The position numbers were made by a program, and so were the translations under genes. A DNA stretch of 39,413 nt. Source: Gammaproteobacteria bacterium (GTDB lineage Bacteria > Pseudomonadota > Gammaproteobacteria > SZUA-229). The DNA lies in assembly GCA_029882215.1 (NCBI GenBank), contig JAOULC010000028.1, forward strand, positions 1-39,413. The letters run 5' to 3'. Under the pieces are notes generated by a model. That model made no database searches, had not been told where the DNA came from, and saw only the letters and a program-made list of their open reading frames with translations. Shown here one piece after another: positions 1 through 39,413 of the stretch. Each line of letters starts with the position of its first letter. Position 1 is the stretch's first letter.

Positions 1-1691
1 TTATCAAAGTCATGATGAATATGGGTGTCATGGCAACCATTAATCAGGTCATTGACCAGGAAACGGCAATTCTCGTTACTGAAGAGATGGGACATACCGT
101 AAAAGCTGTGAGTGAAGGTGAGCGTGAAGCCGAATTATTATCGAATATAGACGATGAAGGTATCGAGCGAATTCCACGCCCACCTGTGGTTACGATTATG
201 GGGCATGTTGATCACGGCAAAACATCTTTGCTGGACTATATCCGCAAAACGACTGTTACCAGTGATGAGGCAGGTGGTATTACCCAGCACATCGGTGCAT
301 ATCATGTAGAAACTGATAAAGGCGTTATCACATTCCTTGATACTCCAGGGCATGCTGCGTTTACCTCAATGCGAGCTCGTGGTGCTCAGGCTACCGATAT
401 CGTTATTCTCGTAGTCGCGGCAGATGATGGTGTAATGCCACAGACAATTGAGGCGATTCAGCATGCGAAAGCGGCGAAAGTGCCTTTAATTGTTGCAGTC
501 AACAAAATTGATAAAGAGCAAGCTGATCCTGAGCGCGTTAAAAATGAATTAAGTGCACATGAAGTCATTCCGGAAGAATGGGGTGGTGAGAATATATTTG
601 CACATGTTTCAGCGAAGAGTGGTGAGGGTGTAAAAGAACTCCTTGAAGCTATATCGTTGCAGGCCGAACTGCTCGAATTAACAGCTCGTAAAGATGGCAG
701 TGCAATCGGTACGATTATTGAAGCCTCTCTCGATAAAGGTCGTGGTGTAATGGCTACTGTGCTGGTGCAGAGTGGCACGCTTAAGAAAGGCGATATTCTA
801 ATTGCCGGCAGAGAGTATGGTCGTGTTCGTGCGATGTTTGATGAGAATGGTGTGCCTGTTGATGAGGCCGGACCTTCGATTCCTGTTGTAGTGCTAGGCT
901 TGTCAGGTACTCCGCTAGCGGGTGATGAGGCACAAGTTGTTGAGGATGATCGTAAAGCTCGTGAAGTGACTGAAATGCGCTACCACAAAGAGCGTGATGG
1001 GCGTCTTGCTGCTCAGCAACAGGCTAAATTGGATTCTATGTTTGAAAATATGGGCTCCGACGAAGTTAAAGTACTTAATGTGCTGGTTAAGGCTGATGTG
1101 CAGGGATCATTAGAGGCTATACGTGACTCCTTGATGAAGCTCTCAGCGAGTAATGATGAAATCGCAGTTATTATTGTCGGTAGTGGTGTTGGTGGTATTA
1201 CTGAAACAGACGTTACTTTAGCAGCTGCATCTAATGCAGTGGTCTTAGGTTTTAATGTGAGGGCAGATTCAGCCGCGCGTAGAGCGGTATCAGAACGTGG
1301 AGTCGATCTGCATTATTACAGTGTTATTTACGACTTGATCGATCAGGTAACTGCCTCACTGACAGGCATGCTTGATGTCAGATATGAAGAAAGAATTATT
1401 GGTCTTGCTGAAGTAAAAGATGTCTTCAAATCACCAAAATTTGGTGCGATCGCAGGCAGTATTGTGACCGAGGGAACCATTAAACGCAGTTCACCAATCC
1501 GTGTGTTGCGTGAGAATGTCGTTATTTACGAAGGTGAGCTTGAGTCGTTACGTCGATTTAAAGATGATGTTAATGAAGTTCGAAGTGGTACTGAATGCGG
1601 TATTGGTGTGAAAAACTATACCGATGTGCGTCCTGGCGATCAGATCGAAGTTTTTGATCGTATTGAAGTTAAACGTACATTAAATGCCTAA
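1..1691 (+). CDS. infB: Translation initiation factor IF-2 (5' partial)
   Basis: IF-2 is the GTPase that places initiator fMet-tRNA on the 30S subunit and promotes subunit joining. The reading frame is already open at base 3, so the N-terminal region lies outside the window and the first ATG at base 12 is internal. About 562 residues are visible. The G-domain motifs, counted from that ATG, are GHVDHGKTS near residue 64, GGITQHIGA (switch I), DTPGHAAF (G3), NKID (G4) and SAK (G5), followed by the beta-barrel and C-terminal fMet-tRNA-binding domains. The stop overlaps the rbfA start by 8 nt (ATGCCTAA), so the two genes are probably translationally coupled. Identification is certain; only the start is missing. 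Confidence 0.98.
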
Positions 1692-2070
1692 AGACTTTTC
1701 TCGTACACAGCGTTTGGGTGAGCAGATTCGCAGAGAGTTATCGACGCTCATATTAAACGAAGTGAAAGACCCACGTGTGTCTATGGTATCTCTTACGGCC
1801 ATAAAACTTAGCCGTGATTTAAGCCATGCTACGATTTATTGCTCTGTGATGGATTCGGCGGATAAAACTGAAACTATACAAGCCTTAAATCGAGCCTCCG
1901 GTTTTCTCAGAAAAAAACTGGCGGCAGTCATAACGGCTCGTATAGTGCCTGCGCTCAAATTTATTTACGATGAGAGCATAGAACGAGGCGCCCACCTGAC
2001 TGATCTTATTAATGCTGCACGTAAAGATGATGCAGACAGAAGTCTGATTGATGATGATACTGCAGAATAA
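1684..2070 (+). CDS. rbfA: 30S ribosome-binding factor A
   Basis: RbfA is a small KH-fold protein that binds the 30S precursor and helps mature the 5' end of 16S rRNA; it is a cold-shock assembly factor. The 128-residue product has the family opening (basic N-terminus with [15 protein letters not shown]) and the conserved [10 protein letters not shown] stretch, followed by the segment with [10 protein letters not shown]. Length is normal for the family. Its start overlaps the end of infB by 8 nt, the usual arrangement in gammaproteobacterial infB operons, and truB follows 39 nt later on the same strand. Confidence 0.97.
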
Positions 2071-2109
2071 TTATTTCTCGGCAATTTCAGAGTTTTAGTA
2101 GAGTGTTAT

Positions 2110-3042
2110 ATGTCCCGTCGTAAATCTCGTGGCCGACTGGTCAGTGGTATCTTGTTATTAAATAAGCCGTTAGAGATGAGTTCTAATAAAGCGCTACAGA
2201 TTGTTAAGCATTTATTTAATGCGGCAAAAGCCGGGCATACTGGTAGTTTAGATCCGTTAGCAACAGGTATGCTGCCGATCTGTTTAGGCGAGGCAACGAA
2301 AGTTTCCCAGTATTTACTGGAGGCGGATAAGGTTTATCAAGTCAGTTTTAAGCTGGGTGAACGCACTGCCACAGGGGATGCTGAAGGTGAAATTGTTGAA
2401 ACTAAGTCTTATGACTTGGTCACAGAGAAACAAATAAACGAGGTGATCCCGGAATTCTTAGGTGATCTCGAGCAAATTCCACCGATGTATTCTGCATTAA
2501 AACATGATGGTCAGCGACTGTATGATCTGGCTCGTCAGGGTGTTGAGGTCGAGCGTAAATCGCGGCATATACATATCAGTGAGATAGAGCTGTTGTCGTT
2601 TGAACAGGGCGTAGTCGAGCTAAAAGTCGCGTGTTCAAAGGGCACTTATATCCGTACCTTGGCAGAGGATATGGCCAGAGCTCTTAATACGGTGTCATAT
2701 GTGACAAAACTGCATCGTCTTGAAGTGGGAAGCTTTTCAGATTATCCAATGGTGACATTAGAGGAACTGAGGCGTGCAGCTGAAGAAGGAGAGCAGCAGC
2801 TGGATAAGAAACTTTTGCCGCTGGATATAGGGATCATGACGATGCCGGAGTTAAAGCTGAACGATGACTTGTCGTACTATATGTGTTTAGGACAGCCTGT
2901 TCAGGTGCCAAATGCGCCGGCAAAAGGGCTGGTGCGTTTGTATAACGATAAGCGTTTTTTAGGTATCGGTGAGATTAATAGTGTCGGACTTGTCGCGCCA
3001 AAACGTCTCATGAGTACACAGGTCAAAACCAGTATTGAATGA
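2110..3042 (+). CDS. truB: tRNA pseudouridine(55) synthase TruB
   Basis: TruB converts U55 of the tRNA T-loop to pseudouridine and also acts as a tRNA folding chaperone. The 310-residue protein has the catalytic motif GHTGSLDPLATGMLP, with the nucleophilic aspartate at D48. It also has the conserved Y-S-A-L-K motif near residue 126 and the R-T-L-A segment (IRTLAEDMAR). A C-terminal extension of about 70 residues fits the PUA-like end of gammaproteobacterial TruB. It sits between rbfA and rpsO, as in Escherichia coli. The ribosome-binding site before the ATG is weak (GAGTG), which is compatible with coupling to upstream translation. Confidence 0.97.
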   Translation: MSRRKSRGRLVSGILLLNKPLEMSSNKALQIVKHLFNAAKAGHTGSLDPLATGMLPICLGEATKVSQYLLEADKVYQVSFKLGERTATGDAEGEIVETKSYDLVTEKQINEVIPEFLGDLEQIPPMYSALKHDGQRLYDLARQGVEVERKSRHIHISEIELLSFEQGVVELKVACSKGTYIRTLAEDMARALNTVSYVTKLHRLEVGSFSDYPMVTLEELRRAAEEGEQQLDKKLLPLDIGIMTMPELKLNDDLSYYMCLGQPVQVPNAPAKGLVRLYNDKRFLGIGEINSVGLVAPKRLMSTQVKTSIE

Positions 3043-3111
3043 GAAACTACCGAAGATACAATTAATTTACAGATATTTAGGCTAAAGTTGTCTAAAAATC
3101 AAAAACTTGTT

Positions 3112-3139
3112 TTGTCATGAATAAATATCATGGTAAAAT
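3112..3139 (+). promoter_or_regulatory. Sigma-70-type promoter for rpsO-pnp
   Basis: TTGTCA at 3112-3117 and TAAAAT at 3134-3139 are separated by 16 nt. They lie in the 138-nt AT-rich gap between truB and rpsO, about 40 nt upstream of the rpsO start. An rpsO promoter at this position is known in enterobacteria. The hexamers are read directly; activity is inferred. Confidence 0.55.
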
Positions 3140-3180
3140 CTCATGATTAGTATTAGCTATAAATTGTCCAGGAGCAATCA

Positions 3181-3450
3181 ATGGCATTAACCAGCGCCAA
3201 CAAGGCGGAAGTAGTAAAGTCTTACCAGACTGTTGAAAATGATACCGGCTCACCAGAAGTACAGGTGGCTTTATTAACGGCACGTATTACTGACTTAACA
3301 GGTCATTTTCAAAGCCATAAACATGACCATCACTCTCGTCGTGGTTTGTTAAAATTGGTTAACCAGCGCCGTAAATTGTTGGATTACCTTAAAGGTAAGA
3401 GCCAGGAGCGTTATAAAGACCTTATCACTCGTTTAGGGCTACGCCGCTAA
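3181..3450 (+). CDS. rpsO: 30S ribosomal protein S15
   Basis: S15 is a primary 16S rRNA-binding protein that nucleates assembly of the central domain of the 30S subunit. The 89-residue length is the family norm. The conserved features are visible: [14 protein letters not shown], the [13 protein letters not shown] rRNA-binding loop, and the C-terminal [21 protein letters not shown]-type end. AGGAG at 3170-3174 is well placed before the ATG. The next gene is pnp, giving the classic rpsO-pnp pair. In E. coli S15 represses its own translation through a leader pseudoknot; I did not establish an equivalent here. Confidence 0.98.
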
Positions 3451-3458
3451 ATTTTGTA

Positions 3459-3511
3459 AGGGCTGTCTGCTGGTTTTAGCCCTGGTAACGGGGCATGAGT
3501 AATTCAGCCCC
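3459..3511 (+). promoter_or_regulatory. Two leader hairpins upstream of pnp
   Basis: AGGGCT at 3459-3464 pairs with AGCCCT at 3478-3483. GGGGC plus TGA at 3490-3498 pairs with TCA plus GCCCC at 3504-3511, with one bulged A. Neither is followed by a T-run, so they do not look like full intrinsic terminators. In E. coli the pnp leader forms an RNase III-cleaved stem-loop that underlies PNPase autoregulation; these hairpins occupy the same place, and equivalent function is inferred. Confidence 0.4.
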
Positions 3512-3529
3512 TCACCAAGGAAATATCCA

Positions 3530-5617
3530 GTGAATCCTATAACAAAAACATTCCAATATGGTGACAACACAGTCACCATTACGACTGGTGAGATTGCGCG
3601 CCAGGCATCAGGTGCAGTATTCGTCGATATGGACGGTACTGTGGTCATGGTTACTGCTGTTGCAGTGAAAGAAGAAGTGGCAGGTCGCGACTTTTTTCCA
3701 TTGACTGTCAACTATCAGGAAAAAACCTACGCTGCCGGTAAAATACCGGGTGGCTTCTTCAAGCGTGAAGGCCGTCCAAGCGAAAAAGAAACACTGACTA
3801 GTCGCCTTATCGATCGTCCAATCCGTCCATTATTCCCTGAAGGTTTCACTAACGAAGTACAGATCATTGCAACTGTTATGTCGTTGAACCCTGAAATTGA
3901 CCCTGATATAGGCGCATTAATTGGTGCGTCAGCTGCGTTGTCAATCAGTGGCGCGCCATTTAACGGTCCCATTGGTGCTGCCCGTGTTGCCTATATTAAT
4001 GAAGAATATGTTATTAATCCTACTCTTGCTCAATTAGAGGATTCAAAACTGGATCTGGTTGTTGCAGGTACGGCTGATGCAGTCTTAATGGTAGAGTCAG
4101 AAGCAGATCAGTTATCTGAAAAAGTAATGCTGGATGCCGTTATGTACGGTCATGAGCAATTACAGACAGTTATTACAGCTATAAACGAGCTGGCACAGGA
4201 AGTGGGTGTTACCCCTTGGAACTGGACTGCACCAGAGCCAAATACAGCGCTGGAAACGGCAATTGCTGATTTTGCAACTGCGGATTTAACCAAAGCTTAT
4301 CAGATTGCTATCAAGTTAGATCGTTATGCAGCTGTTGGTGTTGTGCGTGATGCTACGATTGCTCAATTGGCATCTGATGAGTGGAGTGCTGATGAAATCA
4401 GCACTGTGTTCCACGAGTTAGAAGGTAAAATTGTCCGAAGCCGTATCATTGCCGGTGAAAAACGAATTGATGGCCGTGGTACTGATGATGTGCGTCAAAT
4501 CACTGCACGTACAGGCATTCTACCGCGTACACATGGCTCAGCTTTATTCACACGAGGTGAAACTCAGGCATTAGTAGTCACTACACTAGGTACAGATCGT
4601 GATGCTCAGATCATCGATGCTTTAGAAGGTTCACGTCGTGATCCGTTCATGCTGCACTATAATTTCCCGCCATTCTCTGTTGGTGAAGCAGGTCGTGTTG
4701 GTACGCCAGGGCGTCGTGAAGTTGGCCATGGCCGTTTAGCTAAGCGCGGTATTATGGCGTGTATGCCAACGCTTGAAGAGTACCCATATGTTATTCGTGT
4801 CGTTTCAGAGATTACAGAATCAAACGGCTCCAGTTCTATGGCTTCTGTTTGTGGTACATCAATGGCACTGATGGATGCAGGTGTTCCTCTTAAGGCTCCG
4901 GTTGCAGGTATTGCAATGGGTCTGATTAAAGAGGGTGACGATTTTGCTGTATTAACAGATATTCTGGGTGATGAAGATCACTTAGGTGATATGGACTTCA
5001 AAGTAGCGGGTACTGTAAATGGTGTTAACGCATTGCAAATGGATATTAAAATCCAAGGTATTACTCGTGAAATCATGGATAAGGCCTTAGTAAAAGCACA
5101 GGCTGCTCGTTTGTATATTCTAGAAGAAATGAATAAAGTCATTTCTGAAGCTCGTACAGATATGTCTGAGTATGCGCCTCGTTATGTTACGATCAAGATT
5201 AATCCTGACAAGATCCGTGACGTTATTGGTAAAGGTGGCTCGGTTATTCGTTCAATTACAGAAGAAACTGGTGCCAGTATTGATATTGATGATGAAGGTA
5301 ATGTGAAAATTGCTTCTGCTGATCTGGCTGCTGCCGAAGAGGCCAGAATTCGTATTGAGCAGATCACGTCAGATGCTGAAGTAGGAAAAGTCTATAACGG
5401 TACAGTTAAGAAGATCATGGACTTTGGCGCATTTGTAGAGATTTTACCAGGTAAAGATGGTCTGGTTCATATTTCTCAAATCAGTGAAGAGCGTGTTGAA
5501 TCGGTAACTGATAAATTGAAAGAAGGTGAGACCGTTCAGGTTAAAGTTCTTGAAATTGATAAGCAAGGTCGTATTCGATTAAGCATGAAAGCTGTAAATG
5601 AAACTGCAGAAGCATAA
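3530..5617 (+). CDS. pnp: Polyribonucleotide nucleotidyltransferase (PNPase)
   Basis: PNPase is a trimeric, phosphate-dependent 3'-to-5' exoribonuclease and a degradosome component. The 695-residue protein has the full domain order: a first RNase PH-like domain (about 1-230), a helical linker, and a second, catalytic RNase PH domain beginning near [17 protein letters not shown] domain ([18 protein letters not shown]) and a C-terminal S1 domain ([18 protein letters not shown]) follow. The start is GTG at 3530, chosen because AAGGA at 3517-3521 sits 8 nt upstream and the encoded N-terminus matches the family. It is the last gene before the strand switch and is followed by a strong terminator. 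Confidence 0.97.
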
Positions 5618-5640
5618 TTCAGTCTCATTCAGTTAGTTAA

Positions 5641-5669
5641 AAAAAAGAGGCCATAGGCCTCTTTTTTTT
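5641..5669 (+). terminator. Bidirectional intrinsic terminator between pnp and prsR
   Basis: AAAAAAGAGGCC (5641-5652), an ATA loop and GGCCTC followed by eight T (to 5669). The A-run on one side and T-run on the other let it work on both strands, serving pnp (+) and prsR (-), which converge here. Confidence 0.85.
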
Positions 5670-5684
5670 GTTTATTATTTTCGT

Positions 5685-7070
5685 TTAAGAATTCAGCTGT
5701 TCCTTTTGTTTTACCTGGATATCATATTTTTCTAACAGTGAGTATAGGGTGGGGCGTGTCACGCCAAGTAGCCGTGATGTTTGCGCTATTTTACCGTGGC
5801 AGTGATTAAGGGCTCTTAAGATGGCATGTCTTTCTGCATCAGCACGCACTTCTCTTAAATTAAATGGCATTAGCTCCTCGTTATTATCAGTGTCAAGATC
5901 GAGATCTTCAGCTGTAATATACTGTCCATTTGACATAATGACAGCGCGTTTGATTTTATTGACTAGCTCGCGTACATTACCCGGCCATGAGTGTTGCTCA
6001 ACGGCTTTTAAGGCTTCATCATTAAAGCGTTTCTTGGTTGTGCCCTGACTGGTTGCAATGGACTCTAATAATGCATTAGCTATGATGATTGAGTCACCTT
6101 GCCGCTCTCGCAGTGATGGTACATCGATAATGATTTCACTGAGCCGATAAAACAGATCTTCACGGAACAGACCTTCAGTTATCAGGTGGCGCAGATCTTG
6201 ATGTGTGGCACAGACAATCCTAACATCGATAGGGATTTCCTGTGTGCCACCGACGCGCTCAATTTTCCGTTCCTGCAGGAAACGAAGTAATTTTGCCTGT
6301 AAGGCCGGAGGCATGTCGCCAATTTCGTCAAGAAATAGTGTGCCTTTATCAGTGACTTCAATCTTTCCCTTTTTTAAGGCGTTGGCGCCGGTAAACGCGC
6401 CTTTTTCATGGCCAAATAGTTCGCTTTCAAGAAGGTTTTCCGGGATAGCAGCGCAGTTAATGGCAGAAAACGGTGCATCCGAGCGGTTACTGGCAGTATG
6501 TAGTGCTCTGGCGATTAATTCCTTGCCGGTACCTGTTTTGCCTAAGATGAGGGTAGAAATATCCGAAGGGGCTACTTTCTCAATCATTTGAATGATATTG
6601 AGCATTTCGGGGCTTGATGTAATGATTCCAAAGTTATTATTATGAGCTTTGCTTTTCTCATACTCGCGAGTTTTCTGCTCAAGTCTTGCCAGGATAAATG
6701 CGCGGTCTACTACAAATGATAGTGTATCGGCATCAACCGGTTTTTGATAAAAGTCATAGGCCCCCATTCCGATCGCTTTTACGGCGTTTTCTTTTTCTTC
6801 CCGACCGGTAATAATAATAATTTTCGTATTCGGAGCCAGAGTTAAGATTTCTTCCAGTAATTTAAACCCTTCAGCGGAGCCGCCAGGATCTGGTGGAAGG
6901 CCTAAGTCAAGTGTGACAACGGCAGGCTCATATCGTCGCAGTGCTGTTAACGCAGATTTATTATCGTGGGCGATGATAACTTCTATGTCATCATTGAAAC
7001 ACCACTTCATCTGGCTTTGCAGTCCAGGATCATCCTCGATTACTAAAAGTGTACGTTTTTCTACTTTCAC
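5685..7070 (-). CDS. prsR: PrsR-type sigma-54-dependent response regulator
   Basis: This is the response regulator of the PEP-CTERM/exosortase two-component system. The 461 residues comprise a receiver domain (acidic IEDD near 11-14, phospho-acceptor D55) and an AAA+ sigma-54 activation domain. The AAA+ domain has Walker A GKTGTGKE at 177-184, GAFTGA at 224-229 (the sigma-54 contact loop), Walker B LFLDE near 245-249 and the RxDLFYRL segment. A Fis-type helix-turn-helix closes the protein. The start is GTG at 7070-7068; its ribosome-binding site AGGAA lies inside the last codons of prsK, 3 nt away, so the two are coupled. The assignment rests on domain order plus the prsK, xrtA and prsT neighbours. 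Confidence 0.88.
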   Translation of the reverse strand: MKVEKRTLLVIEDDPGLQSQMKWCFNDDIEVIIAHDNKSALTALRRYEPAVVTLDLGLPPDPGGSAEGFKLLEEILTLAPNTKIIIITGREEKENAVKAIGMGAYDFYQKPVDADTLSFVVDRAFILARLEQKTREYEKSKAHNNNFGIITSSPEMLNIIQMIEKVAPSDISTLILGKTGTGKELIARALHTASNRSDAPFSAINCAAIPENLLESELFGHEKGAFTGANALKKGKIEVTDKGTLFLDEIGDMPPALQAKLLRFLQERKIERVGGTQEIPIDVRIVCATHQDLRHLITEGLFREDLFYRLSEIIIDVPSLRERQGDSIIIANALLESIATSQGTTKKRFNDEALKAVEQHSWPGNVRELVNKIKRAVIMSNGQYITAEDLDLDTDNNEELMPFNLREVRADAERHAILRALNHCHGKIAQTSRLLGVTRPTLYSLLEKYDIQVKQKEQLNS

Positions 7071-7073
7071 AAT

Positions 7074-9149
7074 TCATTCCTGCTTGTAAATCGGCAATGT
7101 TATGGTAAATGTTGTACCTTGGCCTAAATGGCTTTCAACACTAATGTCGCCTTCAGCAGCGCGTATGTATTGCCTGCACTGATAAACGCCTATGCCCATG
7201 CCTGATAGTCCTTTAGTACTGCTAAATGGCTTAAACAGACTGTTTTTAATAAATGACTGATCCATGCCGCATCCATTATCAATTATATTTATTAGAACAG
7301 TGTGGTTTTTTTTCTCTACCGCTATATTAATGTATCCATCATCAGATGTCGCTTCTTGTGCATTTTTTATGATATGAGTGATGGCAGAAAGAATTTGTTC
7401 CTGTGAAACATTAATAATTAACCTGTTAGATGGAAACTGTGTGATCTTAGGTACCGGCTTGTTGTTATTATGTTCCTGAATAAGACTCAATAATAGCTTT
7501 TCTAAATCAAGTTCATGGGTTTCATTTTTAGCGGTCTCGCGCTTTAATTGTTTTAGTAAACTTTGCATTTTACTGACACTGTGTTCGGTTGTTGAAATCA
7601 TGTCATCAATGAACGCGGGGTTGTTTTTATGCTGCTTTGCATTTTTACCTAGTAATGATAGCTGTGATACCACAGTCTTAATATCATGTATTACAAAAGC
7701 AGACATTTGGTTATAGGCTTCAAACTGTCTGGAGTTAGCAAGTGCCTCACTGTCCAGCATCTGGGCCAGTGCACTTGCTGCCTGATGACCAGATATCTTT
7801 AGAATATCGTAGTCTTCCCAGTTAAACTCTATATTAGCATGTGAGTGTGATAGTGTAATAAAGCCTACAAGACTTGTCTGGATGTTGAGAGGTAGAATGA
7901 GCCAGGCATTAGAGAGAGACAAAATAGTATTCGGTAGAACAAGTCCGGGGTAGTGCTTATTATCCTCTTTATATTCATCAATGTTAATGATCCAGTTTTT
8001 TTCCCGTAAATATAACAAAAAGTCCTGTTCGTCAATATTAGGCTGCAAGTGAGCCCAGTTAGCATGATAGTCTTCAGTGTATATATAAATACCACCTTCA
8101 TTCTTAAGCCATATTCCGCCACCTGTACTATTGACCATAGAACTGATCTGGCGCAGTGCCCGATAGGCTAATTTATCATCCTGATTTTGTATGAATAGTG
8201 CCTTGGTCATCGAAACCCATTCATGTCGATAGTCATAATGATAACGGAAGAAATGTCGGCTGATATAGACAATGAGTCTGGCTCTCATCTGCCGGGACAT
8301 AATCAGGATAAAAAATGCTAGGATCGAACCAATGAAAAAAATAGTTTGTAGTAAACTTCCCCATTCTCCGCCAGTGGCTTTGATATAGTAGCCTGCTGTC
8401 GCCATTAAGACGAGATATATGCCGGATATAGCGAGTGCGCCTGTATGAAAAACAACTCGCCTAGATACATTGAGTTCCAGGCGCCAGACGGGATTTCTTG
8501 AAATGGTAATAAATAACAGGGGAACAATAAAAATTTGAATAAATCCGCGTGATACTAATAGTGACTCTTCAATTTTATTAAATAATAAAGCGTCGCTAAA
8601 CATAAAAAAATCATAGGCAAACATACTGCCTGTAGCGAGACATAGAAACTTTATATTCCAAAGCCGGTCCCTGTGCGTGTTTCGCATGACTTGCTCAACA
8701 AGCGCGAGCCCCAGAATTGATACAGCTGTTAAACAGAGTAAATAGAATTTTGTACCATATATGAAACTAAGGCTTTCAACTGAAAAAAATGGCCGCGTGA
8801 TAGTTACTGAAAGCAAAACAACATTGATTGAAAATGCTGCAATTGTTAGCGAGAGTAAAATTTTATTTCTTGTAAGATTTTGATGGCTGGCGGTATATAG
8901 AACTGATAATAAAAGAGCTATCCAAGTTGCATATTTAATAATTTCGAGTGACTGATATACAACAACATCGAGTACGTCGTATTGTAGCTGAGTGGCAAGT
9001 ACCAGAAACCAGAAAGAAGTTGAAAAAGCAGCTAGTGCAATTAGTTTATTAGAAATACCAGTGGTGATGTTAGGTAATGAGCGAATAAAAAGCGCAAAGT
9101 AAAGAATGGCTGCAGAGTAATAACTGATTAAACTAATGCTTTGATCCAT
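7074..9149 (-). CDS. prsK: PrsK-type membrane sensor histidine kinase
   Basis: This is the partner kinase of PrsR, typical of exosortase A loci. The 691 residues start with about 290 residues of hydrophobic segments forming a multi-pass membrane domain. A cytoplasmic GAF-like region (about 310-465), a dimerisation helix with phospho-acceptor histidine in FVIHDIKT (H488) and a C-terminal HATPase domain follow. The HATPase domain has N-box NAQEA, G1 DNGCGMD and the G2-type GMGIGVYQCRQYI. The signal sensed is unknown. No strong ribosome-binding site precedes the ATG at 9149. A terminator-like hairpin at 9191-9219 separates it from the decayed gene upstream, so prsK-prsR is probably its own transcription unit. 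Confidence 0.88.
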   Translation of the reverse strand: MDQSISLISYYSAAILYFALFIRSLPNITTGISNKLIALAAFSTSFWFLVLATQLQYDVLDVVVYQSLEIIKYATWIALLLSVLYTASHQNLTRNKILLSLTIAAFSINVVLLSVTITRPFFSVESLSFIYGTKFYLLCLTAVSILGLALVEQVMRNTHRDRLWNIKFLCLATGSMFAYDFFMFSDALLFNKIEESLLVSRGFIQIFIVPLLFITISRNPVWRLELNVSRRVVFHTGALAISGIYLVLMATAGYYIKATGGEWGSLLQTIFFIGSILAFFILIMSRQMRARLIVYISRHFFRYHYDYRHEWVSMTKALFIQNQDDKLAYRALRQISSMVNSTGGGIWLKNEGGIYIYTEDYHANWAHLQPNIDEQDFLLYLREKNWIINIDEYKEDNKHYPGLVLPNTILSLSNAWLILPLNIQTSLVGFITLSHSHANIEFNWEDYDILKISGHQAASALAQMLDSEALANSRQFEAYNQMSAFVIHDIKTVVSQLSLLGKNAKQHKNNPAFIDDMISTTEHSVSKMQSLLKQLKRETAKNETHELDLEKLLLSLIQEHNNNKPVPKITQFPSNRLIINVSQEQILSAITHIIKNAQEATSDDGYINIAVEKKNHTVLINIIDNGCGMDQSFIKNSLFKPFSSTKGLSGMGIGVYQCRQYIRAAEGDISVESHLGQGTTFTITLPIYKQE

Positions 9150-9190
9150 AGGTTATCTAATTGTTATTGTTCTATTGTGGCAATTATAAC

Positions 9191-9219
9191 AAAAAAACGC
9201 TATAGAGAGCGGTTTTTTT
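9191..9219 (-). terminator. Intrinsic terminator between the decayed PEP-CTERM gene and prsK
   Basis: An A7 run, CGCT (9198-9201), a six-base loop and AGCG (9208-9211), then a bulged G and T7. Read on the minus strand it ends in seven T, 14 nt beyond the 3' end of the decayed reading frame at 9233. A terminator here suggests that the decayed gene once had its own transcript. Confidence 0.6.
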
Positions 9220-9232
9220 GGCTAATTAAATA

Positions 9233-9846
9233 TCAAGATTTAAGACTATGATTGGAGAAAGTTAAACCTAGTAAACCAAGACCAATAAAAAAAGATCGAT
9301 GGCACTGATACTGGGTTTACAGATTCTATCGGGACTACAAAGTCGTTATTGTCATTGTTGCCACTTACAATATCTTCTCAGTCCAGAATATACATACTGG
9401 CTGATTACGTACCAGGACTGGAATTACCTATTTGGATCGTATCATCAACCCACTGAACTGCAACCATATGGCCGGCACTATCAAAATTCAGATTAGTGTA
9501 TGAGTAAAACGTTCTGAGTTGGTTCCGTGATTGACGTTGGATATATTGTTTGAAAAGAAAGTACCAGTAGCAGAAAGGTTAAGTTAACTTCATCTGTAGC
9601 TAATATGGCCACAAGAATTATGTCGCCATTGCTATCTGAACCGATAAAAGTTCAATGCTACGATCAGTTGTAAGATCATATATTTAAACGTTTGGGAACT
9701 AGCATTACAGCTAATTCGATGACAATGTTATTAAAAGAACTGCTAATTTTCCCAAAAGAATCACTTGAATCTGTTGACTGGTCTGTTTCAGCGGTTACGA
9801 TACTTGGGCCAGTCGTTGTAATGTTCTCTATTATTTTTTGAATCAT
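9233..9846 (-). pseudogene. Decayed PEP-CTERM-tailed surface protein gene
   Basis: No intact frame exists, but minus-strand pieces read as one former protein. From about 9570 to 9288 one frame gives NFDSAGHMVAVQWVDDTIQ, then TAA at 9407-9405, then SASMYILD, TGA at 9380-9378, and EDIVSGNNDNNDFVVPIE followed by VNPVSVPSIFF. The acidic E-D...G-N-N-D-N-N-D pattern resembles the end of DUF4114-like surface proteins. At the T7 run (9287-9293) the frame shifts. The next frame gives IGLGLLGLTFSNHSLKS and a stop at 9233: a hydrophobic, glycine-rich segment with a short polar tail, as in PEP-CTERM sorting signals. Upstream, other frames give GSDSNGDIILVAILATDE and, at 9846-9676, an open 56-codon piece starting MIQKIIENITTTG. 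No signal peptide was found. Location among xrtA, prsT and prsK supports a former exosortase substrate. Confidence 0.6.
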
Positions 9847-9867
9847 ATATTGTGTTGCTATTTTTGT

Positions 9868-9884
9868 ACACGCAGAATGCGTGT
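9868..9884. repeat. Short inverted repeat upstream of the decayed gene
   Basis: ACACGC (9868-9873), loop AGAAT, GCGTGT (9879-9884). It lies 22 nt upstream, in minus-strand sense, of the ATG at 9846. It could be an operator or a leader hairpin; no function is shown. The rest of 9885-10028 is AT-rich with no gene seen. Confidence 0.35.
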
Positions 9885-10028
9885 CATTATTATCTTTTCT
9901 TTTTTCAATAACCTACATTTATTTTGAATAAAATTAACTTGCTTTTCTTAAAACACAACAATAGCAAGTCAGATCGATTAAGAGTATTAGAAAAATAATA
10001 ATATAGAATATATAGTAAAGAATGATTG

Positions 10029-10064
10029 CTAATCGACAGTATTGAATTAAATACTGTCGATTAG
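10029..10064. repeat. Perfect 15-bp inverted repeat downstream of prsT
   Basis: CTAATCGACAGTATT at 10029-10043 and its exact reverse complement at 10050-10064 flank a 6-nt loop (GAATTA). It lies 83 nt beyond the prsT stop. Neither strand has a T-run after it, so it is not a standard intrinsic terminator. It may stabilise the prsT mRNA 3' end, act as a factor-dependent stop, or be a binding site upstream of the decayed gene. Confidence 0.75.
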
Positions 10065-10105
10065 TGTGTGCTTTTATCAGCAATGAATATGAAGTGTATA
10101 TTAAG

Positions 10106-10139
10106 CAGGCTCTCTTACGGGAGTGCAGTATAAAGCCTG
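10106..10139. repeat. Weak hairpin just after the prsT stop
   Basis: CAGGCT (10106-10111) pairs with AGCCTG (10134-10139), with a smaller CTC/GAG pairing inside the loop. There is no T-run. It lies 8 nt after the prsT stop on the minus strand and may be part of the prsT 3' untranslated region. Confidence 0.3.
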
Positions 10140-10146
10140 TACTGTG

Positions 10147-12891
10147 CTACTGACTTCTTAGCTGGTTGGCCTCGAGCATATTACCTGAATCTGCTAATGC
10201 TTTTATTAAGTGTTGCTTGATTATATCTGAAGATGTTGAGCTGTATGCATGCTTTAGTAGTGGGATGCCTTTCTCATAGTTCTTATGCTGTTCTGTATAT
10301 ATTAAACCAAGTGTATCCTGAATAGCAGGGCTGTCAGGCAGGTTTAGAAGGGCTAATTTTGCAGTCTCAAGAGCTCGTTTATCATCATTCTCTAGGTAGC
10401 AGTTAGCTAAATTGTTAAGGATGATGGCATTATTTGGGAACTTTATAAGTTGAGATTCAAGCACCGTCTGTGCCTTTTTGATGAGGTTTTCGTTCTGCAA
10501 TGCTAGTGAATATGACATTTGAATCTTTAAGTCGTCTTTGTTTTCAAGTGCTAATTCATCCCATGCGAAAAGGGCAGTGTCATTTTTATTTGAGAGTTTA
10601 GAGGTTAATAAAATCTTATTAGCTAACGTTATATTTTTACTTTTGTTCCATGCCTGCTGTAGGCTTGCTAGTGCATCAATATAGTCTTTAGCTTGTAAGT
10701 ATAGGTCGGCCTCTAATTCGTGAGGAAAATGTGAGTCAGGAGTGAGGTGCTTGAGTAAGTCAATTGACTTCAGAGCAGTTGCTGAATCATTTTTACTAAT
10801 ACTAATTTTCGCCATTAGTATTTGAGCAGGTATATAGTCATTTTGGATCGATAAGGCCCTGGTTGTGTAATCTATAGCCTTGTTCAAGTCTTTTTTCGCA
10901 AGGTACAGGTGTCCCAGATGTGAGTATGCCTCAGGGTCTTTTGGTGCGAGAGAGGCCAGTAATAAATAGGTAGCAACGGCTTGCTTAATATCGTTTTTAG
11001 CTAGTAGTGCTTTTGCTTTTAAAAAGTATGCATGGGTATTTTTGTTATCTAACTTTGTTATATCATCAATAATAAAAAGGCTCTTGTCTGGCTGTTTGGT
11101 GCTGAGGTAGAGTTGAGCTAAAATAATACGAGGATTAATGGAGGACGGGTGCTTGTCGTTTATTGTTTCTAGTACTTTTGTTGCTTGATCAGCTTTTTTA
11201 CTGTTAATTGAAAGTTTAAAGAGTAGGCTTAATGCTTTCAAATTTTCAGGGTGCTTTCCGAGTACAAGGCTGAGTCGTTCAAATGCCTTATCTATTTTAT
11301 TATCCTGGATATCAAATCTAATGATATTCAAGTTTGAAAATAAATCATAAGGCGCTATTGCAAGTGATTTTAATAATTGTATTTTCGCTTTTTCATAGTT
11401 ATTTGTTTCAAGTTCGATAGAGGTCGATACGTTAAGGGGTGTTATATCATTAGGTGATTGATTTAACCATTTATTTACAAAATCACGTGCATTTTTGAAA
11501 TCTTTTTTTATTGTGTAAGAACTAACCATTGCTAACTTAGCATATTTTGAATTTGGCTTGATCTTAAGAGCTGTGGTGGCTGATTTCAATGCGTTTACGG
11601 TATCATTATTTAATAGGTGTGCTCTGGCAAGGTGAGTGTGGTAAAGGGAGTTATTTCTATTTAGTTTAATAGCTTTTTTTAATTCTATAATACTCCTTGT
11701 TGCATCTTTAGATGCCAGATATGCAAATCCAAGTAGGGCATGTAGATCAGCATCGTCTTTTGTGTGTAGCATTACCTCGTTTATGATTTCAATAGCGTCA
11801 TCGATTTTATTAAGTTTTATTTTTGTTAAGGCCAGAGTTTTCTTGCTTCGTAACGGACTGTTTTCATCATTGGCGAATTCGCTTAGGTAGTCTTCAGCCT
11901 GAGTGTAGTCCCCTTTTTCATAGTTTATTAATCCAAGCATTATACCGCTTGATTTATGTTTAGGAGCCTGCTTTAGTATATCTTGAAAGGCTTTTTCGGC
12001 TGCATTTAGATCGCCATGATTAGAAATAAGACTGAAAGCTTCCTTGACTGATGCCTGAATTAGTCCCGGGCGTGATTTTGCAAGATAGTTGCTATAGGTG
12101 AATGACTCTTCAATTTTACCCTGAGCAACAAGCGCTTTAGCAAGCATATTGATGGCAGAGTATTTGTCCGCTGTTAAAATGTCGTATCTTTCAAGTTCAA
12201 TCATGGATCTGGAGAGAATGTTCTCTGCATCTACATATCTCTTTTGTACCATAAATACTCGAGCCTGCCATAGCATGGCGTTTATATTGGTAGGAGCGGT
12301 TTCTATTGCTAGAGTGGTGTATTTATTTGTGTCGTCAATTTGCTGTAAAATTAAAGAGGTTCTGGCGGCACCAATAATGGCATCAACGTTATCGCTGTTT
12401 GATTTTATGGCTTTCATATACCATCTTTTAGCTTCATTATGTTTGCCTGATATTAATAACAAATCGGCATTTAATTTTTCGTATTCACTTTTGTCATTGA
12501 TGCCTTCAGGGTTTATGTTGTCTAAGGTGCTTTGTGCCGAAAATCGTTTTCCTTGAAGGATTAGTGCCTTGGTAAGCAAGAGTTTTAAGTTTTCATTTTC
12601 TTTATCAAGGTCAATTGCTTTGTTAATTAGACTGTTTGCAGTGCTTCCTTCATTTAGTTTTAATAGTACGGTAGACATTAAAGTAAGCGCTTCGGTGTTG
12701 TCTGGTTCGAGCTGAAGTGCGTTCTTTCCCTCTATAATGCTGGCCTTAAATGATCCCTGTTTAAGGTAGAGCTGGGCAAGATCAAGGTGATCCTGTACTT
12801 TGATCTCTGGCTTATTATCACCGCACGAAGATAAGACAAATAATAGACATATGAGTATTGTTCTTATGCAATTTCTGTAGCTTGCTTTCAT
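10147..12891 (-). CDS. prsT: PrsT-type TPR lipoprotein of the exosortase A system
   Basis: A 914-residue tetratricopeptide protein. The N-terminus is a lipoprotein signal: a basic start, a hydrophobic stretch and the lipobox LSSC with lipidated C23. Position +2 is glycine, so an outer-membrane location is likely. The rest is a long series of TPR helices; repeats such as AKKDLNKAIDYTTRAL and EKGDYTQAEDYLSEF recur to the end. PrsT proteins occur next to exosortase A genes in PEP-CTERM/exopolysaccharide loci, and their exact role is not settled. It follows xrtA by 14 nt, with AAGGGA before the ATG, so the two are probably co-transcribed. The gene is AT-rich and heavy in Lys and Asn compared with the neighbouring acs gene. 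Confidence 0.87.
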   Translation of the reverse strand: MKASYRNCIRTILICLLFVLSSCGDNKPEIKVQDHLDLAQLYLKQGSFKASIIEGKNALQLEPDNTEALTLMSTVLLKLNEGSTANSLINKAIDLDKENENLKLLLTKALILQGKRFSAQSTLDNINPEGINDKSEYEKLNADLLLISGKHNEAKRWYMKAIKSNSDNVDAIIGAARTSLILQQIDDTNKYTTLAIETAPTNINAMLWQARVFMVQKRYVDAENILSRSMIELERYDILTADKYSAINMLAKALVAQGKIEESFTYSNYLAKSRPGLIQASVKEAFSLISNHGDLNAAEKAFQDILKQAPKHKSSGIMLGLINYEKGDYTQAEDYLSEFANDENSPLRSKKTLALTKIKLNKIDDAIEIINEVMLHTKDDADLHALLGFAYLASKDATRSIIELKKAIKLNRNNSLYHTHLARAHLLNNDTVNALKSATTALKIKPNSKYAKLAMVSSYTIKKDFKNARDFVNKWLNQSPNDITPLNVSTSIELETNNYEKAKIQLLKSLAIAPYDLFSNLNIIRFDIQDNKIDKAFERLSLVLGKHPENLKALSLLFKLSINSKKADQATKVLETINDKHPSSINPRIILAQLYLSTKQPDKSLFIIDDITKLDNKNTHAYFLKAKALLAKNDIKQAVATYLLLASLAPKDPEAYSHLGHLYLAKKDLNKAIDYTTRALSIQNDYIPAQILMAKISISKNDSATALKSIDLLKHLTPDSHFPHELEADLYLQAKDYIDALASLQQAWNKSKNITLANKILLTSKLSNKNDTALFAWDELALENKDDLKIQMSYSLALQNENLIKKAQTVLESQLIKFPNNAIILNNLANCYLENDDKRALETAKLALLNLPDSPAIQDTLGLIYTEQHKNYEKGIPLLKHAYSSTSSDIIKQHLIKALADSGNMLEANQLRSQ

Positions 12892-12905
12892 ATGAGTTGT
12901 CCCTT

Positions 12906-14405
12906 TTAATTTGTAACTGAACTAATAATATTTCTTTTATGTTTTTTTAAGAAATATTTTAATTGTTTTCTTTTATTTTCACATCTTTCTGTACATTCGG
13001 AACTTAATGAAATCAAGGATGATGATGTGCTTCCTTTAATAAGCTCCTGTAGGTAAAGCAGTTTCGCGGCGCCACGACTGGTAGTGTTTTTGTTGTTGAC
13101 ATGATACCAGTGCCATACGATACGATCGTTTTTCTCCTTGGTCGAAATGATGCTCTCGATAATTTTAAAATCATCAATTAATATGACTCGAGTTGATTTT
13201 AAATGGTGATTATCTGTAATTGTATTTAACTCATTGATCAATTCATTGTCCTGGGTTTGTTTTCCATAGTAATAAATATGCAAAGCTATATCTGATACGT
13301 CACCCGAGCCAACGTAAATAACGTTATTCTCCAGGCTGGCTCCTTTATAGTTCGGATGCCATTTATTAAAATGTATAGGTCCTAGCCAGGGAGATGCTGC
13401 CTTAGGTGTTGTAAGGGTTGTTAAAGCGGTCAGTTTTTTGTTATTGATATAATGGTTTGAAGCTGCTGCAGTGGCTAGTAATGCTAAAGTAAGGATTATA
13501 AAAATATTTTGCTTTTGTATTGTTGTTTTTTTGGCTGTTGACGGGGTCAATGCCGGTGATGGTTTCTCGTGTTTTGTGATTTTTTGTCCAATATAAAACA
13601 GCGGAATTAAACTTACGCCATACAAAATCCAGCCGAAGGTATCATGGTCACTTACTAAAGGACTTTGCATATTACTATAATGTCCAATTAAGATGATTAT
13701 ATATATTCGTATCCAGTTTAGTAAGATAGGGAATAGTAGTGATAAAACTAAAAAAAGAATGCTTGAAGAGTATCTTGTAAAGTTTACCAGTGAGAAATAA
13801 CTACAAAGTGCAATAGTGACAACGAGGTAGCGTATGCCGCTACAACCTCCTTCGATCACGAATGTTCCGCCAGGTATGGTTACCTGTGTTCCTTGAATAA
13901 AAGTAGGAATTCCGACCAGATTAAGTGAAAATTCATTAACTGTAACAGCGAGAGTTTGTAAAGTCGGGATTAGTAAGCTCCATGCAGGGACTGCAAGCAT
14001 CAGCAGTAATAATGGAGCAATAATTGGTTTGCTTGCCTTAAATCCTATAATGCAGCTGTAGGAGAAAATAAATATAGCTGGCAATAGCGTTAGTTCGACG
14101 GTTTTCGTATCCGTTACTGATGCTAGTAACCAGATAACCAGAATAATGGCTAAAGGGATCAGTAAAGCCGGAGCCGGGATGATGGAAATTCCGGAAAGTT
14201 TTTTATTTTGCTGGGAAATTAAATAGAATGTTATCAGTGGAATAATAAAGCCATGAGAGTAGGTTTTATTATTATTCCAGATTGCGACCAGATCGCTGGC
14301 ACTCTTCCAGTACAGTGTTATAAATATAATAAATAATGCTGCACCAGCCAGAAGGGCTGGTGCAGGCACCGTTATTTGAAAATCCTTTTTCATGTTATCA
14401 AGCAT
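12906..14405 (-). CDS. xrtA: Exosortase A fused to an EpsI-like domain
   Basis: Exosortase A is a polytopic inner-membrane transpeptidase-like enzyme that processes proteins ending in a PEP-CTERM tail. The 499-residue product has about 275 residues of multi-pass membrane domain with the expected catalytic triad: cysteine in EGGCSGIR (C188), arginine in LNWIRIY (R233) and histidine in SDHDTFGW (H254). After a linker and another hydrophobic segment near 300-315 comes a soluble domain of about 180 residues at the position of the EpsI/DUF3485 domain found fused to or beside exosortases. It contains NKWHPNYKGASL and IVWHWYHVN. The enzyme looks intact. It follows acs by 7 nt and precedes prsT by 14 nt. 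Confidence 0.93.
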   Translation of the reverse strand: MLDNMKKDFQITVPAPALLAGAALFIIFITLYWKSASDLVAIWNNNKTYSHGFIIPLITFYLISQQNKKLSGISIIPAPALLIPLAIILVIWLLASVTDTKTVELTLLPAIFIFSYSCIIGFKASKPIIAPLLLLMLAVPAWSLLIPTLQTLAVTVNEFSLNLVGIPTFIQGTQVTIPGGTFVIEGGCSGIRYLVVTIALCSYFSLVNFTRYSSSILFLVLSLLFPILLNWIRIYIIILIGHYSNMQSPLVSDHDTFGWILYGVSLIPLFYIGQKITKHEKPSPALTPSTAKKTTIQKQNIFIILTLALLATAAASNHYINNKKLTALTTLTTPKAASPWLGPIHFNKWHPNYKGASLENNVIYVGSGDVSDIALHIYYYGKQTQDNELINELNTITDNHHLKSTRVILIDDFKIIESIISTKEKNDRIVWHWYHVNNKNTTSRGAAKLLYLQELIKGSTSSSLISLSSECTERCENKRKQLKYFLKKHKRNIISSVTN

Positions 14406-14412
14406 TAGTTAA

Positions 14413-16383
14413 TCAGGCTTTTCCCTGTAGCTGATTCAGTATGCTTTCATCTTCAAGGGTGGAGGTATCTGATGTAATTTCTTCACCCTTGGCGATTGTC
14501 CGTAACAGCCGGCGCATTATCTTACCAGAGCGGGTTTTAGGCAGGTTGTCCGCATAACGAATCTCATCCGGTTTAGCGATGGCGCCAATCTGCTCGCCAA
14601 CCCAGTTTCTGAGTGTTTGAGTAACCTCATCATCAACACCACCTGCAGGTCGTTTGCCCTTGAGTACAACATAGGCAAAGATAGACTCACCTTTTATGTC
14701 GTGTGGTTTTCCGACGACTGCGGCTTCAGAAACCAGTTCATGTGCAACCAGTGCCGATTCTATCTCCATTGTGCCTAAACGGTGGCCAGATACATTCAAT
14801 ACATCATCGATGCGGCCCATGATCCAGAAGTAGCCATCCGCATCTCTGCGTGCGCTGTCACCAGCCAGATAGAAGCGACCATCAAATTTAGGGTAATAGG
14901 TTTCTTTGTATCGCTGGTCATCACCCCAGATGGTTCTTAGCATGGACGGGAATGGCTTGGTAATAACCAGATAGCCACCTTTGTTGGCTTCGCTGATGCT
15001 ATTGCCATCTTCATCCACTACATCAGCCATGATGCCGGGCAGGGCTTTTGTACAGGAACCTGGTTTAGTAAACATGGCTCCGGGTAATGGTGCGATCATG
15101 TTGCAGCCGGTCTCAGTTTGCCACCAGGTATCAACAATCGGGCAGCGCTCTTTACCAATGACGGTGTGATACCACATCCAGGCTTCAGGATTAATTGGTT
15201 CGCCCACAGTACCCAGTAAGCGAAGTGATGAAAGATCATAGGCATTCGGGTATTCATCACCTTGTTTCATTAATGCCCTGATAGCGGTCGGTGCAGTGTA
15301 AAAAACAGTGACTTTATGATCTTCAACCATTTTCCAGAAACGACCCGCGTCAGGTACGGTTGGTGCGCCTTCATAGATAACAATGGTTGAGCCTAACGCT
15401 AACGGCCCATAAGCGACATAGGTGTGACCGGTAATCCAGCCCACGTCTGCAGTACACCAGAAAACGTCGTTATCTTTTAGGTCAAAAACCCAGTTATTAG
15501 TAACGGCAGCGCCTAATAAGTAGCCTGCGCTGGAATGCTGGATACCTTTGGGTTTACCGGTGGAGCCAGATGTATACAGTAAAAACAAAGGGTGCTCTGA
15601 ATTAACCCATGTTGGCTCGCATTGGTCGGTTTGATCCTGAATCGCATCGTGCCACCAGATATCTCTGCCGTCTTTCATCTCAATGTCATGTTTAGTGCGC
15701 TGATAAACAATGACCGTTTCTATGCAAGGGCAACCGTCGGCTGAATCGAGTGCCTGATCCGCTGCGGCTTTCAGTCCAACAATTTTGCCACCACGGTGTC
15801 CGCCATCGGCGGTAATTAACATTTTTGCACCGGCATCATTAATGCGGTCGCGAAGTGCCTCTGCAGAGAAGCCGCCAAATACCACTGAGTGAATGGCACC
15901 GATACGGGCGCAGGCTTGCATGGCAATGACGGCCTCTGGTGTCATTGGCATGTAGATGACGACACGGTCGCCAGCAGTAACACCTTTATTTTTAAGCGCA
16001 TTGGCAAAGCGTGATACGCGCTGATGAAGGTCCCGGTAGGTGATAAAGCTGACATCACCCCGCTCACCTTCAAAGATGATGGCGTTTTTGTCTGCTTTAT
16101 CGGTTAAATGTCTGTCGATGCAGTTGAATGAAACGTTTAATTCACCATCATCAAACCATTTAAAGTGAGGCGCATTAGACTCATCTAAAACATTATTAAA
16201 GGGTTTGTGCCAGTCTAGCATTTCATTGGCTTGTTGAGCCCAGAAGCCGGTGTAATCATCGTTGGCTTGCTGGTGCAAAGCAGTCATTTTTTCTGCATTG
16301 ATACGGGCTTGACTGATAAAGTCATCATTAGGCGAAAATTGACGGTTTTCGATTAAAACCGATTCAATGTTGTCTGAACTCAT
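14413..16383 (-). CDS. acsA: Acetate--CoA ligase (acetyl-CoA synthetase)
   Basis: Converts acetate, ATP and CoA to acetyl-CoA through acetyl-AMP. It belongs to the ANL adenylating superfamily. With the start used here the protein has 656 residues, the usual length. Motifs: [11 protein letters not shown] phosphate loop at about 270-280, the WWQTETG motif, the hinge-containing C-terminal domain ([13 protein letters not shown]) and the [11 protein letters not shown] motif with K621, the lysine that is reversibly acetylated in this family. A longer frame begins at 16440, but that ATG has no ribosome-binding site and a TATAAT on the minus strand at 16420-16415 lies within the extension. The ATG at 16383 has GAGG 11 nt upstream and fits the family N-terminus. 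xrtA follows 7 nt downstream. Confidence 0.95.
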
Positions 16384-16414
16384 TGTGCGAAAATCCTCAA
16401 ATGTATAATTTTTA

Positions 16415-16420
16415 ATTATA
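16415..16420 (-). promoter_or_regulatory. Possible -10 element for acsA
   Basis: TATAAT on the minus strand at 16420-16415, about 31 nt before the chosen acsA start. No good -35 hexamer lies at standard spacing; ATGACA is 14 nt upstream, which is short. It supports the downstream start for acsA, but an activator may be needed. Confidence 0.35.
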
Positions 16421-16485
16421 CTATAAGCATACTGTGTCATGTTAATTGCTTCAATAGCAGGAAGGCATTAGCATAGTGATTGTAG

Positions 16486-17382
16486 TTATATATTAAAAGA
16501 TGCCTGTTGACTGGCTTTTATACTATCTATATCCCAGTGTTGAAGTGCCCATTGCCAGAACTCATGAAGTGGAGCCAGAGCAAGGTCTTGTGGTGGTGAC
16601 TGATTCAAAAAAGTAAGTGCCTTGGTCATTATTTCAACAGTGCTTTGCTGTTCTAGCGATAAATCTTGATGTGACTTGCTCAGTTTGCGACCATTATCGT
16701 ACATTGCAATGGGCAGATGACCATAAGCTGAGGTAGTAAAACCGAGCTGCTGCTGTAAATAGATTTGCTGTGGTGTCGAACTTAGTAAGTCGGCACCTCT
16801 AATGACCTCGCTGATACCTTGCTCTGCGTCGTCTACAACGACGGCCAGTTGATAGGCAAAGAAACCGTCACGCCGCTTAACAATGAAGTCACCGCACTCA
16901 CGCTCAATATCGACTGAATAGGTTCCCTGAATCTTGTCGTTGAATATAACTGTTTCAGTTGTGGTCAGGCATCTTAATGCACGGGGGGAGCTGGCTGAGA
17001 TTGTTTTTTTACGACAATGGCCGGAGTAAACAGGGCTGGATGTTTCCAGCCTGAGCTTACTGCGGCTACAGTCACAGGCGTAAATCAAGCCTTTTTCTTT
17101 TAGCTGTTGCAAGTAATACTGGTAGTGCTCAGTTCGGTTGCTCTGGTATAAAACCTCTTTATCCCATTCAAAGCCAAGCTTATCGAGTGTCGAGAGAATA
17201 AGGTCGGCTGAGCCTGGTATTGTTCTGGTTTGATCAATGTCCTCAATCCTGACCAGCCACTGGCCCTGTTGAGATTTAGCTTGCAGGTAGCTGCCCATAG
17301 CAGCGACTAAGGAGCCGAAATGTAATTTACCGCTGGGGGAAGGGGCAAAGCGCCCTCTGTATTGGTGTTTAGCTTTAGTCAT
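16486..17382 (-). CDS. gluQ: Glutamyl-Q tRNA(Asp) synthetase
   Basis: A short relative of glutamyl-tRNA synthetase that attaches glutamate to the queuosine base of tRNA(Asp) and lacks an anticodon-binding domain. The 298 residues carry the RFAPSPSGKLHFGSLVAA signature with its HIGH-like motif, a zinc-binding set (CDCS, then Y-SGHC) and the KLSKS catalytic loop. Length is typical. It lies directly downstream of dksA, with the dksA terminator ending 6 nt before its start codon. The same arrangement is known from Shigella and E. coli, where the terminator limits gluQ expression. Confidence 0.96.
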   Translation of the reverse strand: MTKAKHQYRGRFAPSPSGKLHFGSLVAAMGSYLQAKSQQGQWLVRIEDIDQTRTIPGSADLILSTLDKLGFEWDKEVLYQSNRTEHYQYYLQQLKEKGLIYACDCSRSKLRLETSSPVYSGHCRKKTISASSPRALRCLTTTETVIFNDKIQGTYSVDIERECGDFIVKRRDGFFAYQLAVVVDDAEQGISEVIRGADLLSSTPQQIYLQQQLGFTTSAYGHLPIAMYDNGRKLSKSHQDLSLEQQSTVEIMTKALTFLNQSPPQDLALAPLHEFWQWALQHWDIDSIKASQQASFNI

Positions 17383-17388
17383 GGTAAT

Positions 17389-17414
17389 AAAAAAGCCGAC
17401 AGTTCGGCTTTTTT
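17389..17414 (-). terminator. dksA terminator lying just before gluQ
   Basis: AAAAAAGCCGA (17389-17399), loop CAGT, TCGGCTTTTTT (17404-17414). On the minus strand it follows dksA and its final T-run ends 6 nt before the gluQ ATG at 17382, so gluQ is expected to depend on read-through. Confidence 0.85.
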
Positions 17415-17439
17415 AAATTGACAGAGACACTTGAGGAAA

Positions 17440-17871
17440 TTAGCCTCTGATTTGCTTTTCGCGAATTTCATCGAGACTCTTGCAGTCAATGCACTGAGTC
17501 GCCGTTGGTCTTGCTTCAAGACGACGAATACCGATCTCAATACCGCAAGTTTCACAGTAGCCGTAATCACCAGAGCTGATTTCTTCCAGTGTCTTATCGA
17601 TTTTCTTGATCAGTTTTCTTTCGCGGTCACGTGTGCGAAGCTCCAGACTGAATTCCTCTTCCTGAGATGCCCGGTCAGCAGGATCCGGAAAATTAGCTGC
17701 ATCATCTTTCATGTGATGGACCGTGCGGTCAACTTCATGCATTAATTCATCTTTCCAGTTATTGAGGATTACAGTGAAATGCTCAATCTGGTTTTCATTC
17801 ATGTATTCCTCGCCTTTCTTTTCCTTGTATGGTTCGATGGAATTGAAGCGAGTTGATGAATCGTCAGCCAT
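17440..17871 (-). CDS. dksA: RNA polymerase-binding transcription factor DksA
   Basis: DksA binds the RNA polymerase secondary channel and, with ppGpp, drives the stringent response. The 143-residue protein has the coiled-coil with its acidic tip DPADRA (D63 and D66) and the four-cysteine zinc finger (C106, C109, C127, C130). Near-invariant EEEFSLELR and [15 protein letters not shown] segments are present. GGAG sits 7 nt upstream of the ATG. It is followed by its own terminator and then gluQ. Confidence 0.97.
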
Positions 17872-17912
17872 TGCGATACTCCGTGATAGCTATGTCAATA
17901 AAGAAGCGCGAG

Positions 17913-17941
17913 TTTTTAACAAATAGTTGCGCGCATTGCAA
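17913..17941 (-). promoter_or_regulatory. Possible dksA promoter
   Basis: On the minus strand, TTGCAA (17941-17936), a 17-nt spacer and TAAAAA (17918-17913), followed by a GC-rich stretch (CTCGCGC). It lies 41 nt upstream of the dksA start. The match to consensus is moderate. Confidence 0.35.
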
Positions 17942-18021
17942 GTTTTTTGTTTTTATATAAGGCCTAAAGGTAGCATATATTAAAATAGAAAGCCGCTTAA
18001 AGTTCCCATAAATTCACCGCT

Positions 18022-19377
18022 TTATTTATCGGGATCTAGCTCGATAACTCGTGAGCGAATCGCACCGGAGTGGAAATGAATTTTGAGAATATCATCAACC
18101 GCTAATTGCTGGCTAGAGACGATGTTATTGGTATCCTGCAGTCGATTAACGATTGCATAGCCTCTGGCTAGTGTCTGCAAAGGGCTCAGCGCATTGAGTG
18201 TGCGCGCTGATGAAGCCAGTTTATGTTGCTTGATTCGCTGTTGGTTAATATTTGACTGTTTTAGCCGCTCGATCATCGCCTGTAGCTGCTGACGCTTTTG
18301 AGATACTAAACTAGCCGGTGTGTGCTGATGTAAATGGCTGAGTTTAAGCCTTAAAGCAGACTGTTTGCTTAAAAGCCGGTTTTTCCAGACGTTAAACAAG
18401 CGTTTATCAAGGTCTATGCGTCTGTTTTTAAGCTGTGCTAGTCGTGATCGAGGATGCTGTTGTTTAAGTCGCTGCCCGAGCCAGTTCAATTGTTGTTGTC
18501 GTTGTTGAAAGTGCTGCTGCATTAATTGCAGAAGGCGGTCAGTGTAGTAATCATAACTTTGAAGGTAGCTGGACTGATCGGGCGTTACCAGTTCAGCGGC
18601 TGCGCTGGGAGTTGGCGCTCTAACATCCGCCGCAAAATCAGCTATAGTGGTATCGGTTTCATGGCCGATCCCGGTCACAATGGGTATATGACAGGCTACG
18701 ATTGCTCTGGCAACCGCTTCTTCATTGAACGACCATAAGTCTTCCAGTGAGCCACCACCACGAACCAGTAATAATACATCGCACAGCTTATGCTCAGAGG
18801 CCTTATGAATCATCTGAGCGATTTTAGAGGCTGCATCGGTACCTTGTACCGGGACAGGGTAGATGGTTACCGGGATGGCAGGGAAGCGGCGCTCTAAGAC
18901 GCTTAATACATCGCGTATAGCAGCACCTGTGGGTGAGGTGATAACACCAATTCTGCTGGGGAGCGTGGGTGGTTCTTGCTTATTGCTCTCGTCAAATAAG
19001 CCTTCTGTGACCAGCTTTTTCTTTAAATGCTCAAATTGTTGTTGAAGCTGACCATCACCTATTTCCTCAAGGCGATCCACCAGTAGCTGGAATTCCCCCC
19101 GGGCTTCGTAAAACCCAATACGAACTTTTGCCAGAACGTGGCTACCATTCTCTGGCTTAAAATCCAGCAACATATTGCGGTTCCGAAACATAACAGCGCG
19201 GACCTGACAACTTGAGTCCTTAAGGCTGAAATACATGTGACCAGAAGCCGGTTTGGCAAAATTTGAAATTTCACCCTCAATCCACAGCGGCGGTAGATTG
19301 TTCTCAAGCAGATCTTTCACCATGTTATTGAGCTGGCTAATGCTGAGAGGAATGCGGTCTTCTGAAGGTAATGCCAT
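18022..19377 (-). CDS. xseA: Exodeoxyribonuclease VII large subunit
   Basis: XseA is the catalytic subunit of exonuclease VII, which degrades single-stranded DNA together with multiple XseB subunits. The 451-residue protein has an N-terminal OB-fold (WIEGEISNFAKPASGHMYF), the catalytic core with RGGGSLEDLWSFNEE and GIGHETDTTIADFAADVRA, and a long Gln-rich, basic coiled-coil region (about 270-400) that binds XseB. No xseB is in the window. The gene lies between dksA and a small lipoprotein gene, with a terminator separating it from the latter. No promoter was resolved. Confidence 0.96.
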   Translation of the reverse strand: MALPSEDRIPLSISQLNNMVKDLLENNLPPLWIEGEISNFAKPASGHMYFSLKDSSCQVRAVMFRNRNMLLDFKPENGSHVLAKVRIGFYEARGEFQLLVDRLEEIGDGQLQQQFEHLKKKLVTEGLFDESNKQEPPTLPSRIGVITSPTGAAIRDVLSVLERRFPAIPVTIYPVPVQGTDAASKIAQMIHKASEHKLCDVLLLVRGGGSLEDLWSFNEEAVARAIVACHIPIVTGIGHETDTTIADFAADVRAPTPSAAAELVTPDQSSYLQSYDYYTDRLLQLMQQHFQQRQQQLNWLGQRLKQQHPRSRLAQLKNRRIDLDKRLFNVWKNRLLSKQSALRLKLSHLHQHTPASLVSQKRQQLQAMIERLKQSNINQQRIKQHKLASSARTLNALSPLQTLARGYAIVNRLQDTNNIVSSQQLAVDDILKIHFHSGAIRSRVIELDPDK

Positions 19378-19434
19378 GAATACTGCTTAAATTAATTTTT
19401 AGAGAAAGAGGGCTAGTATATAGTTTGTCGGCAT

Positions 19435-19462
19435 AAAAAAGCCGGGCAAGCCCGGCTTTTTT
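19435..19462 (-). terminator. Intrinsic terminator between the small lipoprotein gene and xseA
   Basis: A6, GCCGGG, a CAAG loop, CCCGGC and T6 (19435-19462). It lies 20 nt after the lipoprotein stop on the minus strand. The symmetric A/T runs would also let it act on the plus strand. Confidence 0.85.
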
Positions 19463-19481
19463 AGAAAAATTTAAGCGACAC

Positions 19482-19868
19482 TTAAGAGTGAGGGCCTGCA
19501 TTTTTCTGACTTTCAGCTTGTTGCATGCCAACTTCTGCTTGCTTAGCGGCTTTGTTCAGCAGCTTAATAGCTGTTGTAAAATCGCCTTCTTTTGCAGCTT
19601 TCTCTGCTTTACCAAACAGGGTTTTAGCATGAGATTTGGCTTTTTTCTTATTGATTGAACCATCTTTTTTCACAGGGTTAGGCCAGCGAATGTCGCGCCA
19701 TTCAGCACCGGCTTTCTTTGCTTTATCGACTGTTGCAGTAGTATCTGCAAGTGCCATTTTGTAACCTGCTTCATCGGCGTTGTACATGCCAACTTTAGCC
19801 GCACTGCAACCACTTAGGCCTACTAAGCCTGCTAAGATGATACCAGCTAACGTAGCTTTTTGAATCAT
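19482..19868 (-). CDS. Small lipoprotein resembling SoxXA-binding proteins
   Basis: The 128-residue product has a lipoprotein signal with lipobox LSGC (C21) and serine at +2. The mature part is alanine- and lysine-rich and helical. It has a central WRDIRWPNP motif, a very basic segment (KKKAKSHAKT) and a C-terminal helix pair, KAAKEGDFTTAIKLLNKAAK. The combination of a WRD motif with a TPR-like AxxGDFxxAIKLxxKA repeat recalls the small SoxXA-binding proteins of sulfur oxidisers, but no sox genes are in the window and this name is inference. GAGGAG lies just upstream of the ATG. The gene is divergent from guaB and followed by a strong terminator, so it is probably monocistronic. Confidence 0.75.
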   Translation of the reverse strand: MIQKATLAGIILAGLVGLSGCSAAKVGMYNADEAGYKMALADTTATVDKAKKAGAEWRDIRWPNPVKKDGSINKKKAKSHAKTLFGKAEKAAKEGDFTTAIKLLNKAAKQAEVGMQQAESQKNAGPHS

Positions 19869-20038
19869 TGGAACTCCTCACATACTGGTTTTGAAATAAT
19901 AATTTGGCATTATTAGAAGTTAATAAGTTATTAAGTTATTAATTAACCTGCCTTTCTTAAACGCCGTTCTTATATTTTTAAATATCCGGCCACTTGATTC
20001 TAACGAAGTTGACTCGAAAGTAAAATCATTTTTTATTA

Positions 20039-20083
20039 TTTACCTTTTAACGGGTTAATTCTATAATTAAAGGATTTTATAAT
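20039..20083 (+). promoter_or_regulatory. Promoter region of guaB-guaA
   Basis: TTTACC at 20039-20044, a 17-nt spacer and TATAAT at 20062-20067 make a good sigma-70 match. A second TATAAT at 20078-20083 lies 15 nt before the guaB ATG, with a weaker -35 (TTAATT). The upstream gap, about 19869-20038, is AT-rich and holds no gene. Confidence 0.5.
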
Positions 20084-20098
20084 ATACGCGGGATAGCC

Positions 20099-21562
20099 AT
20101 GCGAATTGTTCAGGATGCTCTTACCTTTGACGATGTTTTACTGATTCCAGCTCATTCTACTGTTGTGCCTAAAGAAGTTGATTTGGCCACTCAGCTGACC
20201 AAGAAGATCAGGATGAATATTCCGCTGCTATCAGCAGCAATGGATACGGTCACCGAGTCCAGACTGGCCATTGCTCTGGCGCAGGAGGGCGGGATCGGTA
20301 TCATCCATAAAAATATGACACCGGCACAGCAGGCTGCTGAGGTTCGTCATGTAAAGAAATATGAAAGTGGGGTTATTGTTGAGCCGATTACGGTTGATTC
20401 GTCGGCTTCTATCCGCGATGTACTGGCTATTACTCAGGAATATAAGATATCTGGAGTGCCTGTCGTCGATGGTGAAGAGCTGGTTGGTATTGTCACCAGC
20501 CGTGATATGCGCTTTGAAACGCAGCTGGATAATCAGGTTTCATCGATCATGACACCAAAAGATAAGCTGGTGACTGTATCGGAAGGTGCCAGCCGTGAAG
20601 AAGTGGCTGCACTATTACACAAGCACCGTATTGAAAAAGTACTGGTAGTGAATGATAAATTTGCCCTGCGTGGCATGGTTACCGTTAAAGATATCCAGAA
20701 ATCGGATGATTTCCCCTATGCCTGTAAAGACGAGCAGGGTCGTTTACGTGTTGGTGCAGCAGTCGGTACCGGTGCGGATACAGAGGAGCGTGTAAAGGCA
20801 CTGGTAGCAGAAAGTGTAGACGTGATTGTGGTAGATACGGCTCATGGTCATTCACAAGGCGTTATCGATCGGGTGAAGTGGGTTAAAGAAAACTTCCCTC
20901 AGGTACAGGTGATCGGTGGCAATATTGCTACTGGTCAGGCGGCGCTTGATCTGGTGGCTGCAGGTGCTGATGCGGTTAAGGTTGGCATTGGCCCGGGCTC
21001 AATTTGTACTACCCGTATTGTGGCTGGTGTTGGTGTACCACAAATTTCTGCGATTGATAATGTTGCCTTGGCTTTACAAGGCACTGGGGTGCCGTTAATT
21101 GCTGATGGTGGTGTGCGTTTCTCCGGTGATATGGCAAAAGCACTGGCTGCCGGTGCTTATAGCATCATGGTGGGGAGTATGTTTGCCGGCACTGAAGAAG
21201 CCCCGGGCGAGATTGAACTGTTTCAGGGACGTTCGTATAAGTCATACCGTGGCATGGGCTCTTTAGGTGCCATGGCGCAGGGCTCCAGTGATCGTTATTT
21301 TCAGGATAATAAAGACGGCGAAGAAAAGCTGGTGCCTGAAGGTATCGAAGGCCGTGTTGCCTATAAAGGTCTGATGGTGAATATTGTGCATCAGCTAATG
21401 GGTGGCGTACGTTCGAGTATGGGTTATGTCGGCTGTAAAAACATGGAAGAAATGCGCACGAAGCCCGAATTCGTCAAAGTGTCTTCGGCTGGTATGCGTG
21501 AATCACATGTGCATGATGTGACCATCACCAAAGAAGCCCCCAATTATCGTATTGAATCTTAA
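20099..21562 (+). CDS. guaB: Inosine-5'-monophosphate dehydrogenase
   Basis: Oxidises IMP to XMP with NAD+, the committing step to GMP. The 487-residue protein has the N-terminal [12 protein letters not shown] motif, a pair of CBS domains inserted at about 93-205, the active-site loop [12 protein letters not shown] with catalytic C303, and the flap segment with [10 protein letters not shown]. Length is typical. guaA follows 89 nt later behind a UUCG-capped hairpin. Confidence 0.98.
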
Positions 21563-21578
21563 TTGTAGTAACTTGTAG

Positions 21579-21600
21579 CGCAGCCTTCGGGCTGCGTTTT
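21579..21600 (+). terminator. Hairpin with UUCG loop between guaB and guaA
   Basis: CGCAGCC (21579-21585), TTCG loop, GGCTGCG (21590-21596), then TTTT. The stem is perfect but the T-run is short, so partial termination with read-through into guaA is likely. Confidence 0.7.
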
Positions 21601-21651
21601 AATTTAATTCTCTTTTAATATTGCTTTTACTTTTAGCAAATCAGGTAATCC

Positions 21652-23232
21652 ATGACTCAAACAAATATCCATGATGATCGCATTTTAATACTCGATTTTG
21701 GTTCTCAATACACCCAGCTGATTGCCCGTCGCATTCGTGAAGCGGGTGTTTACTGTGAATTATATGCCTGGGATATTAGCGATGAGGATGTTAAAAACTT
21801 TAAACCGAGCGGTATTGTTTTATCGGGTGGACCGGAAAGCACCATCGGTGAAGATGCACCGGTAGCGCCGCAGATTGTTTTTGAACTGGGTGTGCCGGTA
21901 TTGGGTATTTGCTATGGCATGCAAACCATGGCGGCTCAACTGGGCGGTAAAGTTGAAAATGCAGATCAGCATGAATACGGCTTTGCTAAAGTTCGTGCCC
22001 GAGGTCACACAGCATTATTAAAAGATATTGAAGACGAAGTGACCGAAGAAGGTTACGGCTTGCTTGATGTCTGGATGAGTCACGGCGATCACGTCACCGA
22101 ATTACCGGCTGGCTTTAAACTAATGGCATCAACCGATTCTGCACCGATTGCCGGCATCGCCAATGAAGAGAAGAATTTCTATGGCGTACAGTTTCATCCA
22201 GAGGTAACTCACACACTACAAGGTCAGCGAATCATTGAACGTTTTGTTCATGGTGTTTGTGGATGTGAGTCATTATGGAATGCAAGCAATATTGCGGAAA
22301 ATGCTATTGAAACCATCCGTAAAGATGTTGGTAGTGACGAGGTTGTCTTAGGTTTATCGGGCGGGGTTGACTCATCGGTGGTGGCGGCTTTATTGCATAA
22401 AGCGATTGGTCATCAGCTGACTTGTGTTTTTGTCGATAACGGTTTACTGCGTTATAAAGAAGGCGATCAGGTAATGGCAACCTTCGCTAAAAATATGGGT
22501 GTGAAAGTCATCCGAGTGGATGCTGAAGCACGTTTTCTAGATGCATTAAAAGGCGAGAATGATCCTGAGAAAAAACGCAAAATTATTGGCAATCTGTTTG
22601 TTGATATTTTTGAAGAAGAATCCAATAAATTAAAGAATGCTAAATGGCTGGCGCAGGGTACTATTTATCCGGATGTAATTGAGTCGGCCGGCGCTAAAAC
22701 CGGTAAAGCACATTTAATTAAATCACATCACAATGTGGGTGGTTTGCCGGATTACATGAAGCTGAAACTGTGTGAACCATTGCGTGAGTTATTTAAGGAT
22801 GAGGTGCGCAAGCTGGGTGTTGAATTAGGCTTGCCACATGAAATGGTTTATCGTCACCCTTTCCCAGGGCCGGGTCTGGGTGTGCGTATTTTAGGTGAAG
22901 TGAAAAAGGAATATGCAGATCTTCTGCGTTTAGCCGATCACATCTTTATTGAAGAGTTATTCAAACACGATTTATATCACGGTGTCTCACAAGCGTTCAC
23001 CGTGTTCCTGCCTGTTAAGTCTGTGGGTGTGACAGGGGATGGCCGGCGTTATCAATACGTTGTCTCATTGCGCGCGGTAGAAACCATTGATTTCATGACG
23101 GCTCGCTGGGCACATTTGCCGTATGACTTCCTGGATCTGGTATGCCGTCGTATCGTCAATGAAATTGATGGTATTTCACGCGTGGTTTATGACATTACCG
23201 GTAAACCGCCGGGAACGATTGAGTGGGAATAA
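21652..23232 (+). CDS. guaA: GMP synthase (glutamine-hydrolysing)
   Basis: Converts XMP to GMP using ATP and glutamine ammonia. The 526 residues hold an N-terminal class I glutamine amidotransferase domain with triad C87 (GICYGM), H182 and E184 (FHPEV). An ATP-pyrophosphatase domain with the P-loop SGGVDS (236-241) and the C-terminal dimerisation domain ending in [10 protein letters not shown] follow. It is downstream of guaB as in most gammaproteobacteria, and a terminator follows. Confidence 0.98.
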
Positions 23233-23259
23233 ACGGATCAGTTTTGTAAAGTAAGGAAT

Positions 23260-23288
23260 AAAAAAGGTTGCGAATAGCAGCCTTTTTT
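23260..23288 (+). terminator. guaA terminator
   Basis: A6, GGTTGC, loop GAATA, GCAGCC, T6 (23260-23288), with one G-U pair in the stem. It lies between guaA and tadA, 27 nt after the guaA stop. Confidence 0.85.
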
Positions 23289-23320
23289 ATTTTGGACATA
23301 ATGACGGATTTTAGAATAAG

Positions 23321-23824
23321 ATGAATAAAGATGAGCACTGGATGCAGCATGCGCTTAAGTTAGCCGGGTTCGCTGAACATAATGGTGAAGTTCCTGTCGG
23401 TGCTGTTGTTGTACAGAATGATATGGTGATTGCCGAGGGCTGGAATCAGCCGATATCAACTCATGATGCAACGGCGCATGCCGAGATAGTGGCGCTCAGA
23501 AAAGCCGGTTACACAATGAGTAACTATCGCTTACCGGACACTACGCTCTATGTAACGCTTGAGCCTTGTGTGATGTGTATCGGTGCATTGATTCATGCCA
23601 GAGTAGGCCGGCTGGTTTACGCGGCGAGTGAGCCTAAAACAGGTGCGATAGAAAGTGCATTTCAGCTGTGTGATAGTGACAAGCACAATCACCGGATTGA
23701 AATTGTTGGCGGTGTATTGGCGGATGAGAGCAGTGAGATGCTAAAAAGGTTCTTTAAAAAGCGCCGTAATGATAAAAAAGGTTTAAAAACTAAAAACAGT
23801 CTCTTTAAGTATATTCCTGAATAA
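23321..23824 (+). CDS. tadA: tRNA adenosine(34) deaminase TadA
   Basis: Deaminates A34 to inosine in the anticodon of tRNA(Arg). The 167-residue protein matches the family in length and has the zinc-dependent deaminase motifs: HAE with H53 and catalytic E55, and PCVMC with C83 and C86. The ribosome-binding site before the ATG is weak. The last 20 nt overlap the end of rsgA on the other strand, and there is no terminator between the two. Confidence 0.96.
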   Translation: MNKDEHWMQHALKLAGFAEHNGEVPVGAVVVQNDMVIAEGWNQPISTHDATAHAEIVALRKAGYTMSNYRLPDTTLYVTLEPCVMCIGALIHARVGRLVYAASEPKTGAIESAFQLCDSDKHNHRIEIVGGVLADESSEMLKRFFKKRRNDKKGLKTKNSLFKYIPE

Positions 23825-24773
23825 TCTTTTTATAGCTGTTAAAACGGATTCGGCTGATTAAGCCCTTGTCAACAGCCTGATTAATCACGCAGCCCGGTTC
23901 AACCTCATGCTTGCAGTTTGAAAACTTACATTGTCCTGCAAGATCTCTTATTTCTTTAAATCCATACAATACATCGTCAACCGAAGTATTCCATAAGCCA
24001 AAGTCTCTGACGCCAGGTGAGTCAATGATATCGCCGCCATCAGGTAAATGATAAAGCATAGAGCTGGTGGTGGTGTGAGTACCTTCACCGCTGGCGGCGG
24101 AGACTTCGCCGACACGGATATCCTGCTGCGGTAAAAGTGTGTTAATGAGTGAGGATTTCCCAACACCTGATAGCCCGACCATAATGGATGTGCGCTTATT
24201 TAACTCTGCTTTAAGCGCTGTTGTGCTGAGGCTGTCTGTAGTGCTGGTTGGTAATACTTTATACCCAAGTTCGCGGTACTCATTTAACAGAGAATTAAGA
24301 TCGGTGTCATCATCAGCCAGATCGGTTTTATTAATAATGATCAGTGCGCGCGCCTGAAGGTTTTCTGTGGCAACCAGATAACGGTCTATTAGATAAAGGT
24401 TTGGTACCGGCTTAATTGCCATGACGATAACAACCTGATCGATATTGGCCGCCATCGGTTTTAATTTGCCACCAAAACCGGGTTTTTTTAGCAGTGTTGT
24501 TCTTTTCAGGATAGCTGTGACAACGGCATCCTGATTTTCTAATTTTTGAATAATAACATTGTCGCCGCAGACGATCTGTTCAATGTTCTGTCTTGGGTGA
24601 CAGCGAACTAGTTCATTGTTTTCAATCTCAACAATAGCTGTTTTGCCGAAATTGGTAATTACCCGTCCCGTTATGCCTGTGGTATCAGCATGTATATCAT
24701 CATGTTGTTCAAGTTGCTGCTGTTGATTTGTTTTAATGCGGCGTTGTTGTTTTTGTGTGAGTCGGCGAGCCAT
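23805..24773 (-). CDS. rsgA: Small-subunit-dependent ribosome GTPase RsgA
   Basis: RsgA is a circularly permuted GTPase that checks late 30S maturation. The 322 residues show an N-terminal OB-fold and then the permuted order: G4 motif NKTD (148-151) before the P-loop GLSGVGKS (200-207) and G3 DSPGVRDFG. A C-terminal zinc-binding knuckle (CKFSNCKHEVEPGC) completes it. Its ATG overlaps the stop of the pterin dehydratase gene by one base (TAATG). In many gammaproteobacteria rsgA and orn are divergent neighbours; here three further genes lie between them. Confidence 0.96.
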   Translation of the reverse strand: MARRLTQKQQRRIKTNQQQQLEQHDDIHADTTGITGRVITNFGKTAIVEIENNELVRCHPRQNIEQIVCGDNVIIQKLENQDAVVTAILKRTTLLKKPGFGGKLKPMAANIDQVVIVMAIKPVPNLYLIDRYLVATENLQARALIIINKTDLADDDTDLNSLLNEYRELGYKVLPTSTTDSLSTTALKAELNKRTSIMVGLSGVGKSSLINTLLPQQDIRVGEVSAASGEGTHTTTSSMLYHLPDGGDIIDSPGVRDFGLWNTSVDDVLYGFKEIRDLAGQCKFSNCKHEVEPGCVINQAVDKGLISRIRFNSYKKIIQEYT

Positions 24774-25108
24774 TATGAAAGCGTAATCTCATTGAGCCGT
24801 GCAGCACAGATAAAGTCATTGACGGAGAGGCTGCCGATACTATGTGTTGTGAAAGTAATTTTGCAGTAATTGTAGCTGACCTGCATATCCGGGTGATGGT
24901 CCTGCCGGTGAAAAATCCAGGCTGCAGCATTTATAAACGCCATTGTTTCATAATAATCTTTAAATTTAAATTCACGACAAATACTTTGCCCTGTCTTATC
25001 AAGATGCCAGAGTAGTTTGAGTTCATCAAGGTAAGTTGCCAGCTGCGGTTTACTGATGAACTCGTCTGTGGTGACAGGTCTGCATTGCTGCTGAGAAAGT
25101 GCCGGCAT
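24773..25108 (-). CDS. phhB: 4a-hydroxytetrahydrobiopterin dehydratase
   Basis: A small pterin-carbinolamine dehydratase that recycles the pterin cofactor of aromatic amino-acid hydroxylases. The 111-residue protein has the family's active-site pattern HHPDMQVSYN and the later THSIGSLSVNDF. Start and stop overlap the flanking genes by one base each (TAATG at both ends), so it is translationally coupled in a chain. No phenylalanine hydroxylase gene is in the window, so its physiological partner is unknown. Confidence 0.9.
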   Translation of the reverse strand: MPALSQQQCRPVTTDEFISKPQLATYLDELKLLWHLDKTGQSICREFKFKDYYETMAFINAAAWIFHRQDHHPDMQVSYNYCKITFTTHSIGSLSVNDFICAARLNEITLS

Positions 25109-25389
25109 TAGAAACGGTAATATTTTTTATTTAAAAAGTTAATGACGGCATCTGTATCTTCGTTAAACCAGGGGGCATTTGTGTTATCACGGCAGACTCG
25201 TACCTGCTTACCCAGTGCTTCAATTGATTTCACGATACGATTCTCTCTTGTATAGACAGTATCTGTATGGCATTTAAGGCAGTGATTTTGATGCACATCT
25301 TTACCGTGTTTCATCATGTCCTGCTTGATATCTGAGGCCTGCGCTATGCCTGAAAATAAAATGAGGCCAAGTAGTATTTTATAAGTCAT
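25108..25389 (-). CDS. Small periplasmic c-type cytochrome
   Basis: The 93-residue product has a signal peptide (cleavage likely after AQA near residue 18) and one haem-binding motif, CLKCH (C37, C40, H41). No methionine and no further histidine follow the motif, so the sixth ligand, if any, must come from upstream: H28, H33, H36 or M25/M26. A lone cysteine lies near residue 67 (VRVCRD). The family is not one I can name; a monohaem cytochrome with unusual ligation is the safest description. It is 4 nt from the M48 peptidase gene and overlaps phhB by one base, so it belongs to the same operon. Confidence 0.8.
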   Translation of the reverse strand: MTYKILLGLILFSGIAQASDIKQDMMKHGKDVHQNHCLKCHTDTVYTRENRIVKSIEALGKQVRVCRDNTNAPWFNEDTDAVINFLNKKYYRF

Positions 25390-25393
25390 TCGG

Positions 25394-26656
25394 TTATTCC
25401 TGATTAGTTAAATGCGCAATTCTGACCGGTGCAGGGGGGTGCGAGTCATAAAAAGCAGAGTGTAAAGGGTCCGGTGTTAATGTGTTTGCATTTTCTTTAT
25501 ATAAATTAACCAGTGCGCGAATAAGATTGTTAGCATCGCTCTGTTTGGCGGCGAATGCATCGGCTTCAAACTCATTTTTACGCGAAAGCATGGTCATTAC
25601 CGGGTGCATAAGGAATGTAAACACAGGCAGCACCATGCTAAATAAAATCAATGCCATATAGGTTGATGTGTTTTGTACACCCAGGGCAGTAAAGAACCAT
25701 GATTGGTTCATCAGCCACGCCAGCAGTGCCAGACCTAATAACGAAATCGCAAAGGACAAGCCGATACTTTTGATGATGTGTTTGTGTTTGAAGTGCCCAA
25801 GCTCATGCGCGAGTACGGCTTCCAGCTCATCATCATCAAGGGTCTTTAGCAGCGTGTCATAAAAAACAATTCTTTTATTGCGGCCAAAGCCTGAGAAATA
25901 AGCATTGCCGTGGCTGGAGCGTTTGGAGCCATCAATTACAAATATGCCGTTACTGGAAAAACCACATCTTTCTAGCAGGTTGGTAATCTTGGTTAAGGTC
26001 GCGCCTTCTTCTAAGGGGGTGAATTTATTAAAGATGGGTGCGATCCAGATTGGGTATGCCCAGGCAATTAAAAGATTAAAGCCCATCCAGACCAGCCAGG
26101 TGTATATCCACCAAAGTTCGCCGGCCCGATCCATTAACCAGAGTACTACAAAAATGAGAGGTACGCCGAGCAGTAATGAAAGTGCGGCGCCTTTGAAAAT
26201 ATCGATGATAAAGGTTCTGACGCTGGTGTTATTAAAGCCAAATTTTTCTTCTATAACAAACGTGCTGTAAGCGGAGAAGGGCAGATCCAGTACAGATGAA
26301 ATCAGCATTAAGGCAAGGATGACGCTAATGCCTGTTAACATGGGATTTAAACCGAAACCCTGAATATTTGTATCGAGCCAGGCAAGTCCGCCGCCGAGTG
26401 TCCAGACTAATAAAAGAGCGGTGTCATAAAGTGCGGGCCAGCGACTAAATTTGTTTTTTGTGGTGGTATAGTCCGCGGCTTTCTGGTGATCTTGCAGCGA
26501 TATCTTGTCTTTAAAGGCATTGGGTACTTCAGCGCGGTTGGCCTGAATATGAGCAATATGACGCTGATTCAGCCAGAATCGAACAATCACGGATAAACTC
26601 AGCATGATTAAAAATAAAACGGTAAAATTATGCAAAACCTGCTCCTGTGGGTACAA
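25394..26656 (-). CDS. M48-family membrane metallopeptidase (Ste24/CAAX protease type)
   Basis: An integral membrane zinc peptidase of 420 residues. It has several transmembrane segments, the catalytic motif HELGH (H284, E285, H288), the third-ligand region ENEFEAD and the conserved NAYFSGFGRNKRIVFYDTL segment just before the active site. Size and layout fit the Ste24-type (CAAX prenyl protease 1-like) branch rather than the shorter HtpX. Its bacterial substrate is not known. It is the first gene of a four-gene minus-strand chain ending with rsgA and is divergent from orn. Confidence 0.9.
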   Translation of the reverse strand: MYPQEQVLHNFTVLFLIMLSLSVIVRFWLNQRHIAHIQANRAEVPNAFKDKISLQDHQKAADYTTTKNKFSRWPALYDTALLLVWTLGGGLAWLDTNIQGFGLNPMLTGISVILALMLISSVLDLPFSAYSTFVIEEKFGFNNTSVRTFIIDIFKGAALSLLLGVPLIFVVLWLMDRAGELWWIYTWLVWMGFNLLIAWAYPIWIAPIFNKFTPLEEGATLTKITNLLERCGFSSNGIFVIDGSKRSSHGNAYFSGFGRNKRIVFYDTLLKTLDDDELEAVLAHELGHFKHKHIIKSIGLSFAISLLGLALLAWLMNQSWFFTALGVQNTSTYMALILFSMVLPVFTFLMHPVMTMLSRKNEFEADAFAAKQSDANNLIRALVNLYKENANTLTPDPLHSAFYDSHPPAPVRIAHLTNQE

Positions 26657-26692
26657 ATGCTATCAATCGCTATATATTACCCTACTATTGAA

Positions 26693-26706
26693 TCATAAGC
26701 TTATGA
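26693..26706. repeat. 14-bp perfect palindrome between M48 gene and orn
   Basis: TCATAAGCTTATGA reads the same on both strands and lies in the 134-nt gap between two divergent genes. That is a position where an operator could act on both; no regulator is identified. Confidence 0.4.
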
Positions 26707-26790
26707 GATTATTAAGGTTATTGATTGCTGTAGCGGCTGACTTACTCGCTGGCAGGGTTTATTCTATCAATGTTAATTATGGGATGAGAA

Positions 26791-27351
26791 ATGACTGAGC
26801 AAAGTCAGACTGACAAAAAAGAGAATTTAATCTGGATTGATCTGGAGATGACCGGGTTAGAGCCACAAACTGACCGGATTATTGAAATTGCCACGATTGT
26901 GACCGATAAGCAGTTGAATATTCTGGCGCAAGGTCCTGAACTGGCTATTCATGTCAGTGATGAATACCTGGATGGTATGGATGAGTGGTGTACTAATCAG
27001 CACGGTATGTCCGGTCTGACTCAGCGCGTTAAAGACAGCAAAATCCTGGATGCTGATGCTGAGAAACAAACGCTGCAGTTCTTAGAGCAGTATGTGGAGA
27101 AAGGCGCTTCACCGATGTGTGGTAACAGTATTTGTCAGGATCGTCGTTTTCTGGCTAAATGGATGCCTGAACTGGAAGAATTTTTTCATTATCGCAATCT
27201 TGACGTGAGCTCATTAAAAGAACTGGCTAACCGTTGGGCACCGGGTAGTATCAAAGGTTTTGAGAAGAAAGGTTCCCATCTTGCGATGGATGATATTAAA
27301 GACTCGATTGCTGAGCTGGCTTTTTATCGGGAGAAAATCCTGAAAATATAG
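26791..27351 (+). CDS. orn: Oligoribonuclease
   Basis: A 3'-to-5' exonuclease of the DEDDh group that finishes degradation of very short RNAs, including pGpG from cyclic-di-GMP turnover. The 186 residues have the first catalytic motif WIDLEMTG (D17, E19), NSICQDRRF with the second-motif aspartate, and the C-terminal H-L-A-M-D-D motif. GGGATGAG lies immediately before the ATG. An intrinsic terminator lies 110 nt downstream. Confidence 0.97.
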
Positions 27352-27424
27352 TGTGTCATGCACATTTAACAATGTTGTGACCCGGATCGGTATTTATTTT
27401 AACTCATTAGGCTATTATTTAATC

Positions 27425-27492
27425 ACTCTCATTTGAGTCTCCTTTTTGTTGTGGTTATTAGGGCCTGCTTCCCCAAAGCAGGCCTTTTTTTT
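27425..27492 (+). ncRNA. Possible small RNA ending in an intrinsic terminator
   Basis: A small hairpin ACTC/GAGT (27425-27438) is followed by a T-rich single strand, the GGCCTGCTT/AAGCAGGCC stem (27462-27484) and eight T. This hairpin, U-rich stretch, GC-rich stem and long U-tail is the layout of Hfq-binding small RNAs or of a 3' UTR-derived RNA released from orn. No promoter with good spacing was found, so it may simply be the orn 3' end. Confidence 0.3.
27462..27492 (+). terminator. Strong intrinsic terminator downstream of orn
   Basis: GGCCTGCTT (27462-27470), loop CCCCA, AAGCAGGCC (27476-27484), then T8. It works only on the plus strand. Confidence 0.9.
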
Positions 27493-27707
27493 GCTCTGTC
27501 ATATTGTAAAAGCGGTATTCTGTCTTATCCTCATGATTTTATTATCAGTTTTTGTCAGCGCGGCTTTAGATATGGAGTACCTTTAGGTATGATGGCGCTA
27601 AGTTGCACTGAGCGAAAGGCCTGATACTTACATGTTCAGGCTAAGTAAAATGTACATTTGAGGCTAAATGCTTTGAAAATGCATCTAAACGATGGCTTTG
27701 CTGCTGC

Positions 27708-27735
27708 TTGAAAAATAAACAATAATACATATAAT
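27708..27735 (+). promoter_or_regulatory. Sigma-70-type promoter for the DUF2892 gene
   Basis: TTGAAA (27708-27713), a 16-nt spacer and a consensus TATAAT (27730-27735), 30 nt upstream of the start codon. Confidence 0.6.
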
Positions 27736-27765
27736 ATTAGAGATTACTTATAGAGGGTTATACCA

Positions 27766-27969
27766 ATGTCAATCGATCGTATCGTTTTTGCTTTTGCGGG
27801 TTTGGTTATTTTAGTGAGTCTGGCTTTATCTCAGTATCACAGTGTTAACTGGTTATGGTTAACGGGCTTTGTTGGCTTGAATTTGTTCCAGTCAGCTTTT
27901 ACACGTTTTTGTCCGTTAGCGAATATTTTGAAAATGTTGGGTAAGAAGCCAGGTTGTGCCTTCGAGTAA
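27766..27969 (+). CDS. DUF2892 (YgaP transmembrane domain-like) membrane protein
   Basis: A 67-residue protein with two hydrophobic segments (about 7-23 and 28-45). It has the family signature [18 protein letters not shown] and a C-terminal GKKPGCAFE. The DUF2892 domain is the membrane part of YgaP-type rhodaneses, and stand-alone copies are common in sulfur-metabolising bacteria. C49 and C64 are conserved positions in this family. It has its own promoter and terminator. A two-domain rhodanese gene lies next door on the opposite strand, which suggests but does not prove a shared sulfur-related role. Confidence 0.85.
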
Positions 27970-27995
27970 AAATATCTCATTTTTAAGTCTCCAAT

Positions 27996-28024
27996 AAAAA
28001 AAGCCGCGATTAGCGGCTTTTTTT
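27996..28024 (+). terminator. Bidirectional terminator between DUF2892 gene and sulfurtransferase
   Basis: A7, GCCGC, loop GATTA, GCGGC, T7 (27996-28024). It serves the two genes that converge here. Confidence 0.88.
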
Positions 28025-28046
28025 ATGTCCTGAGAACGCGGCTGCG

Positions 28047-28859
28047 TTAGTTTTCAACCGGTGTATCGGTCTGATTTCCCCAGTCTGACCAGGAAGAGGG
28101 GTAACCTTTTACGTTTTGATAGCCGAGTTTGCGCAATACCAGATACGATAATGCTGAACGGTGATGAGTGTGGCAATAACAGATAACTTCTTTATCGGCT
28201 GTCAGACCAAGCTCATTTAAATGCGCCTGAATAATGTCATCGGCTAGCAGCCGCATATTGTGTTCTTTATCCATCATATCAGTCCACTCATAGCGAATCG
28301 CCCCCGGAATATGTCCGCCTCTGGCGGCAAAGGCTTTTTCACCGGTAAATTCCTGAATACTTCTGGCATCGAGCAGAGCGACCTTGTCATCATCTAAGTG
28401 ATCTAAAATATACTGGCGGTGCGCCAAATATTTTTCTGATATTTCTGCCTGAAAATTTGTGGCTGTTGCAACTGTAGGTTCGCTTGTCAGAGGGTGGCCT
28501 TCGTTAGCCCAGCTAACTAAACCGCCATCTAAAATAGAGGCTTTATCATGCCCTAAAGAATGCAGGGTCCAGACTAAACGGGCAGCCTTACCACCACCTT
28601 CGTCATCATAGGCAATAACGTGAGTATCACTGGTCAGACCAATAGATGACATAGCCTGATTCAGTTTTTCAATGTCAGGTAAGCGACCCATGACCGGTTT
28701 CTCACCGCTAATGATCATTGGGTAGTCCAGATATACAGCTCCGGCGATATGGCCTTTGCTGTATTGATCCGGTTTACACATATCAACAAGAATGATGTTT
28801 TCTGAATTTAGAATGTGTTCCAGTTGTTTAGGGTCGATGACCAGAGGTAGATTGCTCAT
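28047..28859 (-). CDS. rhdA: Thiosulfate sulfurtransferase, RhdA-like
   Basis: A two-domain rhodanese of 270 residues that transfers sulfane sulfur from thiosulfate to thiophilic acceptors. The C-terminal domain carries the active-site loop CHTHHRS with persulfide-forming C229. This is nearly identical to the CQTHHR loop of Azotobacter vinelandii RhdA, whose catalytic cysteine is at the matching position (Cys230). The N-terminal domain is the usual inactive rhodanese fold with VDMCKPDQYSKGHIAGA. AGGA precedes the ATG. It follows nadB by 16 nt on the same strand, so the two probably share a transcript. Confidence 0.88.
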   Translation of the reverse strand: MSNLPLVIDPKQLEHILNSENIILVDMCKPDQYSKGHIAGAVYLDYPMIISGEKPVMGRLPDIEKLNQAMSSIGLTSDTHVIAYDDEGGGKAARLVWTLHSLGHDKASILDGGLVSWANEGHPLTSEPTVATATNFQAEISEKYLAHRQYILDHLDDDKVALLDARSIQEFTGEKAFAARGGHIPGAIRYEWTDMMDKEHNMRLLADDIIQAHLNELGLTADKEVICYCHTHHRSALSYLVLRKLGYQNVKGYPSSWSDWGNQTDTPVEN

Positions 28860-28875
28860 AAATATCCTGTTTGAT

Positions 28876-30492
28876 TTAACGGGGTCTTAAAATAGTGTTT
28901 GTTGCGTTATCACGGTTACTGACTTCAGGGTAGTCCAGAGAGTAGTGCAAACCACGGCTCTCTTTTCGTGCGATGGCGCATTGAATAATCAGATCGGCCA
29001 CAACCGCTAAGTTGCGCAACTCAATCAGGTCGTCTGTAATCCTAAAGTTACCGTAATACTCATCAATTTCTTTTAATAACAGGTTGACGCGGCTTTTAGC
29101 GCGCGCCAGACGCTTGTCTGAACGTACAATACCGACGTAGTCCCACATAAACTGACGCAATTCATGCCAGTTATGTGTGACGACCACTTCTTCGTCGGAA
29201 TCCGTGACCTGACTTTCATCCCAGTTTGCTATGGCTGGCATGGGGATTTTTTCATTGAGCTGACTGATAATGTGTTTGCCGGAAGATTCAGCGAACACAA
29301 GGCATTCTAATAATGAGTTACTGGCCATTCGGTTAGCACCATGTAAGCCAGTCGAGGCGGTTTCGCCGATGGCGTAAAGGCCGTCGATATTGGTGCGGCC
29401 ATTTAAATCTGTTTTTACGCCGCCACAGGTATAATGCGCAGCCGGTACCACCGGGATGGGCTCTTTGGTCATATCAAAACCAAACTCAAGGCAACGTTTG
29501 TGAATGGTGGGAAAGTGAGACTTAATAAAAGCGGCTGGTTTGTGGCTGATATCAAGATAGACGCACTCTGTACCCAGTCGCTTTATTTCATGGTCGATAG
29601 CACGTGCCACAATATCACGCGGTGCCAGTTCACCTTGCTCATCAAAGCGATCCATAAAGCGCTCACCGTTCGGTAAAAGTAATTGACCACCTTCACCGCG
29701 AACGGCTTCAGAAATCAGAAAGGACTTGGCTTGTGGGTGATAAAGACAGGTAGGGTGGAATTGCATGAATTCCATATTAGCCACCTCACAGCCTGCTCGC
29801 CAGGCAATGGCGATGCCATCTCCGGTTGAACCATCAGGGTTTGAGGTATAAAGATAAACCTTGTTAGCGCCACCGGTGGCTAAAACCACAAAGCGAGATT
29901 TGAAAGTTTCCACTTTTTCTGTATCACGGTTAAGAATATAAGCACCATACACGCGATTGTCTGCTAGCTTGAGTTTCTTACCGGTAATCACATCGACTGC
30001 AATGTGATTTTCAAACAGTGTGATATTGCTATGGTGGCGGGCGTGGTTAACTAATGTAGTCGCCAGAGCCTGTCCGGTTGCATCGGCGGCATGAATCACG
30101 CGGCGGTGGCTGTGCCCACCTTCTCTTGTCAGGTGAAAGTCCCGTTTACCGTTTTTATGCTGGTCAGTAGTAAAGGGTACACCAAGGTCAATTAACCACT
30201 GAATATTGGACGGTGCGCCTTCGACAGTAAACTTAACAGCGGCAGGGTCACATAAACCAACGCCTGCGTTCAGGGTATCCTGTATATGTGAGTCAAAGCT
30301 GTCGGTGGGTTTTAAAACGGCAGAAATACCGCCCTGGGCATAATAGGTACTGCCTTCTTCCAGCGTCTTTTTTGAAATCACCGCAACCGAAGCATGGTCT
30401 GCAATTCTTAGTGCGAGACTCAGGCCTGCAGCGCCTGAGCCGATGATGAGAACATCATATTGATGCTTAGTATTTGTCAGAGAATCAGTCAT
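28876..30492 (-). CDS. nadB: L-aspartate oxidase
   Basis: A flavoenzyme that oxidises aspartate to iminoaspartate, the first step of de novo NAD synthesis. The 538 residues begin with the FAD-binding motif [17 protein letters not shown]. The conserved [13 protein letters not shown], the AAHYTCGG active-site segment and a C-terminal helical domain with [11 protein letters not shown] follow. The ATG at 30492 has no strong ribosome-binding site. nadB divergent from rpoE is a conserved gammaproteobacterial arrangement. Confidence 0.96.
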
Positions 30493-30678
30493 TTATTGAG
30501 TTTAATGGAATTGTTGTGAATTATCAGTGTCTATCTGCATGTTAATTATTATTAGTATTCAGGTTGCGGTGGATAGTGGTCACAAGTTTAAACAACATTG
30601 TTGGATTTGAATATTCTTTCTTGCAATCAGCTAGTGAAAAAAATGATGATAAAGTAAACTGCATGATCAGGATAATAA

Positions 30679-30705
30679 GAACTAAAAGAAAATAATCTTG
30701 TCCTA
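30679..30705 (+). promoter_or_regulatory. Sigma-E-like promoter upstream of rpoE
   Basis: GAACTA (30679-30684), a 16-nt spacer and TCCTA (30701-30705) fit the GAACTT/TCNNA pattern of RpoE promoters, as expected for an autoregulated rpoE operon. A start near 30711 leaves a leader of about 35 nt before the preferred rpoE ATG. The rest of the 205-nt gap to nadB holds no gene. Confidence 0.45.
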
Positions 30706-30745
30706 TTTATTGAATGGGACAGCAATGCGGAGGTTTTGGTCCCAT

Positions 30746-31327
30746 ATGGTCGACCATAATGCAGATCAGGCACTGGTAAAAAGAGTTCAGGACGGTGATA
30801 AGCAGGCATTTAATCTGCTGGTATTAAAATACCAGTCCAGAATTAACCACCTCGTATCGCGTTTTTTGCGTAACGCGGCTGATGTTGAAGATGTAACACA
30901 GGAAGCCTTTATCAAAGCTTACAAAGCGCTACAGAATTTCAGAGGTGACAGCCAGTTTTATACTTGGATGTATAGAATTGCGATTAATACCGCAAAAAAC
31001 CATCTGGTTTCATCAGGCAGGCGCAGCCCGAATGGTGGTACGCTGGATGCTCAGGAAGCAGAGCAATATGAAGGTGCTTATGCCTTGCAGGAGTCCGCTA
31101 CGCCGGACAGGGAACTACAGGCAGAAGAAATCAAACAAACGGTTAACAATGCGATTGCTACGTTGCCGGAAGACCTTCGGGTGGCTATAACATTGCGTGA
31201 GCTGGAAGGTTTAAATTATGAGGAAATTGCACAGGTCATGGATTGTCCGATCGGAACAGTAAGATCGCGTATCTTTAGAGCGCGAGAAGCCATTGATTTA
31301 CAACTGAAGCCACATCTTGATGCGTAG
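30746..31327 (+). CDS. rpoE: RNA polymerase sigma-E factor
   Basis: An extracytoplasmic-function sigma factor controlling the envelope-stress response. From the ATG used here it has 193 residues: sigma region 2 (YTWMYRIAINTAKN), then region 4 with a clear helix-turn-helix (LNYEEIAQVMDCPIGTVRSRIFRAREAID). In-frame ATGs also occur at 30698 and 30725. The one at 30746 is preferred because the length and N-terminus match E. coli RpoE, GGAGG lies upstream (12 nt, a little long) and the sigma-E-like promoter at 30679-30705 would start RNA after 30698. The start at 30725 cannot be excluded. rseA follows 51 nt later. Confidence 0.93.
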   Translation: MVDHNADQALVKRVQDGDKQAFNLLVLKYQSRINHLVSRFLRNAADVEDVTQEAFIKAYKALQNFRGDSQFYTWMYRIAINTAKNHLVSSGRRSPNGGTLDAQEAEQYEGAYALQESATPDRELQAEEIKQTVNNAIATLPEDLRVAITLRELEGLNYEEIAQVMDCPIGTVRSRIFRAREAIDLQLKPHLDA

Positions 31328-31378
31328 TCAGCAGATGATGGTAATAAATGACCGGCTTGTGTGTAGGAGTATATACAG

Positions 31379-31975
31379 ATGAAAGAAGAATCAGGCGTAC
31401 GAATTTCAGAGTTTCTGGATGGTGAGCTTTCCATAAAAGATCTCAATAGTTTAAGCAGAGATTGTCAGCAAGCTGAAAACAGAAAACAAATACAGGATTT
31501 TGCCCGTATCGGTCATGCTATTCGCGGTGAAAGTGATGTGTATACATCAATCGATGTCAGTGATGCGGTGGCCAGAGCAATTGCCGATTTGCCGCTGGCT
31601 GCACCTGAATCAGCGCAGCGCTCCGAGCGATCACAGCGCGGGATATTTTCATCTGGCTGGTTTAAACCGTTATTAGGTGCGACTTTTGCGTCGGCTGTGG
31701 CGGTGTTTACTGTACTGGTCAATCAAACAGTGAGTACGGTTAGCGATAATCATGCCATACCTGCGGTTGCTCAGCAGCAGGCTATCACCCCTGAAAATAT
31801 TGAGTTAACACAGTTCGCAAGAAACTCTGAAAATAGTGAAGTTGATGTAGCCGTACGCAATGAACTGAACAACTATCTGGTGAATCATGCGCGATCAGTT
31901 TCTGGCGGAAACTATCAGGGCATGGTGCCATATGTTCGTGCTGTAGCTTATGAGCCTGGACAAACTGAAAAATGA
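31379..31975 (+). CDS. rseA: Anti-sigma-E factor RseA
   Basis: A single-pass inner-membrane protein that holds RpoE inactive until cleaved by DegS and RseP. The 198 residues have the N-terminal sigma-binding domain (RISEFLDGELS), one hydrophobic segment at about 97-116 and a periplasmic C-terminal domain that would bind RseB. The overall sequence is poorly conserved, as is normal for RseA, but the position between rpoE and rseB and the topology fit. Confidence 0.92.
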   Translation: MKEESGVRISEFLDGELSIKDLNSLSRDCQQAENRKQIQDFARIGHAIRGESDVYTSIDVSDAVARAIADLPLAAPESAQRSERSQRGIFSSGWFKPLLGATFASAVAVFTVLVNQTVSTVSDNHAIPAVAQQQAITPENIELTQFARNSENSEVDVAVRNELNNYLVNHARSVSGGNYQGMVPYVRAVAYEPGQTEK

Positions 31976-31996
31976 TGTGCATAGAGACAAACTAAT

Positions 31997-32950
31997 ATGA
32001 TGAAACGGTTGTTAGCGTTTGCTGTAATGAGTAGCGTATTTTCAGCTCCGGTATTGTCAGAAACAGTACAGGACTGGATGATGAAAATGAGTAATTCAAG
32101 TCATCAGGGTAATTATGAAGGGACTTTTGTTTTCTGGCGTGATCAGAAGTTAGAAGCGATGAGTATAGCCCACGGTAGTAAGGATGGCCGTATCTGGGTT
32201 GCACTGGAATCACTTAACGGCGAGCCGCGTCGTCTTATCCATGAAAATGGCGAAGTTATTTCGATCTTTCCTGCAAAGCAGCTGGTCAGTATTAATGAAA
32301 TGACTTCAAATCTGCCGTTTCACCCGGTACTGCCTAAAAATATAAAACAACTGAATACGCATTACGAATTATCCATGTCCGGTCTGGATAGAGTGGCTAA
32401 CCGGAATACCCAAGTAATTCTGGTTAAACCCAAAGATGGCTATCGCTATGGTTTTAAATACTGGCTGGATAAAGATACCGGCTTGATGCTGCGCTGTGAT
32501 GTGATTAATGAAAACAAAACTGTACTGGAACACATGATGTTCACGGAATTTCATTACCGTGAGTCACCACCTGATATTGCCTTCAAGCCAACTCAAATAC
32601 CGGCAAATTATAAAGTGTTAAAACAAGACGAAACACAGTCACTAAAGGCGGATGATGGCTGGATAGCCAGCCGGCTTCCTGCCGGTTTTATGCTAACGAA
32701 AAATATTCTTAAACCCATGCGAAAAAAACAGAACAATGTGCGGCAATTGATCTTTAGCGACGGGCTGGCTTCGGTATCTGTTTTTATTGATCAAAACGTC
32801 AATACAGCACATCGTTTAGATGGCAAGACAAAGATGGGCTCTGTTAATGCCTATGGCTTAATGCTGGATCAGCACCAGGTGACAGTGATTGGTGAAGTGC
32901 CGATGGAAACAGTAAAGCTGATAGCTGAATCGATAGAACATCAGCGATGA
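31997..32950 (+). CDS. rseB: Periplasmic sigma-E regulator RseB
   Basis: RseB binds the periplasmic part of RseA and blocks its cleavage until lipopolysaccharide stress releases it. The 317 residues have a signal peptide (cleavage near VLS-ETVQ, about residue 22). The family-typical QGNYEGTFVF and SLNGEPRRLIHENGEVI segments of the large lipoprotein-like domain follow, with the smaller C-terminal domain ending in the VIGEVPMETVKLIAESI segment. It overlaps rseC by 4 nt (ATGA). Confidence 0.93.
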   Translation: MMKRLLAFAVMSSVFSAPVLSETVQDWMMKMSNSSHQGNYEGTFVFWRDQKLEAMSIAHGSKDGRIWVALESLNGEPRRLIHENGEVISIFPAKQLVSINEMTSNLPFHPVLPKNIKQLNTHYELSMSGLDRVANRNTQVILVKPKDGYRYGFKYWLDKDTGLMLRCDVINENKTVLEHMMFTEFHYRESPPDIAFKPTQIPANYKVLKQDETQSLKADDGWIASRLPAGFMLTKNILKPMRKKQNNVRQLIFSDGLASVSVFIDQNVNTAHRLDGKTKMGSVNAYGLMLDQHQVTVIGEVPMETVKLIAESIEHQR

Positions 32951-33441
32951 TTGAGGAGCAGGCCAGCGTCGTTGAAGTCAGGTCTGAGCAGATTATTGTC
33001 CAGACCTTAAGAAAGTCATCTTGTAACAGCTGTGCAGCCAATAAAGGTTGTGGTACGGCTGTTCTGTCTAAATCCATTGGCCAAAAACATTCTCTGGTTA
33101 CGATTACTAAAGACAGCGGGATTGAGCCGCTACTCTTGCCGGGTGATCATGTGGTGATTGGTATTAATGAAAATATGTTGTTTACCGGTTCACTGCTGGC
33201 TTATTTAATGCCGCTGGCCGGGCTCTTTATTTTTGCGCTGGCGGCTAACTGGTTCGGTACCCTGCTGGCAATGAGTGGTGAGCTACATATTGTGCTTGCT
33301 GCGATCAGCGGGCTTTTTTGTGGTTTGTTGATCTCCCGACTTTATATTATTAAAGGTCGCCATCATGCTGATTTTGCACCAGTTTTGCTAAGGAAACTAC
33401 AGCAAGTTGGCGCTGTCCGTGATAATATTCTGCTGCCTTAA
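32947..33441 (+). CDS. rseC: RseC/MucC family protein
   Basis: An inner-membrane protein encoded in sigma-E operons, with a modulatory role in the response and links to redox functions. The 164 residues have the characteristic N-terminal cysteine cluster (C26, C29, C35 in SCNSCAANKGCG) and two transmembrane segments (about 77-95 and 105-125). The start overlaps the rseB stop by 4 nt. Confidence 0.9.
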   Translation: MIEEQASVVEVRSEQIIVQTLRKSSCNSCAANKGCGTAVLSKSIGQKHSLVTITKDSGIEPLLLPGDHVVIGINENMLFTGSLLAYLMPLAGLFIFALAANWFGTLLAMSGELHIVLAAISGLFCGLLISRLYIIKGRHHADFAPVLLRKLQQVGAVRDNILLP

Positions 33442-33474
33442 AACCTAAGTTCTGTCATTTCAGGATCATATTAT

Positions 33475-34881
33475 ATGTTGAGCTATAAATCGCTTTGCCA
33501 TAAAAGCGTGTCATCTATTGTTTTTCTGTCTATCTTATTGATTTCAAAGAGTTTGTTTGCTTCATCTTTACCGGATTTCACTGTACTAGCTGAAGACAAT
33601 GGCTCGTCTGTTGTTAATATCAGTACCACAAAAAAAGCAAACGTCGCCCCTTTTAAGGGTATGGAGTTACCTAAAGACAATCCATTTGGCGACCTATTCA
33701 AACACTTTTTTGGTGATCAGTTTGGCAAAGATGGTCAGGGCGATGGTTTTCCTGATGATAAAGCTGAATCTTTAGGCTCAGGTTTTATTATTTCTGATGA
33801 TGGCTACATACTCACCAATCATCATGTTGTTAATGGTGCAGATGAGATTATCGTCCGCCTGAATGATAAGCGTAGTTTGCTAGCCAAACTGATTGGCTCC
33901 GATAAAATGACCGACGTGGCACTGCTTAAGATCGAAGCAGAAAACCTTAATCCGGTAACAATTGGTAATTCTAATCATTTAAAAGTAGGTGAGTGGGTAC
34001 TGGCTATTGGCTCACCATACGGTTTTGATCACTCAGTTACAGCGGGTATTGTCAGTGCGAAAGGACGCAGCTTGCCGCGGGATGTTTACGTGCCGTTTAT
34101 CCAGACTGATGTGGCGATAAACCCGGGTAATTCGGGCGGGCCATTATTTAACCTTGATGGTGAAGTGGTGGGAATTAATTCACAGATTTATACCAACACA
34201 GGCGGCTTCATGGGCTTGTCGTTCGCCATTCCGATCGAAGTGGCTATGGATGTGGTTTCTCAGCTTAAAAAATCAGGTCAGGTTACCCGTGGCTGGTTAG
34301 GTGTATATATCCAGGAAGTCTCCAGAGAATTAGCCGAGTCATTTGGTCTGGACCGTCCGCAGGGGGCTTTAGTATCTCAGGTTATCAAAGATTCACCGGC
34401 ACAAAAGCACGGTATCTTAGCCGGTGATGTTATTTTGAAATTTAATGGCAGCCGAGTAACGGACTCTAATCATTTACCGGCACTGGTAGGCCGCGTTGCT
34501 GTTGGTACAAAAGTTGAAGTTGAAATTCTGCGTGATAAAAAACGCAAAGTCATTAAGGTTGTGATTGCCGCATTATCAGCAGAAGAAATAGCCAGTGCAG
34601 ACCCAGCCGCGGCAGAGAAACAGTTTGACCGCATTGGTTTGCAAGTCAGAGAGACTGATAACAAAGAAGGTATTATGGTTGTCGATGTAAAACCAGACAG
34701 CGCTGCTGCGAATACCGGGTTGAGAGCGAATGATGTGATTTTAATGCTAAACCATAAATCGCTTTCTACAGTATCTGAATACCTGAAAGTGATTACGGTA
34801 TTGCCGCTGAACAAGGCTATCCCTTTGTTGGTGATGCGAGATGGCGGCCGAATGTTTCATGTTTTGAAACTAAAAGAATAG
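33475..34881 (+). CDS. mucD: Periplasmic serine protease MucD (DegP/HtrA family)
   Basis: A Do-like protease/chaperone that clears misfolded envelope proteins. The 468 residues have an N-terminal signal peptide (about 1-30). The trypsin-like domain has catalytic H117 (TNHHVV), D147 (MTDVAL) and S220 (NPGNSGGP), and two PDZ domains follow in the C-terminal half (the first near GWLGVYIQEVS). The position right after rseC is that of mucD in Pseudomonas-type sigma-E operons. Confidence 0.94.
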   Translation: MLSYKSLCHKSVSSIVFLSILLISKSLFASSLPDFTVLAEDNGSSVVNISTTKKANVAPFKGMELPKDNPFGDLFKHFFGDQFGKDGQGDGFPDDKAESLGSGFIISDDGYILTNHHVVNGADEIIVRLNDKRSLLAKLIGSDKMTDVALLKIEAENLNPVTIGNSNHLKVGEWVLAIGSPYGFDHSVTAGIVSAKGRSLPRDVYVPFIQTDVAINPGNSGGPLFNLDGEVVGINSQIYTNTGGFMGLSFAIPIEVAMDVVSQLKKSGQVTRGWLGVYIQEVSRELAESFGLDRPQGALVSQVIKDSPAQKHGILAGDVILKFNGSRVTDSNHLPALVGRVAVGTKVEVEILRDKKRKVIKVVIAALSAEEIASADPAAAEKQFDRIGLQVRETDNKEGIMVVDVKPDSAAANTGLRANDVILMLNHKSLSTVSEYLKVITVLPLNKAIPLLVMRDGGRMFHVLKLKE

Positions 34882-34891
34882 TTTTTAGAAA

Positions 34892-35122
34892 ATGAGTTGG
34901 ACGCTGTTCAGTCGTAGCAACTGCTCTTTATGTGACGCTTTTGAAGAAGAACTAAGCGTCCATTTACCAGAAGTAAAATCAGCCTGTGAAAAAGTTGATG
35001 TTGATAGCTGTCAGGAGTTACAGGCGCTTTACGGAAATGATGTGCCGGTATTAACTTATAACCAGCAGATAATCTGTCAGCATTTTTTTGATAAAGATAA
35101 AATTTTAAAAGTAACCCCTTAA
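34892..35122 (+). CDS. Glutaredoxin-like protein (DUF836)
   Basis: A 76-residue thioredoxin-fold protein with a CSLC motif (C11, C14) near the N-terminus and the conserved [12 protein letters not shown] segment, typical of the DUF836 glutaredoxin-like family often found before lepA. The cysteine pair suggests a thiol-disulfide role; the substrate is unknown. It is 10 nt after mucD and 2 nt before lepA, so it is inside the operon. Confidence 0.88.
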
Positions 35123-35124
35123 CT

Positions 35125-36918
35125 ATGCAAAAAAACATACGTAACTTTTCAATTATTGCCCATATCGACCACGGTAAATCAACACTGGCTGATCGTATTA
35201 TTCAGATATGCGGAGGACTTGAGGATCGGGAGATGTCGGCTCAGGTTCTGGATTCGATGGATATCGAAAAAGAGCGGGGTATTACGATTAAAGCTCAGTG
35301 TGTATCACTCGATTACAAAGCGAAAGACGGTGAAACCTATCACCTGAACTTTATAGATACACCGGGCCATGTCGATTTTTCATATGAAGTGTCACGATCA
35401 CTGTCAGCCTGTGAAAGTGCACTATTAGTTGTGGATGCCTCTCAGGGTGTTGAAGCGCAAAGTGTGGCGAATTGCTATACCGCGATCGAACAGGGTCTGG
35501 AAGTAATTCCTGTACTCAATAAAGTTGATTTGCCGGCAGCTGATGTTGAACGTGTATCTAAAGAAATTGAAGATGTGATCGGGATCGATGCGTCAGTTGC
35601 CTGTCATGTTTCTGCAAAAACAGGGCTGGGCGTCATTGATATGATTGAGCAGCTTGTTGAATTAACGCCGGCACCTACAGGTGATGCTGAAGCAGAACTG
35701 AAAGCACTGATTATCGATTCCTGGTTTGATAGCTATGTCGGTGTGATTGTACTGGTTCGAATTGTGCAAGGCACAATAAAGCCCAAACAAAAAATGAAAA
35801 TCATGTCGACAGGTATGGTCTACCCGGTAGACTTCGTCGGTGTATTTACACCAAAGCGTACCAATAAGGATCAGCTGGCAGCGGGTGAAGTTGGTTTCAT
35901 TGTCGCCGGTATTAAAGAAATTGCAGCGGCAAAAGTAGGCGATACAATTACCCTTGCTCAGAAGTCGGCGGTGGAGCCCTTGCCGGGTTTTAAAGAAGTT
36001 CAGTCGCGGGTCTTTGCAGGTATGTTTCCTGTATCCAGTGACGATTATGAAACACTGAGAGATGCACTGGATAAATTAAAGTTAAATGATTCATCACTTA
36101 ACTTTGAACCGGAAACATCATCTGCACTCGGCTTTGGTTTTCGTATCGGTTTCCTTGGTATGCTGCACATGGAAATTGTTCAGGAAAGGCTGGAGCGCGA
36201 ATACGACCTTGATCTGATTACATCAGCACCGACGGTGATTTATGAAATACTAAATACCAAAGGCCAGACGTTTCAGATTCATCGCCCCGATGATTTGCCG
36301 GAAGTTAATTATATTGAAGAAATTCGTGAGCCGATTATTGTTGCAAACATTCTTGTGCCACAGGAGTATCTGGGTAATGTCATTACCCTGTGTATTGATA
36401 AGCGTGGAGTACAAACAAAAATGCAGTACATGGGGAATCAGGTTTCTGTCAGTTATGAAATGCCAATGAGTGAGGTTGTGCTGGATTTCTTTGACCGCCT
36501 TAAGTCCGTAAGTCGTGGTTATGCTTCATTTGATTATGAATTTGTTCGCTTTCAGGAAGCTGATTTAGTTAAAGTAGATATCCTGATTAACAGTGAAGTC
36601 ATTGATGCCCTTGCAATGATTGTACACAGAGATAATGCGGTTTCGCGCGGGCGTTTGATAACCGAAAAAATGAAAGAATTAATTCCGCGACAAATGTTTG
36701 ATGTAGCCATACAGGCAGCCATTGGTAAAGGCATTATTGCGCGAACAAATGTTAAGGCGCTGCGCAAAAATGTTACTGCAAAATGCTATGGCGGTGACGC
36801 CAGTCGAAAGCGTAAATTACTGGATAAACAGAAAAAAGGTAAAAAGCGCATGAAGCAGTTTGGTAGTGTAGAAGTCCCTCAGGATGCATTCCTGGCGGTA
36901 TTAAAAATTGAAAACTAA
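35125..36918 (+). CDS. lepA: Elongation factor 4 (LepA)
   Basis: A ribosome-associated GTPase of the EF-G family with roles in back-translocation and 30S biogenesis. The 597 residues have the G motifs [10 protein letters not shown] (G1), the switch region with [16 protein letters not shown] (G3) and NKVD (G4). The LepA-specific C-terminal domain contains the [20 protein letters not shown]-type basic tail. Length is normal. It starts 2 nt after the glutaredoxin-like gene. Confidence 0.97.
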
Positions 36919-36947
36919 TTAAAATAAATTATTTAACAGGAAACATA

Positions 36948-37712
36948 ATGAATTACGATTTTGCCTTTTACCTTTTTATGGGGAGTCTGGTCACAGGGCT
37001 GATCTGGGCGCTGGATAAGTGGTATCTGTTGCCCAAAAGACTGGCCCGCGGAGAAAGTGAGAGAAAAGAGCCGATAATTGTAGAATATGCTAAATCTTTT
37101 TTCCCAGTATTAGCGATTGTGTTTTTACTTAGAGGGTTTGTAGTCGAACCTTTCAGAATACCATCCGGTTCGATGCTGCCAACGCTAAATATTGGTGATT
37201 TTATTCTGGTCAATAAATCATCGTACGGAGTCCGCCTGCCAGTGGCTAATAAACTGATATTTGGTGACGCCAAGCCAGAGCGAGGTGATGTGATTGTATT
37301 TCGTTACCCGCCGGAACCCAGCGTAGATTACATCAAACGAGTTATTGGTCTGCCAGGTGACAGAATTGCTTATCGTGAAAAAGTGCTATATGTCAATAAT
37401 GTAGCGGTTAGTCGCTCATTTATTTCGCAGTATACCGGTCCCGGAGAAATCAGGGCCAATGAGCATCTGGAAGATTTGCACGGTATTACACACAATATTT
37501 TGCTTAAACCTGGTTATCTGAGTCCTGAAGGTGAATATACTGTCCCTAAAGGGCATTATTTTGTAATGGGTGATAACCGCGACAATAGCCGGGATAGCCG
37601 GGTTTGGGGAACCGTGCCTGATGCTAACCTTGTAGGCAAGGCCTTCATGATATGGATGAACTGGAGTGATGATGGTATCGACTGGAAGCGTATAGGCAAT
37701 ATAATTGATTAA
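36948..37712 (+). CDS. lepB: Signal peptidase I
   Basis: Cleaves signal peptides from exported proteins at the periplasmic face of the inner membrane. The 254 residues have two N-terminal hydrophobic segments (about 5-22 and 50-63), the catalytic serine in IPSGSMLPTL (S75), the general-base lysine in VDYIKRVIG (K130) and box E MGDNRDNSRDSR. It lies directly after lepA, as in most gammaproteobacteria. Confidence 0.96.
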   Translation: MNYDFAFYLFMGSLVTGLIWALDKWYLLPKRLARGESERKEPIIVEYAKSFFPVLAIVFLLRGFVVEPFRIPSGSMLPTLNIGDFILVNKSSYGVRLPVANKLIFGDAKPERGDVIVFRYPPEPSVDYIKRVIGLPGDRIAYREKVLYVNNVAVSRSFISQYTGPGEIRANEHLEDLHGITHNILLKPGYLSPEGEYTVPKGHYFVMGDNRDNSRDSRVWGTVPDANLVGKAFMIWMNWSDDGIDWKRIGNIID

Positions 37713-37750
37713 TAAATTAAATTTTACTTTTGGTATCCAGAGGAAGAAAA

Positions 37751-38128
37751 ATGCATAAACAAAAAGGCATGACAATGGTGAGCTGGATTGTAGTGATCTC
37801 TTTTTTAGGGGTTGTTGCAGTATCTGCACTGAATATTATTCCGTCTTATCTGGGGTTTTTTAGTGCCCGGTCAATCCTTGAAACATTAAAAGATGACTCG
37901 ATTATTAAAGGAAAAACAGCCTCACAGATTAAAACGGTTATTAATGAGCGTTTTCGTTTCAATAACATACGTAATGTCGATGCAACAAAAGCCATTACCT
38001 TCAAAAATAAAGGTACCTCAGACGGCTCTGGTTACACCATTATGCTGAAGTATGAAGACAGAGGTAAAATCATGGGTAATTTGTATTTCGTGACGGTGTT
38101 TAGTCATGAGGTGGAGATCAATCCTTGA
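37751..38128 (+). CDS. DUF4845 membrane protein
   Basis: A 125-residue protein with a pilin-like N-terminus: a short basic KGMTMVSW start and one hydrophobic segment (about 10-30), then a periplasmic domain. This is the DUF4845 family that sits between lepB and rnc in many gammaproteobacteria; its function is unknown. The ATG at 37751 is chosen because AGAGGAAG lies just upstream; an in-frame TTG at 37730 is less likely. The stop overlaps the rnc start by 4 nt (TTGA). Confidence 0.85.
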   Translation: MHKQKGMTMVSWIVVISFLGVVAVSALNIIPSYLGFFSARSILETLKDDSIIKGKTASQIKTVINERFRFNNIRNVDATKAITFKNKGTSDGSGYTIMLKYEDRGKIMGNLYFVTVFSHEVEINP

Positions 38129-38805
38129 TTCAGGATATAAATAAACTGTGTCAGAAAATAGACTACACATTCAATAATGAAAAATTATTATTGGAAGCGT
38201 TGACACACCGTAGCGTCGGCTCAATTAATAATGAGCGGCTGGAGTTTCTTGGTGACAGTGTGCTGAATTTTGTTGTTGCCGAAAAACTGTTTGATTCTTT
38301 ACCTGATGCCAGTGAAGGTGATCTTAGCCGTTTAAGGGCATCCGTTGTGAAGAAAGAAAGCCTGGTTGAAGTGGCGAAAACTCTTCAGTTAGGCGACTAT
38401 ATTTCCTTAGGCAGTGGTGAATTAAAAAGTGGCGGTTTCAGGCGTGAGTCAATTCTAGCCGATGCTGTTGAGGGAATCTTTGGCGCGGTTTTACGAGATG
38501 CGGACTTTGATACCTGTAAGCAATTAATCTTGCGCTTGTGTGAGTTTAAAATTAAACAGACTATTGAAGATGGTCCTGAAAAAGATGCCAAAACACAGTT
38601 ACAGGAGTACCTTCAGTCACGCCGTTATCGTTTGCCTGAATACACAGTGACAGATATATCTGGAAAAGCTCATCAGCAGACATTCACGGTCGAATGTTTT
38701 ATTAAAGAACTGAAAATGAAAACAACAGGTGCTGGTCGCAGTCGCAGGATTGCCGAGCAAGAAGCGGCTCAGAAAGCCATTGAATTAATTGAGTTAGCCG
38801 GTTAA
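38125..38805 (+). CDS. rnc: Ribonuclease III
   Basis: Cuts double-stranded RNA in rRNA precursors and regulatory mRNAs such as the pnp leader. The 226 residues have the catalytic signature NERLEFLGDSVL, the second acidic region GFRRESILADAVEG, and a C-terminal double-stranded RNA-binding domain (about 155-222). The start is TTG at 38125, overlapping the previous stop by 4 nt, with GGAG at 38113-38116 eight bases upstream; no ATG fits better. era follows 2 nt after the stop. Confidence 0.95.
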   Translation: MIQDINKLCQKIDYTFNNEKLLLEALTHRSVGSINNERLEFLGDSVLNFVVAEKLFDSLPDASEGDLSRLRASVVKKESLVEVAKTLQLGDYISLGSGELKSGGFRRESILADAVEGIFGAVLRDADFDTCKQLILRLCEFKIKQTIEDGPEKDAKTQLQEYLQSRRYRLPEYTVTDISGKAHQQTFTVECFIKELKMKTTGAGRSRRIAEQEAAQKAIELIELAG

Positions 38806-38807
38806 TT

Positions 38808-39413
38808 ATGCCTAAAAGTGAAGAAGGTCAGAGTACATTGAAATGTGGTTATGTCGCTATCGTCGGTCGTCCAAATGTCGGTAAATCTACATTATTAAAT
38901 TATATTGTCGGACAAAAACTGAGCATCACAGCCGACAAGCCTCAGACAACGCGTCATCAAATACTGGGTGTTAAAACGACAGAGAAAGGTCAGGTCGTTT
39001 ACGTTGACACACCGGGTATTCATTCCGGCGGTAAAAAAGCCATCAACCGTTATATGAATAAAGCGGCAACATCAATTACCAGTGATGTTGACGTGATTGT
39101 TTTTATTGTACAGGCGTTGAAATGGACGGATGAAGATCAGGCTGTGCTTAACAAACTAAAAGAAACAAATGTACCACTGATTCTGGCGGTTAACAGAATC
39201 GACTGGGTAACTGATAAGTCCCGCTTGCTACCGTATCTACAAGAAATGCAGTCAAAACATGATTTCTCGGATATTGTGCCTATTTCAGCACTGAAAGGCA
39301 CGCATGTTAAAGAACTTGAAGACTTGATACAAAAGTATCTGCCTGAGAGTGAACCGTTCTTCCCAGATGATCAGCTGACCGACCGCAGTGTACGCTTTTT
39401 ATCGGCTGAGATC
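38808..39413 (+). CDS. era: GTPase Era (3' partial)
   Basis: Era is a Ras-like GTPase that binds the 3' end of 16S rRNA during 30S assembly. The window ends after 202 codons, so the C-terminal KH domain is mostly outside. Visible motifs are the P-loop GRPNVGKST near residue 20, switch I with KPQTTRHQI, DTPGIH (G3), NRID (G4) and SALKG (G5). The ATG is 2 nt after the rnc stop; rnc and era are usually co-transcribed. Confidence 0.97.
   Translation, partial: MPKSEEGQSTLKCGYVAIVGRPNVGKSTLLNYIVGQKLSITADKPQTTRHQILGVKTTEKGQVVYVDTPGIHSGGKKAINRYMNKAATSITSDVDVIVFIVQALKWTDEDQAVLNKLKETNVPLILAVNRIDWVTDKSRLLPYLQEMQSKHDFSDIVPISALKGTHVKELEDLIQKYLPESEPFFPDDQLTDRSVRFLSAEI

Follow-up and report, generated by a model that had tools for sequence, protein, structure and literature searches.

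Remains of a DUF4114-type PEP-CTERM gene beside prsT in an otherwise intact exosortase A locus

The stretch of DNA considered here (the window, 39,413 nucleotides, from an assembled bin of a gammaproteobacterium) carries on its minus strand, in this order, dksA, gluQRS, acs, xrtA, prsT, a gap, prsK and prsR (Table 1). The sorting machinery of this locus had been predicted to be intact. Since all four exosortase-system genes pass their NCBIfam cut-offs (TIGR03109, TIGR02917, TIGR02916 and TIGR02915) and XrtA keeps its CSGIR motif, this holds as far as sequence can tell. The CSGIR motif, at Cys188, marks the active-site region of XrtA, and prsT, prsK and prsR are unbroken, with model matches of nearly full length. 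A hairpin of 17 base pairs (TGCTAATCGACAGTATT...) follows prsT at window positions 10027-10066 and is possibly the prsT terminator or a binding site.

Table 1. Features of the exosortase locus, including the prsT-prsK gap (window coordinates).
Feature	Position	Strand	Basis or remark
prsR, sigma-54-interacting response regulator, intact	5685..7070	-	TIGR02915 666.3 bits, cut-off 502.6
prsK, histidine kinase, intact	7074..9149	-	TIGR02916 700.6 bits, cut-off 300
Weakened intrinsic terminator between pseudogene and prsK	9184..9224	-	-9.4 kcal/mol
Decayed DUF4114-type PEP-CTERM gene (pseudogene)	9233..9846	-	Recognisable part starts at 9843 and ends with the stop 9235-9233; frameshift-tolerant alignment to the G273 protein
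Glycine-rich hydrophobic C-terminal helix remnant IGLGLLGLTFSNHSLKS	9236..9286	-	Frame differs from that of the body
PEP box position, reads V-S-V-P-S	9297..9311	-	Sequence; aligned to VPEPA (G273), VSEPA (G157) and VSAPA (G117)
DUF4114 (PF13448) remnant with both in-frame stops inside	9324..9548	-	22.2 bits (cut-off 27), E 6.6e-4
In-frame TGA	9378..9380	-	Opposite Trp194 of G273
In-frame TAA	9405..9407	-	Opposite Trp185 of G273
Possible decayed sigma-54 (-24/-12) element TGACACGCATTCTGCG	9871..9886	-	Score 17.5 of 22; not above chance
prsT, TPR protein, intact	10147..12891	-	TIGR02917 454.4 bits, cut-off 312.2
xrtA, exosortase A with EpsI-like C-terminal domain, intact	12906..14405	-	TIGR03109 229.8 bits, cut-off 208; TIGR02914 54.1, cut-off 42.8

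The gap between prsT and prsK would probably be left empty by an annotation pipeline. The original prediction had described protein-like pieces on its minus strand, with an acidic motif, a TAA and a TGA, a frame change and a hydrophobic tail. Three-frame translation finds all of these, and the span that had been given (9233-9846) nearly coincides with the recognisable one. Frame 1 reads ...ILD, a stop and EDIVSGNNDNNDFVVPIESVNPVSVPSIFF; after the frame change the reading continues as IGLGLLGLTFSNHSLKS and ends at the TGA at 9235-9233. This hydrophobic segment follows the PEP box position in another frame, and its end is weakly basic.

A match can look better than it is when reading frames are picked by hand. 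The DNA of the gap was therefore aligned directly to intact proteins with frameshifts freely allowed, and dinucleotide-shuffled DNA given the same treatment served as the control. Three intact proteins were found to be homologous, in the genomes G273, G117 and G157, which represent other families of the class Gammaproteobacteria. Against the G273 protein (243 residues), the gap scored 172, where 150 shuffles had a mean of 28.6 and a maximum of 39; the opposite strand scored 27 and the reversed protein 34. Bases 9843 to 9239 are aligned with residues 30-243, and 77 of the 214 columns are identical. The G117 protein scored 100 (shuffle maximum 40) and the G157 protein 101 over 75 columns (shuffle maximum 39). 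An intact homologue in a related strain that aligns across the frame breaks had been named as support for the prediction; G273 and G117 provide such an alignment, as does G157 over its whole length at a lower frameshift penalty, none of them being a related strain.

Protein-like pieces could also arise by chance from plain intergenic DNA, since the tails of PEP-CTERM proteins are short, low-complexity sequences. When the remnant was compared with four unrelated PEP-CTERM proteins from the genus (three in the bin, one in G002), similarity was weak, and one score out of four (the tail against G002, 44) lay above all 20 shuffles. Chance is refuted, however, by the shuffles for the three homologues, whose maxima of 39, 40 and 39 stand against 172, 100 and 101. 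A chain score based on codon usage, for which 15 window genes were the training set, points the same way: on the minus strand it reaches 9.3, above the maximum of 8.5 in 100 shuffles, and on the plus strand 6.8 against a shuffle maximum of 9.6. We consider chance to have virtually no probability.

A read-through query made from the pieces found distant intact proteins, with matches in 11 of 96 relatives at E <= 0.1. Across the class, five out of 369 genomes matched at E <= 0.001, and the best was G273 (E 3.8e-13); both counts include the own genome. When PF13448 was run against the own bin at E <= 0.1, the sole match was the gap remnant itself, under the cut-off and with one TGA and one TAA inside. 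By this match, the acidic motif is probably the DUF4114 signature. When 58 genomes were searched with the nucleotide sequence of the gap, the window matched and none of the other 57 did. A protein search of a 54-genome set of the order (E <= 1e-4) yielded no close intact orthologue, with G067 as the sole match besides the own genome, over 48 residues. No match was obtained by tblastn against a plasmid collection, nor with the G273 protein in a PDB sequence search at E <= 1.

A search of the tail with a PEP-CTERM model had been proposed as a check. Neither PF07589 nor TIGR02595 scores the gap in searches of the own genome, or the read-through protein. Because the sorting-signal models give no score, the PEP-CTERM assignment rests on homology and position. 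The THxN family (NF038125, 15.7 bits, cut-off 85) was considered as well and dropped, since it matches the shared C-terminal tail alone and the DUF4114 homologues explain the body.

The intact homologues themselves combine the two domains to varying degrees. The G273 protein (L156:1186-1917) passes both PF07589 (28.6 bits, cut-off 20.7) and PF13448 (29.1, cut-off 27). That of G117 passes PF07589 (24.0, cut-off 20.7) and stays below the cut-off for PF13448 (23.8, cut-off 27). The G157 protein falls below both (PF07589 18.5, PF13448 22.2) and passes TIGR02595 (18.1, cut-off 16). In G273, the gene has prsT (TIGR02917, 576.3 bits) on one side and the XrtA-system export gene (TIGR03027) on the other, and xrtA (TIGR03109, 306.9) is further down. 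The G117 gene is likewise flanked by prsT (709.4), which is on the opposite strand, and by the export gene (TIGR03027, 239.5); a second prsT, prsR and prsK lie beyond. The G157 gene, on an 11-kb contig, is not beside prsT. Descent of the remnant from a local XrtA target is therefore supported by gene position in two of the three. The loci differ in what comes next: prsK and prsR follow the remnant in the window, while the export gene TIGR03027 takes that place in G273 and G117. The prsT genes of G117 (L182:10306-15981; TIGR02917, 709.4 and 805.3 bits) form a tandem pair, with prsR on one side and the DUF4114-PEP-CTERM gene on the other.

DUF4114 proteins of the same family as the window, in G067, G014, G064, G027 and G060, pass the PF13448 cut-off and then carry a sorting-like tail. 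They are built differently from the remnant, with tails that read VPVPA or VPIPA, and the three of the five that were aligned to it match in the C-terminal part only: G067 (69, maximum of 100 shuffles 40), G014 (66, maximum 41) and G060 (54, maximum 48).

The alignment to G273 reveals the extent of the damage. The frame changes six times, near 9703, 9683, 9648, 9583, 9512 and 9294-9283, and these six break sites and two stops leave the ancestral product without an open frame. An extra N-terminal piece, from 9843 to about 9703, aligns as well. G157 has tryptophan at both stop positions, as does G273, and G117 at neither. The V-S-V-P reading at the PEP box position is not by itself counted as a lesion, because G157 reads VSEP and G117 VSAP there. 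No remnant of a signal peptide could be detected, the N-terminal region scoring 18-19 against shuffle means of 18.6-20.5 with the first 45 residues of the three homologues. The missing signal peptide is what is expected of a decayed gene, and the present sequence is not a functional PEP-CTERM member. It is conceivable that part of the gene, for instance the ORF of 56 residues at 9846-9676, still yields a peptide with a separate function, and an ATG-started frame of 56 codons is indeed present. However, this ORF lacks the PEP-CTERM tail, breaks off midway through the ancestral body, and has one chance Pfam match far below the cut-off and no NCBIfam match, which makes such a function exceedingly improbable.

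A terminator had been predicted behind the stop of the tail, and a hairpin with a T run is present there on the minus strand. Its folding has a z of -3.9, one of 200 shuffles folding equally well, and a fixed-pattern hairpin scan did not list it. The folding energies of the corresponding terminators are -16.2 and -19.1 kcal/mol in two congeneric loci with an intact gene, against -9.4 in the window and -3.9 where the gene is absent.

Upstream of the pseudogene, a sigma-54 remnant was sought and rejected, being not above chance. The sigma-54 consensus was used for scoring, with weights of our own choice, and the top score in the window gap (18) lies inside the gene body and is equalled in 8% of 60 shuffles. 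Sigma-54-like sites do precede the PEP-CTERM genes in C95, G002 and C76, where none of 60 shuffles attains the best score; for C95, an inner ATG (L040:12163) was taken as the start. The corresponding values are 2% of shuffles for G273, a less clear 10% for C39, and 37% for G001.

The place between prsT and prsK can be followed in three congeneric loci. Two hold an intact, different PEP-CTERM gene: C95, a contig of the same bin, has an ORF of 201 codons (L040:12106-12711), and G002 (MAG CSMAG_304) one of 180 codons (L042:5799-6341). These genes share the slot and the build of the terminator with the window, but they have no DUF4114 match and their bodies are not recognisably homologous to the remnant. 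In G001 (MAG 8_1_Jan_SF_Bin54), the slot is reduced to 224 bases with no gene. A search of that gap for a residual PEP-CTERM gene gave scores of 25-32, and one of five comparisons (G157, 32) was one point above the maximum of 60 shuffles, which was taken as chance. G003 was left unplaced because pnp is absent from its matches; S1-domain matches alone were found, and the syntenic place was not. This genome of the same genus is listed as 97% complete; pnp may be missing from the assembly.

More widely, an ORF with PEP near its end stands beside prsT in four of ten loci examined (C95, G002, G012 and G024). A PrsK search of the genome contig collection returned 80 loci, and ORFs were viewed in two more distant ones (L052 and L054), whose lists contain no PEP-CTERM gene directly upstream of prsK; another two (L050 and L051) served to identify G002 and G001 through sequence in common. 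The same search of viral contigs found none.

The bin also holds candidates for other targets, which had been predicted to exist elsewhere in the genome. Three proteins (on C95, C39 and C76) pass the PF07589 cut-off and five pass that of TIGR02595, two of them weakly; the PF07589 matches in the congeners number three in G001, three in G002 and one in G003. The prediction is thus borne out for the assembly, with the caveat that the assembly probably mixes two congeners. A second-copy search within the bin, which covered C95 and 13 other stretches, found syntenic second copies on C95 for 15 of 32 tested window proteins, over about 23 kb (12-23232). These are the leftmost 15, up to guaA, and include pnp, prsR, prsK, prsT, xrtA, acs, gluQRS, dksA, xseA, guaB and guaA. 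For seven of eight genes compared (dksA, gluQRS, acs, prsT, prsK, prsR and pnp), the C95 copy is nearer to G001 than to the window; the exception is xrtA (46% against 47%). The listed contamination of the bin is 4.64%, and the simplest reading is probably that two congeneric species share one bin. The sole TIGR03027 export gene of the bin is on C95. In a mixed bin, this gene and the C95 target may belong to the other species.

The same circumstance bears on whether the gene might be intact in the organism, its breaks being indel errors of sequencing or assembly. Every frame-break mark is of the same sense, several are near T runs, and the probably mixed bin makes misassembly conceivable. Nevertheless, no break is seen in prsT, prsK or prsR, the long genes on either side, and indel errors alone do not explain the two stops, the weakened terminator or the loss of the signal peptide. 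Furthermore, the identity of the remnant to G273 is below the 42-56% found among the three intact homologues, two measures that differ somewhat because gap columns are left out of the latter. An artefact is very unlikely on this evidence.

The case for a pseudogene is carried by homology, position, the lesions in the assembly and the intact neighbours. We estimate at roughly 94% the probability that 9846-9233 on the minus strand is a pseudogene, whose ancestor was a secreted, C-terminally sorted PEP-CTERM protein of the DUF4114 type encoded beside prsT, in the midst of intact machinery. That the wreck is real and recognisable is well supported, and so is its interpretation as ordinary decay of a known kind of protein, which calls for no new type of system.

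An exosortase locus can therefore outlive its own local target. Within one genus, four related loci are found at different stages (two intact, one decayed and one empty), which opens target turnover, and any link to xrtA and prsT divergence, to comparative study. Among these loci, xrtA and prsT are 44-56% identical, and prsK, prsR, pnp, acs and dksA 78-97%; gluQRS also diverges fast (61-70%). The wider pattern of varied slot contents and fast-changing xrtA and prsT, in four loci, is suggestive. Tentatively, the place beside prsT might be a revolving substrate slot in the genus, in which the target differs from locus to locus, with two different intact genes, one dead and one gone, but we hold this to be rather doubtful. 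If true, the exosortase, the TPR protein and the local target would be under linked, fast-changing selection.

By analogy with published systems, the ancestral protein would have begun with a signal peptide at the N-terminus, followed by a body with DUF4114 at its end, and exosortase A would have recognised the PEP-type box and hydrophobic helix that came last. PrsK and PrsR, together with sigma-54, might have switched the gene on; XrtA would then have cut off the C-terminal tail, and the mature protein may have joined the exopolysaccharide layer. The acidic DUF4114 motif is probably Ca2+-binding. With six frame breaks, two stops and no recognisable signal peptide, such a product would no longer be possible. 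As the genes for the exosortase, the regulators and the TPR protein show no damage, the machinery presumably serves PEP-CTERM proteins encoded elsewhere, and selection on this single target may have been relaxed.

A search of an open-licence library found no paper on DUF4114 combined with PEP-CTERM. The 2006 paper in which the system was described (PMC1569441) pictures PEP-CTERM proteins as having a signal peptide and, at the C-terminus, a sorting signal that EpsH/exosortase reads. It gives a sigma-54-type site upstream of 99 PEP-CTERM genes among 167 from proteobacteria, and names PrsK, PrsR and PrsT as associated proteins. For DUF4114, it was proposed in the case of Myxococcus PilY1.1 that the domain acts on binding Ca2+ and binds exopolysaccharide (PMC9109919). 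A close parallel is pepA of Aquincola tertiaricarbonis RN12, described in PMC9850573 as a PEP-CTERM gene beside prsT that is RpoN-dependent and involved in flocculation. Its overexpression in an rpoN1 mutant restored flocculation and raised bound exopolysaccharide, and the authors suspected other PEP-CTERM proteins of masking the effect of pepA (PMC9850573). Based on these three sources (PMC1569441, PMC9850573 and PMC9109919), the lost protein may have been a Ca2+-dependent surface protein tied to exopolysaccharide. Like the window gene, pepA directly adjoins prsT, with a putative terminator between the two; unlike it, pepA is upstream of prsT and functional, and the likeness between the two genes is one of position and, presumably, of regulation (PMC9850573).
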